From positions 1-64,000 of the forward strand of contig JAJZLU010000002.1 of the NCBI GenBank assembly GCA_021850545.1: a stretch of 64,000 bases of DNA, given 5' to 3'. Below are positions 1 through 64,000 of the stretch, in pieces. The position numbers and the translations under genes are program-made. This DNA is from Thermoplasmata archaeon. Its GTDB lineage: Archaea; Thermoplasmatota; Thermoplasmata; Thermoplasmatales; Thermoplasmataceae. Below the pieces are notes generated by a model. The model ran no database searches. It saw nothing but the letters and a program-made list of their open reading frames with translations, and was not told where the DNA came from. The first letter of the stretch is position 1, and every line of letters starts with the position of its first letter.

Positions 1-1160
1 CGTACTGGCCACAGATAGAGGGTCTTGCAGGCGTACAGAATACCGGAGTTACATCAGTAAGCGCCCACCCATCCCTGCAGATAAAGGGATTCCCGACACT
101 GGGTATTTACTTCTTTAACTTCAACCTTAACACTAACACACAGATGCTCAACACACTGGTGCACAACGAGAACGTGCCTGCAACATTGTTTGTTAACCCG
201 AACGTGAGGAAGGCATTTGCATACGCATTCAACTACTCGAACTATCTTAACACAGATATTGGAAATGCCCTGTACAACACAACCTTCGCTACAGGCTATG
301 CAGGCATGCTGCCATCCGGAATGCTTTACAACCAGAGCATTGCACAGCTGAATGAACTTGGCTACTACCACTTTGCCAACCAGGCAAATGATGGGTTAGC
401 TAATGCAAATCTCAGTGCTGCAAAGACTTACTGGAGCTACTTTGTTAACGGCTTCAGCAACACAACAATACACGACAACTTCGGTGACATGGGGCTTATC
501 CAAAAGACTGCAGGAGCACCTGTTACGTACAAAGGCAACCCACTGGTAATTCCAATATTCGTGCCACTGGGAGACCAGCCTGATACTTCAGCAGCAACAA
601 CATGGGGATCGGTACTGTCGCAGTTGATTCCGGGAGCCTCATTCCCGGTAGTGGGTGTAACATACACGCAGATATTCCAGACATATGCCATAGCTGGAGG
701 CAACCCAATGCCTATTAGCTGGGGTGGCTGGGCACCTGACTTCGTATTCCCAACTGACTACCAGGGATCAATGTCTATGCCACTGAACACATCCACATAC
801 ATGGGTCCGGCAAGCTATAACCCGTGGTTCCTCGGCGGTGGAAACACATCGTCTTCGTCAAACCTGCACAACCCAACAATGAACCTGACGGAGCAGAATT
901 TCACCTATAGGATGATCAGTGCATACAACAATGCAACATCTGCCACAACAGCAGCATTGCAGCAGAAGTGGTTCCAGATAGTGAATGGTTTCATCATAAA
1001 CCAGACAATGCAGGTATACCTCTACCAGACATACCTGTACTGGACCATCAGTTCAAAGATTGTAGGCAGTGACATTGTGAACTACCAGGAAAACCAGCTG
1101 GTAGGGGCAGGTCAGGAACTGACGTATAATCTGTTGAACTACAACACCACTGCAACCTAA
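1..1160 (+). CDS. Peptide ABC transporter solute-binding protein (family 5), 3' part only
   Basis: The open frame runs in from before the window (reading from base 3) and ends at TAA 1158-1160, so only the C-terminal ~385 residues are present and the start is not visible. The first internal ATG (144) is not the real start, because coding sequence such as YWPQIEGLAGVQNTG precedes it. The tail has the look of SBP_bac_5 proteins: a WGGWAPDF segment near residue 190 of the 144 frame (compare GWxADY in OppA/DppA) and many aromatic and Asn/Thr residues with NxS/T sequons. Family role: extracytoplasmic capture of oligopeptides for the Opp/Dpp importer. It converges on the opp operon at 2531-7600 and is probably its binding protein. 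Family call fairly sure; substrate inferred. Confidence 0.8.
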   Translation, partial: YWPQIEGLAGVQNTGVTSVSAHPSLQIKGFPTLGIYFFNFNLNTNTQMLNTLVHNENVPATLFVNPNVRKAFAYAFNYSNYLNTDIGNALYNTTFATGYAGMLPSGMLYNQSIAQLNELGYYHFANQANDGLANANLSAAKTYWSYFVNGFSNTTIHDNFGDMGLIQKTAGAPVTYKGNPLVIPIFVPLGDQPDTSAATTWGSVLSQLIPGASFPVVGVTYTQIFQTYAIAGGNPMPISWGGWAPDFVFPTDYQGSMSMPLNTSTYMGPASYNPWFLGGGNTSSSSNLHNPTMNLTEQNFTYRMISAYNNATSATTAALQQKWFQIVNGFIINQTMQVYLYQTYLYWTISSKIVGSDIVNYQENQLVGAGQELTYNLLNYNTTAT

Positions 1161-1177
1161 AAAATCTCTAACCCAAA

Positions 1178-1198
1178 TTTTTTATTTTTTTATTTCTT
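1178..1198 (+). terminator. T-rich terminator after the solute-binding protein gene
   Basis: About 15 bp after the stop codon lie two T runs interrupted by single A bases. No strong stem precedes them, which fits oligo-T archaeal termination. Confidence 0.5.
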
Positions 1199-1238
1199 AA
1201 TTTATAATTTTTCTTAGGCATTTTCATTTAATTTGGAA

Positions 1239-1250
1239 AAGTATTTATCT
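1239..1250 (+). promoter_or_regulatory. TATA-like element for the 1289 gene
   Basis: An AGTATTTATC stretch lies about 45 bp before ATG 1289, and a purine-rich AAGTGAAG (1276-1283) sits just ahead of the start as a likely ribosome binding site. Together they suggest a short leadered transcript. Confidence 0.4.
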
Positions 1251-1288
1251 TCTGTATTACCTAACATACCTGCTAAAAGTGAAGAAGT

Positions 1289-2152
1289 ATGTCACCTGAA
1301 ATAAGATCAAGGCGGTTCAAGGGTGGCGCGAGCCAGTTTCGGAAATTCTTTTTAATCATGAAAGCCGACAGGCACCTTCAGCTTGCAGTATTTCTACTAC
1401 TGGCCGGGGGCCTTCTAATAGGTTTTTCCAGCCAATTTATCCCCCCATTTGTATCACAGGAAAGTTATACTATACAGATGACCAATAACCCTCATAATGC
1501 AGGCGGCGGGATTTCTCAAGTAGAAGAATTAAACATTTACGCCGAATCACCTAATTATCCCATCTATATCAATATAAATGACAGCCAACAGCAGACCATA
1601 AGTTATCAGATTTATTTTGTAAACGATACCAATCTGGCTGTAGGCTTTGGACCTCAGAAGCTAATCGAAAGCGGCCAGTTCAACGGTCCCGTAACACTGA
1701 CCATTCCAAACACGGTTTACCACATGTCTTATCTTCTGAAACTTAGTTCTCCGGACAATTCATACTTTCTGGTTCCCGTAACTTATTCACAGACTGTTTA
1801 CCAGTACCCACCTGCCAACTACTATCTTCTTGCGCCCGGGATCATTGCTATGCTCATGGGTGTAATCTTTATTGGCGCTGGCCTTATCAATATACATTCT
1901 GACAAGGAAAGATATTATGCCCACCTGAAGCTGGAAAACTCCGAGATAGAATATCTTTTCAGGCAATCCAGGCAACTGGGCACCCTTCCATGGATTGGAA
2001 AGGTAGTCCTTGGCCCGTTCCTTGCAGCTATTGGCTTCGTTTTGTTCGGGAACGGATTCCTACTCTCCTGGGTGGGAATTGTGTTGATCCTGGTAGGCAT
2101 AGCGATTATGCTCAATGGAATAATACAGAAAATATCTGCACGCAGGTTCTAA
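1289..2152 (+). CDS. Membrane protein with extracytoplasmic domain, unknown function
   Basis: 287 aa, family not recognised. A basic N-terminus (residues 1-29) precedes a hydrophobic segment at ~32-52 (LQLAVFLLLAGGLLIGF). A polar, Asn/Tyr-rich domain follows (~55-175), then a second membrane helix (~180-205), a short charged loop (SDKERYYAHLKLENSEIEY) and one or two C-terminal helices (~238-280). The topology suggests an external domain held between membrane helices. M24 (1358) is an alternative start. It lies between the solute-binding protein and the convergent opp operon and overlaps the 3' end of 2149-2559 by 4 bp. A role in peptide transport is only positional inference. Confidence 0.65.
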   Translation: MSPEIRSRRFKGGASQFRKFFLIMKADRHLQLAVFLLLAGGLLIGFSSQFIPPFVSQESYTIQMTNNPHNAGGGISQVEELNIYAESPNYPIYININDSQQQTISYQIYFVNDTNLAVGFGPQKLIESGQFNGPVTLTIPNTVYHMSYLLKLSSPDNSYFLVPVTYSQTVYQYPPANYYLLAPGIIAMLMGVIFIGAGLINIHSDKERYYAHLKLENSEIEYLFRQSRQLGTLPWIGKVVLGPFLAAIGFVLFGNGFLLSWVGIVLILVGIAIMLNGIIQKISARRF

Positions 2153-2559
2153 GGTTCCTGTGCCTTTTCTTTTTCCATCAATTCTTTTTCAACTTCAGAT
2201 TTCTTCCTGTACCTTTTCTCTATTGCCTCTTCACCGAAAAGCCTGAAGTAGAGTTTTATTTCATAATAAATGAGAATCCCGTCTATGAAAACGGAAAGCA
2301 GGATCAGGTAAAGTGTATATATCGGGACCCCCGAGATGGTGACATCTGGTGTAATGCTCTGAATGAAGGGTTCCTGGTAGAAATAAAAGACCACCGCACC
2401 ATCGAGAAATAATGATAAAAATATGAAGAATCCCTTGAAGAAATCTTCAAAAATGTAAAGGAAGACCTGCTTCCTCGTCAGGTCCTTCGAAGTGAACCTT
2501 TCCTCGTCTTCTTCTGTCTGGCCTTTCTCCCTAATCCGAGGTTGCTGTTGCTGAGGCAT
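2149..2559 (-). CDS. Small two-helix membrane protein at the end of the opp operon
   Basis: 136 aa, unrecognised. A charged, Gln-rich N-terminus (~1-30) precedes two hydrophobic segments: ~33-60 (VFLYIFEDFFKGFFIFLSLF) and ~82-103 (YTLYLILLSVFIDGILIYY). A strongly charged Lys/Glu tail follows. Its start lies inside the 3' end of oppF (29-bp overlap), so it is probably translated from the opp transcript. It may be an accessory subunit of the transporter, but nothing in the sequence proves this. Confidence 0.65.
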   Translation of the reverse strand: MPQQQQPRIREKGQTEEDEERFTSKDLTRKQVFLYIFEDFFKGFFIFLSLFLDGAVVFYFYQEPFIQSITPDVTISGVPIYTLYLILLSVFIDGILIYYEIKLYFRLFGEEAIEKRYRKKSEVEKELMEKEKAQEP

Positions 2560-3988
2560 TCTCTATTACTTCTTCCCTGGCTTTTTGCACTGGTTCCTCA
2601 TAAAGCAGGCAGGAAACGAAATGTCCTTTCCTGACTTCTTTCAATGTTGGCACATCGGGTTCAATCTGCTGAACCCTTATGGTCACGCCATCATCAAGGA
2701 ATTTGACACTTTCGATGGACTTGAACATGATTCCTGCTCCGACTTTAGCTTCCTTCTCAATGAGATCATTGAATAGCTTCAGCAGGGCTTCCCTGTTTGC
2801 ACCAGGTGTACTCAGTAAAACATCAAGTGAGTTTGCCTCCTCATCTGTTACGATCTCAGAGATAGGGGGGAAATCCTTAGCTTCAGGGTTTCTGTAAGGC
2901 TCCAGCATTGATCTGACAGGGGCCGCAATGTCTCTGGGTGACCATCCGCAGTTTTTCATAGCTTCTGGGCACCTTGGGTGGAAATAGCACCCCTTAGGAG
3001 GATTTGCTGGGCTTGGTATTTCACCCTCGAGAATTATTCTGCCCTTTCTCCTATCAGGGTCAATTGATGGAATCGCAGACAAAAGTGCCTTGGTGTATGG
3101 ATGAAGCATCTCCGTAAACAGTCTGTCTGTGTCTGTTAGTTCAGCAACGCGGCCCAGGTACATTACTGCTACCCTGTCAGCCATTAGCCTAATAACATTG
3201 AGGTGGTGGGAAATGAACAGGTAAGAGAGTCCCCTCTCCTTTTGAATAGTCTTCAGCATGTTCAGGATCTGTGCCTGGACAGACACATCCAATGCTGATG
3301 TTGGTTCATCAAGCACAAGAAGCTTTGGCTCGATCCCAATTGCCCTTGCTATGCCTATCCTCTGCCTCTGCCCGCCGCTGAATTCATGTGGGAACCTGTA
3401 GAGGTGGTCTTCGCTCAACCCAATCTCCTCTACGAGCTCCTTCTCCTTGTCAAAGATATCGTCTGCGCTCATGTCGGTAAGAAGCCTCATGGGCTCTGCA
3501 ATGACATCTTTGATGAGTTTCCTTGGGTCAAGTGAACTGAATGGGTCCTGGAATATCGGCTGCATGTACTTTCTGTATTCCTTCATTTTCCTTGAGGAAA
3601 GCCTGGTAAGTGAGTTCTCGCTCCTTATCTCCTCAAGTTCTGCTTCCAGCGCCTCCATTTCCCTAGTTTCATCGGGGGTCAGGGTTGTTTTCTTCAGGTA
3701 CTTGTTGAGTTGCTCTTCCTTTTCCATAACCTTTTCCATGACATCCTCAGGCAGGTTGAAGTACACATCGCCTGCGGTTGCCTGTATAAGGCCCAAAATG
3801 GTTCTTCCCAGTGTTGTTTTTCCGCAGCCGGTTTCACCCACAACGCCGAGGGTCTCACCCTCCCTGAGGGCAAAGGACACATCATCGAGTGCCCTCACGC
3901 TGCCTCCAGCCTTGAGCAGATTTGAGCTTATTGGGAAATATTTCTTCAAATGTGAAACGTACAGTAATGTCTTGTTTGCTTCCGGCAT
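2531..3988 (-). CDS. oppF: Oligopeptide ABC transporter ATPase, OppF type, with insertions
   Basis: 485 aa. Walker A GETGCGKT (~51-58), Q-loop FQDP (~146-149), signature FSGGQRQR (~203-210) and Walker B LLVLDEPT (~223-230) define an OppF/DppF ATPase that energises peptide import from the cytoplasmic face. Two features are unusual. A charged, helical ~55-residue insert (about 80-138) sits between Walker A and the Q-loop. The C-terminal oligopeptide-transporter domain is split: CYFHPRCPEAMKNC is separated by roughly 90 residues from the last Cys (FVSCLLY). The usual length is ~320-330 aa. The start abuts the oppD stop with no gap, and the small membrane gene overlaps its 3' end. Confidence 0.9.
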   Translation of the reverse strand: MPEANKTLLYVSHLKKYFPISSNLLKAGGSVRALDDVSFALREGETLGVVGETGCGKTTLGRTILGLIQATAGDVYFNLPEDVMEKVMEKEEQLNKYLKKTTLTPDETREMEALEAELEEIRSENSLTRLSSRKMKEYRKYMQPIFQDPFSSLDPRKLIKDVIAEPMRLLTDMSADDIFDKEKELVEEIGLSEDHLYRFPHEFSGGQRQRIGIARAIGIEPKLLVLDEPTSALDVSVQAQILNMLKTIQKERGLSYLFISHHLNVIRLMADRVAVMYLGRVAELTDTDRLFTEMLHPYTKALLSAIPSIDPDRRKGRIILEGEIPSPANPPKGCYFHPRCPEAMKNCGWSPRDIAAPVRSMLEPYRNPEAKDFPPISEIVTDEEANSLDVLLSTPGANREALLKLFNDLIEKEAKVGAGIMFKSIESVKFLDDGVTIRVQQIEPDVPTLKEVRKGHFVSCLLYEEPVQKAREEVIENASATATSD

Positions 3989-5551
3989 TTAATTTACAAC
4001 CTCCTTTGAATAAAGGAAACAGGCAACCTTGTGGTTTTTCTGGACCTCAACCAGGGCTGGTTTCTTCTCTGCGCATATGTCCATCTTGAACTTGCACCTA
4101 GGGTGGAATCTGCAGCCAGTTGGGGGAGAAATGAGGTTTGGCACGGATCCGGGAATTGATTCAAGCTTAATCTCGTTCCTTGACTTTACATCCGCCCTTG
4201 GAATTGAGCTGAGTAAACCCGTGGTGTATGGGTGCAAGGGGTTATTGAAAAGCTCAGAAGCAGGGCCCTCCTCAACGAGGTTTCCTGCGTACATTACCCC
4301 AAGCCTCTCGCACATTTCAGCTATAACAGCGAGGTCATGTGTTATGAACAGCACTGAGGTGCCAGTTACCTTGTTAAGATCCCTAATGAGGTCCAGAATC
4401 TGGGCTTGGGTTGTAACATCAAGTGCAGTGGTTGGCTCATCTGCTATAAGCATCATTGGGTTGGAAGCTATGGCCATTGCGATCATTGCCCTCTGCTGCA
4501 TGCCTCCACTCAATTCGTGGGGATACGCATCATAGACCCTGCCAGGTTCTGCTATATTGACAAGGGTCAGCAGTTCTATACCCCTTCTCCTGGCCTCTTC
4601 CTCAAAGACCACTTCAAACCTCTTGCCTAAGAGCCTCCTTTTCCAGATGAATGAAGAGAAATCCTTCTTCAGTGAATAGCTTAGGTATTCAATCTGCTGT
4701 TCAAGGACTGCAGCATTGTTGACTTCGTTCTTTGATTCGGCCTCCACAAGCTTAAGGGTCAGTTCGAAGAGTTCCTCTTCTCGCTTGTAATAGTCCCTCA
4801 TTGTTGTGATATGGGTAAGCTCATTGCCTCTTTTCTTGCCCATGATGACTTCAGTGAGTTCCTTGAGGGTTAAGGCAGAGTCTGCTCCGCTCTTCAGGAT
4901 ATTCACGATCTCATCCTCAGCCACCGGCACTGCATATTGCCGTGTCCATTTGTTTACCAGAGGCCTGAAGTCTCCCTTTGTGTCCCTGATCTCATTGTAG
5001 AAATTCCTTACGTCTTCTTGTGTCAGGCTCTCCCTTCTTATGATGGAGTTTGCAATCTCGACTCTGTTGTGAAGCAGGATATTCTCAGAAATCTGCTTCC
5101 CTATAGATATAACGGGGTTAAGGGCGAGGGACGGTTCCTGGAAGATCATAGCGATCTTTCTTCCTCTTATCTTTGATATGACAAAGTTATGGCGCTTTAT
5201 GAGGCGCTTGTTCCTCTTTACCCTCACATCCGTCTCAGACTTTACGTTTATCCTGGCAAGTTTGGGAAGGTCGTTGAGGATATTGTAATTGTCAATGTAA
5301 ATTGAGCCAGAAATAATCCTGCCTGGAGGATCTGGAATAAGATCCATTATGGAGGTGGCAGTAACACTCTTGCCGCATCCGCTCTCTCCAACGAGGCCAA
5401 ATATTTCACCTTTCTTAACGGCGAGTGTAACCCCATCTAAAGCCTTGACGATTCCCTTTGAGGTGAAGAATCTGGTTACCAGATTCTCCACTCTAAGGTA
5501 CTCCTCACCATTGTTCTTGGTTTTAATTTCTTCTTGCTGTTCCTCTACCAT
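3989..5551 (-). CDS. oppD: Oligopeptide ABC transporter ATPase, OppD type, with ~150-aa insertion
   Basis: 520 aa against ~330 in typical OppD. Walker A GESGCGKS (~55-62), Q-loop FQEP (~137-140), signature LSGGMQQR (~347-354) and Walker B LIADEPT (~368-374) are intact, so it should hydrolyse ATP for peptide uptake. Between the Q-loop and the signature lie about 205 residues instead of ~55-60. The extra part is helical and charged (e.g. KREEELFELTLKLVEAE). The C-terminal peptide-transporter domain carries CRFHPRCKFKMDIC and a final VACFLY. Four Cys in this arrangement bind a [4Fe-4S] cluster in some DppD/OppD proteins (family knowledge). Six bp separate it from oppC. Confidence 0.9.
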   Translation of the reverse strand: MVEEQQEEIKTKNNGEEYLRVENLVTRFFTSKGIVKALDGVTLAVKKGEIFGLVGESGCGKSVTATSIMDLIPDPPGRIISGSIYIDNYNILNDLPKLARINVKSETDVRVKRNKRLIKRHNFVISKIRGRKIAMIFQEPSLALNPVISIGKQISENILLHNRVEIANSIIRRESLTQEDVRNFYNEIRDTKGDFRPLVNKWTRQYAVPVAEDEIVNILKSGADSALTLKELTEVIMGKKRGNELTHITTMRDYYKREEELFELTLKLVEAESKNEVNNAAVLEQQIEYLSYSLKKDFSSFIWKRRLLGKRFEVVFEEEARRRGIELLTLVNIAEPGRVYDAYPHELSGGMQQRAMIAMAIASNPMMLIADEPTTALDVTTQAQILDLIRDLNKVTGTSVLFITHDLAVIAEMCERLGVMYAGNLVEEGPASELFNNPLHPYTTGLLSSIPRADVKSRNEIKLESIPGSVPNLISPPTGCRFHPRCKFKMDICAEKKPALVEVQKNHKVACFLYSKEVVN

Positions 5552-5557
5552 GATAGT

Positions 5558-6508
5558 TTACCTTCTTAGTTTGGGGTCAAGTACATCTCTAAGCCCATCT
5601 CCCAGGAGATTGATTGACACAGTGAACAGTAGGATGAAAATTCCCGGTATGATAACAGGCCACCACAGTCCTGCACCGAGCCAATTCTGTCCCAGGCTGA
5701 TTATGTTTCCAAGTTCGGGGAAGTAAGGGTCACTTATAACTCCCAGATAGAAAAGCACAGCAAAGAGCTGCATGATGCTACCCAGATCCAGTGAAATCTG
5801 TACGAAAACTGGTGAAAGCACATTCGGAAGAACGTGCGAAAATACATTTCTTACTGTGGAAGCTCCAGATGCAGTGGCTGCTTCCACATACTTCATAGAC
5901 TTTATGTAAAGTGCCTGCCCTCTTGCCAGCCTTGCATAGGTTGGCCACCATACAATCAGAAGGGCATAAACCGCCATTATGATGTATCTTCCAAGAAGGA
6001 ATATGAAAGCAAGGGCAAGAATTAGGAATGGTATACTGAAGAATACATCGGTAATTCTCATCAGTATCTCATCAATGTATCCGCCCTTAAAGCCCGCGAT
6101 TGCTCCAATTACTGTGCCAATCCCTGCCCCTATGAGCACGATGAAAAGTGAATATCCAATATCGAATTTTATAGCCGCCAGCGATATGGTTAACAGCGGA
6201 TACTGGTGCGAATAAAACTCAGTATAGCCAAGAAGTCCAGGAAGCCCATGTGAAAATGATGGGCCAATAGGTGTAACAGCTGTTGGAATGCTGAAGGATA
6301 AAAGGTTGCTGGCGTTTGTAACCCCAAGATACCTGGGAAATACCAGGTCTAGGAATGCTATAATGAAGTAGAAGGTAGTGATTATCATCCCCACCAGCGC
6401 GAGCTTATTCTTCAAGAGCAACCTAAACGTGTGAGAATAATCTTCAAGTTTTGGGTGTCTTTTCTTAACAGGCAGCTGTTTCGCCTGCATCACAGTTGTG
6501 TCTACCAT
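5558..6508 (-). CDS. oppC: Oligopeptide ABC transporter permease, OppC type
   Basis: 316 aa inner-membrane subunit. After a soluble N-terminus (~1-33) a first helix (~34-55) is followed by an extracytoplasmic loop and five further hydrophobic segments. The EAA loop that contacts the ATPase is seen as KYVEAATASGASTVRNVF (~205-225), followed by HVLPNVLSPV. The N-terminal topology and the C-terminal LLGDGLRDVLDPKLRR are typical of DppC/OppC. It forms the translocation pore with OppB. It sits 9 bp after oppB and 6 bp before oppD, in one operon. Confidence 0.92.
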   Translation of the reverse strand: MVDTTVMQAKQLPVKKRHPKLEDYSHTFRLLLKNKLALVGMIITTFYFIIAFLDLVFPRYLGVTNASNLLSFSIPTAVTPIGPSFSHGLPGLLGYTEFYSHQYPLLTISLAAIKFDIGYSLFIVLIGAGIGTVIGAIAGFKGGYIDEILMRITDVFFSIPFLILALAFIFLLGRYIIMAVYALLIVWWPTYARLARGQALYIKSMKYVEAATASGASTVRNVFSHVLPNVLSPVFVQISLDLGSIMQLFAVLFYLGVISDPYFPELGNIISLGQNWLGAGLWWPVIIPGIFILLFTVSINLLGDGLRDVLDPKLRR

Positions 6509-6517
6509 TTTTTCACC

Positions 6518-7600
6518 TTAATACCTAATCCTCGGGTCTATGAACGCATAGGCTATGTCTACAATGAGATTAGCCGCCATGAGAGTTACGCCAAACACGA
6601 AAGTCGTGCCTAGAACACCATATATTGCCACGTTTATAACTGCATTCAGTGCCAGTATGCCCATTCCGTAATAGTTGAAAACGGTCTCTACTACTACCAC
6701 TCCTCCCAGAAGCCCAGCGAAAAGTAGCCCAAGAACTGTTACTGTGGGGATCAGGGCATTCTTCCTTACATGCCTCTTTATAACAAGGCTTTCAGGTACA
6801 CCCTTTGAACGTGCAGTCTTGACATATTCCTGGTTGGAAGCATCCACCATTCCTGCCCTTATAAACCTCAATATGGCAGCCAAAAGAGAAAGCGTTAGCG
6901 TTACAACAGGCAAGATGAGATAAATGAATGAACTGTAAGCAAGTTTCCAGTCACCATGGATCAATGCGTCGAATAGAGGCAAATGTGTTGGCCCAGTCAA
7001 CCCAGTAGATGGGTCGAACCAAGGCGGCGGGATAGCCCCAACGGCGTTAAACGAGAATTTTCCTGCTATTGGCAATACTCCAAGCGGGTTTCCAGCTATA
7101 ACATTCTGCCCAAAGAGAAGTTGCAGAAGCAGCCCAAGAAGAAAAACAGGCATGGCATAGAAAGCCAGCGAGAACACTCTCCCTGTCTGGTCTGCCACGG
7201 AATTTGGCCTTGCACCAATGTACGTGCCAAGCGGAATTGCAATCACAATAGAAAGGATGGTGGCAAATAATGCGAGCTGGATTGTTGCAGGGAAATAAAG
7301 CTCTATGCCTTTCAGGACAGACCCTGTATAGATGCTTGTGCTCATAGTGCCCCACTGTCCAGTAAACAGGGCCTTAAGATAGAAGAAGTACTGGATGAAA
7401 ATTGGATAGTTCAAACCAAGGGCAGCCTTTGCATTTGCATATTGAACTGAAATAGGCACTGGTGACTTTGGGTTCACAAACCTGGCAACGAGATAGGTAT
7501 CTGGAAACATCCTCAGAAGAAAGAATACAAGGAGAACCAGACCAAGCAGTGTTGGAATTAACAGCAATAGCCTCCTAATGATAAAATATCTTAGCTCCAT
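6518..7600 (-). CDS. oppB: Oligopeptide ABC transporter permease, OppB type
   Basis: 360 aa, first gene of the opp operon. It has the DppB/OppB N-terminus (YFIIRRLLLLIPTLLGL), a long first external loop, and the EAA motif EYVKTARSKGVPESLVIKR (~265-283) that docks on the ATPase. It ends AFIDPRIRY, as OppB proteins do. Six hydrophobic segments are evident. It acts with OppC as the membrane channel for oligopeptides. The start at 7600 is supported by a TATA box at 7629-7646 on the same strand. Confidence 0.92.
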   Translation of the reverse strand: MELRYFIIRRLLLLIPTLLGLVLLVFFLLRMFPDTYLVARFVNPKSPVPISVQYANAKAALGLNYPIFIQYFFYLKALFTGQWGTMSTSIYTGSVLKGIELYFPATIQLALFATILSIVIAIPLGTYIGARPNSVADQTGRVFSLAFYAMPVFLLGLLLQLLFGQNVIAGNPLGVLPIAGKFSFNAVGAIPPPWFDPSTGLTGPTHLPLFDALIHGDWKLAYSSFIYLILPVVTLTLSLLAAILRFIRAGMVDASNQEYVKTARSKGVPESLVIKRHVRKNALIPTVTVLGLLFAGLLGGVVVVETVFNYYGMGILALNAVINVAIYGVLGTTFVFGVTLMAANLIVDIAYAFIDPRIRY

Positions 7601-7628
7601 ACTATAGACCCGACCAAATTGTAATATC

Positions 7629-7646
7629 GATATATAACCTTTTTCC
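7629..7646 (-). promoter_or_regulatory. Promoter (BRE + TATA) of the opp operon
   Basis: On the minus strand a purine-rich GAAAAAGG (BRE-like) runs directly into TTATATATCG. The TATA centre is about 34 bp before the oppB ATG, predicting a leader of only a few bases. Confidence 0.6.
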
Positions 7647-7824
7647 GAAAGGCTATTTCATTGGTTATTTGATGAAAATTGCCTTAGAAGCTATTGCCCA
7701 ATCACTGTTTTAAACATGGCCATTCTGGTACAAAAAAATCTAGATTTCATTTCTGTCAATTATGGGAAACTGGTGAATCTGCAATGAAATGAAAATAGAG
7801 GTAAGTTGAATGTAAAAATGTGAA

Positions 7825-8760
7825 TTAATTTGTGGCTGATGGAGTTATGTAGTGGGATGTTGGTTTCCTGTTCTTGACATGGTTGAACCACCAAATCTTT
7901 GAAACAAGCTTCACATCCTCGAACGGGTTCTCTATTGAAGGTTCCCTGAAGCACTGGGTAAAACAGTCATTGCACTGGTTGTCGTAGTATTCCCAGTTTG
8001 GTTTCTTGTTCAGGACAACTTCCATGTGTGTGAAGCACGGGTGAACCTTTCCACGGTAATCCGTGTAATAAGTGGTCTGTCCGGCCCTGCATGGTGAAAC
8101 CATCTTGCCGTCCAGATAATCCACCGCCTCCTTGTAATAGCTTCTCGTGTTCCCGAACACATGGTCATTGTAGTGGTCAGCGGCATATGAGAAAGCCTGT
8201 CTTATCATTGCGGGCTCAACCTGAAAGTCCTGGAAGTAGTATGAACTCTGGTCCGGGAAGCACATTGAAAGCGGAACCCCGAGTTCCCGGTTCGCGTATT
8301 CAACCATGTCCTTTACCTTGAAGTAGTTGAAATTAGTCACAAGTGCGTTTGCTGTAAGCACCTTGACCTTGTCTTTTGACTCCTTAATGGTTTTTACCAC
8401 GGTGTCGAAGATCTTGAGGCCCCTGTATTCGTTGTGCTCTTCAGGTATGTTGCTGTCAAGTGAAATGGTCATGCCATCAAGATATGGTGTTATCTTTTTC
8501 AGTACGTAAGGGTTGGTTCCGTTTGAAGCAATATGGGTTATGAAGTGGTTCTCCTTCAGCCTCTTCAGAATGGATTCAATTGATTTGTTAAGGGTTGGCT
8601 CTCCGCCAGTCAATGAAACAATCTTGACCTTGTTCTTCTTCATCTCAGCAATGTGCTTGTCAATGAGTTCTTCGGGGAAGAAGATTTTGCCCTGCCAGGC
8701 ATTGCAACTCTTGCATCTGAGGTTGCAAAAGTAGTCGATGTTCCATATCATTGATTTCAT
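7825..8760 (-). CDS. Radical SAM protein with C-terminal cysteine cluster (SPASM/twitch-like)
   Basis: 311 aa. The N-terminal motif CNLRCKSC (C12, C16, C19) is the radical SAM [4Fe-4S] site. It is followed by the SAM-binding SLTGGEPTLN (~49-58). The C-terminal third holds further cysteines (SPCRAG, VHPCFTH, NQCNDCFTQCF), suggesting an auxiliary Fe-S cluster as in SPASM or twitch enzymes. Such enzymes modify peptides or small molecules; the substrate cannot be read here. No obvious precursor peptide is encoded next to it. It stands alone, with a weak TATA-like TTATTAAT at about 8783-8792. Class confident, function unknown. Confidence 0.85.
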   Translation of the reverse strand: MKSMIWNIDYFCNLRCKSCNAWQGKIFFPEELIDKHIAEMKKNKVKIVSLTGGEPTLNKSIESILKRLKENHFITHIASNGTNPYVLKKITPYLDGMTISLDSNIPEEHNEYRGLKIFDTVVKTIKESKDKVKVLTANALVTNFNYFKVKDMVEYANRELGVPLSMCFPDQSSYYFQDFQVEPAMIRQAFSYAADHYNDHVFGNTRSYYKEAVDYLDGKMVSPCRAGQTTYYTDYRGKVHPCFTHMEVVLNKKPNWEYYDNQCNDCFTQCFREPSIENPFEDVKLVSKIWWFNHVKNRKPTSHYITPSATN

Positions 8761-8867
8761 ATGGGATTTCAGTAATAATCAGAATTAATAAACTTGTTGG
8801 GAAGGGATAGTTGAAAAATTTCCACCCAGTTTTCTCCTAAGATCAACTCTGCAAGAAATTTGTCCAA

Positions 8868-9446
8868 TCAAAGGAGATCTCCAAGGTCCCTGTTGAAAGG
8901 CTGTTCAAGCCAGTAGGTCATGAAAACATCATCCACATATTTTCCATCGATCACAAACTGGCCCTTTCTGGCACCTTCCACTACAAACCCCATGCTCTCG
9001 TAAAGCGCGATAGCATTGGTATTGGTTGAAAAGACCTCAAGATTGAGCTTTTTCACATAGTTCTCCCTGCACCACTCGACCCCAGAAGATATGAGCTTTT
9101 TTCCAAGGCCCTTCCTCCTGTGGCCTGATTTAATTGCAATCCCAAGGTTTGCAGTGTGGCGGTTCTTTCTATACATGCCCCTCTGGATTGTCAAGACCCC
9201 AACAATTTCTGAATCCTTCTCTGCCACGACCGTGAGGTCATCAGGGCTCCGGATTCTCTCCTGTTCTCCTCTCTCTGTTAAAAGGTAATACTCGCTGACC
9301 AGGAAGACCCTCTCGTCCATCACGCTCTGCATGCAGTTTATGACTCCTTTGGCATCCTTGGGCTCAGCCCGCCTTATTAAATATTCGCCAAAAACTGTTT
9401 CTTCAGGGCTTTTACCTTTCCAGAGCATGAAAACACTACTTTCCAC
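8868..9446 (-). CDS. GNAT-family N-acetyltransferase
   Basis: 192 aa. The acetyl-CoA binding motif A appears as LGIAIKSGHRRKGLGKKLI (~97-115), with the R-R-K-G-L-G pyrophosphate loop. Motif B follows at NAIALYESMGFVVEG (~144-158). The layout matches RimI/PhnO-like acetyltransferases, which acetylate amines on small molecules or protein N-termini. The acceptor is unknown. M7 (9428) is an alternative start. It lies 61 bp downstream of the winged-helix regulator on the same strand, so they may be co-transcribed. Confidence 0.85.
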   Translation of the reverse strand: MESSVFMLWKGKSPEETVFGEYLIRRAEPKDAKGVINCMQSVMDERVFLVSEYYLLTERGEQERIRSPDDLTVVAEKDSEIVGVLTIQRGMYRKNRHTANLGIAIKSGHRRKGLGKKLISSGVEWCRENYVKKLNLEVFSTNTNAIALYESMGFVVEGARKGQFVIDGKYVDDVFMTYWLEQPFNRDLGDLL

Positions 9447-9507
9447 TTAAAGAGTAAGTAGACATAATCCTTTCCCCTTCAATCGCGAAATAGTGCGCGC
9501 AATGCCA

Positions 9508-9834
9508 CTATTTCTTCACAAGGGAACTCTTTAGGTCGTGGTACATTTCTGTCATCTGCTCAGCAAGCTTTCTTGCCTCGTCAGCAATCTTTTCCTTGTT
9601 GTCTAAGAACTCAGGAGTCAGAATCGCTCCTTCTCTGGATGGGAGAATAAGCCCTTCCTTTTCAAGAACCCTCAGGGAATATCTGATCTTGTGCTCAGGA
9701 ATTCCAGTTTCGTGTGATATCTTTATGATCCCTACGGGTTGCTCACGCAGCAATGTCTGAATTATAGAAAGATGCCTCTTCACCGTTTCCAGATCAGTTT
9801 TTATCTCCCTGAACAATGAATTTGAATTTTCCAT
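9508..9834 (-). CDS. Winged-helix transcriptional regulator
   Basis: 108 aa. After a helical lead (~1-22), residues ~23-75 form a winged helix-turn-helix: IIQTLLREQPVGIIKISHE is helix 1 to helix 2, IPEHKIRYSLRVLEKEGLI the recognition helix, and LPSREGAILTPE the wing. A charged helical C-terminus (~78-108) could mediate dimerisation. The target is unknown. A GGTGTC element 3-8 bp before ATG 9834 and an AT-rich TATA-like box at 9850-9868 support the start. The downstream GNAT gene is a plausible operon partner. Confidence 0.75.
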   Translation of the reverse strand: MENSNSLFREIKTDLETVKRHLSIIQTLLREQPVGIIKISHETGIPEHKIRYSLRVLEKEGLILPSREGAILTPEFLDNKEKIADEARKLAEQMTEMYHDLKSSLVKK

Positions 9835-9849
9835 GACACCTAATGGCTA

Positions 9850-9868
9850 TCAATAATATATTTATTAT
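9850..9868 (-). promoter_or_regulatory. TATA box of the winged-helix regulator gene
   Basis: The minus strand reads ATAAATATATTA about 20-30 bp before ATG 9834, which is appropriate archaeal promoter spacing for a very short leader. Confidence 0.45.
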
Positions 9869-9910
9869 CGGAGCATAAACAAAGTCTTTCTCTTTATCAC
9901 AGAATTGCCA

Positions 9911-10150
9911 TTAAGGAAAGAGTTCCTCGCCATTTTCTGTTATGGTCGGGTCTTCAGTGCAGTTGAGTAGAATCCTGATCTTTTCCTCTCTTTCATGTAT
10001 GTATTGTTTGAACTTTTCCTTGTCATCGTAATGTTCCATGATATTGATGGCATTTTTCCTTAGGGAGATCTGGAGCTTTATGTCAAAGCGCATTCTTTCC
10101 GTTAACTGAGAAAGTTCGATCCTTTGGGGCAACAGTAAAGTGAACCCCAA
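9911..10150 (-). CDS. Small hypothetical protein
   Basis: 79 aa from a TTG start at 10150, or 60 aa from ATG 10093 (MRFDIKLQIS), which is perhaps the better start. It is charged and helical (HYDDKEKFKQYIHEREEKIRIL), has no recognised domain and no membrane segment, and ends in an acidic tail. It shares direction with the regulator and the GNAT, 76 bp upstream of the former. A 10-bp palindrome ATACATGTAT (10195-10204) lies upstream and might be an operator or the core of its promoter. Coding status is uncertain. Confidence 0.45.
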   Translation of the reverse strand: MGFTLLLPQRIELSQLTERMRFDIKLQISLRKNAINIMEHYDDKEKFKQYIHEREEKIRILLNCTEDPTITENGEELFP

Positions 10151-10254
10151 ATCTCGTATTAAGTTTTTCAGCGCTACCCCACTTAAAGGTAATGATACAT
10201 GTATATCATAACTAAGAGAAAATGGGCTTTATCAGTTAATGGAAAATGTTGATT

Positions 10255-10420
10255 GAAGATATGAGATGTTATGAGGTGCCTACCACATCTCATTTACTCA
10301 TTTTTCAGCTTTATGGAATAGTATTTCAAAAATATGCAGTAAACAGGGATGTGCCATCTTTCCCACATCCCTGGAAATCGACCTGAGATTCATGAGGCAG
10401 GTCTGACTGAGATGGCATAC
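10255..10420 (+). ncRNA. Hairpin-rich leader or small RNA upstream of rtcB (candidate)
   Basis: The 353-bp gap 10151-10503 has no convincing ORF but is structured. Hairpin 1: ATGAGATGT (10261-10269) pairs with 10285-10293. Hairpin 2: CAGGGATGTG (10344-10353) pairs with 10364-10373, ten perfect pairs around a 10-nt loop. Hairpin 3: GACCTG (10380-10385) pairs with 10398-10403. TGCCATCT (10352-10359), mostly the loop of hairpin 2, is perfectly complementary to AGATGGCA (10410-10417), allowing a pseudoknot or an alternative fold. A TATA-like GTATATCATA (10201-10210) could start an RNA near 10235. It could be the 5' leader of rtcB or an independent RNA. No known RNA family is recognised. Confidence 0.4.
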
Positions 10421-10503
10421 GTTCTGAACAGAGGTGGTGCATAATATTGCATAACATTTAGAGAACGGAAACAGTAAATTCCCTCCTGCAATATGGAAGA
10501 TGA

Positions 10504-11940
10504 ATGCCGGAAATCAAAGTCACAGAGATTGACAATTACACTTACATGATAGATAAGTCGCACGATAGCCGCATGAATGTGCCTGGCATCATTTACTCTA
10601 GTCCGGCCATGATGGAGGACATCAGGAATGACCAGTCACTGCAGCAGGTCGTGAATGTGGCCATGCTTCCAGGTATCGTCAGGGCTTCCATGGCCATGCC
10701 AGACATCCACTGGGGGTATGGTTTTCCGATTGGCGGGGTGGCGGCATTTGATTCTGAAGAAGGAATTGTGTCACCCGGGGGAGTCGGCTACGACATTAAC
10801 TGTGGTGTGTCGCTTGCGCGCACCAATCTTACATTTGAGGAAATAAAGCCCAAGATCCGGGAACTGACCGACCTTCTTTTCAGCAAAGTACCCTCTGGCA
10901 TGGGAAGCACCAGCACCAAGGTAACAGAAGGCGACCTCGACGCCATACTTTCCACTGGTGTCCAATGGTGCGTCGACAGGGGAATGGCCACAAATGATGA
11001 TCTCAGGTTAACAGAAGAGAATGGTGCCCTGAAGGACAACAGGCCAAGAAATGTCTCCCCTGAAGCAAGGAAAAGAGGGCTAAAGCAAATTGGGACACTG
11101 GGGGCTGGAAATCATTTCCTGGAAATACAGAGGACCGACAGCATTTTTGACCAGGAGATTGCAAGGTATTTCGGAATCAAGGGCACAGACCAGATAACAG
11201 TGATGGTGCACACCGGCTCTAGAGGACTAGGGCACCAGGTAGCGACAGATTTCATAAGGAAGTTGAATACACTTGGGGAAGGAGTAATTTCACATCCTGT
11301 AGACAGGCAGCTTACTTCTGCTAAAATTCAATCCGACATAGGGAGTGCATATCTGGGTGCAATGAATTCGGCTGCAAATTATGGGTTTGTCAACAGGCAG
11401 GTAATCATTCACAACGTAAGGGAAGCTTTCCATGAGATCTTCCCCGATTCTGAGGTAAAGCTTGTTTACAGCTTGGCGCACAACATGGCCAAGATGGAGA
11501 GGCATCGCGTGAATGGGGATGAGAGAAAGCTTCTGGTTCATAGAAAAGGCGCCACTAGAGCTTTCCCGGGTTACTTCTTCAAAGAGGACAGCTTTTTCCG
11601 AATGTTTGGCCATCCTGTGCTTATACCGGGAGATATGGGGACTGCATCTTATGTTCTCGTGGGAAAGGAGGGCAATGACCAGAAGTCGTTCTCTTCAAGC
11701 TGCCATGGGGCAGGTAGAAAATTGAGCAGGACAAAATCAATTGAAGCATTCAAGAGCAAGGAAGTCGTTTCAAAACTTGAATCTAAGGGCATTTACCTTC
11801 GTGCACAGAATGTCAGGGTAATTTCTGAGGAAGCTCCTGGAAGCTACAAGGACATTGATGAAGTGATTTCTTCCGTCACGGGTGCTGGTCTCACAATCCC
11901 TGTAGCACGCCTTACTCCACTTGGCGTTGTGAAGGGATAA
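10504..11940 (+). CDS. rtcB: RNA-splicing ligase RtcB
   Basis: 478 aa, full length. It has the RtcB metal-site residues in order: C100 (GGVGYDINCGV), H204 (GAGNHFLE), H236 (VMVHTGSRG), H326 (YSLAHNMAK) and H401 (SSCHGAGR). The last is the histidine that carries GMP in Pyrococcus RtcB. It joins 2',3'-cyclic-phosphate and 5'-OH RNA ends in a GTP- and Mn-dependent reaction and so seals tRNA halves after intron removal. The first 30 residues (DNYTYMIDKSHDSRMNVPG) align with the normal N-terminus, supporting ATG 10504. It is monocistronic, and the structured region just upstream is noteworthy given its substrate. Confidence 0.95.
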   Translation: MPEIKVTEIDNYTYMIDKSHDSRMNVPGIIYSSPAMMEDIRNDQSLQQVVNVAMLPGIVRASMAMPDIHWGYGFPIGGVAAFDSEEGIVSPGGVGYDINCGVSLARTNLTFEEIKPKIRELTDLLFSKVPSGMGSTSTKVTEGDLDAILSTGVQWCVDRGMATNDDLRLTEENGALKDNRPRNVSPEARKRGLKQIGTLGAGNHFLEIQRTDSIFDQEIARYFGIKGTDQITVMVHTGSRGLGHQVATDFIRKLNTLGEGVISHPVDRQLTSAKIQSDIGSAYLGAMNSAANYGFVNRQVIIHNVREAFHEIFPDSEVKLVYSLAHNMAKMERHRVNGDERKLLVHRKGATRAFPGYFFKEDSFFRMFGHPVLIPGDMGTASYVLVGKEGNDQKSFSSSCHGAGRKLSRTKSIEAFKSKEVVSKLESKGIYLRAQNVRVISEEAPGSYKDIDEVISSVTGAGLTIPVARLTPLGVVKG

Positions 11941-12125
11941 ATGAGTTGTTCTTTTGGAAGAGAAATCTGAAGCTCCATTTATTGCATTAGCAAACACTGT
12001 ATGTTATATTCGTATTTTCATCCATCTATATCGGGAGGTTGCCTACTAGTAATGATTTATCAGGCTATTTTCAAGTATTTTTAAAGAAAGGATATTCATC
12101 ATTCTCAAATGTAGGTTCGATCCCT

Positions 12126-12140
12126 AATATTTATATTAGT
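12126..12140 (+). promoter_or_regulatory. TATA box of the 960-aa surface protein gene
   Basis: TAATATTTATATTAG is centred about 23-25 bp before ATG 12156 with no ribosome binding site between, so the transcript is probably leaderless. Confidence 0.6.
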
Positions 12141-12155
12141 CCGTTCCTTTAGCCG

Positions 12156-15038
12156 ATGCAAACGAGGAAGATAGCATTGCACAGAAACAGCTTAATTGCA
12201 ATAGTGATCACACTTCTTGTCATAGGAAGTGCGTTAGCCATAGCAGGAAATAGTACAGCTATAACTCCTCAGAAAGGGACGGTGTCATATCAGGCGTCCT
12301 ATCTGGGTCTACCTGCAAAAGGAGCAACAGTAACAGTAAGTACATTATCGGGAAACCAGGTAGCGACACTAGGTGGCGCACTGAATCAGACTTCCTTGCC
12401 ACTTGGAAGTTACTTATTCACAATGCAGCCTTACGTGACGTATGGCGCATCTTACATAGTTAATGGAACAAGCAAGATAGTCAATGTAACAAACAGTAAC
12501 ACCCAGACAATATCTCTGGATTCCACGGCTTATGTTACGCATGAAGTTGCTGTAACGGTGAATGGTGCAAAATCAGGAGCTCCAGCTACAGTTAAATTCT
12601 CAACAAAGTCAGGTTTCGTGTTTGAGACAAACACAACAACAGGCACCTTCAACGCGACGCTTCCAACAAGTGGCTTCTTCGCCACAGTCGATTTCGGCGG
12701 ACAGATTAATACAACTTTCATTACTGGACTTAGTGCATCAAAAATCACTCTCGGAACCACTGGCCCCAACTTGATTGGAGGCTATGTCACAGATAGCAAT
12801 GGTCAACCAATCAGCAATTTCAATGTTATAGCAATTAACTCAACAACCCCGTCTTATTCTATCATGTCATTTACCAATGGTGCGTTCCAGTTTGTAAAGG
12901 GTTCAGCAACCAACTATGTGATTTCAGCAAACGGGTACAAGCCTGTTGATTATAAGGCTGGCACGACTAATTATCCCCTGCAGAAAGATAGCAGCAATAT
13001 CACATATAACTATACACTTGGCAACAACCCAGCATACCTTAACCTTACAGTTGACTATGCAATTGGCAACTCAACAGCCATTCCCTTCATGCCTAATGCA
13101 ACTGTTGGTTCACTGTACTGGCAGAATCAGTTCGACACATTTACTTCAGCTGCTTCAACGGCTTATCTCCAGTCATACGTTGATGGGCTCGTTGGAAACT
13201 ACACAGATTACTCAATACTTGTCAATGGGCACAACTACAAACAGTTGGGCACAACAGTTGACACAGCGGCAACTGCAACAGGCAATGCAATGACCGCGAA
13301 AGTCACATTCACATTCTACAATGCTAATGTGTCAGCTTCAAGCCTTTCCAATGGCTTTACTGTAAAACTGTTCACACAGGGAACACAGTACAATACAGGG
13401 TCTCTTTACTACAACTATGTCTTTAACTACAACATCAAAGGCCTTTCACTGTCATCTCCAGTTTCAGCCGCCAACACATTTGTGAACCCAGTAAAACTTG
13501 CCCCGCAGGCAACAAGCGGATTCCTGAACCTAGTTTTCAGCAAGGTTAGTGCTCCGGTTGTAACTGCGTCACAGATTAATCTGTACTGGAAAGGCACCTC
13601 ACCACAGAACTACTTGGTTACAAGCAATGGCACATCAGCAGTCTTTATTGTCCCAACTAACACGCCAGTTGCATTCAACCTCTCAAAGGCATTTTACAAC
13701 CCTGTCACAAACACAAATGACTACAACAAGGCCCTAAATTACACATGGAAACTCAATGGCACTGCCGTACCAAATGACTATAACGAGTACAATGCTACAA
13801 TAACCTTTGGCGGTTTTGCAAATTACTCTGTGGCTGTCACATACACTAGCGCTTCTGGCGTGACAAATACTACTAATTTCAATGTCTTTGCATACGATGC
13901 CGCCCCAGCAGCTTACCTTAATGTAACTTCCAGTGGAAAGACTATCTTTGCAACAGCAGCAGTATCAGGCACGCAGACTCTAACAGTGCCACAGTCTAAC
14001 GTTGTCCAGTTCAGTGGATATTACTCTACATTAATGATTCCAGGAACTACCTATAAAGTGCCGCTTCTCTACAGTTGGTACTTCCCAGGATACACAAACA
14101 ATGCAGTCAACGTAACACAGACATTCAACACACCATACATTGCTAACAAAGCAATGGTCTTAGGTTATCTCAATGTGAGCACTTCGGCTGGCAGTGTTGC
14201 AAGCACACAGCTTTCGATCAAGGTAAACGACACAACTGCACCGAGCGCCCAGGTAACTGTACAGAACGTAACACATGCAACAATAGCACAGCCAATCGCT
14301 GGACAGGTTACAATATTCTCTGCAAACAAGTCCACTGACAAGTACTATGCCACATCTGACCTGTCATACAACTGGAGCATTGTTTATGCAAATGGAACAA
14401 AAGTGCTTGCAGGAAACAGCACGTACCAGCTCATGGGAAACAACACCAACCAGTCCTATTTGATGGTGCAGTTCAACACACTGAACAGCTTGATAGTGTC
14501 CCTCAAGGTAACTAACCCGTCAAACGTTTCCTCATACAGCAACTTCACAACTTCAATGGTTGTGGTATCGCCGAGGCTCGTTGTGTTGAACTCATACTTC
14601 CCGACAACACCTTCACAGGGAGCAAAGACGGTGGTTTACCTAAACATTTCAAATAATGGAACAGTGAATGCAAACTCATTCTACATTGTGGCGATCGTCA
14701 ATGGAAAGATTGTAAACAACCAGTCTTATGGCCCGCTTCCAGTAGGGACAACAAAGCAGTTTGAATTTAACTTTACTTCTCCGTCACAGGGAAATGTACA
14801 GGTACAATTTGAGGCAATAAACTCCACACAGCCTGCATTCTTTGCAAAGGGTGGCTCGCTAACAATAACTCAGAAAGTCAGCCCACCAGGATACCAAACG
14901 CCCCTCATAGTTGGAGGAGTTATCGCAATCATAATTGTGATAGGTGTGGTTTACTACAGGCTGAGTTCCAGAACTGTTTCAAAACCCAAAGAGAAGAAAC
15001 AAGTTCCTGCAAAGAAGACTGAAGAAAAGAAGAAGTAA
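12156..15038 (+). CDS. Large secreted, membrane-anchored surface protein
   Basis: 960 aa. An N-terminal signal or anchor helix (~12-30, LIAIVITLLVIGSALAIAG) is followed by ~880 residues rich in Thr, Asn, Ser and Tyr with dozens of NxS/T sequons, indicating a glycosylated beta-rich exoprotein. Residues ~190-230 look like a carboxypeptidase-regulatory-type beta-sandwich (GGYVTDSNGQPISNFNVIAI). Residues ~805-895 look like a CARDB-type domain (YLNISNNGTVNANSF...LPVGTTKQFEF). A C-terminal helix (~915-935, LIVGGVIAIIIVIGVVYY) and a Lys-rich tail anchor it facing outward. It may be an S-layer-like or adhesion protein of the wall-less cell. It is monocistronic with its own TATA box and a T-rich terminator. 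Confidence 0.75.
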   Translation: MQTRKIALHRNSLIAIVITLLVIGSALAIAGNSTAITPQKGTVSYQASYLGLPAKGATVTVSTLSGNQVATLGGALNQTSLPLGSYLFTMQPYVTYGASYIVNGTSKIVNVTNSNTQTISLDSTAYVTHEVAVTVNGAKSGAPATVKFSTKSGFVFETNTTTGTFNATLPTSGFFATVDFGGQINTTFITGLSASKITLGTTGPNLIGGYVTDSNGQPISNFNVIAINSTTPSYSIMSFTNGAFQFVKGSATNYVISANGYKPVDYKAGTTNYPLQKDSSNITYNYTLGNNPAYLNLTVDYAIGNSTAIPFMPNATVGSLYWQNQFDTFTSAASTAYLQSYVDGLVGNYTDYSILVNGHNYKQLGTTVDTAATATGNAMTAKVTFTFYNANVSASSLSNGFTVKLFTQGTQYNTGSLYYNYVFNYNIKGLSLSSPVSAANTFVNPVKLAPQATSGFLNLVFSKVSAPVVTASQINLYWKGTSPQNYLVTSNGTSAVFIVPTNTPVAFNLSKAFYNPVTNTNDYNKALNYTWKLNGTAVPNDYNEYNATITFGGFANYSVAVTYTSASGVTNTTNFNVFAYDAAPAAYLNVTSSGKTIFATAAVSGTQTLTVPQSNVVQFSGYYSTLMIPGTTYKVPLLYSWYFPGYTNNAVNVTQTFNTPYIANKAMVLGYLNVSTSAGSVASTQLSIKVNDTTAPSAQVTVQNVTHATIAQPIAGQVTIFSANKSTDKYYATSDLSYNWSIVYANGTKVLAGNSTYQLMGNNTNQSYLMVQFNTLNSLIVSLKVTNPSNVSSYSNFTTSMVVVSPRLVVLNSYFPTTPSQGAKTVVYLNISNNGTVNANSFYIVAIVNGKIVNNQSYGPLPVGTTKQFEFNFTSPSQGNVQVQFEAINSTQPAFFAKGGSLTITQKVSPPGYQTPLIVGGVIAIIIVIGVVYYRLSSRTVSKPKEKKQVPAKKTEEKKK

Positions 15039-15060
15039 ATTTTTTCTTCTTCATTTTTAA
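15039..15060 (+). terminator. T-rich terminator after the surface protein gene
   Basis: The stop codon runs into TTTTTTCTTCTTCATTTTT followed by AT-rich sequence. This is a typical archaeal oligo-T termination stretch between two convergent genes. Confidence 0.5.
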
Positions 15061-15113
15061 ATTTTTAAAATTTCCAATCTTTTGTTTTTCAATTGAAACA
15101 GAAAAATTGAATT

Positions 15114-16772
15114 TTACATTTCTTCCAGTATCTTAAGCCCAACAATATTGGCAGCATCCCTGATTATTGTCCTGTAAGAATTTATTATGAGTACCCGCCT
15201 TTCCTTCTCTTCCTGTAGGGCATTTATAACTGGGCAGTTACTGTAAAAATCATTGAACTTTCTGGTTAATTCAAGAAGGTAGTTGGCAACATTCTCCGGT
15301 TTCAATCCCCTGAGGGATTCAGTGAGGACATAAGGATAAAGATACATCTGCCTTATGAGTGCCCCTTCTTCTTTGTTGTAATTCTTCCCTACTGCTTGGT
15401 TCTGTCCTTCAAGTTTCCGCATTATGCTTGATGCCCTTGCGTACGAATACATAACAAATGGGGCAGAATCCCCCTCGAGGTTAAGGGCCTCGGACCACTT
15501 GAAAACCATTGGTTTGTTGGAATTCAGTTTGAGTATGTGGAACCGGATTGCAGACACAGCCACATTCATGGCAATTTCCTTAAGTGATTCCTCTGGAAGC
15601 TCTGGCCTCTTTGATTTTACCACTTTGAGGGATTCCTCTATGGCCCGTTCATACAGTTCATCTAGTGTTATTATTTGCCCTTTCCTGGTCGACATTTTTC
15701 CGGTTTCCAGTGAAACATAGGAATAGAATACGAAGTCAAGCCTGTGCTCCTGGTTAAGCAGGGTTTTGGTGACATATTCGATGTGGCTGGCATGTTCCTT
15801 GTGGTTTTCCCCAAGGACGTCTATTAGCCAGTCAAAATTCTGGAATTTGTAAAGGTGATATGCTATATCCCTGGAGAAATAGAGGGAGGTTCCATCTTTC
15901 CTTGTGAGGAACATCTTCCTTCCGTTGCTCATAATGTACTTGGCACCAGCTTCTTCCAGGAGGTCTTCCTCTAAGTCCTCCATGATCCTGCCAATATCTC
16001 CAGTCCTTATGAGGTCAGACTCCCAGGTATAGTCATCAATCTTGATTCCGAGGTTGAAGAGTGAAGCATTGATGCTGTCGAGTATTATGCTGCACACTTT
16101 CCTGATCCCTTCGATTGTCTCGGGGTCACCTTTTTCATAATCCCTTATGACCTGATCCACCTCACCGTTCAGTTCTGTGCCAGCTTCCAATTCTACAGTG
16201 GCTTGCTTATAGCCTTCCAGAAGGTCATAGGCGGAGGGGTTGTCGGATTTCACGAATTTCCTGTAGCCCGCGTAAAGAGATGCAACCTGCCTTCCTGAAT
16301 CATTAATGAAGTACTGTGTAGTGACCCTGTAGCCGTATCTGGCAAGGAGCCTTGCAAGTGAATCTCCGATGATGGAATTCCTGATCCTTCCAATATGTAT
16401 TGGCCCGGTTGGGTTTGTGCTCGTATGTTCAACTGACACCCTCTCTGGATCCTGAAATGTGTCGGGATACTGGTTGGTTCCCTCCATTTCCTTCCAGATA
16501 GCTTCCATCAGCTTTGAAGGCATCAATGTGAAATTTACGTACCCTCCAACCGATTCGATTTTCTCTATGAAATCTGAAGCTCCAAGAATCTCTGTAACCT
16601 TTGAATAAACTGCTTCCGAGGAAAGCCCTCTCTTCTTCATTACTTGGAAAGCCCTGAAGGTGAGGTCACAATGGCCACTTCTGTCAAGGGCTATGTCTCC
16701 TTCAGTTACTTCGGGGTATGCCGTTTGGATGCTCTCAATAATTTTCTTCCAGTAGTCGTCGAAGAGAAGCAT
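15114..16772 (-). CDS. argS: Arginyl-tRNA synthetase
   Basis: 552 aa class I synthetase. The ArgRS N-terminal (Add-1) region covers ~1-100. The catalytic core begins SVEHTSTNPTGPIHIGR, with HIGR (~126-129) as the HIGH motif. KMSTRKGQ is the KMSKS loop. The C-terminal DALR anticodon-binding domain includes the SAPFVMYSYARASSIMRKL helix and ends in KILEEM. It charges tRNA-Arg with arginine. The length is normal for archaeal ArgRS. It lies 51 bp downstream of the DHQ-synthase-like gene on the same strand, so they may share a transcript. Confidence 0.95.
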   Translation of the reverse strand: MLLFDDYWKKIIESIQTAYPEVTEGDIALDRSGHCDLTFRAFQVMKKRGLSSEAVYSKVTEILGASDFIEKIESVGGYVNFTLMPSKLMEAIWKEMEGTNQYPDTFQDPERVSVEHTSTNPTGPIHIGRIRNSIIGDSLARLLARYGYRVTTQYFINDSGRQVASLYAGYRKFVKSDNPSAYDLLEGYKQATVELEAGTELNGEVDQVIRDYEKGDPETIEGIRKVCSIILDSINASLFNLGIKIDDYTWESDLIRTGDIGRIMEDLEEDLLEEAGAKYIMSNGRKMFLTRKDGTSLYFSRDIAYHLYKFQNFDWLIDVLGENHKEHASHIEYVTKTLLNQEHRLDFVFYSYVSLETGKMSTRKGQIITLDELYERAIEESLKVVKSKRPELPEESLKEIAMNVAVSAIRFHILKLNSNKPMVFKWSEALNLEGDSAPFVMYSYARASSIMRKLEGQNQAVGKNYNKEEGALIRQMYLYPYVLTESLRGLKPENVANYLLELTRKFNDFYSNCPVINALQEEKERRVLIINSYRTIIRDAANIVGLKILEEM

Positions 16773-16823
16773 GCCGTGCTCATTGTTTGAGTTTATTTGA
16801 CGCTTTCTATCCGGCTTATATCA

Positions 16824-17924
16824 TCAGACCACTGGATTGAACTCATACTGCTCTGTGAAGGCCCTCAGGGCACTGATGATCCTGTCGCTGCTCATCTCAA
16901 AGGCAGCAGGCTTACCAAGCTCCTCAGGCACCACAAAGCTGAGATTGTGGTTGTCGATGTTATATCTTTCATTGAGGGCCTTAACAATGTTATCGATGCC
17001 AATTTCACGTATATTCGACTTCTTTATTCCATAATTGTCCATTACGGAGAGAATCTTTTCCCTCGCTTCCCTTCCGGATAACCCGGATCTTTCTGCCAGG
17101 TAAAGTTCTACCAGCATCCCTGAAGTTATTGCTTCATGATATTTTGCCCTGCCTTTGGTTACATGGATTATTGTATCGCCGATTATCTTGCCGAAATTGA
17201 GAGACTTTCTGCGCAGAAGGTCAGTATTTTCTGAAAGTTCAACTCTAGTCTGGGCTGTTCTTGAAAGCAGCCGGATGAGGTTATCGCTGGCTTTGAGCTC
17301 CTTCAGGTCTTCATGTGAATGGAGCATTGTAAGGAGGGAGTGGTCTCCCAGGAGCCCGTACCTGAGGATTTCAGAAAGGCCATCCCTGAACTGTTCATTT
17401 TCAGAGTTCCTGGTAAAATAGGTATCAATGTCAATCTCCCTGGGAGAATATCGGGTTGCCATAGCATCCTCAAAGTTGGAGAAATTAATGCCATTCATTC
17501 CTGAGACAGCATTTGAAACCTGTGCAAGGGGCAACGTAGGAACAGGTATGTAGTCTATGCCACCCCTGTATGTGGCGGCAATAAATCCTGATATATCACA
17601 AAGTCTGGGCCCTCCAAGGCCAATGAGAAGCGAATCTGAATTGATGTTCCTCTCAATCATCACCCTGATAATCTTCTGGTAGTTCCTGATGTTCTTCAGG
17701 TTCTCATCAAAATTGAGGGTTATTTTTGTGAATTCTCCTCTTATTCCTGTAAGATCCGGCACATGTTCGCCGAATTTCTCAAAGCATTCGCTGCCGGCTA
17801 TCAGGACAACCCTGTCATATTTCTGAGAGGTTTCCACAAGGCGCTCTACCACGTTGTCTCCCACAACAATCGGCACGTCGCAGGAATTTATTGTGAGCGT
17901 ATTCCTCTCAGCATTGCTTCCCAT
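16824..17924 (-). CDS. 3-dehydroquinate synthase-like protein with altered metal-site residues
   Basis: 366 aa. The fold signature is that of sugar-phosphate cyclases: NAD site IGLGGPRLCDISGFIAATYR (~101-120) and GGIDYIPVPTLPLAQV, with DGLSEILRYGLLGD (~181-194) matching the DHQS metal-ligand Glu region (E185). However, the His motif normally LNFGHTFGHAIE reads LNFGKIIGDTII (K246, D250). The second His site, normally LHGEA, reads KYHEA (Y262, with His one place on). The substrate-binding GGKTGVN reads SGMNGIN. Two of the three classical zinc ligands are thus replaced. It may do different chemistry or be a non-catalytic paralogue. It does not fit glycerol-1-phosphate dehydrogenase better. Superfamily confident; activity unknown. 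Confidence 0.8.
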   Translation of the reverse strand: MGSNAERNTLTINSCDVPIVVGDNVVERLVETSQKYDRVVLIAGSECFEKFGEHVPDLTGIRGEFTKITLNFDENLKNIRNYQKIIRVMIERNINSDSLLIGLGGPRLCDISGFIAATYRGGIDYIPVPTLPLAQVSNAVSGMNGINFSNFEDAMATRYSPREIDIDTYFTRNSENEQFRDGLSEILRYGLLGDHSLLTMLHSHEDLKELKASDNLIRLLSRTAQTRVELSENTDLLRRKSLNFGKIIGDTIIHVTKGRAKYHEAITSGMLVELYLAERSGLSGREAREKILSVMDNYGIKKSNIREIGIDNIVKALNERYNIDNHNLSFVVPEELGKPAAFEMSSDRIISALRAFTEQYEFNPVV

Positions 17925-18152
17925 TTGTTTTTCCCCGGTAATAAATAGCGACTATCTAATAAATAATTATCCCTAAATTATTGAAGACCTGCCAATAAAT
18001 ATGACCAGTAACTTGCTCATGACCAGATACCCATTGTAATAACATCGGGATTAAAATCTAAAGTCGTTCTAAATTTCGCATAACATGAAATAGAATGGCA
18101 TAGGGGCCCTTTAATTTAAGGCATGCCGAGAGGCAATCCGGGGCAATAAGGA

Positions 18153-20069
18153 ATGGGCAAAAGTGCCAACATTTTAATAAGTCATACTGATCCTAAAACC
18201 CGCCTATTAATGACATTTCAAGGTTCTAAAAAATTAAATGATCTGGCCAAGAACGGATACCTGAAAATTAAAAACCACGGAATGATAGTAAATAACAGAA
18301 CAGCCGCTCTTGTTGGGCTCAATGGCACAATAGACTGGGCCTGCCTTCCCAATTTTAACTCGCCCCCAGTTTTTGACTCTATTCTGGATTCAAGGAAAGG
18401 AGGGTATTTCTCCATAAGGCCAAGGGACACGGACGGAGTTGAGGTAATTCAGTATTACAAGGAACTAACCAACGTCCTCATCACAGAGTTCATGAAGGAA
18501 GGGATGGTTTTCCTCAGGCTCACGGACTTCATTCCCATTTCAGATTACCCCACAATAAGTTTCCCGGAAATACACAGGCTGGTGGAAACCAGGTCTGAGG
18601 AGGTGCCGGTCGAGGTTGCCTTCAAGGCAACATTGAACTATGGCAAGGATCACGTAGATCTTGCAATTAGGAAAAACGGCTTTATCTTCCAGTCCCCGAC
18701 TACAAATGTTGGCATAGTCAGCGAGATTCCGCTGAAGGCTGAAGACCACCTGGTCCAAGGCAGTTCAACCCTGCCAAAGCGGTCCTCCAGGTGGCTGGTT
18801 GCCCTCCAGGGGATTTCTCATCTTGATGCCATAACAGACTACAAGTCATACGAGCGCCTTGAAGAGACCACTGAATACTGGCAGAAGTGGAGCAACACTG
18901 GCACGTACAAAGGTTTGTACAACAATGATGTAATCAGGTCAGCCCTGGTCCTGAAGGGCCTGTTCTACGAGCCAACAGGCCTGATGGTTGCTGCCCCTAC
19001 TGCAGGCTTGCCGGAATGCATTGGCGGCGAGAGAAACTGGGACTACAGGTTCACTTGGATCAGGGATACCGCCTATGTTATCGAGGCACTTTCCATGATC
19101 GGGTACAAGCGTGAAGCCACCAAGTTCCTGTACGATATGATGGATATCATCGAAAGGGAGAATAAGGTAAGGACCATCTATTCAATCAACCAGAAGGATG
19201 ACCTTGATGAACTGGAACTGGATTATGACGGATATATGCAGTCCAGGCCGGTAAGAATCGGAAACAAAGCTTCCACACAACTCCAGGTGGACCAGTATGG
19301 ATCAATTGTCAATGCAATCCATTCCCTGAGCAATGCGGGGGGCATAATCAACTCCTACCTCTGGAATTTTGTCGGGGAGACTCTTGACACCCTTTCTGAG
19401 TTATGGAAAATGCCGGATTCCAGCATTTGGGAATTCAGGACAGAGCCAAGACATTACGTTTACTCAAAGATAGTTTCCTGGTCTGCATTCAACAATGCCA
19501 TAGACCTCGGGAAGACGCAGGGTTTTTCAGGGCCATACAGGAAATGGAAAGCAGCCGCGGATACAATAAAGGAAGATGTCATGAAGAATGGGTACGACGA
19601 GGAACTCAATTCATTTGTCCAGTATTATGGTGCAAAGGAAACTGATGCATCCCTTCTCAGGATGCCGCTTGTCAACTTCATACCTGCAAATGACAAGAGG
19701 TTTCTTGGCACCCTTGAGAAGATTGACAGGGACCTCAGGGTCACCGACCACCTTTTCAAGAGGTACAGGGAAGATGATGGGCTGAACGGCCGGGACAACG
19801 CTTTCCTGCTCCTTTCTTTCTGGTATGTTGAAGTCCTCATACGGCTTAACAGGCTAGACGAGGCAAGGGACATATTCGACTCTCTCATGGACAGGGCCAA
19901 CCACCTTGGGCTCCTCGCAGAGGAGATCGATTTCGACACAGGTGAGCAGCTCGGGAACTTCCCCCAGGCAATCACCCACCTTGGCGTTATAAGGGCTGCA
20001 GTCCTTCTCAACACGGAATTCAAGAACTGGCACAGGGCAAATGCAAGAAGGACAACAGGCAGGCGTTAA
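18153..20069 (+). CDS. GH15 glucoamylase / trehalase-like glycoside hydrolase
   Basis: 638 aa. An N-terminal beta-sandwich (~35-250) is followed by an (alpha/alpha)6 barrel. Hallmarks: RTAALVGLNGTIDWACLP (~49-66); the substrate-binding ERNWDYRFTWIRD (~293-305); the catalytic acid in DSSIWEFRT (E427); and the catalytic base in DTGEQLGNFPQA (E598). GH15 enzymes release glucose from alpha-glucans by inversion, and Thermoplasma members include trehalases, so glucan versus trehalose cannot be decided. M20 (18210) may be the true start since homology begins near residue 35. There is no signal peptide, so it is probably cytoplasmic. Confidence 0.88.
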   Translation: MGKSANILISHTDPKTRLLMTFQGSKKLNDLAKNGYLKIKNHGMIVNNRTAALVGLNGTIDWACLPNFNSPPVFDSILDSRKGGYFSIRPRDTDGVEVIQYYKELTNVLITEFMKEGMVFLRLTDFIPISDYPTISFPEIHRLVETRSEEVPVEVAFKATLNYGKDHVDLAIRKNGFIFQSPTTNVGIVSEIPLKAEDHLVQGSSTLPKRSSRWLVALQGISHLDAITDYKSYERLEETTEYWQKWSNTGTYKGLYNNDVIRSALVLKGLFYEPTGLMVAAPTAGLPECIGGERNWDYRFTWIRDTAYVIEALSMIGYKREATKFLYDMMDIIERENKVRTIYSINQKDDLDELELDYDGYMQSRPVRIGNKASTQLQVDQYGSIVNAIHSLSNAGGIINSYLWNFVGETLDTLSELWKMPDSSIWEFRTEPRHYVYSKIVSWSAFNNAIDLGKTQGFSGPYRKWKAAADTIKEDVMKNGYDEELNSFVQYYGAKETDASLLRMPLVNFIPANDKRFLGTLEKIDRDLRVTDHLFKRYREDDGLNGRDNAFLLLSFWYVEVLIRLNRLDEARDIFDSLMDRANHLGLLAEEIDFDTGEQLGNFPQAITHLGVIRAAVLLNTEFKNWHRANARRTTGRR

Positions 20070-20130
20070 ACCTTCACCATATTACGCAAATTCTCATTTT
20101 CTCATTTATCCGGCGAGCAGTTCCCCTTAA

Positions 20131-20143
20131 TATCCATTTATAA
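20131..20143 (+). promoter_or_regulatory. TATA box of the PolB2 operon
   Basis: CATTTATAAAATC is centred ~20 bp before ATG 20158. It is the only promoter-like element for the three overlapping genes that follow and predicts a leaderless transcript. Confidence 0.5.
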
Positions 20144-20157
20144 AATCCAACAGACCT

Positions 20158-20622
20158 ATGCGCGGAACTCTCAGGATATTCAGGACGCCAAAATTCAGCA
20201 TTGAGGGCCTGGAAGAGTTCATCAGGATTTCGCTGAAAAGCTACGGGGAAGTGCATTTTCTACTGACGGACGGAATAATGCTCAATTTCAGGGACATCCT
20301 TTCTCCGGAGATCATGCCAATGGTCATGGTCCAGAGAATCCTGACCTCATACCAGCTCCAGAAAATACTTATGGATTCTGATCAGAACCCTTGCTACATT
20401 TCTGCCACATCCTCTGTAATTGAGGCCTGGCCTTCATCTATTGTTGAAAGCATATATGATATCCTGAAGATCAAGACACAATACCACGGCGCAATAGTAT
20501 TCCTCAACATCGTGGGTCATGGCGGGGTTTTTGAGAAGTATCTTGGAAACAGGGTTCTGTCTCGCAACAGTGTGGAGGACAGGGGAGGTTTGTATTCATG
20601 GGAAGAACAGTTCCAACAGTAA
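20158..20622 (+). CDS. Hypothetical protein, first gene of the PolB2 operon
   Basis: 154 aa, unrecognised. It alternates predicted helices and strands: SIEGLEEFIRISLKSYG (helix), VHFLLTDGIML (strand), VQRILTSYQLQKIL (helix), NPCYISATSS (strand), SSIVESIYDILKI (helix), GAIVFLNIVGHGG (strand). This is an alpha/beta protein with no Walker motif. The pattern could be a RecA-fold fragment without ATP site, but this is speculative. It overlaps the 81-aa gene by 25 bp, and that overlaps the polymerase gene by 8 bp, so the three are almost certainly co-translated. Its job is therefore inferred to lie with the polymerase. Confidence 0.7.
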   Translation: MRGTLRIFRTPKFSIEGLEEFIRISLKSYGEVHFLLTDGIMLNFRDILSPEIMPMVMVQRILTSYQLQKILMDSDQNPCYISATSSVIEAWPSSIVESIYDILKIKTQYHGAIVFLNIVGHGGVFEKYLGNRVLSRNSVEDRGGLYSWEEQFQQ

Positions 20623-20843
20623 GGCAGAGCATGGAAGCACTGTCAGCAAAGCTGCAGAAGATGTCGCAGATAATGGGCTCTGGAGATGCGGAACTCCTGA
20701 ACTCCATTCTCATCAAGGGAAGGAGGCATGCACACGAGGTATCATACTCAGACATGGAAGTGGGTTATGGCTTCCTGATATCAATCATCATTGAACTGGA
20801 GAGGGAGATACGTGAACTGAAGGCAGAGAAGTCACATGAATGA
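20598..20843 (+). CDS. Small helical protein, second gene of the PolB2 operon
   Basis: 81 aa, unrecognised. It is mostly helical: TVRQSMEALSAKLQKMSQIM and DAELLNSILIKGRRHAHEV form an amphipathic N-terminal half, and IIIELEREIRELKAEKSHE is a coiled-coil-like C-terminus. It overlaps the upstream gene (25 bp) and the polymerase gene (8 bp), so translational coupling is likely. The small size and coiled coil suggest an adaptor binding the polymerase or a partner. No DNA-binding motif is evident. Confidence 0.7.
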   Translation: MGRTVPTVRQSMEALSAKLQKMSQIMGSGDAELLNSILIKGRRHAHEVSYSDMEVGYGFLISIIIELEREIRELKAEKSHE

Positions 20844-22848
20844 TGTTATTGTCAATGCCACTGGGAGCGATTTTATCCGGTTATGGTACCTCAGGGGCAA
20901 CCGCATCCAGTTCAGGAGGTTCAGGAACCGCTCATGGATGTTCGTGTCAGGAACTCCGTACGACCTGGATTTCCTTGCACGCCAGCTGGACGATTCTGGC
21001 CGTTATGAATACATGGAAGCCACGGGGAACAACGTTTATGGTTCTGTGGAAGGCATCAGAATTGAGGTTAACCCATCAGGCATCAGTGATCTGGTGACGG
21101 CAATTGAGAACATAGGGCTTGGGAGGAAATACAGCATCTACAATGCCGACATCAACCCAGTCCTCAGGTTCATGTCTGAGCGCAGCCTCAGATTTTTCCA
21201 GCTTCCATCCCCTGAAGACCATGATCCGGAAATCCCGCATGTTTACATTGGGGGGAAGTCACGCCTTGGAACGCCGGTTGAGGTGAGCATAGGCAACAGG
21301 AAATACCACAGCCTCAATTCATCATTCCTTGAGGATCTCCATGAAGCAATCACGCAAAACATCATTGTCATATACAACAACCGTGACAGGCTATTCGAGA
21401 AACTCCTCATGCTTCTTTCGTCAAACGGATACAACATTGGCGCATCAAGGGGGAAAAGTGGAAGCACATACCAGTCTTACGGGCAGGTTTACTACAGCAA
21501 CCCGAGGGTATGGCTCACCAACAGGATTGCAATCGAGGCGGATTCATTCACATACTCCGAAGCAGGATTGCCCGGCCTGATCCAGATGTCACGCATTTCT
21601 TCCCTCCCCATGGTAACGGCATCAACGGTGACCGCTGGAACCGCAGTGTCATCAATGGAGGAATCCCATGCCCTGAGGAGCCAGATCCTCATTCCGCTTT
21701 ACAAGGATGACCATGAGCAGGCCAAACCGTCTGATATCCTCATGGAGACTGACAAAGGAGGCATGGTGCTGCAGCCTGATCCGGGAATATACACGGATGT
21801 TTATGAGATAGACTTCTCATCCATGTATCCCAGCATAATGGTGAACTACAACCTTTCACCAGAAACCATAGGCATGGATGGGGATTTCCAGGTGCCCGGG
21901 CTTCCCTACAGGATCAGCACGCAAAAGCGTGGCTTCCTTTCAATGGCCCTGGAGGAGCTTCTCAGGACAAGGCTGTTCTACAAATCCATAAAATCGAGGG
22001 ATGTTGTGTATGAGCAGAGGGATGCAGCCCTGAAATGGATGCTTCTCACATCATTTGGATACACTGGGTACAAGAATGCAAAGTTTGGGAAGATCGAGGT
22101 CCATGAATCGATTACGGCGCTTGGCAGGTGGGCGCTGTCAAGGGCAATATCCCTCTCCATAAAGCATGGGTTCCAGCCAATACATGGAATCGTGGATTCC
22201 CTCTGGATAAAGGGAAGCGGCGACATCAATGCCCTTCTCAGGGACATTGAGAAGGAAACAAGAATCGGAATAGTAGTGGATGGACATTACAGGTGGATCG
22301 CATTCATGCCAGCCAGATCCGGCCTAGGAGCCCTGAACAGGTATGTTGGCCTCCGGGACGATGGAACATTCAAGGTCAGGGGCATAGAGGCAAGGAGATC
22401 AGATGTTCCTGAGATATGTGTTGACTTCCAGATGGATGCCCTCAACATCCTCAGGGACTGCACTTCGCCGGAGAATATATGGGGAAAAAGGGAGTTCATA
22501 AGGCAGCTTGAAAGGGCATACATGAAGGAGCTCCCCCTTAAGCCGAGGGAAAATTTCAGGGTTGGCATCCACATAACACGGAAAAGGGAAGAGTACAGGG
22601 TCAACAACATCCAGAAGAAGCTTCTCCAGGCATCTGAAAATATTGGCTATTCAATCAATCCCGGAGACCGTGTCGGGGCAATAATCGTGAACAAGGGGCA
22701 GGGCAAGATTGACCTCGGGGATGAATACAGCGGCGTGGACATCCAGTACTACAGGAGAATCCTGGAACGCTCATTCGAGCCAATGGATTTCATACTGTCA
22801 TCATGCGCACCGGCAACCAGCCAGGTTACTCTGTCTACTTTCTCCTGA
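20836..22848 (+). CDS. PolB2-like B-family DNA polymerase (divergent, exonuclease-less)
   Basis: 670 aa. Motif A is intact: YEIDFSSMYPSIM (D326). Motif B is KWMLLTSFGYTGYKNAKFG (K400; the usual Asn is Thr). Motif C is IHGIVDSLWI: the DTDS core has become IVDS, keeping only the second, catalytic Asp (D454). The ~300-residue N-terminal part lacks a recognisable DxE exonuclease motif, and the whole is shorter than replicative PolB (~780 aa). Archaeal PolB2 proteins have such degenerate motifs, and the Sulfolobus member Dpo2 serves error-prone damage tolerance (established knowledge). It is third in an overlapping operon, and its end overlaps the convergent Orc1/Cdc6 gene by 14 bp. Assignment to PolB2 rather than another divergent PolB is likely but not proven. 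Confidence 0.82.
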   Translation: MNDVIVNATGSDFIRLWYLRGNRIQFRRFRNRSWMFVSGTPYDLDFLARQLDDSGRYEYMEATGNNVYGSVEGIRIEVNPSGISDLVTAIENIGLGRKYSIYNADINPVLRFMSERSLRFFQLPSPEDHDPEIPHVYIGGKSRLGTPVEVSIGNRKYHSLNSSFLEDLHEAITQNIIVIYNNRDRLFEKLLMLLSSNGYNIGASRGKSGSTYQSYGQVYYSNPRVWLTNRIAIEADSFTYSEAGLPGLIQMSRISSLPMVTASTVTAGTAVSSMEESHALRSQILIPLYKDDHEQAKPSDILMETDKGGMVLQPDPGIYTDVYEIDFSSMYPSIMVNYNLSPETIGMDGDFQVPGLPYRISTQKRGFLSMALEELLRTRLFYKSIKSRDVVYEQRDAALKWMLLTSFGYTGYKNAKFGKIEVHESITALGRWALSRAISLSIKHGFQPIHGIVDSLWIKGSGDINALLRDIEKETRIGIVVDGHYRWIAFMPARSGLGALNRYVGLRDDGTFKVRGIEARRSDVPEICVDFQMDALNILRDCTSPENIWGKREFIRQLERAYMKELPLKPRENFRVGIHITRKREEYRVNNIQKKLLQASENIGYSINPGDRVGAIIVNKGQGKIDLGDEYSGVDIQYYRRILERSFEPMDFILSSCAPATSQVTLSTFS

Positions 22849-23947
22849 ACATCTGCATGACCTTTTCTTCAAGGGCTGCAACCGGCACATCATTAATTCC
22901 GATCATCTTGGAAACGCCCTTTCGGTCTCCGCGGCCAACAACCTTTCCTTCCACGATGCCTATGTCCTCAAGGCGTTTTATTATCCTGTATACCATGGAA
23001 TCTGCGCCAATTTCGAGGGAATACTGCTCAGCCACGACCCTGGATTCCCTGATCACGCAGGCCATCTCAGTGCTGGACTCGTCCTTGAGGCACCTGCATA
23101 CAGAAAGTAGAACGCCAAGTTCCTCAGGCTCAAGCTCCCCGAGCTTGCTCTCAGTAACATAAGGGTTGATCATGGAACTGGCAGCCCTGATATCCTCACT
23201 CTCCAGCTTCTCCCCGTCCCTGTACTGGCACACGTAGGCTGATTTCTGGAGAAGCTCAATGGCGACCCTTGCGCTGCCAAATGGTTCTGCAACATCGCTG
23301 ATATATTCAAGGGACGAGTCTTCAAAGGTTCCCTGTTCGAGGGCTATTCTTGCCCTTTCCTTGAGAATCTCCAGTAGCTCATCACGCGAATATCTGTTGA
23401 AATGAATTGTAGAAAAGACTCCAAGAGACTTCTTGTCCCGCTCGGTCATGTAAATGGACGGGTCTTCCATGGAAACAAGAATGCAGGAGACTGGGGCACC
23501 ATAAACCTCGTTTGCCCTGAGAAGGTTGTATAGGCCATCCTTGTCGAACTTGATGAGGTTTGTGGCCTCATCAACAATAATGACAATATTCCTTCCCCGC
23601 TCCTCGCTTACCTTTTTCATTGCCCTGAAAATCTCCGCGAATGACAGGTTCTTTGTGCCTGTGACCCTCCCCATCCTGGCCAGCGAATCCAGCATAAGTG
23701 CCCTGAGGCTGCTGAATGAAAGTGCATTCTGGTAAACCATGAAGAATTTCTTCTCCTCCCTGCTCAGATAACGCATTGTGGAAGTCTTGCCGGTTCCTGA
23801 GTCACCAAAGGAAAGGAGGTTTGATGATATGCCTGCCTTAAGCGGCTCCAGCATTATTCTTCTGATGTTATCTATCTGCTTCTCCCTGAACCTGAGTTTC
23901 TGTGGCACGTAAGAAAAATCCAGGGGATCGGGGTTTTTGATGATCAA
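22835..23947 (-). CDS. cdc6: Orc1/Cdc6 family AAA+ protein (probable non-origin paralogue)
   Basis: 370 aa. The N-terminus FSYVPQKLRFREKQIDNI is typical of archaeal Orc1/Cdc6. Walker A GDSGTGKT (~48-55), Walker B VIIVDEAT (~122-129) and sensor 2 in EPFGSARVAIELL (~222-234) define the AAA+ module. A C-terminal winged helix (~285-370) follows. Such proteins bind origin boxes and load MCM, but paralogues such as Sulfolobus Orc1-2 act as DNA-damage transcription regulators (known). Only 38 bp separate it from the upstream radical SAM gene, and I see no AT-rich origin region or repeated ORB-like boxes nearby, which argues against an oriC-linked initiator. It is convergent with the PolB2 operon. 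Confidence 0.88.
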   Translation of the reverse strand: MIIKNPDPLDFSYVPQKLRFREKQIDNIRRIMLEPLKAGISSNLLSFGDSGTGKTSTMRYLSREEKKFFMVYQNALSFSSLRALMLDSLARMGRVTGTKNLSFAEIFRAMKKVSEERGRNIVIIVDEATNLIKFDKDGLYNLLRANEVYGAPVSCILVSMEDPSIYMTERDKKSLGVFSTIHFNRYSRDELLEILKERARIALEQGTFEDSSLEYISDVAEPFGSARVAIELLQKSAYVCQYRDGEKLESEDIRAASSMINPYVTESKLGELEPEELGVLLSVCRCLKDESSTEMACVIRESRVVAEQYSLEIGADSMVYRIIKRLEDIGIVEGKVVGRGDRKGVSKMIGINDVPVAALEEKVMQMFRRK

Positions 23948-23985
23948 GATAGGTGGATAATAAAGATGGGAGATATAGGTTATGC

Positions 23986-25665
23986 TTAGGCGCCGCTCAA
24001 AGATGGGAGCGATGTGAACTCTTTCTTGTGCTCAATGCCCCATCTCTTGACTTTCTCTATGTCCACGCCATTCTTTGCTGCAAGCCTCTCCACGAACTTC
24101 ATCATCAGGTAGCCTCCGCCGGATATGATGCTTCCAGTTCCAATCCTTGCGAATACGTTGCCGGTGCTGTCCCTGAAGCCATCCCTTGAGGCCATCTTTG
24201 CAAGGTGCCGGTATGACGCGTAGTAAACTGCAAGCTTATCGGCATCAAGCAACCCAGTGTTGAGGTTCCTTGACTTGATCCTTCCTAGGGGAACATTGAC
24301 TAGTGGAGTAACTGTGAACTCAAACGGCCTCCCTACCGCAAAGGAGTTGCTGAGCCTGTTGATCATTGCAATGGTGTCCCACTCATCTTCTACAGTTTCC
24401 CCTTCCTGGCCGACCTGTATGGTGAATGCAGGCCTCCAGTAGTTGGATGTTTCGACGTACACACCTTTCCACACTATGTCCTCCCAGCTTCCATCCGGGC
24501 CAACCCTGAGCGGGAGAGTCTTGTTTGGCATGTGCCTTCTTGCAAGCTCATCGCTGCCTGTTTCAACTCCAGTCTGGATTCCAATCCAGTTTTTCGGGCC
24601 AGCCTTTAGGATCTTCGAGAGTTTTTCCATCATTTCAGGGTAACCTGCAGGAATTGATATCCTGCCATGGGTCGGGTTAGATGACTTTACACCCGGGACT
24701 GCCATTATTGCGCTGAAAAGTTCTTCGAGGGCCTCGCTGTTTGGCGCAAACATGTTCCCATGCTTGTATCCGAACGCCTCGTCTGAGTGGAGCCAGGCAT
24801 TTGGAAGGCCAGCCCGGACGTTGACCTTCACCTCGTTGGTTATCCTCTCCACAGAATTGTACCTGAGCGGCCTGAGTGTAACTTCACAGAAGTCGCATCC
24901 CACACCGCAACCCCTCATCATCTCCACCATTCCTTTCATTGCGGGCCCGACAATTTCAGGGATGTCCTCAAGCCTCGGATAGGCTGATTTGGTAATGCCC
25001 CTTGCAATGAAGAGGTCATCTTTTTTCACTACCTTCCTGAAACTGTCATCATAAGTCATGTATCCGCGGTGGAAGAGCGTGTTGTCAATGCTGTCTTCTG
25101 AAATCTGCTCAAAGAGCAGTTCCACGATATCGTCCGTCTCACCCTGCACAATGTAGTCAAACTTGTACTTGTCAATTTCTTCCCTCAGGATGGTGAATTC
25201 CCAGACACCGGGGCCGCCGACAACCAGCTTTGCCTTTTTGCCTGCCCTGAGCTTGTTTATCCTTTCCATAAGGGAATCCCACTCACGCCTGACCCAGGCA
25301 GACATTTCCCCTCCAAAAAGGGCATAATAAGACATTGTGGTTGGTCCTATTCCGAGCGGGTCCATGGTTGTAACTCCGATGATCTGCGTATCGTCAGTAA
25401 TGAAATTTTCGAGGTAATCTTCATGGGCAACAACTACGTCCTTTCTGTCGTACTTCCTGAGAAGCGCTGCCTCCAGCTTTCTCAGTGCATATGGCGCGAA
25501 TACTGCTGCACCATTTGGATGGACTGGGGGTGCAGGCCCCTTCAGGAATTTGTAAATTCTTCCGGGAACGGCTTTCCCTGGAGCGCATGGAAGAAAGTCA
25601 AGAAGTGGAAAATTCCTGTATTCATAGCTTAAAGTTGAATCTGATACTAATACTATTTTTGTCAT
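23986..25665 (-). CDS. B12-binding-domain radical SAM protein
   Basis: 559 aa. A Rossmann-like N-terminal region (~1-185) resembles the cobalamin-binding domain of COG1032 proteins (e.g. TDDTQIIGVTTMDPLGIGPTT ~90-110, KLVVGGPGVWEF ~146-157). The radical SAM motif is RGCGVGCDFCEV (C253, C257, C260). Then come IGIQTGVETGSDELARRHM and a C-terminal domain (~430-559). These enzymes often methylate or couple unactivated carbons; archaeal relatives include GDGT ring synthases acting on membrane lipids. A lipid role here is a guess. A strong ribosome binding site (GGAGG, 25675-25679) supports the start. It is directly upstream of the Orc1/Cdc6 gene on the same strand. Confidence 0.82.
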   Translation of the reverse strand: MTKIVLVSDSTLSYEYRNFPLLDFLPCAPGKAVPGRIYKFLKGPAPPVHPNGAAVFAPYALRKLEAALLRKYDRKDVVVAHEDYLENFITDDTQIIGVTTMDPLGIGPTTMSYYALFGGEMSAWVRREWDSLMERINKLRAGKKAKLVVGGPGVWEFTILREEIDKYKFDYIVQGETDDIVELLFEQISEDSIDNTLFHRGYMTYDDSFRKVVKKDDLFIARGITKSAYPRLEDIPEIVGPAMKGMVEMMRGCGVGCDFCEVTLRPLRYNSVERITNEVKVNVRAGLPNAWLHSDEAFGYKHGNMFAPNSEALEELFSAIMAVPGVKSSNPTHGRISIPAGYPEMMEKLSKILKAGPKNWIGIQTGVETGSDELARRHMPNKTLPLRVGPDGSWEDIVWKGVYVETSNYWRPAFTIQVGQEGETVEDEWDTIAMINRLSNSFAVGRPFEFTVTPLVNVPLGRIKSRNLNTGLLDADKLAVYYASYRHLAKMASRDGFRDSTGNVFARIGTGSIISGGGYLMMKFVERLAAKNGVDIEKVKRWGIEHKKEFTSLPSLSGA

Positions 25666-25674
25666 TGGACTTTT

Positions 25675-25679
25675 CCTCC
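25675..25679 (-). promoter_or_regulatory. Strong Shine-Dalgarno of the B12 radical SAM gene
   Basis: The minus strand reads GGAGG nine bases before ATG 25665. It is unusually strong for this window, where many genes look leaderless, and it fixes the start codon. Confidence 0.65.
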
Positions 25680-25799
25680 GCTAGGGTGTTAGATCATTTA
25701 TATTCATAAATAGTTTGTTAATCAGGGCCTTAAAAAGTCTTATTTTTCTAGATAAACTGTTTTTTCCCTTTACTAAAAAGTGCCAGATGGGCATCCCCT

Positions 25800-27239
25800 T
25801 CACCACTCAACGTCTAGGATAGCTGAGGCACTTTCTCTCATTTTTGTGAGGCAATAATTGGAGAATTTTCCCTGGTTGTAGATGGCTATGGGAAGGTCAG
25901 CGCCATGGGGAAGAAGCTTGGAACAGAATCCTCTCGCTGCCATTTCGCTGATCCTGCTTGCAATCTTCCCTTCATGAAGGCCAAGGTCGCTGACGTTGGT
26001 GAAGAAGTCAAACCCGGTGTTGTTGCTTCTCAGGATCGAGTCGAATATGCAGAATTCCTCCAGGGAATTCTGGTCTATGCTTTCTGAGAGGTCAGCAAGC
26101 CTCATGTAAGTGGCTATTCGCTTGGCTGGAATGTAAATTCTTCTGAGCCCCCGGTAACCAGGCACGCCTATCCCTGATTTTTCAAAAGACTCAAAGTACT
26201 TTTCCAGCAGGCTGTTCAGTTCGGGAAAGGATATCAGGGAATTGATCCTGTTCCAGGTCTGCTCTGATATGCCCACAGTGTTGATCATGGTCCTTATGAC
26301 TTCGATGAGGTAACTGTTTTCAGACTGCACGGTGGCCCTTATTATGCCTGTCCAGGATCTTCTGTGCCTCTCTATTGAGAGCATTGTCTTTGGGGCATAG
26401 TACCCCAGTGAGCCAACAATTGCCGCAAAATTGAACATATCCGGGTACTGGCCCATGATCTTTCTTATGGAATGCCTGTTCCTGAACACATAATCATCAA
26501 CTATCTCCTGTGCAACCTTTGAGGTTTCATCGTCATCAGAGAGAACAAGGAATGAATTGCCTTCAGATTCAAGGCCCAGGCCCCTGTCAGGGAGCTTCTC
26601 CTCCTTCAGGTATCCTGCAGCTTTCAGTAATATGGCCTCCTTTGGCAGGTCTCGATTGCGCTCAAAAATGGGTGGCCCATCATCCCCCGCATGTAGGTAT
26701 TTGCCGTAATGTATATTCAGCCCGCTTATTGCTGTCCGGTAAATCACGTTCTGGGCACTCCTGAGGTCTAACCCCTGGTCAGATACCAATGCCTCAAACT
26801 TTTGCATATGGGCTGCTTTTTCCTGTCCCTCGGGGATTTTTCTGGATACCGTGCTGAAATAAGGAAAATCAGGTTTCTTGGGTGCCAGTGACTTCAGGTA
26901 CCTTTCAAACTCAGTGTGGTTTTCGTCCGGTATATCCATCCTGGAAATGTCGCCATGGAGTTTCATTCTCAGCACATCAGAAGGTGCAGGCCCCAGGATG
27001 ACAATATTTCTTACTTCCCTTGACCTAGAAACCTTGCCTATGAACTTTGATCTCTCATTTTCCGGCATTATGAAGATTGCAATGGACAGCTCATTCCCGC
27101 CTTCCCCAAATACTGCAACATCGATTACATCCTGCATTCCCTGGAATTTCTGGTCCACTTTTGCAGTGAAGCCGTAATATTCCAGCATGTCAGCAATAAC
27201 GTCCTTTACCTGTTCCGAAAGCGTATTGCCCATATTCAA
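25800..27239 (-). CDS. Hypothetical protein, 479 aa
   Basis: Not recognised. The soluble protein has an N-terminal alpha/beta region (~5-95: VKDVIADMLEYYGFTAKVDQ, QDVIDVAVFGEGGNELSIAIF) whose order of elements recalls PD-(D/E)XK nuclease folds, but I cannot find the catalytic Lys. The rest (~150-479) is mainly helical, with an Arg-rich stretch SIERHRRSWTGIIRAT. The annotated TTG at 27239 is two codons before ATG 27233. A TATA-like TTTATATG about 25 bp before 27233 makes that ATG the likelier, leaderless start. Its neighbours give no functional hint. Confidence 0.7.
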   Translation of the reverse strand: MNMGNTLSEQVKDVIADMLEYYGFTAKVDQKFQGMQDVIDVAVFGEGGNELSIAIFIMPENERSKFIGKVSRSREVRNIVILGPAPSDVLRMKLHGDISRMDIPDENHTEFERYLKSLAPKKPDFPYFSTVSRKIPEGQEKAAHMQKFEALVSDQGLDLRSAQNVIYRTAISGLNIHYGKYLHAGDDGPPIFERNRDLPKEAILLKAAGYLKEEKLPDRGLGLESEGNSFLVLSDDDETSKVAQEIVDDYVFRNRHSIRKIMGQYPDMFNFAAIVGSLGYYAPKTMLSIERHRRSWTGIIRATVQSENSYLIEVIRTMINTVGISEQTWNRINSLISFPELNSLLEKYFESFEKSGIGVPGYRGLRRIYIPAKRIATYMRLADLSESIDQNSLEEFCIFDSILRSNNTGFDFFTNVSDLGLHEGKIASRISEMAARGFCSKLLPHGADLPIAIYNQGKFSNYCLTKMRESASAILDVEW

Positions 27240-27372
27240 AGAAGTGGTTCATCATATAAATTCGTTGGCAAGAATTTATCACTCCCGCCATATGTGATGT
27301 GACTTGCCATAGACGGTCAGAAGTTATCTCGAATTAATACTGGCTGTAAAATTATAAATAACTTGAAACTGT

Positions 27373-27963
27373 GTGGTGATATTGATACTAGAATCATTTC
27401 TCATTAGTTCGGCTTCAAATCCTCCCCCGGGCATAAATGCCTTCCCATCAGGGGGATCTGTGCAGAGCCTCTATGCCCTATTTATTTTCCTGGCAATCAT
27501 AGTAACCCTGAGAATATACAGGGGAATAAATGGAAGGGTCTACAGCACCTACAGGGTAATGAGGGTGCCAGTTGTTTATGTTCTGCTGACTCTTTTCACA
27601 ATTCTCGCTGTGGGAACTTTCTACCCCATACTCGTTGCCACATTGGTCCTGATTCCTGCTGGGTTGCTCCTTGGATACAGGTTTGGCACAAAGGTCAAGT
27701 TCTTTAGCAGGAATGGCAGGCTTTATTATGCCAGGTCACCGGCCATATTGATCGTGTGGCTTGTCTCATTCATCGGGAGGCTGATCGTTGAGGTAACAAT
27801 TCCGCCGACACTGACCGTGGACTTCGTAATTGATGTTGTCCTCTGCGCAACAACAGGCCTGCTTATAGGGGAGGCCATGAACATAGTGCGCAAGAGGAAG
27901 GAATACGTGGAGCCCCAGAGCAGTGAGTCAACCCAGGATGACAGTTTCAGGATCAATATATGA
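27373..27963 (+). CDS. Integral membrane protein, possibly CcdC/DUF1453-like
   Basis: 196 aa with a GTG start. Five hydrophobic segments are visible (~35-52, 68-88, 90-107, 128-146, 155-175). The conserved-looking core YRGINGRVYSTYRVMRVPVV...LVLIPAGLLLGYRFG and FFSRNGRLYYARSPAILIVWL resembles the CcdC/DUF1453 family, whose function is uncertain. A charged C-terminal tail is cytoplasmic. It lies ~95 bp before the ClC gene on the same strand; co-transcription is possible but not shown. Confidence 0.65.
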   Translation: MVILILESFLISSASNPPPGINAFPSGGSVQSLYALFIFLAIIVTLRIYRGINGRVYSTYRVMRVPVVYVLLTLFTILAVGTFYPILVATLVLIPAGLLLGYRFGTKVKFFSRNGRLYYARSPAILIVWLVSFIGRLIVEVTIPPTLTVDFVIDVVLCATTGLLIGEAMNIVRKRKEYVEPQSSESTQDDSFRINI

Positions 27964-28058
27964 TTGCACTATTCTGTATTGGCAGAATGAAGCTGGTGTT
28001 TATCACTAATATATCTTTCTGAATAATTTTTAGTATGTTGAAATAATAATCAATAGAG

Positions 28059-29612
28059 TTGCCTCAAGAATTTGAGCCTGAGGGCCTATGGTCAGGAAAA
28101 GCTTTTGCCGATTGGGAAAAGGATGCCTTCAAATTCTTCAAGCTCTGGGGCCCATTGCTGCTTGTTTCAGGAGTTGCTGGAGGAATTGGCGCGGTCTTCT
28201 TCAGGGAACTTATAATTCTAAATGAAGCCCTTTTCAAGGGAGTGCTGCTTGCACACGGGGTTCCGATAGTATTCCTCCCTGTGCTGGGAGCACTCATAGT
28301 GGGGCCGATTATCTACAAATACGCAAGTGAGGCATGGGGGCATGGCGTCCCCGAAGTAATGGAAGCACTGAGGTCCAGAGGCGGAAAGATAAGGACGAGA
28401 GTGGCCATAGTAAAGATCCTTGCATCCTCTGTTACTATAGGATCTGGGGGCAGTGCAGGCAGGGAAGGGCCAATCGCGCAGATCGGCGCCTCAATATCGT
28501 CCGTGGTTGGCCAGCTCTTCCACCTGGACCAGAGATCGCTGAAGTTGATGGTCATGGCTGGGGCATCCGCAGGAATAAGCGGAACCTTCAAGGCTCCAAT
28601 CGGGGGAGCACTTTTTGGCCTCGAAGTCCTGAATGGAGAGATTAGGACAACTGATCTCATAGTGATGGCGCTGGCGTCAATTGTAGGGTACATCGTATCT
28701 GTTGCAATACTCGGCCCGGCTTCGATTTTCACCGCACAGGACATAGTTTTCCAGGACATAGACATGCCATTCTATGCCCTTCTAGGCGTAGTGGGCGGCT
28801 TTGCCTCCTACATATGGACAAGAGGGCTATATGGCGTGGAAGACCTCTTTGCAAGGTTCAAGGTACAGAGAAAGTGGTACTCACCGTTCCTGGGGGCATG
28901 GGTGGTGGGAGGGATTGGCCTTTTCTTCCCACAGACACTTTTCCTTGGTTACCATTACATAAATGAGTTCTTTGCAGGAAAGTTTGCGCTGGAATACACG
29001 GGGAGCCTGGTGATTTTCTTCCTTCTGCTCTTTCTCGCCAAGATGGGCACGTCAGCTTTCACCATTGGCTCAGGCGGAAGCGGGGGCGTATTTTCACCTT
29101 CCCTATTCATGGGAGCAATGCTGGGGGCTATTTTTGGAATCGGTGTTGATGCCATGTTCCCTTCCATATCTGTTGGATACCAGTCTTTTGCGCTTGTAGG
29201 CATGGCTGTCATTTTCGCGGGTTCTGCCAAGGCCCCCCTTATGTCAACAATCATTGTTGCGGAAATGTCAAGAAATTTCACCCTTCTGCCTGCACTCTTC
29301 GTCGCTTCAATAATCAGCTACCTTATTGCGGGGCCAGGCTCGATTTACTGGTTTAAGGTCCAGCGGACTGTAGGCCAGAATATACCAGACAAGTACCTTA
29401 CGACCCCGCAAATGCCAGCCATGGCACTGCTCGCCTACAAGGCCATTAAGGCATCTAAGAAGGAGAAACAGTCTAAAGCGGAAGAAAAAATCAGGCAGAT
29501 CAGGGAGGGGGCTACTGGATCAGGGCCGGAACCAAAACCATCAGTGCCAGATCTTCCCGAAAAGGAAAAGGCAAGCACGCAAGATGAAAGCGGCAAAAAT
29601 AAAGGATCCTGA
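28059..29612 (+). CDS. ClC-family chloride channel / H+-Cl- antiporter
   Basis: 517 aa with a TTG start. The selectivity-filter motifs are clear: GHGVPEVMEALRSRGG (compare GSGIP...), GSGGSAGREGPIAQIGAS (gating Glu E137) and GSGGSGGVFSPSLFMGA. About ten or more membrane segments are present. No CBS domains follow; instead there is a ~70-residue Lys/Glu/Pro-rich cytoplasmic tail. ClC proteins exchange chloride for protons, which in an acidophile could serve acid resistance (inference). The coding end lies 5 bp from the end of the convergent 29618 gene. Confidence 0.92.
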   Translation: MPQEFEPEGLWSGKAFADWEKDAFKFFKLWGPLLLVSGVAGGIGAVFFRELIILNEALFKGVLLAHGVPIVFLPVLGALIVGPIIYKYASEAWGHGVPEVMEALRSRGGKIRTRVAIVKILASSVTIGSGGSAGREGPIAQIGASISSVVGQLFHLDQRSLKLMVMAGASAGISGTFKAPIGGALFGLEVLNGEIRTTDLIVMALASIVGYIVSVAILGPASIFTAQDIVFQDIDMPFYALLGVVGGFASYIWTRGLYGVEDLFARFKVQRKWYSPFLGAWVVGGIGLFFPQTLFLGYHYINEFFAGKFALEYTGSLVIFFLLLFLAKMGTSAFTIGSGGSGGVFSPSLFMGAMLGAIFGIGVDAMFPSISVGYQSFALVGMAVIFAGSAKAPLMSTIIVAEMSRNFTLLPALFVASIISYLIAGPGSIYWFKVQRTVGQNIPDKYLTTPQMPAMALLAYKAIKASKKEKQSKAEEKIRQIREGATGSGPEPKPSVPDLPEKEKASTQDESGKNKGS

Positions 29613-29617
29613 AGACC

Positions 29618-30847
29618 TTAGAATTTCAGAGTCGCAGGATATGTTCCTTCCTTGGACGATTCCCACTGCAGCGATCCCCGCACGAGCGAAAGTGTGTTTG
29701 CGCCCTCCTCCATTGACAGCATCAAGTGGTTTCCATCCAGCATAATTCCAAGATCTCCACTGTTCAGGACTTCAAGGAGAACATCGTCACCCCTGTGGAT
29801 TTCAGTGTAGGACACTTCTCCCTTATGTGTCCTGAACTTGGCTTTTGTCCAATAGAGGTGCGAAAATGTTGTTGTGCCTGTGAATATCCTGAAGTAAAAA
29901 TCCAGGTCCTCAGACATTTCTCCACTGGCCCTGAAATCCTCTATCATTCTCAGGTATTCCCGGTCGATCTCCTCTGCTTCCCTGTCTCCGATCACGTTGC
30001 CTACGTATACAAGGTTGGCAGTGTAGTAACTTCCCTTTTTCAGTTTCCTTAGGCTGATGAAACCATGCCTGTCGACATGCACAATGATCCTGCCGTTTCG
30101 TGAGTATGCTTTGCGTATGGCCTCTGCCATCTGTTCAGGGGATTTCCACCTGATTCCAAAGTTATCTGGATATTTCCAGTTAAACCATTCCGGGAGGGAT
30201 TCCATTGTTATCTTTGCGTACTCAGAGTAGATCGCCTTGTGCCTCTCATTCCAGTAATCCCTTGCCAGGAACGATTGCGGAAGTTCCCTGAACCTCCCAA
30301 GGTCTAATGAGGATTCGCCAAAAATGAATTTGCTGATTGAAGCGTCATACCTGACTGCCCATTGCCCTGGCCCTACAAGGATTATATGGTCATCAAGCAA
30401 CAGGAACCCAAGCACCGAAGCCGTTACCAGGTCATAGATGAGCCTCTTTGCCTCCACTAGTGCAAGCCTTATGCCTTGTTCCTCGAACTTTATTCTTACA
30501 GCCTCTAGCTGTTCAAGAGCATCTTCTTCCCATTGGTCTGCAGGGGCCATTGTGATGAATCTGGCCTCTATAATGGGCATTTCACCCTGTGATATGAGAA
30601 GGGAGTTGAGCTTCAAGACCTCCCGGATGAAGAGATCTAGCTTTTTCTCTGAAATGCTGGCCTCCCCATCACATTCGCAGAATATGTATCCCTTGCTGCT
30701 CCTAATGAACACGTCATGGTATATTCCTAGAGTTTCGAGCCTTGGCACCACATCCTCGCCTCTTGCAAGGCATAAAGCTGCATATGCGAGTTCCAGAAGC
30801 GGCCCTTCAACAGTCAGATGCCCCTCCAGGTGGTCATAATCACCCAT
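29618..30847 (-). CDS. Hypothetical protein, 409 aa
   Basis: Not recognised. A soluble alpha/beta protein without signal peptide or membrane helix. Visible segments include LLELAYAALCLARGEDVVPRL, EARFITMAPADQWEEDALE and LLLDDHIILVGPGQWAVRY (~153-171), then a second half with WFNWKYPDNFGIRWKSPEQM and GRIIVHVDRHGFISLRKLKKG. Its many aromatic residues, without clear catalytic motifs, point to a conserved lineage-specific protein. An A/T-rich element about 25 bp before ATG 30847 fits a leaderless transcript. Confidence 0.65.
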   Translation of the reverse strand: MGDYDHLEGHLTVEGPLLELAYAALCLARGEDVVPRLETLGIYHDVFIRSSKGYIFCECDGEASISEKKLDLFIREVLKLNSLLISQGEMPIIEARFITMAPADQWEEDALEQLEAVRIKFEEQGIRLALVEAKRLIYDLVTASVLGFLLLDDHIILVGPGQWAVRYDASISKFIFGESSLDLGRFRELPQSFLARDYWNERHKAIYSEYAKITMESLPEWFNWKYPDNFGIRWKSPEQMAEAIRKAYSRNGRIIVHVDRHGFISLRKLKKGSYYTANLVYVGNVIGDREAEEIDREYLRMIEDFRASGEMSEDLDFYFRIFTGTTTFSHLYWTKAKFRTHKGEVSYTEIHRGDDVLLEVLNSGDLGIMLDGNHLMLSMEEGANTLSLVRGSLQWESSKEGTYPATLKF

Positions 30848-30976
30848 GTTTTTTCTAGGCAGTTATTTTATTTAATCTTTTTCAGGGAATCGCTCCTTTC
30901 AGCTGCATAGAATATTGACTTTGAACGAAAATTTCACAAAGCTCTCTTAGATATATTTCTGCCAAGAGTGTCAAGA

Positions 30977-32386
30977 ATGTTTGATTTAGTGCTGCAAAAT
31001 GCCAGGATCTTCGGAAACGCAGATGCGGATACAGTTGCTGTTCACCATGGCAGGATTGCGCATGTGGGCAGGGAGAAGAGAATAGAGTCCCGCAACACCA
31101 TAGATCTGCATGGCCTCACAGTCATGCCCGGATTCATTGATTCCCATACCCACCTGCAGAATCTCGGGCTGTCAATGATCAGGTTGGACCTTTCCCAAAC
31201 GTCGACAAGGGAAGATGCCCTGGACAGGATAAGGGATTACACCCAGAAATCAAAGGCGAAGGTAATAGTTGGTTATGGGTGGGATGAAACTGCCTGGGGT
31301 GAAAGAGACTACCTGACTGACAAGGAACTGGATTTCACGGAGCGACCCATTATGCTTTACCGAAAAGATATGCATATGGCGGTCCTGAACAGCAGGGCGA
31401 TGGGCATTTGCGGGGTGTCAAAGAAAGGAGGAGCCTTCAGTGAAGAATCCCTTAGAAAAATTCAATGGCTCTCAAAACCAGAGGACTCCGAGGCCCTGGA
31501 AGCCATTATGCTTGCAGGAAACAGGGCCGCTTCAGAAGGAATCACAGGTGCCAGGGACATAATGGAATTCAATACAATGGGGGCATTGAATAGGATGAAT
31601 TTCCCGGTAAGGGTTTTCGGAGCACTATATGACAGGGAATACAGCGGCCATGATCTATCTGCATCTTCCTGGTGGGGGATTAAAACATTCCTTGACGGAT
31701 CTATCGGGTCCAGAAGCGCGGCCCACGAAGGCTGGGAAAGAGAAAACCTGAAATTCAGCGATGAGGGCCTGAAAGAACATCTTGAAGGATTCTGGAGAAC
31801 CGGAATGCCTGTTGCAATGCATGCCATCGGGGAAGTTGCCGTGTCACAGGCAGTAGATGCACTCTCTGGGCAAAAAGGGCAGATGAGGAACAGCATTGAA
31901 CATTTCGAACTCGTTAATCCTGATATTCTGGGAAAGGTCAGGGGATCAACCGTGCTTTCAAGCCAGCCAAATTTCCTTCAATGGTCCGGCAAGGGGGGCC
32001 TGTATGAAAACAGCCTGGGCCAGGAATGGTTTGGCAAAGACAACCCATTCAGGATCATACTTGACGCAGGGAAGAACCTTGCCTTCGGATCAGACTGCAT
32101 GCCAATCGGGCCAAATTATGGCATAGGGCTTGCTGTGAATTCGCCGCACCCAAAGCAGAAGATCAGCCTCCATGAGGCAGTGAGAGCATATACTGAGGGT
32201 GGAGCCTTCCTGTTGAACATGGAATGCTGCCTTGGGAGGATTGAGCCTGGATACTTTGCCGACATGGTGATCCAGGGCGAGGGCTATGAAAGCGGCCAGA
32301 AGCACATTGGGGAGAAAAAACCTCTTGCAACCATCAAGGAAGGGGTTTTCACTCACAGGACTGAGGAATTCATTTCACATTCATGA
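30977..32386 (+). CDS. Amidohydrolase of the YtcJ-like family
   Basis: ~469 aa from ATG 30977; a GTG at 30968 gives three more residues. A TATA-like GATATATTTC centred near 30953 points to ATG 30977 as a leaderless start. The first metal site is GFIDSHTHL, the second region AMHAIGEVAVSQAVDAL and the catalytic Asp in FGSDCMPIGPNYGI. This set matches Amidohydro_3 (YtcJ) proteins, which hydrolyse C-N bonds in an unspecified substrate. The C-terminus ends in the usual beta-sandwich (GYFADMVIQGEGYES). It is probably cytoplasmic and monocistronic. Confidence 0.88.
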   Translation: MFDLVLQNARIFGNADADTVAVHHGRIAHVGREKRIESRNTIDLHGLTVMPGFIDSHTHLQNLGLSMIRLDLSQTSTREDALDRIRDYTQKSKAKVIVGYGWDETAWGERDYLTDKELDFTERPIMLYRKDMHMAVLNSRAMGICGVSKKGGAFSEESLRKIQWLSKPEDSEALEAIMLAGNRAASEGITGARDIMEFNTMGALNRMNFPVRVFGALYDREYSGHDLSASSWWGIKTFLDGSIGSRSAAHEGWERENLKFSDEGLKEHLEGFWRTGMPVAMHAIGEVAVSQAVDALSGQKGQMRNSIEHFELVNPDILGKVRGSTVLSSQPNFLQWSGKGGLYENSLGQEWFGKDNPFRIILDAGKNLAFGSDCMPIGPNYGIGLAVNSPHPKQKISLHEAVRAYTEGGAFLLNMECCLGRIEPGYFADMVIQGEGYESGQKHIGEKKPLATIKEGVFTHRTEEFISHS

Positions 32387-32435
32387 TGGGGCGCGTATCA
32401 ATTCAACTGGTGCATAGTATATATAGTGCATTCCA

Positions 32436-33056
32436 ATGTTTACTTCTGGAGTGTATAGGATAATGCCAATCAACAGCCTGAATATGTATTCTGCCAGCGG
32501 CCACTTTGATGACAGGCTAGCAAAAAAGCCAGCAGGCATGAAGAAACCTCTTTCCCCTGATGCAGAAAATGAGCCTGAGTATTTCCTCAGCTTAGACAGG
32601 AAGATGGATTACGATAAGATCTTCAATGTTGTAAAGAGCACGGTAAGATATGCCACAGGCAAGGAGCGGGCAGGCCTTGGCCTCGCACTTTCGGATCTTC
32701 CTGCAACCCTCGGGGCATTCTGGCAGGTTGGGGGCAACTACATAGTCATGAACCAGGTTCTCATCGATGCCATGTCCAGGCTCACAGATTCGGCAAGGGA
32801 ATTCAACTCATTCATTTACATGATCCTCACGCACGAGTATCTGCACTCACTGGGATACATCGATGAAATGGAAGCCCGGAAGAAAACCGCTGAAGTCGCA
32901 TTGAAATCATTTGGGCGGAACCATCCTGCATTCACCATGAGCAACGGCGACCTCTGGACCCTTTATCCACAGCTCAGGGCACTTGAGGGCGGGACAGGCC
33001 AGAATATCAGGATAATAGGGAATTTTGACAGTTCCTCAACATCCTACATTGCATGA
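32436..33056 (+). CDS. Putative small zinc metallopeptidase (metzincin-like HExxHxxGxxD)
   Basis: 206 aa. The sequence HEYLHSLGYID (H133, E134, H137, G140, D143) matches the metzincin zinc signature HExxHxxGxxH/D, and a Met about 25 residues downstream (PAFTMSNGD, M168) could be the Met-turn. A helix before it (NSFIYMILTHEYLHSLG) is placed as the active-site helix should be. There is no signal peptide, so it may act in the cytoplasm. TATA-like GTATATATAG (32417-32426) favours the internal ATG 32463 (MPINSLNMYS) as start. No known family is recognised; peptidase activity is inferred from the motif. Confidence 0.65.
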   Translation: MFTSGVYRIMPINSLNMYSASGHFDDRLAKKPAGMKKPLSPDAENEPEYFLSLDRKMDYDKIFNVVKSTVRYATGKERAGLGLALSDLPATLGAFWQVGGNYIVMNQVLIDAMSRLTDSAREFNSFIYMILTHEYLHSLGYIDEMEARKKTAEVALKSFGRNHPAFTMSNGDLWTLYPQLRALEGGTGQNIRIIGNFDSSSTSYIA

Positions 33057-33110
33057 TTGAAAAAACCTATGATAGGAATATGATAAAAAATTGTGGATTG
33101 CTCCGATCTA

Positions 33111-34055
33111 TTAATCGGAAGCGAGATTCTCCAGCAGTTCCACATAGTGGATGTCAATTTTCCAGTCCTTGAATTCCTTGTTGGCGTTGTAGAGAACATT
33201 AAAGAACTCAGGCATTACCATCTCCGGGACTACAGTGGCTATGGAAAACGTGTTTCCAATTAGCTTCTGCTCAACTCCCAGAGTTACTATGGCGCTTGCA
33301 GAGGCCTGGTTTATGAAGTACTGCACGAGAGGGTTGGAGAAAGCGGTTTCATAGATCCTGTCCTCCTTGGAGATTTCATTGATCCAGTCCTCTTTGCCCC
33401 TGAGAAGGGAAGTCTTGTCGTAGTAAACGGCCCTTATTTCATCCTCCAGGAGGTACTTCAATTCACGGATCCAGCTTACTCCAAGGTTTTTCAGCACTGG
33501 GTCATTGGCTATCTTCATGAATGAAGGGGGAACCGTGGTGTCGATCTCCACATATTTCAGCGGGATTGCCGCGGAGATCTCCCTGAACGTTGACACGAGC
33601 CCGGAGCTCTTTCCCAGGAACCTTATGGCAAACCTAGAGAAGCTGATCATTTTTTCCTTTAGCACACTTCCCACAACGTGTTCGTCAACCGAATGGAACC
33701 TCATGTAAATGTAGTAATACCCACCGTTGAAAATCACTCCGTCAATAATAACTGACGGTACCTTGTTCAGTGCCCTGAACGCGTCGAGGAAGGCTGTTCC
33801 CTTGAGGTCCATGTTGAACATAACCGAATCTGATGTTATCTGCACATCGTACTCTTTCAGGGCTCTGTGGACTTCCTCTTCATCAAGGCCTTCATTTTCA
33901 AAGTTGAAGATTGCAAAACCGCCATCCTTGGTAACCCTAATCCTCAAAATGGAGGTAATCCCGTTTTCTAGGAGAAATTCCTCAACCCTGGAGCTTGCCG
34001 CAAATGAAAAGATGCACTGCCTGTCAAGTATACTGCTTATTTCCTTGATTATCAT
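33111..34055 (-). CDS. Hypothetical protein, 314 aa
   Basis: Not recognised. A soluble alpha/beta protein whose N-terminal ~75 residues (LRIRVTKDGGFAIFNFENEG) and next ~75 (SVIIDGVIFNGGYYYIYMRF) look like two small sandwich-like modules, as in archaeal regulators with N-terminal sensor domains. No helix-turn-helix is obvious at the C-terminus, so a regulatory role is only a suggestion. TATA-like AATATATT lies about 28 bp before ATG 34055. It is monocistronic, tail to tail with the metzincin-like gene. Confidence 0.6.
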   Translation of the reverse strand: MIIKEISSILDRQCIFSFAASSRVEEFLLENGITSILRIRVTKDGGFAIFNFENEGLDEEEVHRALKEYDVQITSDSVMFNMDLKGTAFLDAFRALNKVPSVIIDGVIFNGGYYYIYMRFHSVDEHVVGSVLKEKMISFSRFAIRFLGKSSGLVSTFREISAAIPLKYVEIDTTVPPSFMKIANDPVLKNLGVSWIRELKYLLEDEIRAVYYDKTSLLRGKEDWINEISKEDRIYETAFSNPLVQYFINQASASAIVTLGVEQKLIGNTFSIATVVPEMVMPEFFNVLYNANKEFKDWKIDIHYVELLENLASD

Positions 34056-34111
34056 AATTAAGGAAAGTATGTTGAGTTGAATATATTTGTGGGAAAGAAC
34101 TTAGTTCAGGA

Positions 34112-35017
34112 TCATGCCTTCGGGTTCCTTGTCATTTCCCTTATTGCCTTCCACTGATCCTCGCTGAGCCCGGAAAGGAAACCGAACTGGGCAGCATTGG
34201 CAATAGATTCTCCCCCGTCTATTACAACCGCTTCACCATTTATGAATGAGGCTCCGTCACTCATAAGGAAAGTTGCAAGGTCCGTCAGCTCTTCATGCGT
34301 CCCGAACCTCTTGAAAGGAATCCTTTCCAGCATTCTGTCAGATAGGTCTTTCGTGGGCGCAAGCCGGCTCCATGCCCCATCCGTGGGAAAAGCTCCCGGT
34401 GCTATTGCAACGTGCCTGATCCCGTATTTAGCCCACTCAGCTGCAAGTGATTTGGTAAGGGCAAGGACCCCTGCCTTTGCCGCAGCCGAGGGTGCAACAT
34501 AGGCAGAACCCGTGGTTGCGTATGTTGTGACAATGTTGAGGACAGTCGCCCCTTTCTTCCTTGCAATCCATCTCTTTCCTAGTTCAAGGGTGCAATAGAA
34601 TGTGCCATGGAGAACAATGTCAAGAATGCTGTCCACGGCGTTAGGGGACAGGTATTCCAACGGGCTTATGAAATTCCCTGCAGCGTTGTTTACAAGGGCA
34701 TTTATCTCACCAATTTCATTCTCTATTGCATCAGCGGCGTTGTGTATTTCGTCAGGATTTCTCACATCAGCAACATGATACGTTGCCTTGATTCCCGCCT
34801 TCCTGAGCTCATCAACTGTTCCGGACAGCCTCCTTTCATTTCTGCTCATGATGCCTATGGAAGCTCCAAGGGTCCCAAACTTGAAGGCCATTGACCTGCC
34901 AAGGCCGGTTGCCCCACCTGTAATCAGTATGTTTCTGTCTTTAAGCAAATCCGGTGAAAACACATGGGGATAAGGGGCGGCAGCCTTAATGAACTTATTT
35001 AAGTGGCATTCTGCCAA
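34112..35017 (-). CDS. Short-chain dehydrogenase, 2,4-dienoyl-CoA reductase-like
   Basis: 301 aa. The Rossmann motif ILITGGATGLG (~30-40), VNNAAGNF (~109-116) and the C-terminal INGEAVVIDGG are typical SDR features. The usual YxxxK site is changed: the segment reads YVAPSAAAKAGVLALTKS, with Lys kept but Ser where the classical Tyr is expected, as in 2,4-dienoyl-CoA reductases. Together with PGAFPTDGAWSRL this points to an NADP(H)-dependent enoyl reductase of fatty-acyl or isoprenoid-like substrates. Its start overlaps the MFS gene end by 23 bp, so the two are an operon. Confidence 0.83.
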   Translation of the reverse strand: MAECHLNKFIKAAAPYPHVFSPDLLKDRNILITGGATGLGRSMAFKFGTLGASIGIMSRNERRLSGTVDELRKAGIKATYHVADVRNPDEIHNAADAIENEIGEINALVNNAAGNFISPLEYLSPNAVDSILDIVLHGTFYCTLELGKRWIARKKGATVLNIVTTYATTGSAYVAPSAAAKAGVLALTKSLAAEWAKYGIRHVAIAPGAFPTDGAWSRLAPTKDLSDRMLERIPFKRFGTHEELTDLATFLMSDGASFINGEAVVIDGGESIANAAQFGFLSGLSEDQWKAIREMTRNPKA

Positions 35018-36173
35018 AATTCTCCTGGTTCTCCATCATGGACATAAGCTTCGGGGTGAAAATGAACAGGATAAGGGCCACAAGCATGAGCACTGATCCG
35101 AGGAACATCCACATGATGCTGAATTTTCCACCCGTAACATCGATGATGAAGCCAGAAAGGGGGGTTCCAATTATGGACCCTAGGCTAATGATCATCATGC
35201 TTGTTCCGCTGTATGTCCCCACGTTTCCCCTGGGTGCAATTTCAGATATAAGCGTGACATAATTGCTGTTCCATGCAACTGCAGTGAAGCCTATGGTTAC
35301 AGCCATAATTCCCACAGCGTACAAGGAGGTGCCAACGTTGGGAAAAATGAGCAGTGTCATCCCGGCCAGTGCCATTATAAAAGTGTAATTTCTGATTCTG
35401 TGGCCACCGAACAGCCTCATTGAAAATGATGGCCACATGATCCTCCCCAGGACAGAGCCCAGAAGAAGAACGATGAACAGGCTCTCGGCAATTAGGACCT
35501 GGTAGTTAATGCTGGTAACATACAGGACAAAATAGGTGAAGACAGACTGCTGCCCCCAGGAGAGGAAAGCAGTAACTGCGCTGATCAGGAGAACCCTCCT
35601 GTCCCTGAATACCATTTTTACTGTGCCCTTTGTCTTTTCCCTGCTTGGCCTTTCAAAATCACCGGGTTTCTCCCCTCTTGTCAGGATGGCGATGGCAGCA
35701 GTTATGAAGAACAGGAAAAGAAAAGCGAACCTCAGGGAGTAATGGAGGGCAAGTAGGGGGAGGGCTATTGCTGCAAGGATAGTTCCAATTGGAACGCCGC
35801 TCTGTTTATATCCCATTGGGGATGAGTGTTGCGGGTAAAAGCGGTCCATGATTGTGCTGTTTGTGGCAGGCGTGACCATCCCATATCCGGCGCCTATAAG
35901 ATAATATGCAGCTATGAGAATGACATAGGACTGTGCAAAATATGCGAGAAATGACCCAAGGGCCAGTATTCCATATGAGATCTTCAATGTCCGCATTGGT
36001 CCCAGGGAATCCACAATAAGGCCTGAGAGGAATGAGATGCTCATTGAACCAATAAATACGGCGCTAGTTATGAGCCCCACAGAAGCTTCGTTCAGGAGAA
36101 AACCAGACTTAATGAAATGGGAAAGTGGTGCATACGAGGAATTTGTAAAGTTCCCCATGATCTGAAGGATCAC
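34995..36173 (-). CDS. Major facilitator superfamily transporter
   Basis: 392 aa from a GTG start. About 11-12 hydrophobic segments are present, with the MFS loop motif reading GLIVDSLGPMRTLKISYG (~56-73). It probably exports or imports a small metabolite. The start is doubtful: the frame stays open upstream and encodes NNTLFLAEI, which would complete the first membrane helix, but no ATG/GTG/TTG is available before a stop. An ATA codon at 36204-36206 would give a natural MRNNTLFL terminus. It overlaps the downstream SDR gene by 23 bp. Confidence 0.83.
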   Translation of the reverse strand: MILQIMGNFTNSSYAPLSHFIKSGFLLNEASVGLITSAVFIGSMSISFLSGLIVDSLGPMRTLKISYGILALGSFLAYFAQSYVILIAAYYLIGAGYGMVTPATNSTIMDRFYPQHSSPMGYKQSGVPIGTILAAIALPLLALHYSLRFAFLFLFFITAAIAILTRGEKPGDFERPSREKTKGTVKMVFRDRRVLLISAVTAFLSWGQQSVFTYFVLYVTSINYQVLIAESLFIVLLLGSVLGRIMWPSFSMRLFGGHRIRNYTFIMALAGMTLLIFPNVGTSLYAVGIMAVTIGFTAVAWNSNYVTLISEIAPRGNVGTYSGTSMMIISLGSIIGTPLSGFIIDVTGGKFSIMWMFLGSVLMLVALILFIFTPKLMSMMENQENFGRMPLK

Positions 36174-36320
36174 TATCTCAGCGAGGAACAGGGTATTATT
36201 CCTTATTTTTTTGGAGCCTGCCGTTTGTGGGTATTATGGCAAAGTGCATAAATGTAAACCTTTCCCAACCATCAAGCGAGCTTTGTCCAGGGGCACATGA
36301 GCTGGGAAAATCCTGCATCA

Positions 36321-37760
36321 CTAAAGGAAACGCCTTAAAACCAGCGATCTGAAAGTCCGGTCATTGAACCTGTTGTTCAGGACGAGTATTGCAGCAACTA
36401 CGCCCATTGCAGCCGCAGATGAAGGCAGGAACCACACATAGAAATATGAGACCACGCCGGCCACAAGAGCAAAGAGAAGCGGCACCGATATGATAAAGAA
36501 GCTCAGGGTCCCAGAGACGGGCATCTCGTTCCTGACATACTGTTCGGGCAGCAAGTAACCTGAAATGTAAAGGCCGAGGACTGCTGCTGGATATGAAAGC
36601 ACAACAAGGGTCACTGCAATCAATACCCCTAACCTCAGGAAAAGCGGGTGCCCGATTATTGCCATGGCGAGCAGTGGAATAAGTGAAGGCAACATAAGTG
36701 CTGACAAGAGCGCTGATTTTGAAAGCACGTAGTTTTTAATGAAACTCCTTCCCCCTATGGTTGAGCCAAGAAGCCAGATACGTTCATGGGAAAATGAAAT
36801 GGAAACCATTGACCAGATGATCATCTCAACAAAGACCGACGAATATATGATTAATGTGTCGCCAAGGCTCCCATCAGAATGCCCAATAGCAGTGTGGTAA
36901 AGGTAAACTAACAGTGCGGACAACCCAACGTTGAAAATTATCAGGTAAGCCAGTGCCTTGGAAGTCCTGAACCTTGAATATCTTGGGCCCCTTGGGCTGT
37001 TGTTATTTACTAGCGATGAAAATGTCAAGGAAAAACCCAGCGTGAAAGAAGCTTTGTGGGGCTTCATTCCAGAAAAATCAAATGGTGTTTTGACAAACTC
37101 CCTCCTCCTCTTTCTGGCAATCCTGTATGGGGCATAGCCTTCCCTTGATATTGAAACTACAAGAAGAGCAAGCACTGACGCCAGGACAGCAGCAAATGCG
37201 GCTGAACCCCAGAGATACATGGAACTGTCAAGATTCCCCATTGAGAACGGGTTTCCAATCAAATTGCTGAAGTTCAACAAAGACACAACGATGATGACAT
37301 ATAATGACCGGTCAAAGCCAAGCACAAGGGAGAGCATTGCCATGAAAATGAACATGAAATAGAGGAGCAAGGTTCCATAACCCAGAAAAACGCCAGGAAC
37401 ATTGTATGACAAAGGAAACAGAATTATTACCCTGTCACCGAGTAGAACAAGGGGAGTTGCCAAAACAACCAGGAATAGGAATATTCCACTGGTAAGCTTC
37501 CACTTGCTCACTCCCGTTATCAGGAGGTTTTCAAGGTCGGAACCGATGAAAAACATTCTGCTGAAGGCAAGTGAGATCAGGAGGAATATGGATAGTCCAG
37601 CATCCAGTAAAACCTTTGAAATAAAGGTCATGGATGCAAAAATGGCAAGGTTCGGGTTGGCAAAGGTAGATGAGAAGCCGGGTAAGAAAAAGAAGTAAAG
37701 CAGGAGGACAAGTATATAGCCAGCCAGCGGAACACGGCTCTTCATCAGGAACAGAAGCAT
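36321..37760 (-). CDS. ABC exporter membrane subunit
   Basis: 479 aa. It has roughly 11-12 hydrophobic segments in two halves separated by a charged cytoplasmic stretch (ISREGYAPYRIARKRRREFVKT, ~206-226). No EAA importer loop is present, so it resembles the permease part of ABC-2-type or similar exporters. It starts 7 bp after the end of the ATPase gene, forming a two-gene operon, and lacks its own ATPase domain. The substrate is unknown. Confidence 0.72.
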   Translation of the reverse strand: MLLFLMKSRVPLAGYILVLLLYFFFLPGFSSTFANPNLAIFASMTFISKVLLDAGLSIFLLISLAFSRMFFIGSDLENLLITGVSKWKLTSGIFLFLVVLATPLVLLGDRVIILFPLSYNVPGVFLGYGTLLLYFMFIFMAMLSLVLGFDRSLYVIIVVSLLNFSNLIGNPFSMGNLDSSMYLWGSAAFAAVLASVLALLVVSISREGYAPYRIARKRRREFVKTPFDFSGMKPHKASFTLGFSLTFSSLVNNNSPRGPRYSRFRTSKALAYLIIFNVGLSALLVYLYHTAIGHSDGSLGDTLIIYSSVFVEMIIWSMVSISFSHERIWLLGSTIGGRSFIKNYVLSKSALLSALMLPSLIPLLAMAIIGHPLFLRLGVLIAVTLVVLSYPAAVLGLYISGYLLPEQYVRNEMPVSGTLSFFIISVPLLFALVAGVVSYFYVWFLPSSAAAMGVVAAILVLNNRFNDRTFRSLVLRRFL

Positions 37761-37767
37761 ACTCTTG

Positions 37768-38475
37768 TTAGCCAGTCTGCATCAGCCTCACTATCTTCAC
37801 TTCCATCGAGTCATCCTCAGTGCCGAAGGCCGACAATTCAGAGAATTTGCCTCGCCATCCGATTTTGCCGCCGGACAGAAGCATCATCTCCTGGGTCAGG
37901 CGGGTCGCGGTGGATACTAGGTGCGTGGAGACAAGTATGGTCTTTGTGCTCTGCGAAATGAACTTGACCAGCCTTTCCTGTGTGGGAATGTCCAGGTAGT
38001 TTAAGGGCTCATCCAGGATCAGGATTTCCGGATTGTGAAGGGTGGCCATTCCAAGGGCAAGCCTCTGGGTATTTCCCCGGGAAAGCATTGCAGCTTTGGT
38101 CATGTCCAGCACCCTGAGGTCAAACATGTCCATGGCCCATTCTGCAGCATCCCTCACGCTTTCCACTCCTCTAAGAGAAGCTGAATACTCCAGGTTCTCC
38201 CTTACCGACATCAACCTGTAGGGGACAGGTTCCTCTGGCAAGTATCCTATCCTCCTCCTGATCTCCTCTTCCTCCGGGCTCCCCTCGAGGATTCTTATTG
38301 TGCCGCGGGTTGGTCTCAGGATTCCGCAGGCAAGTTTGAATGCAGTTGATTTTCCAGTCCCATTCTGCCCAATCAATGAGACTTTTTCACCCTTTTCTAT
38401 CTTAAAAGTGACATTATTCAGTACATTTTCAAGGGCATATGCAAAGGACACATCATCGAACTCAATATGTGCCAT
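37768..38475 (-). CDS. ABC transporter ATPase
   Basis: 236 aa from ATG 38475 (MAHIEFDDVSF). A longer frame reaches 38574, but its first 33 residues are not ABC-like. Walker A LIGQNGTGKST, Q-loop GYLPEEPVPYRL, a divergent signature MLSRGNTQRLALG (LSRGN in place of LSGGQ) and Walker B ILILDEPLNYLD are present. The H-loop is VSTHLV. It resembles ATPases of ABC-2-type exporters and pairs with the membrane gene 7 bp downstream. Confidence 0.88.
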   Translation of the reverse strand: MAHIEFDDVSFAYALENVLNNVTFKIEKGEKVSLIGQNGTGKSTAFKLACGILRPTRGTIRILEGSPEEEEIRRRIGYLPEEPVPYRLMSVRENLEYSASLRGVESVRDAAEWAMDMFDLRVLDMTKAAMLSRGNTQRLALGMATLHNPEILILDEPLNYLDIPTQERLVKFISQSTKTILVSTHLVSTATRLTQEMMLLSGGKIGWRGKFSELSAFGTEDDSMEVKIVRLMQTG

Positions 38476-38549
38476 AAAATGATAAAGGGCTATTAATATA
38501 AAATTGTTTAGAGGAATATGCGGGAATTTGGAAAGCATCAGGCCAAATA

Positions 38550-39782
38550 ATGAACATGGCGAGCAGGGAAGCATATAAATCTCAGCTGTACATAGGGGTC
38601 TGTCGGGATACCCATATGGAACCCAATGGAAAATTCAGGATAATTAATGTTCAGATTAAGGGTGGGCACGAAATCCTGGAAAACTGTGTTAAAGAGATAA
38701 ATGGGGAATTTCCAGAGGAACAGTTCCACCTTGAAAAATCAGGTTCAGAAATTGTTGTGTACCTCAACATGCTTGACATCGAGAAATTAAGGTCTGTGGT
38801 ATCGGGCCTTGAAAAGAAATATTCGCCCGGCAGTGTGGATAGCCTTTCAACAGTGATCAGGGAAATAGAATCAATTGGAAGCTATGGCATCAAGTCAGGC
38901 AAGAGATCCTTTGTGCAGTATAACCAGGAGAGGAAAGTAAGGGGCAGGAAGCAGAAAGCCATTGACAGGGGGGCGTATTTTTACTCCAAGGGATACCAAT
39001 TCAGCAAACAGAACAATGAGTTTCCTGCCAACATGCTGGACACAATAGCCGTTGCAGATTCCCAGGTGGCACTGAAGGAGCTGCCAGAAAACTGCGTAGA
39101 TCTGGTCTTCACTTCACCGCCTTACAACTTCGGCCTGGACTACGGCGAACACCGGGACGGCGTAGACTGGAGCCAGTATTTTGACAAGCTCTTTGCCGTA
39201 TTCAGGGAATGCATAAGAGTAACCAAATACGGCGGGAGGATCGCAGTTAATGTGCAGCCTCTTTATTCTGATTTCATCCCCATACACCATATGATCTCGG
39301 ACTTCTTCATGAAAAATGGAATGATCTGGAGAAATGAGATCCTCTGGGAAAAGAACAACTACAATGCAAAATACACTGCCTGGGGAAGCTGGAAAAGCCC
39401 AAGCAACCCTTACCTAAAGTACACATGGGAATTTGTGGAGGTTTTTTCCAAGGGCGAACTGAAGCACCCAGGCGACGGGAAGTTTGCAGACATAACCGAC
39501 AAGGAATTCAAGGAGTGGGTAAATGCAAGGTGGAGTATAGCCCCGGAAAGGAACATGAAAGATTTTGGCCACCCTGCAATGTTCCCTGAAAAACTTGCTG
39601 AGCGCGTCATTAAGCTATTCTCTTTCCAGAATGACATAATTCTTGATCCATTCAATGGGGCAGGCACCACAACTAAGGTTGCCAGCGGCCTTAAGCGCCA
39701 CTTTGTTGGCTTTGACGTTTCTGAGAAATACGTGGCCATAGCAAGGGAAAGGCTTTCTGATGCGCACGACGAATCTTCTTAG
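38550..39782 (+). CDS. DNA methyltransferase, beta class (probable N4-cytosine or N6-adenine)
   Basis: 410 aa. The catalytic motif IV is FTSPPYNFGLDYG (~188-200). The SAM-binding motif I comes near the C-terminus (ILDPFNGAGTTTKVASG), followed by RHFVGFDVSEKYVAIARERL. The IV-before-I order is the beta class, and TSPPY is common in m4C enzymes. The first ~160 residues are an extra domain of unknown kind. No restriction endonuclease or specificity subunit is nearby, so it is a solitary methylase. It is divergent from the ABC operon, 74 bp apart. M23 (38616) is an alternative start. Confidence 0.88.
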   Translation: MNMASREAYKSQLYIGVCRDTHMEPNGKFRIINVQIKGGHEILENCVKEINGEFPEEQFHLEKSGSEIVVYLNMLDIEKLRSVVSGLEKKYSPGSVDSLSTVIREIESIGSYGIKSGKRSFVQYNQERKVRGRKQKAIDRGAYFYSKGYQFSKQNNEFPANMLDTIAVADSQVALKELPENCVDLVFTSPPYNFGLDYGEHRDGVDWSQYFDKLFAVFRECIRVTKYGGRIAVNVQPLYSDFIPIHHMISDFFMKNGMIWRNEILWEKNNYNAKYTAWGSWKSPSNPYLKYTWEFVEVFSKGELKHPGDGKFADITDKEFKEWVNARWSIAPERNMKDFGHPAMFPEKLAERVIKLFSFQNDIILDPFNGAGTTTKVASGLKRHFVGFDVSEKYVAIARERLSDAHDESS

Positions 39783-39786
39783 GCAT

Positions 39787-40674
39787 TTACTCGCTCATAA
39801 CAGGCAGGCTTGAACCGATCTTTACGTTGCCATTTACGGTGGATAGGACAACAGAGGTTCCCCCGCCATTCACGGTTGCCACCAACTGCCTGATGTTGCT
39901 TAGGGTGGCATCATAGGTTAATCCGGAAATTGACACGACCCCATTGACAGTATTTGCTGAAATGCTGAGGTTGGATGCAGGGTTGGCAAGGTAGTTCACA
40001 TTTCCGTTTGTAGTGGCCAACGATGCAGAACCTGAAGCAGAGGCGTTACTTACTGTAAGCTGCACGTTCCCGTTGACTGCACTGCTGCTTATTGTCCCAA
40101 AGGATGAAACCGAGATGTAGGTATTCCCGTTCGTATTCTGAGTCGTCACGTCTGACACGCTGCTACCTCTTACAGCTATCTGGCCATTGGTGGTTTCGAG
40201 GGTTGTCTCATCAACCAGCCTTGGAATGTCAGCAGTGATGCCCCCATTCTGTACGTTAACGGACAACGAATGGGACAAAATCCCTGAGGGGATGTAAATG
40301 TTGGCTACTGCGTTGATTCCCCAATATTGTGGGGTATCCAGGGTAATCCCATAGGTGCTGTTTACCGCTGAAACGTCAATTCTGGCGAACGCCTTCACAA
40401 AGAAGCTGGAAGTAACATTTAGGTCTGCCCGGATGGTGTTGTCAGAAGAAGATAGAATGTTGATGGCGCAGTTTCCCGCAGTTACTGAAAGGGTATAATT
40501 GGATGGCGGGTTATAGGTATCTGAACTTGCAGAGGCGGTGCTACTGGGGCTCAATGTAAATGGCTCAAAGGAGTTAGAGTACACGGCTGATGCCAGAATT
40601 ACGCTGACAGAAGTAACAAGCAATGCTATCGTTATGACCTTGAGCGTCAGCATCAGGCTATCCGGCTGGCCCAT
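39787..40674 (-). CDS. Secreted beta-repeat protein, DUF4097-like
   Basis: 295 aa. An N-terminal membrane helix (~8-30, LKVITIALLVTSVSVILAS) is followed by a Ser/Thr/Asn-rich extracytoplasmic domain. From ~140 on it shows a repeated pattern around T/VNGxV (ETTNGQIAV, NTNGNTYIS, AVNGNVQLT, TTNGNVNYL, TVNGVVSIS, TVNGGGTSV, TVNGNVKIG), typical of the beta-solenoid in DUF4097 proteins. The function of that family is not settled. It follows the 120-aa membrane gene by 2 bp in an operon. Confidence 0.72.
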   Translation of the reverse strand: MGQPDSLMLTLKVITIALLVTSVSVILASAVYSNSFEPFTLSPSSTASASSDTYNPPSNYTLSVTAGNCAINILSSSDNTIRADLNVTSSFFVKAFARIDVSAVNSTYGITLDTPQYWGINAVANIYIPSGILSHSLSVNVQNGGITADIPRLVDETTLETTNGQIAVRGSSVSDVTTQNTNGNTYISVSSFGTISSSAVNGNVQLTVSNASASGSASLATTNGNVNYLANPASNLSISANTVNGVVSISGLTYDATLSNIRQLVATVNGGGTSVVLSTVNGNVKIGSSLPVMSE

Positions 40675-40676
40675 TG

Positions 40677-41039
40677 CTACTCCTTCTTCGCTCTCGATAT
40701 TTCGTTGAGTTTGTCCTCTATGTAAGTAAGCCGGCTATCAAGGCTCGATGGAGCATATGCCCTTGTTTCCCGTGTCTCGCCCAAAACCTTTGACACAGCC
40801 ACAAACCAGAAAATTGTAGCAAAGAACACTGCTGCGAAAGCCACGCCAAGGCCACTCACTCCACCATAGATGGCACCAACTATAACAAAAACTGACATGG
40901 CTGCCCAAATTGGAATACTGAGGGCCATGGCCAGTTTAACCCTATCTTCTGGCATACAGATACCTTCATGCAGGTTATGGCCATGGACAAGCAGCACTCG
41001 CTGTTTTTCTGGGATGTGTCCATGGCTCTCTGCCTGCAA
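40677..41039 (-). CDS. Small membrane protein with C-terminal coiled coil
   Basis: 120 aa from a TTG start, or 92 aa from ATG 40955 (MPEDRVKLAM), which has a GAAGGT element upstream and may be the real start. Two membrane helices (~38-60, IPIWAAMSVFVIVGAIYGG, and ~64-84) are followed by a charged helix (RLTYIEDKLNEISRAKKE). It is 2 bp upstream of the DUF4097-like gene and probably partners it in the membrane. In bacteria, DUF4097 genes often accompany PspC/LiaF-type envelope-stress membrane proteins, but this protein is not a clear PspC. Confidence 0.6.
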   Translation of the reverse strand: MQAESHGHIPEKQRVLLVHGHNLHEGICMPEDRVKLAMALSIPIWAAMSVFVIVGAIYGGVSGLGVAFAAVFFATIFWFVAVSKVLGETRETRAYAPSSLDSRLTYIEDKLNEISRAKKE

Positions 41040-41212
41040 ATATCCAATTGTGGTTTTTATTTTAGCGTTTATCCTAATGCCTTAGCAGAAGACCCAAAGT
41101 GAAATGATTCTTTCCGCATTAATATAAGGCAACCTGCCTGAATTTTCCCACTTTAGTATTGAAGTTGCTGATACTTTTAAGAATGTAAACCATTTAGCGA
41201 GTTTTAATAATA

Positions 41213-41221
41213 TTTATATAG
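41213..41221 (+). promoter_or_regulatory. TATA box of the 41244 MFS gene
   Basis: TTTATATAG is centred about 27 bp before ATG 41244, with AT-rich flanks and no ribosome binding site. This is a textbook leaderless archaeal promoter. Confidence 0.7.
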
Positions 41222-41243
41222 AATTAATAAAATATCATTATCT

Positions 41244-42626
41244 ATGGCATCGGAAAATACATCATATGAAGATTCTGTGCGCCAGGTGATCGCCAGAATC
41301 AATAGAATTCCGACCTGGTCGCTGCCATCATTTTTCCTTGCGATCATTGGCCTTGGGTATTTTTTCACCTTTTACGACATCTCGGATATTGGGCTCGCAA
41401 TGCCAGCAATAGCCCATCAGTTCAATATATCGCCAACCGGGTTTACGAGCCTGTTTCTTGCTCTGGCTATCGGACTCATTGGCTATGCGATCGGGTCATA
41501 TGTAATAGGTTCCATGGCAGATGTGACGGGCAGGTTCCGGTCCATGATCCTGACTATGGGGCTCACTGCACTTGGCTCATTTGGGGATGCCCTGTCAGTT
41601 AATATTCCCATGCTGGTTGTCTTCAGGTTCATAACTGGCCTCGGCCTAGGGGCAGACCTTAACCTCGTTTCCAGCTATGTAAGTGAGTTTGCGCCCTCGC
41701 AATCCAGGGGGAGGATAACCGTTTACACTTTCATAGTGGGCATACTTGGACAGGCGGTTACTCCGTTCATTGCACTTGGCATAGGTGTAAACGTTATTAC
41801 AGGGCCCGGGTGGAGATACTTGTTTGTTATTGGGGGAATAATTGCTGTAATTGCACTCGCACTTAGGTTTGAGCTTCCAGAATCTCCCAGATGGCTGGCA
41901 ATGAGAAAAAAGGACATTAAGGCTGCAGAAAAGGTCCTTCAGGACATGGAAAAATTGGCAGAATCAAAGGTGGGTAAGCTGCCAGAGCCTCAACCACAGG
42001 ATGTTGTGGTCTATGAGAACAAGTTCCCAACAGCCTACCTTTTCAAAAAACCATATTCAACCAGGCTGGGGATCCTTGTGGCAATGTGGTTCCTGTGGTA
42101 TATAGGAAACTATGGTTTCCTGGGAGATGCAGCCACACTCATAAGCAATCTCAACACATCTGTCTCTCCGAACGCAATCCTATTTATTGCCATAGGTGCA
42201 ATCGGGTACCCGGTAGGCGCCATCATAATGGTCTTCCTGTCTGACAGGTTTGAGAGGAAGTTCGTTATATTTGGGGACACGGTTGTATGGCTAATAGGTA
42301 TGGTTATTTTCTCATCAGCAACCGCACCGGGATTGTTTGTAGGTTCTTTCCTGGCCTCACTTGCACTGGGGATGTACCTCCAGGTGGCATATACTTTCAC
42401 TGCAGAAAGCTATCCTACCCGGGCAAGGACTTCGGGTTTCGCCCTAACGGATGGCATTGGCCATGGAGGGGGGGCACTCGGGGCTCTTCTGCTTCCAGTC
42501 CTGGTATCCACATACTCGTTTTCCACAGGCTTCATTTTCATAGGTGTAACCGGGTTCATAGCGGGTCTGATAGCAATTGCAGGGCCAGTGGCCTCTAAAC
42601 AGGCACTTGAGGCGGTGTCCGCTTGA
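41244..42626 (+). CDS. MFS transporter, sugar/metabolite-H+ symporter type
   Basis: 460 aa with twelve predicted helices. Loop motifs include GSMADVTGRFRSMI (~89-102) after helix 2, PESPRWLAMRKKD (~212-224) after helix 6 (as in the sugar-porter subfamily) and FLSDRFERKFVIF in the second half. This group moves sugars, aromatic acids or other organic acids with protons. The acidic N-terminus is cytoplasmic. It is monocistronic with a clear TATA box. Confidence 0.88.
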   Translation: MASENTSYEDSVRQVIARINRIPTWSLPSFFLAIIGLGYFFTFYDISDIGLAMPAIAHQFNISPTGFTSLFLALAIGLIGYAIGSYVIGSMADVTGRFRSMILTMGLTALGSFGDALSVNIPMLVVFRFITGLGLGADLNLVSSYVSEFAPSQSRGRITVYTFIVGILGQAVTPFIALGIGVNVITGPGWRYLFVIGGIIAVIALALRFELPESPRWLAMRKKDIKAAEKVLQDMEKLAESKVGKLPEPQPQDVVVYENKFPTAYLFKKPYSTRLGILVAMWFLWYIGNYGFLGDAATLISNLNTSVSPNAILFIAIGAIGYPVGAIIMVFLSDRFERKFVIFGDTVVWLIGMVIFSSATAPGLFVGSFLASLALGMYLQVAYTFTAESYPTRARTSGFALTDGIGHGGGALGALLLPVLVSTYSFSTGFIFIGVTGFIAGLIAIAGPVASKQALEAVSA

Positions 42627-42768
42627 GTTACCAGAATTTCTTTATTGGTTGACACTAAACTGTCGACCCCCATTTTTCCCTGTAAAAATTGCAATTGAAG
42701 GTAATTCCGTTTTGAAGTTTGGCTTTAACAGGTTGTATCTATAAATTAATTCATATTAATTGAATAAT

Positions 42769-43078
42769 ATGGGCATTCTATTGTCTATTGGGTCTATTCC
42801 GAAACGTTGCCTTGAGAACCATTGAACGCAAATTTAGGGGGCTTCCCTGCGAAAAGATTCCAACCATAGCAGGCCATAAATTGTTCTACGCCTGCAATCT
42901 CCGCTGCCACCTGTTCCCTTTCTGGAGGCGGCCTGGCGAAAAACTTCTCTCTTTGGAGGAAGAATGGGAATGCTAAGTGCTGTTGCTGACTCATTTGTTT
43001 CATTCATGGGGGTTGAGAAAATATAGGAATGGCTAATGAGGGGATTATTGACAGCATTTTATCGAACCTTAGTGCGTG
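42769..43078 (+). pseudogene. Decayed radical SAM gene
   Basis: Frame 42788-42976 encodes GHKLFYACNLRCHLFPFWRR then GEKLLSLEEEW. This is a radical SAM CxxxCxxC site in which the third Cys is Phe. The next frame continues the likely protein as MLSAVADSFVSFMGVE (about 42967-43014), where a GGEP motif would be expected, but breaks off at a TAG. A third frame encodes GMANEGIIDSILSNLSA up to TGA 43078. An ATG at 42769 is out of frame with the first part. At least two frameshifts plus the lost Cys make this a relic. A TATA-like stretch (TATAAATTAATTCATATTAAT) still precedes it. Confidence 0.6.
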
Positions 43079-43090
43079 ATCGGGTTCTGT

Positions 43091-43708
43091 TCACTCTTCG
43101 CTTCCCCTGATTTCCTTCAGGGCTTCCCGGTCCCTGCAGTATAGATATGGTGCAAGGTCAAGTGAAGGCGGGGATTTTTCAAGAAGCCGGCTGTAAACTT
43201 TCCTGAGATTTTTGTCTACTTCCTCGCAGTACCCTTTCCAGGTTACACCAAGAGACTCAACATACATTTTCTCGATCCCCGTGGCAATTTCATGGGCGTA
43301 TGGGTATTCATATCCGTTATCCGACATCCATTTCTCAGGCAGTTCATGATGGAGGCCTATGCTTTCCACGGTGCTGACATCTTTTCCTTCCACAGTGAAA
43401 AATTTTGGAAAGTGCTCATCAAGGTAAATGGTCTTTCCATCCATGGAATAGCCGCCTGTGTACTTGATGTCGAATTTGAGGCTCACCCTTACATCCTCTG
43501 CTTTCTTGGTTTCAATCACCTTTCCAAGGACACTTCCACCCATGAGTGCATTGTCGCCTTCAACAGTGAGAACTGAACCAACCTTGGGAAGTGAATTGGC
43601 CCTTATCTTAACATAAGAAGGCTCTGCAAAGTCTATGGCCATCACAATGTAACCGCGTCCATTTGCATTCCGTTCCCTGACATGCTCAACTACCCTGAAA
43701 TTCCCCAT
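43091..43708 (-). CDS. Conserved-looking hypothetical protein with His/Glu motif
   Basis: 205 aa from ATG 43708 (GTG 43717 would add three residues). A TATA-like AAAATAATTATC ~25 bp upstream fits the ATG. The N-terminal half is beta-rich (~10-80). The C-terminal half holds TIYLDEHFPKFF then LHHELPEKWMSDNGYEYPY and AHEIATGIEKMYVESLGVTW. The spacing HHxxxE...AHxxATxxE looks like a metal-binding helical site of a possible hydrolase or peptidase. I do not recognise a named family. It is monocistronic. Confidence 0.62.
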   Translation of the reverse strand: MGNFRVVEHVRERNANGRGYIVMAIDFAEPSYVKIRANSLPKVGSVLTVEGDNALMGGSVLGKVIETKKAEDVRVSLKFDIKYTGGYSMDGKTIYLDEHFPKFFTVEGKDVSTVESIGLHHELPEKWMSDNGYEYPYAHEIATGIEKMYVESLGVTWKGYCEEVDKNLRKVYSRLLEKSPPSLDLAPYLYCRDREALKEIRGSEE

Positions 43709-43717
43709 TGGAATCAC

Positions 43718-44208
43718 AACGGTTCTGAAGATAATTATTTTTCTGCATCAAGAAAAATCACCTGCGGCCCATGTTCAAGCGAAAGGAGACCTCAGGAAAT
43801 AATGTGGAGGCAGGAGGCAATTGCCCAAAATCTCTACTTCAATAACGGTTCCCTTAAAGGAATTCTTACAAAGGGACTAGTCCGAATAAAACCTGAAGGA
43901 AGAGATATTGCCAATAAGAAACTATTATGGAACTAAGAGGAAAAAGCTGGAAGTCAGGCTTAATTTACCAAGGCAAAAAGTCAGCAAAAGCAACAGAACT
44001 CTCAATTATTTTTGTGGTGAAATGGCAATTCAACACAACCAGCCCTGGGCGAATGATAATCTAAGTAGACAAAGCCGATGGCCCTCGCACTTTTATGGGC
44101 CAGGCAATTGAAGCAAAGATTGAGCTTTTTAAAAGGTTCACCGGATAATATCAATTCTGTTGACATAAGGTTAATATTTGCCAATTTAAGTTCAACATTT
44201 GAATTGAA
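43718..44208 (+). other. 490-bp gap without a convincing gene
   Basis: Short frames exist (e.g. 43682-43936 and 43908-44111) but their proteins look random and they lack start signals. A small hairpin TGGCCC/GGGCCA lies near 44078-44101. A GTTAATATTTG element near 44168-44178 probably serves the 44209 gene. A relic gene is possible but nothing is recognisable. Confidence 0.4.
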
Positions 44209-44556
44209 ATGGCATTAAGCAAAGGCGCAAAGGTTGCAATAGCTACCGTTGTGGTTGTGTTAATAGCAGTTGTAGCATATTCGCTGATCCCATATGTTGC
44301 AACAACACAGGTCAAGGATCTGAAGAATAACCAGACCACCTATATTTATGGAACCGTCCAGAGCCGGGTTTCACTTGGAAACTTCAGTGCCTTCAAACTA
44401 AACGATTCATCTGGGTCTGTGATAGTATTGTGGAATGGAACACTCCCTGCGGACGGGTCAAGGGTCTTGGTTCATGGGACATACAGGGAATTGTCTCCAT
44501 TGCTTCCAGGGATAAGTTACTTTGAAGCAGACAGCGTCTTGAACTGGCCTATTTAG
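44209..44556 (+). CDS. Membrane-anchored OB-fold protein, CcmE-like
   Basis: 115 aa. One N-terminal helix (~8-30, VAIATVVVVLIAVVAYSLI) is followed by a small beta-barrel: TYIYGTVQSRVSLGNFSAFKLNDSSGS, VIVLWNGTLPADGSRVLVHGTYREL. This strand pattern matches OB folds like the CcmE heme chaperone or stomatin-associated NfeD-type modules. The heme-binding His of CcmE is not seen, so heme transfer is unlikely. The domain should face the outside. It is monocistronic, next to tRNA-Glu. Confidence 0.65.
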   Translation: MALSKGAKVAIATVVVVLIAVVAYSLIPYVATTQVKDLKNNQTTYIYGTVQSRVSLGNFSAFKLNDSSGSVIVLWNGTLPADGSRVLVHGTYRELSPLLPGISYFEADSVLNWPI

Positions 44557-44608
44557 AACAAGGGAAGCTAAATTGAATAGCTACTTCAATTGTTAGAACG
44601 GCTTATTA

Positions 44609-44683
44609 TGCTCCGACCGGGATTTGGACCCGGGTCGTCGGCTCGAAAGGCCGATATGCTTGGCCGGACTACACCATCGGAGC
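44609..44683 (-). tRNA. tRNA-Glu (anticodon TTC)
   Basis: 75 nt, minus strand, without intron or encoded CCA. The 7-bp acceptor GCTCCGA/TCGGAGC is perfect, with discriminator A. The anticodon arm is TCGGC-CTTTCGA-GCCGA, giving TTC. The D region GTGTAGTCCGGCCAAGC is typical of archaeal tRNA-Glu. The T-arm CCGGG-TCCAAAT-CCCGG is stable, but loop position 55 is C instead of the near-universal U (pseudouridine). It lies 3' of pelA on the same strand, ~75 bp away. Confidence 0.93.
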
Positions 44684-44758
44684 AGAGCACAACCTACAGC
44701 CCACATGCTTATATTTAATTTTCTGAACAGAGGCGCGCTGCCTTTCTATTTTCCTGCG

Positions 44759-45793
44759 TCAAACCTTATATCTCAACAGGGCACAATACCCCCCAAAATT
44801 CTTTACGATGTTGCCTTTCTCTCCGGTGAGGCTGATTATGTGCACTGTTGTCCCAAAATTATCTGCAAGTTCCAGGAGTTCCCTTCCTTGTTCAGTCCTG
44901 AATTTCTCCTCAGAGATGGCTAATACTTCCACAGCCCCTAGTTCAATAGCATTCTTAACAGCTTCGTACCCGTATGTTGCCTCCTCAGTGGTCTTTAACC
45001 TCTTCAGGAACTCCTCCACTAGGCGTGAATCCCCTGAAAGCCTGAAGTCTTTCAGGATCTCCTCAGATTCAGGGGTGTTTAGGAATTCCCATATTGCTCC
45101 CTCATCTGACCTCGCAGTCGGGAAAGTAAAGAAGGAAAATTTAGTCTGGAATGACTTTGCAAGCTGAACAAATTTATCACGGGTGAAGCCACTTCCAAGG
45201 ACAATCACGCTGGAACCCTCTGGAACGGCCCTGGCGAGGCTGTCATAAACTTCCCTCAAGTATTTGTCTTCAGAATAATCTGAAGCGTAATGTTTGCCAG
45301 TCTTATGTGAATCAATTTTTCCAAGCGACTGGATCCCGTAGCTCTTGAGGCTTTCGATAAATGCTGTTTCATCGTCTATTACAACAAAGTAATACCTGTC
45401 AGAAAACTTGTTTTCAACACCTTCCTGGAACAGTTTTCTCTGCTGGTCGCTCCAATCCGCTTTAGACAGCATAAACGTATCACCGGGGGAAATGGCGAAA
45501 GACTGGTGTTGCCCGAGGGCATCCTCTGAACCTGAAATCACGGTTCCAAGCACTCTCAAGGTACCGGAGAATTCCTGGAATTCAACGCTTTCAACGCTTA
45601 TTGTAAGGGTTACTGGTTTTCTTGGAGTTTCCTTTGACCGTGTCATGTCCTGTTGCTTTTCCAGCCTCCTGAGAACTGTCATTTTTACACGGTCGTTTGG
45701 CGATATGATATTGTGGAGGTACCACAGGTCATCGTCAGACTCTACGTGAAGGCTGATGAAATCTGGCTCCTTTTCAGCTTCAAGTATTCTCAT
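44759..45793 (-). CDS. pelA: Pelota (aPelota), ribosome-rescue factor
   Basis: 344 aa. Three domains are visible: an N-terminal Sm-like domain (~1-125, DDLWYLHNIISPNDRVKMTVLRR), a central eRF1-like domain without the GGQ loop (~130-250), and a C-terminal L7Ae-like domain (~255-344, TYGYEAVKNAIELGAVEVLAISEEKFR ... TVHIISLTGE). Pelota binds the A site of stalled ribosomes and, with ABCE1, splits them (no-go decay). Its start overlaps the stop of the Mut7-C RNase gene by 4 bp (45790-45793), so the two are translationally coupled. Confidence 0.93.
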   Translation of the reverse strand: MRILEAEKEPDFISLHVESDDDLWYLHNIISPNDRVKMTVLRRLEKQQDMTRSKETPRKPVTLTISVESVEFQEFSGTLRVLGTVISGSEDALGQHQSFAISPGDTFMLSKADWSDQQRKLFQEGVENKFSDRYYFVVIDDETAFIESLKSYGIQSLGKIDSHKTGKHYASDYSEDKYLREVYDSLARAVPEGSSVIVLGSGFTRDKFVQLAKSFQTKFSFFTFPTARSDEGAIWEFLNTPESEEILKDFRLSGDSRLVEEFLKRLKTTEEATYGYEAVKNAIELGAVEVLAISEEKFRTEQGRELLELADNFGTTVHIISLTGEKGNIVKNFGGYCALLRYKV

Positions 45794-46257
45794 GATTGGC
45801 CCTCATTCATGATTCCATTTATCTTCTTTAAAATTGCATCAAAATGGCTCCCTTCCCAGTAAGCTTTCCCACATTTCTCGCACGCATAGATATGGCGCTG
45901 CCTCAGTCTTATTCCTTCTGGCAGATCTCCCTCAAAGTCCGCTGTCTTCATTTTCCTAACAGAACCATTGCAGAGTGGGCACCTGGTGAAATAGAGCTCT
46001 TGGGAGGGCCTGAATTTGCTGGTAAAGGCCTTTAGCTGTTCTTCATAACTGTCTGATTCCATATATATTGAATCTTGGTATCTGGCAGATAGCTCCTTAT
46101 CCCTTGTTATCAGAAAAAGGCCTTTTTCCCTGCAATATTTCATGATTTCGTCGTCTGAAAGATCAGGTGTTGCATATTCCACGCTAAAACCCATGAGGCG
46201 AAGCCACCTTGCAAGTTTGCCCAGCATGCTGTCCGCATAGAACTTATCTTCTTTCAT
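45790..46257 (-). CDS. Mut7-C RNase-domain protein with zinc ribbon
   Basis: 155 aa. The N-terminal FYADSMLGKLARWLRLMGFSVEY (~6-28) is the Mut7-C signature (an RNase fold related to PIN), with further acidic residues in DDEIMKYC and LITRDKEL. The C-terminal half has a zinc ribbon CPLC (~93-96) and CEKC (~129-132). Members are predicted ribonucleases; few have been studied. Its stop overlaps the pelA start by 4 bp, suggesting an RNA-cleavage role alongside ribosome rescue (inference). Confidence 0.87.
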   Translation of the reverse strand: MKEDKFYADSMLGKLARWLRLMGFSVEYATPDLSDDEIMKYCREKGLFLITRDKELSARYQDSIYMESDSYEEQLKAFTSKFRPSQELYFTRCPLCNGSVRKMKTADFEGDLPEGIRLRQRHIYACEKCGKAYWEGSHFDAILKKINGIMNEGQS

Positions 46258-46336
46258 GTTTCACCCTAATCAATGGCCAATGGGGGATTGTATTCCATTG
46301 AAAGGGAATATTAAAGAATTGGCAGGTAACCTGAGC

Positions 46337-46912
46337 TTATCTCTTGCGGTTGAAGTAGAAGTAAAGGACAAAGGTCACGGCGATTATAGCCACAATTATG
46401 CCGGCATCCCTGTACTCAGAGGATAACGGTTTTACCTTCACCTGCGACCAGCTGAATCCCGGGTATGCTCCCGCATCAAGGGCCTGTATGTTTGTAAGTG
46501 TGCTTCCTCCGCTTTTTACAAGGGATTGGCCGTTTTTGGTGTTATTGAAGGCCTCAGACATGTTTTGTGCTGAAGGGGATCCTATCGCCGAAAGTTGAGT
46601 GATAAGAGCAAGGCCATAGTGGTTGAGCCCCGTGTATGAAAGGTCAAAGACGATAAGATCCTCGGTGGTGTTCTGGCTCCAGTTGTATGAAACCATTGTC
46701 TGGTTATTGAATACTTTCTCAAAGAGAAGTTGCCACTGTGGGTTTGAAATAGTATAGTGGTTTTCCGTCCCGTTGATGTAATAAGTATATGCAGGGAGAG
46801 TAGCTGGAGGCAATGTAATTGTGGGAGTTTGTGCTGCGGATGAAGCTGGCGCTAATGCAATTATGAATACTGAAAAGAAAGCTAATGCAGCGAGAACCTG
46901 TATCTTCTTCAT
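46337..46912 (-). CDS. Secreted protein with C-terminal membrane anchor
   Basis: 191 aa. A signal peptide (~1-26, MKKIQVLAALAFFSVFII, cleavage likely near ASSAA) is followed by a ~140-residue exodomain rich in Asn, Thr and Tyr with several sequons. A single C-terminal helix (~169-186, IIVAIIAVTFVLYFYF) and a short basic tail NRKR complete it. It is an outward-facing protein of unknown function, with no recognised domain. It precedes the Mut7-C/Pelota pair on the same strand but is separated by 79 bp. Confidence 0.68.
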   Translation of the reverse strand: MKKIQVLAALAFFSVFIIALAPASSAAQTPTITLPPATLPAYTYYINGTENHYTISNPQWQLLFEKVFNNQTMVSYNWSQNTTEDLIVFDLSYTGLNHYGLALITQLSAIGSPSAQNMSEAFNNTKNGQSLVKSGGSTLTNIQALDAGAYPGFSWSQVKVKPLSSEYRDAGIIVAIIAVTFVLYFYFNRKR

Positions 46913-47025
46913 GAATATCTGGCATTGCCGAATGCAAAATCCTCTTAAATAACTTTACTTAGCTTCAGAACGTTAATCCAAACCCCAATTTAATATCAAA
47001 TGGACTCAGGTATCCTACATTGACA

Positions 47026-50000
47026 TCATTCATTGGCAGCTCCGGGGTCCATGATATAGGCCACTCCATCAGGATCCTTTAGCAGCACAACCTGGTTTGA
47101 TTTCTGCATTTCCCGTATTGTGTCCGTAATGGTTGAAACTCTCAATCCTGTTCTTTTCCCAATCCTGAAGATTTCTTTCCTGCTTTTTCCAAGATTTTGG
47201 AATATCAGGTCTCTCGACATCTGGGGATCAGGCCTTCCAGAATATTTCCTGTACAATAAGGCTGATGCCAATGCCAATATTCCTGAGAGTTCCGGAATGA
47301 ATCCCAATGTAAACACACTTTTATCCACTGAAAAAGTCTTTGAATGGTAGTGAATCGAAAGGACAAATGTATGGCTCCCCGGCAGGATAAATGCCCAGAG
47401 GCTTTTCCCGGTTCCAACTGGCTTTCCATCCAGGCTCCAGGTTAAATTGACTGATTCGAGGCTTTTTCCTTTCAAGATTGCATTTAGGTGTACGATCCCC
47501 ATAAAGGCAAATATTTCCGGTTTTACCGATTTTATGTCTGGAAAATAGTGGCTGCTTACCTCCATAATGCCACTGGAATTGGCATTTCCGCAGGCGTCCG
47601 AGGCCTCCAGGCTTATGTTGTAAAGACCATCCCTGTTAACAGTAAAGTGTACCTTTCCACGGGGAACGTCGCCTAAGTGTTCCGAAACGTCCCCCACTGT
47701 CAGATTGACCCTGGATAAGTTGACCGGATCATAGATGCTGTATGATATTGTGAAAGTTCTTGAGTAGATTAGCTGATACCGAGAAACATTGAGCGATATT
47801 TCCGGTCTCCCATTGAAATATACAAGCTGCAGATCGGTGTGGTTATAATTGCCCCAAATGGTTCTGGCGCTTAGAACAATGTTGGTGCTGAGGTTTTCAA
47901 CTTTCAAGAATGGGCTGTCCAATGTTGTGTTGTTTTGGAAAACCCCAACTGACCTGTACCAGTAAGTTGTATTTCCCGCGAACCTGATGGGAATCCTGGC
48001 TAGTGATTCATTGAAGTACAGGGTTCTATTGCCTATACCCAAGGCCGGTATCGTGTTGTTAACAGAAATATTGAAAGAGAAGCCAGCTGCTCTTCCACTC
48101 TTTTCCATAGCCGCAACTCCAATCTCGTATCTGCCATTTTCAGTGAAAAGCCCAAGGCTGCCGTTTATTGTGAAGTTCAGAAGAGTACCGTTTCCGTTGT
48201 AAAAATTGTCACTGCCTCCCGGGCCAGTCGCATTCAGCCAAAACCTGCAGGAGACATTTGTAGTCGCTTCTATGCCAAGGCTGCTGTTGGGCGAATTTCC
48301 ATAGAACGAAAAATAGTGGCCAGGTGTTTCGCTGACCGAAAGTTCAGGATTGAAATCCTGGACGGTAAATGATTCATTCACCAACCGTACTTCAGTGCCG
48401 GAGGAGCTGGTAGCATTCAGGAGAATAGTAAAATAACCTGGGCCGAGTTTAAGATGGGTATAATTTGAAATAGTTTGCAAGGCCAGATCCTGGCTTTTGG
48501 ACATAACAGTAAGGTTGTAACCGGATGCAAATGATGTATTTGTCCAGCTAAGGTTCAAATTTCCAGATGGAAGGTAGGATCCCGGCCGGATGTTTGTGTG
48601 ATATTCAGAGTAATTAACCTCTTCAGTGGCAAACATAAATGTGAAGTTGTGCTGAAGCCCAAACTGGTCAGTCACAGATAATGAAATGTTGAAAGGGCCC
48701 GAATTAACATGGTCAGTAACATTGAAACCATTTCCTGAGAAGTTAAGGTAATGCCCGCCGGGTTCTTCAACTGTGGTGTAAAAATTTCCAGATATGTTTG
48801 TGACTGTGAACTTTATGGTTGAGCCCGAAAGCAACAGGGTTCCATTGCCTGGTGATGATAAGATTTCAGGGCGATAATTGTCTACAGAAACTTGTTTCTC
48901 ATATGCTGAGGAGTATCCTGCAATATTGGTTGCAGAGATTTTGAACATGTAACTCCCAGATTCGAATCCGCTGGTGGAAAAGTTGGCATACTCTCCAGTG
49001 GTTTCAATAGAAATGTTTCCCAACGTAGCATTAACGGTATAATTCACCTTTGAGGTGATGCTGTAATGCAGTGACACATTGCCTCTTATGATGCCCGGAA
49101 CTGAAATGATGAGTGAGATATTGTCCGGAGAAAATTCTTGGTTGGAAGTTGTATAAAGGGTAATGGTCCTGTTGTTGATCGACACTCCTCTTGTAAAGTT
49201 ACTGTTGAAGCTAAGAAACTGAAAGTTCATGTTCACGTTTGTCAGGTTCATGCAACCTTGATCCTGGAGATACACACCACTATTGTTTTCTAACATAAAT
49301 CTGGAACCCGATGAATCTTTTACGGTAAAGTTTGATTCAATTGCATATGGGACATAACTGTCTCCCGCAAGGCTATAGGATGAATGAAGGTAATTCCCAA
49401 TAGAAAGCACTGAACTGGAAACAAGTCCCGAGGATGCCTGGTGAAAAAAAGTTGGCCTGAAATCCACTTCCCCCAGGTTCATGGTTGAGAGGTCTGTAAG
49501 TTCTCCATCAGGCCCGATCTCATAAGCAGAAAAATTTCCTGTGTTGTTATCATAAATTTCTGTGATGAGTGATGAACCCTCTATCCAGGACTGTAGTGGA
49601 ATATAGCTGGCCTGAAATGAGATGTTGCCCCTTACTTCCCTTGCATCTTTATTGTACACATAAAGCGAACCATTTCCATACTGCACATAAATAGCATTGC
49701 CAGCAGGGAAAACAGTCAACCCAGATTCTGGGGCCCTATCTATTTGGTAAGCAGTGAACACTCCTGTTGTGTAATTGTAAACATCAATGGTGGTCCCAGT
49801 GCTATTCCCTGTGAGAAAGTACCCATTTGATGCTGTTCCTGCAGTGGTGAACAACTCTTGCGAGGTTTGCAGTGTTGATAATGCCTTCATTGTGTTGTTA
49901 TAAAAATTATAGCTGTATATTTCTGAACCATTTGCCTTGGTTGCATAAAGGATAGAGTTATCCAACCAGTCAACCAATGGTTTTGCCTGAAGATCTGGGT

Positions 50001-50775
50001 TAAACCCTTTAAAATAAACTGAAGAGATGTTGGTTTCCCTGTAGCCAATGCTCTGGCCCTGGTTCACAGTGTTGAAACCGCTAATGTTGTTGCTGAAGTA
50101 TATGTTGTATATGGTAATGTTGGAAAAAGCACCTCCAAACAAGAAATTGCAGTTGCTGGGGGCATTATGGAAGCTGTCATTAAACAGGAATGGCGTATGG
50201 GAGGACTGGTTGAAGCCCGGTGCGATACCGGTGTATATAGTCCCATCAGGTTCTGAACCAGAAATCTGAAGGGTATACAAATCAAAAGGAGGTGGTTCCG
50301 GACCCAGCTCTACAGTTTTCCTCCCCTCAAGGTAAAGGCTCTTGTTGTAACCCTCGCCGAATTTATAATGAAGGAGGGAGACAGAACCATTTTCAAAAAA
50401 TATGTTGTTTCCAGTTCCAGAATAACTGTTATTTGGGGACCAAGCGAAGGTGATCTTTAAGGTATAATTTTGGAAGAGGCTCATCCCAATGTCCAAGAAA
50501 GCGTTCCCCACGTTCGAGTAGTCATGGGTGGATTCCAAAAGGCCGTTCCCGAACTTTGATGGCTCTACGGAGAATTTGGAATACTGGTTTGCGTTTATGT
50601 TGTGGAAGTTTATCCAGCTCAAATTAGATGGGTAGGAACCAGCCCTAAAAGAACTGAAATCAAGGCTGTAAGCAGTAACTGAATGGCCATTGAGGGCCAG
50701 TGAGTTCCCTGTGACACCGGGCACCAAGGCTGCAAACAATATGACCATAATGCCAAGAATAGTAATTTTTCTCAT
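47026..50775 (-). CDS. Giant exported sensor-like protein with cytoplasmic winged helix
   Basis: 1249 aa. A signal peptide (~1-24) leads into ~1100 exported residues. The first ~450 include a concanavalin-like segment and a stretch of short beta repeats with YNYTTGVFTAYQI and GNGSLYVYNKDAREV, reminiscent of a beta-propeller. Several Ig/PKD-like repeats follow (~560-1120), with abundant sequons. One membrane helix (~1154-1178, GFIPELSGILALASALLY) precedes a ~64-residue cytoplasmic tail, SRDLIFQNLGKSRKEIFRIG then TGLRVSTITDTIREMQKSN, ending in a short wing. That tail looks like a winged helix-turn-helix. It may be a one-component membrane receptor that binds DNA. The promoter (TTTTTAAAAAGG) is ~25 bp upstream of ATG 50775. 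Confidence 0.72.
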   Translation of the reverse strand: MRKITILGIMVILFAALVPGVTGNSLALNGHSVTAYSLDFSSFRAGSYPSNLSWINFHNINANQYSKFSVEPSKFGNGLLESTHDYSNVGNAFLDIGMSLFQNYTLKITFAWSPNNSYSGTGNNIFFENGSVSLLHYKFGEGYNKSLYLEGRKTVELGPEPPPFDLYTLQISGSEPDGTIYTGIAPGFNQSSHTPFLFNDSFHNAPSNCNFLFGGAFSNITIYNIYFSNNISGFNTVNQGQSIGYRETNISSVYFKGFNPDLQAKPLVDWLDNSILYATKANGSEIYSYNFYNNTMKALSTLQTSQELFTTAGTASNGYFLTGNSTGTTIDVYNYTTGVFTAYQIDRAPESGLTVFPAGNAIYVQYGNGSLYVYNKDAREVRGNISFQASYIPLQSWIEGSSLITEIYDNNTGNFSAYEIGPDGELTDLSTMNLGEVDFRPTFFHQASSGLVSSSVLSIGNYLHSSYSLAGDSYVPYAIESNFTVKDSSGSRFMLENNSGVYLQDQGCMNLTNVNMNFQFLSFNSNFTRGVSINNRTITLYTTSNQEFSPDNISLIISVPGIIRGNVSLHYSITSKVNYTVNATLGNISIETTGEYANFSTSGFESGSYMFKISATNIAGYSSAYEKQVSVDNYRPEILSSPGNGTLLLSGSTIKFTVTNISGNFYTTVEEPGGHYLNFSGNGFNVTDHVNSGPFNISLSVTDQFGLQHNFTFMFATEEVNYSEYHTNIRPGSYLPSGNLNLSWTNTSFASGYNLTVMSKSQDLALQTISNYTHLKLGPGYFTILLNATSSSGTEVRLVNESFTVQDFNPELSVSETPGHYFSFYGNSPNSSLGIEATTNVSCRFWLNATGPGGSDNFYNGNGTLLNFTINGSLGLFTENGRYEIGVAAMEKSGRAAGFSFNISVNNTIPALGIGNRTLYFNESLARIPIRFAGNTTYWYRSVGVFQNNTTLDSPFLKVENLSTNIVLSARTIWGNYNHTDLQLVYFNGRPEISLNVSRYQLIYSRTFTISYSIYDPVNLSRVNLTVGDVSEHLGDVPRGKVHFTVNRDGLYNISLEASDACGNANSSGIMEVSSHYFPDIKSVKPEIFAFMGIVHLNAILKGKSLESVNLTWSLDGKPVGTGKSLWAFILPGSHTFVLSIHYHSKTFSVDKSVFTLGFIPELSGILALASALLYRKYSGRPDPQMSRDLIFQNLGKSRKEIFRIGKRTGLRVSTITDTIREMQKSNQVVLLKDPDGVAYIMDPGAANE

Positions 50776-51178
50776 AATTTAATGAATTACCTTAATGTAT
50801 CCTTTTTAAAAACTGTTGCCCAAAAAAAGCCATGGTTGAAAGTATTTCTAATGTTCAAAAAAACTCATTTTCTCATTTTTCAGTGCAACCAGAAAGGATA
50901 TAGCTTGTATACAAATTGGATTGTTAACTAATTGCACAGCCCTTGGTGAAGGTCACTTTGATGCAAAAGGATTCAGTTCGGGGTATATTCCCTTAACTAG
51001 ATAATTTGTGCATTAAAGTATTATATTCACCTATTCAATTAGTAAATAAGCAACCCAAAAATATCAGATAAAATAGGAACTGGGCCATTAACGGCTTAGT
51101 TTCTTTGAATGTCTGGTACAAAGTTGGGCAACATTTCAATGGGCATGAACCAAAGAAATACTGAAGCAGGGTGTATAA
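50776..51178 (+). promoter_or_regulatory. 403-bp divergent intergenic region
   Basis: It separates the giant surface gene (minus) from radA (plus). A TATA-like TTTTTAAAAAGG (minus, 50797-50808) serves the former. AGTATTATATTCACC (about 51017-51031) is a candidate promoter for radA, leaving a long leader, and a purine-rich CAGGGTG sits just before the radA ATG. No ORF or stable hairpin is evident. Confidence 0.4.
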
Positions 51179-52144
51179 ATGGCAGGAAGCAAAGAAGAGA
51201 AGAAGATGACAATTGAGGATCTCCCGGGCGTGGGGGAAGCAACAGCAGAGAAGTTAAGAGAGAACGGACTGGATGACATTATGACCATTGCAGTTGCTTC
51301 TCCAAAGGATCTATCAGAGATGGCAGGCATAGCTGAGGGGACTGCGATAAAGATCATTGCCGCTGCCAGAAAGTCCGCTGATATAGGGAACTTCGAAACT
51401 GGAGAGCAGATCCTTGAAAGAAGGAAGGATGTCCTGAAGCTCAGCACCGGGAGCAAGAACCTAGACAATCTCCTTGGAGGAGGGTTTGAAACACAGGCGA
51501 TCACAGAATTCTTTGGTGAGTTTGGCTCTGGAAAGACCCAGATCATGCACCAGGCTGCAGTTAACGCAACACTTCCGCCTGAACAGGGCGGCTTTGATTC
51601 GGATGTCCTTATCATAGATACAGAGAATACCTTCAGGCCTGAAAGAATAATACAAATGTCCAAGTCAAGAGGGGCTGATCCCGACACAGTCTTGAAGAGA
51701 ATCCACGTTGCAAGGGCTTACAACTCACACCACCAGATTCTTCTGGCAGAGCGTGCCATTGAATTGGGAAAGGAGTTCCCAATCAAGCTGCTCATAGTAG
51801 ACTCACTCACATCCCATTTCAGGTCGGAGTACATGGGCAGGGGATCACTTTCAGAGAGGCAACAGCTTCTCAACAGGCACATGCACGATCTGCTCAAGTT
51901 CGCAACAATCTATAACGCAGTGATAGGGGTCACAAACCAGGTATCAGCAAGGCCAGACGTCTTCTTTGGCGATCCAACAGCCCCAATAGGAGGCAACATT
52001 GTAGGGCATACGGCCACATTCAGGATCTACCTGAGGAAGAGCAAGGGTGGAAAGAGAATCGCTAGGCTGATCGACTCTCCATATCTCCCAGAGGGCGAAA
52101 CTGTCATACAGATATCAGAAGACGGCGTTTCTGACGGAGTATAA
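51179..52144 (+). CDS. radA: DNA repair and recombination protein RadA
   Basis: 321 aa, normal length. The N-terminal helix-hairpin-helix domain (~10-70, [19 protein letters not shown]) binds DNA. Walker A is GEFGSGKT (~113-120), Walker [12 protein letters not shown] (~204-214), followed by [28 protein letters not shown] (L2 region) and DSPYLPEGE near the C-terminus are RadA/Rad51 features. It forms ATP-dependent filaments for strand exchange. It is followed 19 bp later by the ACT-domain gene, so an operon is likely. Confidence 0.96.
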
Positions 52145-52163
52145 TCCTAAATTTGGGATCGAA

Positions 52164-52679
52164 ATGTGGGACTACATCAAGGAAAAATTCAGGAAATACC
52201 CATCCCAGACAAAGGTGCTGAGGAAACTTATCTCACTTGGGATGTCTGTTAAAAAGGACAATGAGGGAACTCCTAGGATATACAGCGATGACGTTGAAGT
52301 AAAGGCCTCATCACTAGCAATGTCACTTGGGGTAGATCGTCGTGCCGTCCTTGACATTCTCTCCAAGATTGTTGAGGACGGGGAACTGGCAAAGTTTTTC
52401 CTTGACCTTAAACCATCACCGGATTTCAGGAAGGTCAGCACTAAGCTAGGCATGGGTGTGATACAGATAGTGGCCACGAAGGCAACCCAGCCAGGCATTG
52501 TATCCGGCGTGTCCCAGATTATTGCAAGGGAAGGGATCAGCATAAGGCAGGTAATGGTTGATGACCCTGAACTCGTTGACGATCCCCGCGCTACAATCGT
52601 GACAGACAGCCCAATACCCGGGAGGCTCCTTTCAGACCTCAAGACCGTTGAGGGTGTGGAAGCAGTGGTGATACTCTAA
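52164..52679 (+). CDS. ACT-domain predicted regulator of amino-acid metabolism
   Basis: 171 aa. An N-terminal winged-helix-like part (~10-75, VLRKLISLGMSVKKDNEG ... SLGVDRRAVLDILSKIVED) is followed by an ACT-type domain (~95-171, GVIQIVATKATQPGIVSGV ... ISIRQVMVDDPE). This matches the archaeal COG2150 family, thought to be ligand-sensing regulators. The ligand (probably an amino acid) and targets are unknown. It lies 19 bp downstream of radA, convergent with purK. Confidence 0.82.
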   Translation: MWDYIKEKFRKYPSQTKVLRKLISLGMSVKKDNEGTPRIYSDDVEVKASSLAMSLGVDRRAVLDILSKIVEDGELAKFFLDLKPSPDFRKVSTKLGMGVIQIVATKATQPGIVSGVSQIIAREGISIRQVMVDDPELVDDPRATIVTDSPIPGRLLSDLKTVEGVEAVVIL

Positions 52680-52725
52680 AATTATGTTTATAATATTGGC
52701 CGATCAACAAATTCCACTTTTTTGT

Positions 52726-53811
52726 TCAGTATCCAAAAAACTCATCCAGATCTTTTCCGTAAACGAGCATTGAAAGGTCCTTGATGCTATCAAGCAGGGA
52801 TTGGTAGGATTGTGCAGACACATTAATATGACCGACTTTCCTCCTTTTTCTGATTCCATTCTTCCCATACCAGTAGACTTGCGTTTCGGGCACAGAGAGG
52901 ATTTTTTTCCTTAGTTCATCGTCCATGGATATTCCTACAAGATTGAGTATTCCAGATGGCCTGTAGAGTTCAGGCGCAGCAAGTGGGAATCCACAGACGG
53001 CCCTGATATGCTGCTCAAACTGGGAGATTGAGGATCCCATCAAAGTGTGGTGGCCTGAGTTATGCACCCTAGGGGCAAATTCATTTATGTAAGGCTTTCC
53101 GCCCTTAATGAAGAATTCAACACCGATAACACCCACATAGGACAGCTTTTCCAGCAGGGATTTCACTATGGCCTTCATTCCTGTGTCCTCTATCGGTGCC
53201 GCATTGTAGTAAAGCATGCCTTTGTAGTTTACATTTAGAGAGGGCTGAAAGAATGAAGTATTCCTGTTGGGGTCCCTTGCAGCAATAACTGAAGCTTCCA
53301 TGTCGAAATCCATAAATCTTTCAACCACGTATTTCCCCTCTGGAAGTTCCTCTGCCAATTTTCCGCCCTTTACTAAGTACTGGCCTTTTCCATCGTAGCC
53401 CCCGTACGCCAGTTTGATAACTGCGTCCCCATATTCTTTCGCAATTCTTGTCGCAGAAGCCGCATCTTCTGCCACGTCAAATTCTCCAACAGGAAGGCCA
53501 TTTTCCCTTAGAAACAGCTTTTCCCTTGACCTGTCCCTCTTCAGGTCAACTGGGAGGAGGCCGGGCCTAAGTTTACCCTGGTCCATGGCATAATTAAGTG
53601 CCCTTTCATCTACATGTTCAAATTCATAGGTTACAAAATCGCAATTGTCAACAAATTCCTCGTACTCATCATAACTGTATGCCTTGTCTGCAATTCTTGA
53701 AGCAGGGCCTTCTTTTGACTCGTCAATGACAAAGAAATCCACTCCGAGCTTCTTCCCTTCAAGAATCATCATGAGCCCGAGTTGCCCGGAGCCAATTATT
53801 CCCAATTTCAT
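52726..53811 (-). CDS. purK: N5-carboxyaminoimidazole ribonucleotide synthase PurK
   Basis: 361 aa ATP-grasp enzyme. The N-terminal [15 protein letters not shown] nucleotide-fold motif, [15 protein letters not shown] (~132-146) and [18 protein letters not shown] (~217-234) are PurK hallmarks. It converts AIR, ATP and bicarbonate to N5-CAIR in purine synthesis. Its start overlaps the purE stop (53808-53811), so purE and purK are co-translated as is common. Confidence 0.95.
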
Positions 53812-54281
53812 GGAAGTTTCTCACCCAATACACGTTCTTTCTGGGCTTTTGTGTATTGTTTCACCTTTTCTCTTATTTGATTGTGCTTAATTCCTAGAAT
53901 TCTAGCTGCAAGAAGTGCAGCATTCTTTGAGTTTCCAATGGCAACTGTTGCCACCGGAATTCCTGCCGGCATCTGCACAATGGAGAGAAGAGAATCAATG
54001 CCCTTGAGGCTCCTTGTAGGGATAGGCACTCCAATTACCGGGAGGCTTGTCATTGAAGCAGTCATTCCAGGCAGATGTGCGGCGCCACCTGCTGCTGCTA
54101 TTATTACTTCCAGCCCTCTTTCTTCAGCAGTTCTGGCATATTCATACATCAGTTCGGGTGTCCTGTGAGCAGAAACCACCTTGTATTCGTGTTCTATCCC
54201 AAAGTCCTGGAGCAGGTTGATCGCATCAGTCATGTGCTCATAGTCGCTCCTGCTTCCCATAATAATTCCCACGAGCGGCAT
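53808..54281 (-). CDS. purE: N5-CAIR mutase PurE
   Basis: 157 aa. [10 protein letters not shown] (SDxxxM) and [14 protein letters not shown] contain the class I PurE active-site Ser, Asp and His. [14 protein letters not shown] and [19 protein letters not shown] complete the signature. It rearranges N5-CAIR to CAIR, the step after PurK. It is the first gene of the purEK pair, 32 bp after sua5 on the same strand, so a longer operon is possible. Confidence 0.95.
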
Positions 54282-54313
54282 GTATGATAATTTTAGTTAT
54301 GTATTAAAAGGCA

Positions 54314-55363
54314 TCATTGCAAAAGCATATTGATTGAGTCCAAATCTTCAATAAGCCCGGAGGAGGCTTTCCTGATCCTGTTCATGATGGCCAGGCCCTT
54401 TCCGTGTTCCGGAAATGGTTGTATCAAACCTATGGTGCAGTCCATTTTATCGAGTTCACGAAGCGCAGAAAAGAGATTTCTTGCGATGACATCAAGATCA
54501 GAACCATCCCCGAGACCTGTACATTGCAACTTGGAATTCCTGCAGATTTCATCTGAACTTATAATGGAGATCTTTTCCCTCCATTCACCAAGCTCTGATA
54601 TCTTCTGCAACAGTTCCACATTAGATGCAAGATAGAGTTTTTTCGTTGGGGAATAATGCCTGTACTTCATGCCGGGGGCCAGAGGAATAGTGCTTTCATG
54701 CAGCCCCCTAGAGAAGTCAGTTACTTTAATCGGGCCAAAAATTTTCTCAAGTTCCTCGACGGGTTTTGCCCCGGCCCTGAGGAGAGTGCATCCGCCCCCT
54801 GAAATATCAATTATTGTTGATTCAACTCCCTGAGGGGTCGGCCCGCAATCCATTATGAGATCTACTCTCCCGTCAAGTTCCTCTATGGCATGCCTGGAAT
54901 CTGTAATGCTTGGCCTCGTTGAGATGTTTGCACTGGGCGCGGCAATTGGAACCCCTGCCTTTCGTATGACTTCCAGGGCGACCTTGCCCTCCGGCATCCT
55001 GACCGCGACAAGCGAAGAACCGCCCGTAACTGTTCCAGGGATCTTCGGCGACTTCTGCAAGAGTATGGTAACAGGACCTGGCCACACTTTCTCCAGTTTT
55101 TTCAAAATTTCGTCAGACACTTCCAGAGTGACTTCCTTCAGCATTTCCATGTCGGAAATGTGCACAATAAGCGGATTGTCCGGAGGTCTCTCCTTAGCTC
55201 TGAAAACTTTCAGGCACGCGTCTGATGAATAAGCATTTGCCCCAAGGCCATAAACAGTCTCCGTAGGGAATACTACCAATCCGCCTTCCCTTATGGTTTT
55301 CGCGGCAGTTTCTATTGATTGTATCGAAGGATTCTCCGGGTCGGTTTTTACTATGGTCGTCAT
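54314..55363 (-). CDS. sua5: Threonylcarbamoyl-AMP synthase (Sua5/YrdC)
   Basis: 349 aa with two domains. The YrdC domain (~12-205) has GGLVVFPTETVYGLGANAYS, KERPPDNPLIVHI and VAVRMPEG. An archaeal-type Sua5 domain occupies the C-terminal ~140 residues, linked by APGMKYRHYSPTKKLYL. It makes threonylcarbamoyl-AMP from Thr, bicarbonate and ATP for t6A37 of ANN-decoding tRNAs. Length and domain order are normal for the two-domain Sua5. It is upstream of purE, same strand, 32 bp apart. Confidence 0.94.
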   Translation of the reverse strand: MTTIVKTDPENPSIQSIETAAKTIREGGLVVFPTETVYGLGANAYSSDACLKVFRAKERPPDNPLIVHISDMEMLKEVTLEVSDEILKKLEKVWPGPVTILLQKSPKIPGTVTGGSSLVAVRMPEGKVALEVIRKAGVPIAAPSANISTRPSITDSRHAIEELDGRVDLIMDCGPTPQGVESTIIDISGGGCTLLRAGAKPVEELEKIFGPIKVTDFSRGLHESTIPLAPGMKYRHYSPTKKLYLASNVELLQKISELGEWREKISIISSDEICRNSKLQCTGLGDGSDLDVIARNLFSALRELDKMDCTIGLIQPFPEHGKGLAIMNRIRKASSGLIEDLDSINMLLQ

Positions 55364-55538
55364 ATCAGGTTATTTAACTGCTTATTAATGCCCGGTTAAT
55401 TACTGTTTCCAACTAAACCTGCATCAAGTCCGCTTGACATAATGGCAGCGTTAATGTAACACAGAAACCTTGGTATCCTGGATTGGGCAATATAGACAAA
55501 TCGCCAATTAAACCTTTTATTCAAAGACTCCCTAAGGG

Positions 55539-57926
55539 ATGATCATGGAGATAACAAAGTACGATCTCACCCTGGATATCGATTTCAAGAGCCTAAGGTA
55601 CACAGGCAAAGAAACAATAAATGTAAGCGGCCAGGGGGAAAATTTCTTCCTTAATTCAGTTGGTTTGGATGTTAAGTCCCTAATGATCGACGGAAACCCA
55701 ACCAAATTCACATTAAATGCAAAGGAGCAGGCTCTGGAGACAGACCACAAGATAACAGGCAATTCAAAGGTGGAACTAGAGTTCCAGGCAAATGTGGGAA
55801 ACATACTCCAGGGGCTGTATGTGGCAAATTACAAGGAAGGCCATATTTTAACAACACAGTTTGAAAGCACTGGCGCAAGGCGTGCTTTCCCATGCATTGA
55901 CCACCCAAAATACAAGGCAGTATTTTCATTGAAGCTGAATATTGACAGTGGCCTGGAGGCAATTTCCAATATGCCAGTTCTAAGGGAGGAGGAACAGGGC
56001 AATGGCAAGAAGCTGGTTGTATTCCAGGACACTCCGAGAATGTCTACTTACCTGCTTTACATAGGTGTGGGCAGCTTTGACCATATGGAAAAGGCATTCG
56101 GCAAGGTCAAGGGAATACTTACCGCCCCAAAAGGCCATCTGCTCACCACAGAATTTCCACTGTCTGAGGCGGGCGGGGCTATAAAGTACTTTGAAGACTA
56201 CTACGGGATTGAATTCGCTCTCCCGAAAGTCCATCTTATCTCGGTTCCCGAATTTGGCGCAGGGGCCATGGAGAACTGGGGTGCAATAACATTCAGGGAA
56301 GTGGTGCTGCTTGTCAATGAAAATACTAGTGCATCCGTGAAGCAGACAGTATCTGAAGTTATTGCCCACGAACTGGCCCACCAGTGGTTTGGTGATCTCG
56401 TTACAATGGAATGGTGGAACGATCTCTGGCTGAACGAGAGTTTTGCAACTTTCATGGCCCATAAGGCTGTCAATTCAATGCATCCCGACTGGCATTTCTT
56501 CGGCAAATTCCTGCTTGCTGAAACAGCAGGCGCATTCACAGGTGATTCCCTTCATAATACCCACCCTATTGATGCGGATGTGAAGAGCCCGGATGACATA
56601 GCACAGATATTCGACGAGATCAGTTACGGAAAAGGAGCAAGCATCCTCAGAATGATTGAAGGTTACGTAGGGGAAAAGAACTTCAGGGATGGCATAAGGA
56701 AATATCTCCAGGACAACAGATATGGAAATGCAAAGGGCTCAGATCTATGGAGCTCTATTGAGAAAGTCTCGGGAATGCCTGTATCAAAAGTCATGGAGGC
56801 TTGGATTAAGCAGAAAGGCTACCCAATCCTCAATGTAAGGAAGGATGGCGATCAGCTCCATATAACTCAGGAAAGGTTCATGCTTGACGGAAAGCCAGAC
56901 GGTTCAAGTTGGCCTGTACCGCTTACTGTTGTAAATGGCAACGGTGTAAAGTCAACCCTCATGGAAGGAAGCGAGATGAAGCTGGAGACAAAGGACTTCA
57001 TCAAGCTCAATTCTGGAGAGACGGGATTTTACAGGGTACTTTATTCGCCAGACCTCATAGCAAACCTTAATTCCAACCTGAAGGGGCTCTCATATCTGGA
57101 TGCATGGGGTATCGTAAATGATTACTTTGCATTCCTGAAAGCGGGAAGGATCAACCTAGACCAGTACCTTGAAAGCGTAGGGCCATTCACTAAGCTTGAG
57201 GAGTTCGTAGTTGCCCAGGAACTTTCCAGCCAGTTTTTCACGCTTTCCCTCCTCTTGCCTGAAAATTCAAAGCTGACATCAGTCGTCAAGGAATTCTACA
57301 GAACCCATTTAAAACGCCTTGGCGACAAGAAGCAGGGAGAGGATGAGAATGACGCAGTACTTAGGGGGGCCATCGCCCTGAATCTTGCAATGGTTGATGA
57401 AAAATACGCAGAAGAGATTGCCCCCAAGGTCGAATCCTTCTTTTCCGCGGATCCTGACCTTAGGCAGGCCATCGCTGTTGCCTATGCAGGAACAAGCAAT
57501 GACTTCAAAAAACTGGAGAAGCTCTTAGATGAGTCGAAAACCGACGAAGACCGCATCAAAATTATCAGCGGAATGTCATGGCTCAACGGGGAAGATAATT
57601 TCAGGAAACTGCTTGAACTTGTCCGGAATGGCAAGATAAAGAAACAGGATTCACTGAGAGTGTACATGTCAATAAGCTTGAACCCAGAACAGAGAAGCCT
57701 GATGTTTTCTGGAATGTCAGAAGCCGTAAAGACTGTAGAGGAATACTTTCAGGGCACCGGTTATACTGGTATGATGCTCGAAGCAATGATACCATTCCTT
57801 GGGATCGGCCGTAAGGATGCCATGAGGAAATACCTTGATACTATCAGGGTGGATTCGTACTCCAAGGGAATCGACAAGGGCATGGAACTTCTTGAAATAA
57901 ATTCAAGGCTGGTAGCTTCAAGCTAA
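55539..57926 (+). CDS. M1 aminopeptidase, tricorn-interacting factor F2/F3 type (copy 1)
   Basis: 795 aa; ATG 55545 is a close alternative start with AAGGGATG before it. The N-terminal beta domain (~4-190) precedes the GAMEN exopeptidase motif (~242-246) and the zinc site HELAH (277-281) with E300. A catalytic-Tyr region SYGKGAS and a C-terminal helical domain follow. In Thermoplasma, F2 and F3 trim peptides released by the tricorn protease to free amino acids. The gene is followed by a paralogue with the same order. Residues ~341-421 are encoded by a 242-bp stretch identical to that paralogue, a sign of gene conversion. Confidence 0.92.
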   Translation: MIMEITKYDLTLDIDFKSLRYTGKETINVSGQGENFFLNSVGLDVKSLMIDGNPTKFTLNAKEQALETDHKITGNSKVELEFQANVGNILQGLYVANYKEGHILTTQFESTGARRAFPCIDHPKYKAVFSLKLNIDSGLEAISNMPVLREEEQGNGKKLVVFQDTPRMSTYLLYIGVGSFDHMEKAFGKVKGILTAPKGHLLTTEFPLSEAGGAIKYFEDYYGIEFALPKVHLISVPEFGAGAMENWGAITFREVVLLVNENTSASVKQTVSEVIAHELAHQWFGDLVTMEWWNDLWLNESFATFMAHKAVNSMHPDWHFFGKFLLAETAGAFTGDSLHNTHPIDADVKSPDDIAQIFDEISYGKGASILRMIEGYVGEKNFRDGIRKYLQDNRYGNAKGSDLWSSIEKVSGMPVSKVMEAWIKQKGYPILNVRKDGDQLHITQERFMLDGKPDGSSWPVPLTVVNGNGVKSTLMEGSEMKLETKDFIKLNSGETGFYRVLYSPDLIANLNSNLKGLSYLDAWGIVNDYFAFLKAGRINLDQYLESVGPFTKLEEFVVAQELSSQFFTLSLLLPENSKLTSVVKEFYRTHLKRLGDKKQGEDENDAVLRGAIALNLAMVDEKYAEEIAPKVESFFSADPDLRQAIAVAYAGTSNDFKKLEKLLDESKTDEDRIKIISGMSWLNGEDNFRKLLELVRNGKIKKQDSLRVYMSISLNPEQRSLMFSGMSEAVKTVEEYFQGTGYTGMMLEAMIPFLGIGRKDAMRKYLDTIRVDSYSKGIDKGMELLEINSRLVASS
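56559..56800 (+). repeat. 242-bp perfect direct repeat, copy A (gene-conversion tract)
   Basis: From ACCCACCCTATTGATG to AAAGTCATGGAGGC the sequence is identical to 58995-59236, base for base, while the flanking parts of the two aminopeptidase genes have clearly diverged. The offset is 2436 bp and reading frame is kept. Confidence 0.95.
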
Positions 57927-57980
57927 TAACTCCAATATATTCTTATTTATTTTACCCCTATCTTTTCAAGGAGATGCTAT

Positions 57981-60371
57981 ATCACGGAAGTACAGAATTA
58001 TGAAATTTTCCTGAATATAGACAGTGAAAAGCTAAGCTACAGGGGAAAGGAAAAAATTTCTTTCTCAGGTGTTGAGAAAGAGATAAGGCTGGACAGCGTT
58101 GACCTGTCAATTTTCTCAGTAAAGGTATCAGGGCAGGAAGCTAAATTCTCAATTATTCCAGAGGATCAGGCTCTGTCCATAGAGAATGTCCATGGGCAAA
58201 ATGAAATTGTTGAAATCGAGTTTGGGGGCTCAATCCCGAGGCTGCTGACAGGCCTGTATCTTGCAAAGGCCAGGGATGGGAACATATTTACAACACAGTT
58301 TGAAAGCACAGGCGCCAGGAGGATGTTTCCATGCATTGACCACCCAAATTACAAGGCTACCTTCGACATTATGGTGGAAATAGACAGCACTCTGGACGCA
58401 ATTTCCAACATGCCTCCCGAAAGGGAGGAAAAGAATGGGTCCAGAAAGACAGTGAATTTCCAGAGGACTCCAAAGATGTCTACCTACCTTCTTTACCTTG
58501 GGATAGGTAAGTTTGAAGCCAGATCCTCAAAGAGGAAAAACACTGATATTGTACTCGCAGCACCAAGGGGAGAGCTTACCAAATCAGATTTTCCCATTGA
58601 AATTGCTGCGAAGGTCCTGGATTATTTCGAGGATTATTTTGGAATTGAATTCGCTCTCCCCAAGGTCCATTTAATATCGGTGCCTGAATTTGCAGCCGGT
58701 GCTATGGAGAACTGGGGGGCAATCACATTCAGGGAAGTTTATCTCAGCATTGATGAATCCACTAGTTCATTCAGCTACAAGGCGACTGGTGAGGTAATTG
58801 CCCATGAATTGGCCCACCAGTGGTTCGGAAACCTTGTCACCATGAAGTGGTGGAATGACCTGTGGCTGAACGAGAGTTTTGCAACTTTCATGTCATATAA
58901 GGCACTGACTAAGATACATCCGGAATGGGACACCATGGGTGACATGGTTCTTCTCAGGACAGAAGGGGCATTGAAGAATGATTCACTGAAGGACACCCAC
59001 CCTATTGATGCGGATGTGAAGAGCCCGGATGACATAGCACAGATATTCGACGAGATCAGTTACGGAAAAGGAGCAAGCATCCTCAGAATGATTGAAGGTT
59101 ACGTAGGGGAAAAGAACTTCAGGGATGGCATAAGGAAATATCTCCAGGACAACAGATATGGAAATGCAAAGGGCTCAGATCTATGGAGCTCTATTGAGAA
59201 AGTCTCGGGAATGCCTGTATCAAAAGTCATGGAGGCCTGGATAAAGATCAAGGGGTACCCCATAGTGGAAGTTGGCGAAGGTAGTGGGGGAATTGAACTC
59301 AAGCAGGAACAGTTCTTTGTCTCCGGAGGAAAGTCTGGGCAAACCTGGCCCATCCCTCTTACTTATTACCAGGGAGGAAAGGTTGAGTCCATGCTCCTTG
59401 ATACTAGCCAGGGCACATTCCCAGGAAAAAGGCCGGTTAAGCTGAACGCCAATTATTCAGGGTTCTACAGGACAACATATACGCGAGAGCAGTTTGAAGA
59501 GATCTTCTCAGGATTGGATAACTTATCAAACCTTGACCTTTGGGGGCTGGCCAATGATACCTATTACGCGATGCTGTCCGGCAGGATTCCTACTTCGGAA
59601 TACCTGGCAAGGATCAGGAAAACCTGGAATTCTGAGGAACCGATTATCATAAATGAAATATCTGGCGAAATTCACAGCCTGTATCTTATGAACCCTGAAA
59701 GCAGTGCGATAAAGACACTTGCGAAGGAATATTGCCAGTTGCATCTCTCTAAGCTTGGTGAGAAAACAAAGGGAGAATCTATCAACACTTCCGTAGCCAG
59801 AGGTTCTCTGAAAGCAACTCTGATTCTTGTGGACTCGGCTTACGCGGCAGCGCAGGGAAAGAAATTCGCTGGCTATTTCGATCTTGATCCGGATGACAGG
59901 GCTTCAGTAGCACTTTCCTACGCCATTACAGGTGGAGATTTTGCAACAATGTTTTCAGCATTTGAAAAGTCTAAAACCGATGAGGACAGGACCAGGATCC
60001 TTAGCGCAATGGGATGGCTTGGAAACAACGGGGATCTCAACAGGGCACTTGACCTAATCAGGAATGGAAAGGTCAAGAAGCAGGACACTGCCCGATTCTA
60101 TATCGGAGCTTCTCAGAGCCCAGGTTCAAGGAAATTCATGTTTGAAAACATGGATTATGCCATAAGGCAGCTGAGGGAAGTATATGTGGGATCCAGGGTA
60201 CCTGCAAGAACTCTTGAAACCATTGGGCCAATTCTGGGTATTGGAAGGGAAGATGCCATGAAGGAGAAGCTTTCACAGTTCAGGACCCAGGATATGTCTG
60301 TCAGCGTTAAGAAGGTGCAGGAACTTCTCACCGTCTATTCAAGAGTGAGCAAGAACCTATCATCCCTATAA
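57981..60371 (+). CDS. M1 aminopeptidase, tricorn-interacting factor F2/F3 type (copy 2), non-ATG start
   Basis: If translation begins at ATC 57981 the product is 796 aa, matching the 795 of copy 1. The frame is open from 57930 and encodes TEVQNYEIFLNID then LSYRGKEKISF, aligning with copy 1 (KYDLTLDID, LRYTGKETINV). There is no ATG, GTG or TTG in frame before 58323, and that start would remove the N-terminal ~114 residues. GGAG (57970-57973) lies correctly spaced from ATC 57981. An out-of-frame ATG sits at 57974. GAMENWGA, HELAHQWFG and WLNESFATF are intact, so the enzyme core is sound. Either a rare ATC start, a frameshift, or a sequence error. Confidence 0.85.
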   Translation: MTEVQNYEIFLNIDSEKLSYRGKEKISFSGVEKEIRLDSVDLSIFSVKVSGQEAKFSIIPEDQALSIENVHGQNEIVEIEFGGSIPRLLTGLYLAKARDGNIFTTQFESTGARRMFPCIDHPNYKATFDIMVEIDSTLDAISNMPPEREEKNGSRKTVNFQRTPKMSTYLLYLGIGKFEARSSKRKNTDIVLAAPRGELTKSDFPIEIAAKVLDYFEDYFGIEFALPKVHLISVPEFAAGAMENWGAITFREVYLSIDESTSSFSYKATGEVIAHELAHQWFGNLVTMKWWNDLWLNESFATFMSYKALTKIHPEWDTMGDMVLLRTEGALKNDSLKDTHPIDADVKSPDDIAQIFDEISYGKGASILRMIEGYVGEKNFRDGIRKYLQDNRYGNAKGSDLWSSIEKVSGMPVSKVMEAWIKIKGYPIVEVGEGSGGIELKQEQFFVSGGKSGQTWPIPLTYYQGGKVESMLLDTSQGTFPGKRPVKLNANYSGFYRTTYTREQFEEIFSGLDNLSNLDLWGLANDTYYAMLSGRIPTSEYLARIRKTWNSEEPIIINEISGEIHSLYLMNPESSAIKTLAKEYCQLHLSKLGEKTKGESINTSVARGSLKATLILVDSAYAAAQGKKFAGYFDLDPDDRASVALSYAITGGDFATMFSAFEKSKTDEDRTRILSAMGWLGNNGDLNRALDLIRNGKVKKQDTARFYIGASQSPGSRKFMFENMDYAIRQLREVYVGSRVPARTLETIGPILGIGREDAMKEKLSQFRTQDMSVSVKKVQELLTVYSRVSKNLSSL
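58995..59236 (+). repeat. 242-bp perfect direct repeat, copy B (gene-conversion tract)
   Basis: Partner of 56559-56800, inside the second aminopeptidase gene. It covers the catalytic-Tyr segment (DEISYGKGASILRM) and the following helices. Synonymous sites are also identical, which selection on protein alone would not preserve. Confidence 0.95.
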
Positions 60372-60490
60372 TTCAGCCAATTTCACTATTTTTTTTCTTT
60401 TGTTCAGTCTGGCATTATTGTAATAATTATTTATTTTAAATTATATGTACATATTCTATTTTTCATTAAATAAATATTTTCTATGAAGCT

Positions 60491-60552
60491 TTATATATCT
60501 ATTATATAAACTTTACTAGGAAAACTTATAAGTGCCTTACCTTAAGGAAAGG
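60491..60552 (+). promoter_or_regulatory. Promoter and ribosome binding site of the amino-acid permease gene
   Basis: TTTATATATC and ATTATATAAAC (60490-60511) are strong TATA candidates 45-60 bp before ATG 60554. AAGGAAAGGT directly before the start is a Shine-Dalgarno-like element, so this mRNA is probably leadered. Confidence 0.55.
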
Positions 60553-60553
60553 T

Positions 60554-62203
60554 ATGGAACAGAATATTCAAGGAAGAAGAAAGAAACCAAAATTAAGAAA
60601 AGAGCTTACTCTGTTTCAGCTCGTTATAATCGGAGTTGTTGGAGCCATGGGAAACGGTGCCCTTTTCGGTACTGTTGGGATGGTGGCCATTGCAGGTCCG
60701 GGCGCTATTTTTGGGTTTATTTTCGGCGGTGTGATCTACACCTCTATCGGGTTCACTTACATGGAACTCTCAAGGGTTCACCCGGAAGCCGGAGGGCCAA
60801 CTAGGTTCTCACTGTATACCCATGGTCGCCTGACCAATCTGATGAATTCAATGGCAGACCTGTCCTGGTATATCTTCATACCACCAATTGAGGCCGTTTC
60901 AATTGTAGCTGGACTGCAGTATTTTGCAACGCAGTATGGCTGGCCAAGCCTGCTTTCATCTGTAGGGACACCCACAGTTCTGGGTTCACTTATAGGGCTT
61001 GCACTCCTGCTGGCATTTGTGCCTTTCAACTACTTCGGGGTAAAAAGATTCGGAAACTCCACAAACTATCTGGGAGTTGTAAAACTGGTCTTCTACCTGG
61101 CAATGTCACTGGGACTGATTTTCCTTGTTGCAAACTGGAGCAATCTTTCCTCATACGGTACGTTCCCGAAGATTGGGCCAATAAGCATTTTGCTTGCAAT
61201 GCCCCTGGCCATGTACGATTTCGGAGGCATCAGGGTCATTCCTGATCTTGCAGAGGAATCCAAGAAGACTTCACATGTGACTAAAGCTGTTATTCTTACG
61301 GTAATAATCGAAACACTGATCTACATATCGATTGCTTTTGCAGTCCTTTCAAGCATTAACTGGGGGGCCCTCGGCATAGCGCCTGGAAATTGGTCTGCAC
61401 TGGAGAATTATTCCTCTGGAACTAATCCATTCTTCATATTTGCCCATTCCAACGGTCTTGAGACCATATTCATTATAGCGGTTATAGCCGGGCTTCTATC
61501 CCCATTTGTTACAGGGTACATTTACCTGGGCAGCGGAACCAGAATTCTATTCGCAATGGGAAGAACAGGATTCGTTGGGAACTTCATGAAAACGCTGCAC
61601 AGCAAATATGCCATTCCAATATGGTCCCTGGTTGCATTTGCTGTCGTTGGAGCTTTTGTTGTGCTCGTATCTGCACCGGTCCCGAACATATATAACCTGA
61701 TTGATTACGCTGTGGATGCCGGGTACCTTGGCTTCATTACAAACCCGGTTGCACTGATGGCCTCCAGAAGGCAGGATGTAACAAAGGCGAAGCACATGTA
61801 CAGGGGAATGGCAATCGTCGCGCCAATCGCAATGGGCCTTGCATCGCTGATCATATTCTGGGATGGATGGACTTCTCTTGTGTATTCCCTGGAAATCATG
61901 ATAGGAGGCACAATAATATTCGGCGTAATCAGCTGGTTCACCACAAATAAGGAAAAGATGAACTGGTCAAACGCAGTGTGGTACATCCTATATATCGTAT
62001 TCATGCTCGTGATGGTCGGAATCTCTTCTGATGGCCTGTACAACTACCTTTCATTCACAGTGGGAACTGTGATAACAGGAATTGTCACCGTTGCAGTGTT
62101 CTACCCATTCGGTGTCCTGACTGCCCTAAAGGAAAGGTATTCTCATCCTGAGTTCACGGAAACTGTGAAACAGGAAGTCAGCCAGGCACAGACCAGCCAA
62201 TAA
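60554..62203 (+). CDS. Amino-acid permease, APC superfamily
   Basis: 549 aa with about 12-14 membrane segments. The N-terminal helix LFQLVIIGVVGAMGNGALFGTVG (~23-45) carries the unwound G-rich substrate motif of APC transporters. FGFIFGGVIYTSIGFTYMELSRVHPEAGG is the matching helix 2-loop, and YDFGGIRVIPDLAEESKK is the conserved helix 6 region. It takes up amino acids, probably with protons. A short charged tail ends the protein. Its place after the two aminopeptidases fits amino-acid economy, but it has its own promoter. Confidence 0.9.
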   Translation: MEQNIQGRRKKPKLRKELTLFQLVIIGVVGAMGNGALFGTVGMVAIAGPGAIFGFIFGGVIYTSIGFTYMELSRVHPEAGGPTRFSLYTHGRLTNLMNSMADLSWYIFIPPIEAVSIVAGLQYFATQYGWPSLLSSVGTPTVLGSLIGLALLLAFVPFNYFGVKRFGNSTNYLGVVKLVFYLAMSLGLIFLVANWSNLSSYGTFPKIGPISILLAMPLAMYDFGGIRVIPDLAEESKKTSHVTKAVILTVIIETLIYISIAFAVLSSINWGALGIAPGNWSALENYSSGTNPFFIFAHSNGLETIFIIAVIAGLLSPFVTGYIYLGSGTRILFAMGRTGFVGNFMKTLHSKYAIPIWSLVAFAVVGAFVVLVSAPVPNIYNLIDYAVDAGYLGFITNPVALMASRRQDVTKAKHMYRGMAIVAPIAMGLASLIIFWDGWTSLVYSLEIMIGGTIIFGVISWFTTNKEKMNWSNAVWYILYIVFMLVMVGISSDGLYNYLSFTVGTVITGIVTVAVFYPFGVLTALKERYSHPEFTETVKQEVSQAQTSQ

Positions 62204-62232
62204 ATTTTTTTTAAAAAAATATTTTATTTTCC
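62204..62232 (+). terminator. Terminator between the permease and pmbA
   Basis: Right after the permease stop the sequence reads T8-A7 then ATATTTTATTTTCC. It could fold into a weak A/T hairpin and act in both directions between convergent genes. Confidence 0.45.
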
Positions 62233-62244
62233 AAACATCCTTTT

Positions 62245-63555
62245 TCAAAAAGCCTTGGAGATGCCTATTTTCTCCGATAGAACGTAAGGCATTGTGGAAG
62301 CTGAAATCTCCTCCCACCACTTCACGCTCTTGGTTTCACTGGATATTTCTCTCACTCCGCCGAGCACATTTGGAATGGAGTCGCTAATCCTTATGCCGCC
62401 AACTGTTCCCAGTATTTCTCCATTTTTCACATAGAAAGCCCCATCTCTTGGAACGGTTGAAAAAACAGCATTCCTGTAATCCTGGTACCTCGTGTACCAG
62501 CAGTTGTTAATGAATAGCCCCTCATCCATTTCAGAAATTATCTTCTCCTTAGTTTTATTTCCAGGCAGCAACTTTAGCTGCCAAGCCCCTGGCGATAGTA
62601 TTCCAGCATTCCCGGTAGTATGTGAGTTTCCCCGTTTTGCTGTTGAATAGGAGTGCATATAGCTCATCAACACACCATTTTCAATGAGCGTATTTCTGCT
62701 TGTGGCCGTTGCCTCATCATCACACGCCCTGTAACCTGAGCCTCCTGAGTCTAGGGGGTCATCAACCAGCGTGAATGAACTGCTTGAAACTTCTTTGTTG
62801 AGAGATCCTGCAAAGCAGCTCAAACCACTTTCCACTGAATAATAGGACAAGAAGCTGGAACTGTAGGAGATGAGGTTTCCCATAACATACGGGGACATCA
62901 GGACGTCAAACTTTCCAGGCTCAATATCGACGCTTTTTGTGGTGATGGCTAACGGTTCTGCAGATTGGCTGCCTATCTGGGCTATGGTCCCTGCTCCAAC
63001 TTTATTGGAAAGTCCAAAATGCCTCCCTTCCTGGCCTGTGCTTTTACCTCTGAAGGAACGGATCACAACTTCTAGGCCTCCGTTGGTGTAAGTGCACCGG
63101 TTGTATCTAGTCCTGACAGTAACTTCATTCGCCCTGTTATACAGAACCCCTGCGGTTCTTTCTGCACCAGCTTCAATAGCGGAGTTCACCAGGGCAGTTG
63201 AGAAATCCTGCAGGTCATAGTCAAGCTTTTTCAGCTTTTCCTTCTGATATCCACGCTGGGGTTCAGGGTTTATGCCTTCAAACGACGGGTTATCTGGTAT
63301 CTTGCCTGCGAGGTTCCATAGCAGGTTTATGCTTGACTCAAGCATTGAAGGATCTTTGACGTTCGTGGAAACTGTTCTTTTACCTCTAGAAGCAAATATC
63401 ACCAGAACAGACTCATCCCAGTTGTTGTAAAGATCCTGGCTGTTCCTTGAAAACCTGACCTGTTCAGTGCTGGAGGAAATCTGCTCTAAGGCGTATTCTT
63501 CGAAGCCTTTTTCCTCCAACTTCTTAATGGCAAGCTCCAGGTCAAAATCGCTCAT
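62245..63555 (-). CDS. pmbA: TldD/PmbA family metalloprotease-like protein, TldE (PmbA) subunit
   Basis: 436 aa. The N-terminal half includes EQVRFSRNSQDLYNNWDES and VFASRGKRTVSTNV. The middle has FDVLMSPYVMGNLISYSSSF and a conserved DDPLDSGGSGYRACDDEATAT (shortened from the family's GSxPFDDEG motif). It lacks the zinc HExxxH of TldD, as expected for TldE. TldD and TldE form a heterodimeric protease in bacteria. Its start overlaps the end of tldD by 4 bp. Confidence 0.9.
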   Translation of the reverse strand: MSDFDLELAIKKLEEKGFEEYALEQISSSTEQVRFSRNSQDLYNNWDESVLVIFASRGKRTVSTNVKDPSMLESSINLLWNLAGKIPDNPSFEGINPEPQRGYQKEKLKKLDYDLQDFSTALVNSAIEAGAERTAGVLYNRANEVTVRTRYNRCTYTNGGLEVVIRSFRGKSTGQEGRHFGLSNKVGAGTIAQIGSQSAEPLAITTKSVDIEPGKFDVLMSPYVMGNLISYSSSFLSYYSVESGLSCFAGSLNKEVSSSSFTLVDDPLDSGGSGYRACDDEATATSRNTLIENGVLMSYMHSYSTAKRGNSHTTGNAGILSPGAWQLKLLPGNKTKEKIISEMDEGLFINNCWYTRYQDYRNAVFSTVPRDGAFYVKNGEILGTVGGIRISDSIPNVLGGVREISSETKSVKWWEEISASTMPYVLSEKIGISKAF

Positions 63556-64000
63556 TGCAGGTATACCTCCCGCAATCTCATGTGTGGGCCTCCCATCCAG
63601 ACATCAACTCCCTGTTCAGGATCTCCCTTTCCGCACATTCCAGCATTGAACTGGAGATCATTTCCTACGGCATCAACGGAGCTATAGAACTTAATGGTGT
63701 TAGTCTCTATAGTTGGCCTTCTCACCCTGCCAGAAATATCACCGTCAGTTATGAGGTAAGCTTCCTTTCCCACATATTTCTCATTGAACCTGATGTCATC
63801 TATGTTCCATTCAGTGAAAGACTTGATATAAACTCCCTTCCTGATGCCATCGAAAAGTTCGTCAAATTTGTATTCACCTGGCTCAATGTAAGTGGTGCTC
63901 ATCCTGGCAAGTGGTTCCAGTCCCCATGACGAGGATCGGCCGCCAGCATTGGATTCAGTGCCAAGTTGGGCCGCGCTTTCCCGGTTGAGTATAAACTCAT
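63552..64000 (-). CDS. tldD: TldD metalloprotease, C-terminal part (runs off the window)
   Basis: The frame is open from 63552 to the window end, so the N-terminal part with the HExxxH zinc motif lies outside. The visible residues begin EFILNRESAAQLGTESNAGG then LARMSTTYIEPGEYKFDELF, a TldD signature region. An ATG at 63902 is internal (family members have the RMSxTYIxPG segment in mid-protein), so it should not be taken as the start. The end VWMGGPHMRLREVYLQ is the normal TldD C-terminus. It is co-translated with pmbA. Confidence 0.9.
   Translation of the reverse strand, partial: EFILNRESAAQLGTESNAGGRSSSWGLEPLARMSTTYIEPGEYKFDELFDGIRKGVYIKSFTEWNIDDIRFNEKYVGKEAYLITDGDISGRVRRPTIETNTIKFYSSVDAVGNDLQFNAGMCGKGDPEQGVDVWMGGPHMRLREVYLQ

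Follow-up and report, generated by a model that had tools for sequence, protein, structure and literature searches.

A PolB2 mutasome operon with a direct-repeat promoter element and a paired non-initiator Orc1/Cdc6 paralogue as its likely damage-responsive regulator in Thermoplasmatales

Known PolB2 operons and Orc/Cdc6 damage regulators

PolB2 mutasome operons with an orc1/cdc6 gene as neighbour were reported by Makarova 2014 and Timinskas 2025, and a damage-response reading of this neighbourhood is already in print (PMC4104785, PMC11791011). Given these publications, the pairing of PolB2 with Orc is in itself no discovery. Damage-inducible, mutagenic translesion synthesis by the PolB2 system is known for Sulfolobales only (PMC7390963, PMC8764526), and Orc1-2 of Saccharolobus is the precedent for an Orc/Cdc6 protein acting as a DNA-damage regulator (PMC9738581). 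In bacteria, polB2 operons adjoin lexA (PMC11791011).

The window analysed here is a stretch of 64,000 nucleotides (contig JAJZLU010000002.1) from a Thermoplasmata archaeon; the host group consists of acid-loving archaea. A first, sequence-only reading had proposed that a PolB2-like operon and an Orc1/Cdc6 gene in this window form a compact damage-tolerance module. This is still the best reading, but the pairing and its damage-response interpretation had been published before. What is new is the tail-to-tail arrangement of PolB2 and Orc with their joint inheritance in all members examined of the Thermoplasma/Ferroplasma family, an Orc that keeps Walker A/B without the recognition-helix and wing signatures of initiators, and a 15-bp direct-repeat promoter element that is also present before other genes of these genomes. 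No description of a promoter element shared by PolB2 mutasome operons was found in the PolB2 literature examined. The locus bears on the question whether euryarchaea, too, answer DNA damage with a dedicated transcriptional programme of the SOS-like kind, and whether Orc/Cdc6 proteins run it as in Sulfolobus.

The operon and its convergent Orc neighbour

Three overlapping genes running 14 bp into a convergent Orc1/Cdc6 gene were found where the sequence-only reading had placed them:

20158-20622, + strand: iRadA, inactive RadA/RecA-fold protein, 154 aa (AF2, Foldseek)
20598-20843, + strand: PPB2, arCOG07300-like small helical PolB2 partner, 81 aa (position and profile)
20836-22848, + strand: PolB2-type family-B polymerase, 670 aa (NF004416 and alignment)
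22835-23947, - strand: Orc1/Cdc6 paralogue, non-initiator, 370 aa (TTG start; convergent with polB2)
22835-22848, strandless: tail-to-tail overlap of polB2 and orc, 14 bp (ORF list)

The overlaps obtained from ORF calling are 25 bp for iRadA/PPB2 and 8 bp for PPB2/PolB2. NCBIfam and domain matches agreed with the PolB2-like and Orc1/Cdc6 identities suggested earlier; the two small genes, assigned here as iRadA and PPB2, had not been recognised. The polymerase scored 585 bits against NCBIfam NF004416 (cut-off 516 bits). In the alignment its motif A (DFSSMYPSIM) is intact and its motif C reads HGIVDS, in which the first Asp is lost and D454 is kept, H450 and D454 being invariant. The 670-aa protein is thus of the PolB2 type, having the family-B fold and a motif C of the form HxxxD with the first Asp replaced. 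The iRadA sequence gave no match in Pfam and no sequence match in the PDB, and its identity was settled by fold: the best Foldseek matches of the predicted structure (AF2 pLDDT 83, pTM 0.79) were the RadA filament 2zud (1.4e-4), RAD51 and RecA. A Walker A motif was not present in iRadA nor in its aligned sequences, and the model points to a RecA/RadA fold without an ATPase site, as in the PolB2 mutasome operon. With a profile built from PPB2 sequences of the Thermoplasma/Ferroplasma family, a gene adjoining PolB2 was detected throughout the class as well as in methanogens/Archaeoglobi, and the operon appears to contain a PPB2-type small helical protein.

The three-gene unit is a PolB2 mutasome operon, iRadA-PPB2-PolB2. 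It contains the same three families as the operon of Dpo2 in Sulfolobales, its gene order is one published variant, and both have a PolC motif with the first Asp lost; an Orc neighbour has been reported for archaea (PMC4104785, PMC11791011). In contrast to the published operons, iRadA is shrunk here to a 154-aa core, and the Orc is convergent throughout the Thermoplasma/Ferroplasma family, with ends overlapping at most loci. The idea that the locus is a counterpart of bacterial imuA-imuB-dnaE2 holds only as an analogy: as in that cassette and in bacterial SOS polB2 operons, an inactive RecA-fold partner is combined with an error-prone polymerase, here with a candidate dedicated regulator. However, regulator, polymerase family and small subunit are unrelated and there is no LexA; the imuA-imuB-dnaE2 cassette has a Y-family-like ImuB and a C-family DnaE2, whereas the polymerase here belongs to family B.

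Conserved co-location in related genomes had been suggested as a check. In 15 whole genomes of the Thermoplasma/Ferroplasma family and another 34 named contigs, a few of them from the same species, the Orc was convergent at every PolB2 locus, and the gene ends overlapped by 14-84 bp in 13/15 genomes and 25/34 contigs. Seen from the Orc side, PolB2 was convergent at 30/30 loci and overlapping at 28. Given convergence at every family locus examined, the arrangement is not a matter of chance. The order iRadA-PPB2-PolB2 was kept at all family loci where the three genes were seen. When 21 genomes were scored for both PolB2 and Orc, 15 had both, 6 had neither and none was discordant, and joint gain or loss was seen even inside one genus. 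Family-wide, the paired Orc was present in 64/77 genomes. In the sister I-plasma clade an Orc2-like gene lies 4-6 kb from orc1 and does not adjoin polB2.

The Orc matches Cdc6_lid, AAA and Cdc6_C, corresponding to an AAA+ ATPase, a Cdc6 lid and a C-terminal winged helix. Walker A/B are kept in the window's Orc, and Walker A was found in 25/25 paired Orcs. The initiator signatures were absent from all 25: the RR recognition helix (27/37 canonical Orc1), the GRYGRT-type wing (37/37) and the ISM motif P..G[WL] (33/37). The paired Orc thus appears to lack the ORB-contacting winged-helix residues and the ISM of origin-linked Orc1-1. In a quick tree, which left out Sulfolobus Orc1-2, it was placed apart from SsoOrc1-1, ApeORC1 and canonical Orc1, so that the proposed check by tree placement did not group it with origin-linked Orc1-1. 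Grouping of the I-plasma Orc2-like gene with the paired Orc was weakly resolved. The PolB2-linked Orc of Archaeoglobus falls in another clade, and its membership of the same subfamily was unsupported. Neither a repeat cluster nor a GC-skew switch was found at the locus, which agrees with the earlier statement that there is no adjacent origin, although this is weak evidence on that point.

The direct-repeat promoter element

Nearly every such operon is preceded by a 15-bp direct-repeat element, TCAYTTNYTCATTTT, about 64 nt ahead of the start codon. In the window the promoter region contains:

20094-20108, + strand: element TCATTTTCTCATTTA, TCATTT half-sites repeated at an 8-bp step; located 64 nt upstream of the operon's start codon
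20127-20134, + strand: likely TATA box CTTAATAT, centre ~27 nt before the ATG at 20158 (sequence reading)

The predicted TATA box is conserved in the nearest relatives, and the operon transcript would be leaderless. The EM motif reached a log-likelihood of 302 compared with 48-51 in shuffles, and the element was present at 10 bits or more in 50/54 orthologous operons. Exact matches numbered 23 versus 4 for the reversed-pattern control in 17 Orc-containing genomes and 46 versus 2 in 15 further ones; in the six genomes without Orc and PolB2 there was no enrichment (4 versus 5). An ORF start was located 58-75 nt downstream at 45/69 element sites, compared with 14% of shifted positions, and at 0/4 sites in genomes without Orc. 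Among PolB2 operons outside Thermoplasmatales, one of 50 loci reaches 10 bits, 612 nt upstream. This common promoter element, the strongest evidence, had been missed in the sequence-only reading.

Several features recall Saccharolobus Orc1-2 and its DDRE, namely an Orc/Cdc6 paralogue without the winged-helix signatures of initiators but with Walker A/B kept, and an element in the promoter of the PolB2 gene whose half-site AYTT is compatible with the ANTT of the DDRE (ANTTTC), a likeness of a few bases. In contrast to the DDRE, the element here is a direct repeat with an 8-bp step, and the target genes differ; the ISM of the paired Orc, moreover, is degenerate as well, while Orc1-2 depends on an intact one.

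The role of the Orc and the element-bearing genes

We propose, with a probability of roughly 0.6, that the PolB2 mutasome operon has a regulated promoter and that the paired non-initiator Orc is its likely damage-responsive regulator. PolB2, held by PPB2 and iRadA, would extend distorted primer ends past lesions, a translesion activity suggested by the Sulfolobus homologues. The Orc, with its AAA+ ATP switch and diverged winged helix, would serve as a transcription regulator: bound to the direct repeat, which lies ~20 bp upstream of the TATA box, it would activate the operon together with a small regulon after DNA damage, like Saccharolobus Orc1-2. DNA damage probably induces the element-bearing genes, and the odds that the Orc itself binds the element are about even. 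PolB2, Orc and element are lost together, so that their phyletic distribution does not point to the Orc in particular as the protein bound to the element. Several observations speak against the proposed explanation: the orc promoter mostly lacks the element, unlike that of the autoregulated Orc1-2, the I-plasma Orc2-like gene does not adjoin polB2, many element-bearing genes are not known repair genes, and the match to Sulfolobus ANTTTC is short. Autoregulation of orc as a general rule was rejected, the element (+62) being found at orc's own promoter only in two near-identical contigs, L141/L142.

The scarcity of the element at orc promoters would also fit a different division of labour, in which the element is a genuine operator, controlling a regulon for DNA damage or some other stress, but is bound by another transcription factor, and the Orc works directly with the PolB2 complex, e.g. 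in remodelling or loading at stalled forks. The Orc is locked to polB2 and not to other regulon genes, and a replication-linked role for the complex was suggested by Makarova 2014 (PMC4104785). However, the PolB2/Orc locus shows no constant association with any further DNA-binding gene, the element is confined to lineages having an Orc2-like protein, and a regulator precedent exists for Orc1-2; we regard this explanation as unlikely. To our knowledge there is no precedent for an Orc as polymerase partner. It is quite improbable that conserved gene order alone keeps the Orc next to polB2 and that the element is a generic sequence, typical of strong promoters or carried by transposons: the element does occur in TnpB insertion sequences of two clades, but 0-13 exact sites per genome do not make a general promoter signal, the spacing is conserved before non-transposon genes with unrelated flanks, and PolB2 and Orc are present or absent jointly, also within one genus. 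That the Orc is an alternative initiator or origin modulator, with the PolB2 operon serving an alternative initiation pathway, was raised by Makarova 2014 (PMC4104785) and would suit its Orc/Cdc6 membership and the related I-plasma gene near orc1, but is highly improbable given the missing initiator signatures, a locus with neither repeat cluster nor skew switch, and the dispensability of the Orc (absent from 4/35 high-quality family genomes).

We read the element-bearing genes as a candidate damage regulon, and the element may be a tag that defines the DNA-damage response of the group. A full SOS-like regulon of Thermoplasmatales, in which a non-initiator Orc with its ATP switch binds the box at a fixed position and activates the PolB2 mutasome, a new family of proteins of 60-78 aa and repair genes particular to single lineages, and in which TnpB transposons captured the box, is a tentative extension that we rate slightly below even. 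In cultured organisms (Thermoplasma, Ferroplasma), the element offers a candidate binding site and a list of targets, with the Orc as candidate regulator, and it draws attention to a family of small proteins that match no database entry.

This family of 60-78 aa proteins, preceded by the element at the same spacing, may represent damage effectors. In a blind check, small-protein homologues obtained from a protein search had the element 62-67 nt upstream in 4/6 operons read. Their being PPB2 paralogues was rejected (hhalign probability 0.3%). In some lineages the element stands at the same spacing before nre (a repair gene, in genome G148), orc and TnpB transposons. Two further exact elements are present in the window:

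50865-50879, + strand: TCATTTTCTCATTTT, second exact copy of the element, 314 nt upstream of radA (51179-52144, + strand)
10290-10304, + strand: TCATTTACTCATTTT, third exact copy of the element, 214 nt upstream of rtcB (10504-11940, + strand)

The element upstream of radA is conserved in two sister species only, and RadA was not accepted as a conserved regulon member since the element precedes radA only in the window's genus. RtcB is a doubtful member, as the sequence around its element looks like the end of an IS. Flanking sequence there is shared with the TnpB IS copies that have the element in a relative, and the site is probably inside an IS remnant.

The PolB2 operon and its published context

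The sequence-only reading had placed three overlapping genes and a convergent orc1/cdc6 gene in this region, and open reading frames were confirmed for all four:

20158-20622, + strand: iRadA, 154 aa, RecA-type fold by predicted structure
20598-20843, + strand: PPB2, 81 aa, 25-bp overlap with iRadA
20836-22848, + strand: PolB2 (NF004416), 8-bp overlap with PPB2
22835-23947, - strand: Orc, 14-bp tail-to-tail overlap with polB2

PolB2 matched NF004416 with 585 bits; its motif A (DFSSMYPSIM) is intact and in the alignment its motif C (HGIVDS) has lost the first Asp, which is the PolB2 form. A search for sequence matches to the 154-aa protein found none. A model built from 37 orthologues (pLDDT 83, pTM 0.79) gave RadA filament, RAD51 and RecA as its first structure matches and, since the Walker A motif is also absent, the protein is, judged by its modelled fold, iRadA. 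The 81-aa protein belongs to a PPB2-type family that adjoins PolB2 across the class as well as in methanogens and Archaeoglobi. That the three genes form a mutasome operon is nearly certain.

The PolB2-arCOG07300-inactive RadA operon, with an arORC2 gene in many of its euryarchaeal neighbourhoods, was described by Makarova et al. 2014 (PMC4104785). Timinskas et al. 2025 modelled the complex, introduced the names PPB2 and iRadA and found that archaeal polB2 neighbourhoods are enriched for orc1/cdc6 and bacterial ones for lexA, a pattern that was read as damage control (PMC11791011). In Sulfolobales, Dpo2 is a damage-inducible extender polymerase. The damage regulator Orc1-2 works through ANTTTC (PMC9738581). 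Both the pairing and its broad damage-related reading are therefore known from earlier studies, and the locus adds a member to a known association. The new part is a promoter element and its regulon, a testable damage-response candidate in a euryarchaeal group.

The PolB2 C-terminus, SQVTLSTFS (22800-22848), is similar to a PCNA-binding (PIP) motif, though an imperfect one, and the codons for it extend into the orc overlap. In family f5, two PolB2 proteins (loci L096 and L097) carry inserts of ~180 residues that immediately precede the FGYTGY motif and have ends like those of inteins (C first, HN last), and in locus L154 a single reading frame (9318-9977) apparently fuses iRadA and PPB2.

Conservation of the pairing and the Orc paralogue

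The host, which is uncultured, belongs to the family of Ferroplasma (Ferroplasma acidarmanus is locus L162) and, probably, Thermoplasma, and PolB2 of the nearest named contig is 87% identical. PolB2 is widespread among 150 genomes of the class, and among the PolB2 loci read the convergent Orc was limited to this family, where an Orc of this type is present in 64/77 genomes (31/35 of high quality). A convergent Orc was found at every family PolB2 locus with flank available and a convergent PolB2 at 30/30 Orc loci, with overlapping ends in 28. Among the order's genomes scored for both genes, 15/21 had both and 6/21 neither; genus g3 alone included three genomes with both and two with neither. 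In the sister clade, I-plasma and kin, the PolB2 operon has no adjoining Orc, and orc1 is separated from the closest Orc2-like gene by 4-6 kb.

In a quick tree search with SH-aLRT supports, in which long branches are present and several deep forks are open, neither the paired Orcs nor I-plasma Orc2 were placed in the clade that contains canonical Orc1, SsoOrc1-1 and ApeORC1; grouping with origin-linked Orc1-1 was not observed. In the same tree the PolB2-adjoining Orc of Archaeoglobus fell in a different clade from the Thermoplasmatales paired Orc, which suggests that the pairing may have arisen more than once. The recognition-helix signature (27/37), GRYGRT-type wing (37/37) and ISM signature (33/37) of canonical Orc1 were each found in 0/25 paired Orcs, and Walker A was kept in 25/25. 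The paired Orcs match the published winged-helix contrast between Orc1-2 and initiators, but differ from Orc1-2 in that their ISM is also degenerate.

In Archaeoglobus (L178/L179, 8066-9196) the Orc lies upstream of the PolB2 operon on the opposite strand. In the window, orc is immediately preceded on its own strand by a B12-binding/radical-SAM-like gene (23986-25665); a similar gene end precedes orc in many relatives and co-transcription is possible.

A promoter element upstream of the operon

A 15-bp direct repeat is common to the operon upstream regions, and the EM motif TCATTTTCTCATTTT reached a log-likelihood of 302 vs 48-51 in shuffled sets. With a conserved iRadA codon as the anchor, sites scoring 10 bits or more were present in 50/54 operons, nearly all within one narrow distance range, while 2.2% of background windows reached 10 bits with true sites counted in. 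In the window it lies at 20094-20108 (+ strand), 64 nt before the iRadA ATG, and CTTAATAT occupies the TATA position. Among 50 PolB2 loci outside Thermoplasmatales only one weak, distant match was found. In the I-plasma clade, a version with three repeats precedes the PolB2 operon, the small-protein family listed below and TnpB. The element is very probably a real regulatory site.

Genome-wide sites and a candidate damage regulon

Genome G000 had 6 exact copies of YCAYTTNYTCATTTT and none of the reversed pattern; the corresponding counts were 23 vs 4 in 17 genomes with the non-initiator Orc (Orc+), 46 vs 2 in 15 further Orc+ genomes and 4 vs 5 in 6 genomes without it (Orc-). A reading frame started 58-75 nt downstream at 45/69 distinct Orc+ sites (14% for shifted positions), almost all at 59-64 or 69-70 nt, and at 0/4 Orc- sites. 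The candidate targets were:

PolB2 operon
60-78 aa protein family, core Y..GR..Q...D (finer, Y..GR(R/K)(D/E)Q...D), often tandem, no Pfam match (L265, L267, L297, L319, L341, L403, L427)
67-82 aa protein (80 aa in one description; L273, L280, L331, L351, L352), directly followed by ileS in L273 and L280, the two loci with the downstream gene read
61-aa protein
AbrB/MazE-like 55-aa protein
Nre DNA-repair protein, one genome
orc itself, two contigs
TnpB insertion sequences
50865-50879: exact copy, 314 nt upstream of radA (51179-52144)

Two sister species keep the radA copy, 310-314 nt from the gene; it is confined to the window's genus, and the remaining relatives read have no copy before radA. 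The 60-78 aa family was also looked for independently with a protein profile, which matched 13/30 genomes, all bearing an Orc2-like gene; the 6 Orc- genomes among the 30 gave no match. Of six newly found small-protein operons that were readable, four (one each in genomes G148 and G110, two in G171) are preceded by the element at 62-67 nt and two lack it.

In its phyletic distribution the element goes with genomes that have both PolB2 and Orc2, and this pattern does not separate the two. The element-bearing genes probably constitute a damage regulon (probability about 0.65), and Orc is the predicted binder of the element with roughly even odds. The location of the element upstream of TATA favours activation. 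Most likely, damage would alter the nucleotide state of Orc, the ATP form would engage the direct repeat and turn on the mutasome and accessory small genes, whose transcripts would be leaderless, and hydrolysis would switch the response off.

A further exact copy at 10290-10304, whose flank resembles an IS end ('aaacagggatgtgccat'), lies 214 nt upstream of an RtcB-family RNA ligase gene (10504-11940). In TnpB/IS605-type insertion sequences of two separate clades (L348, L349, L394, L409) the element lies 61-104 nt before tnpB, as if the host's regulated promoter had been captured.
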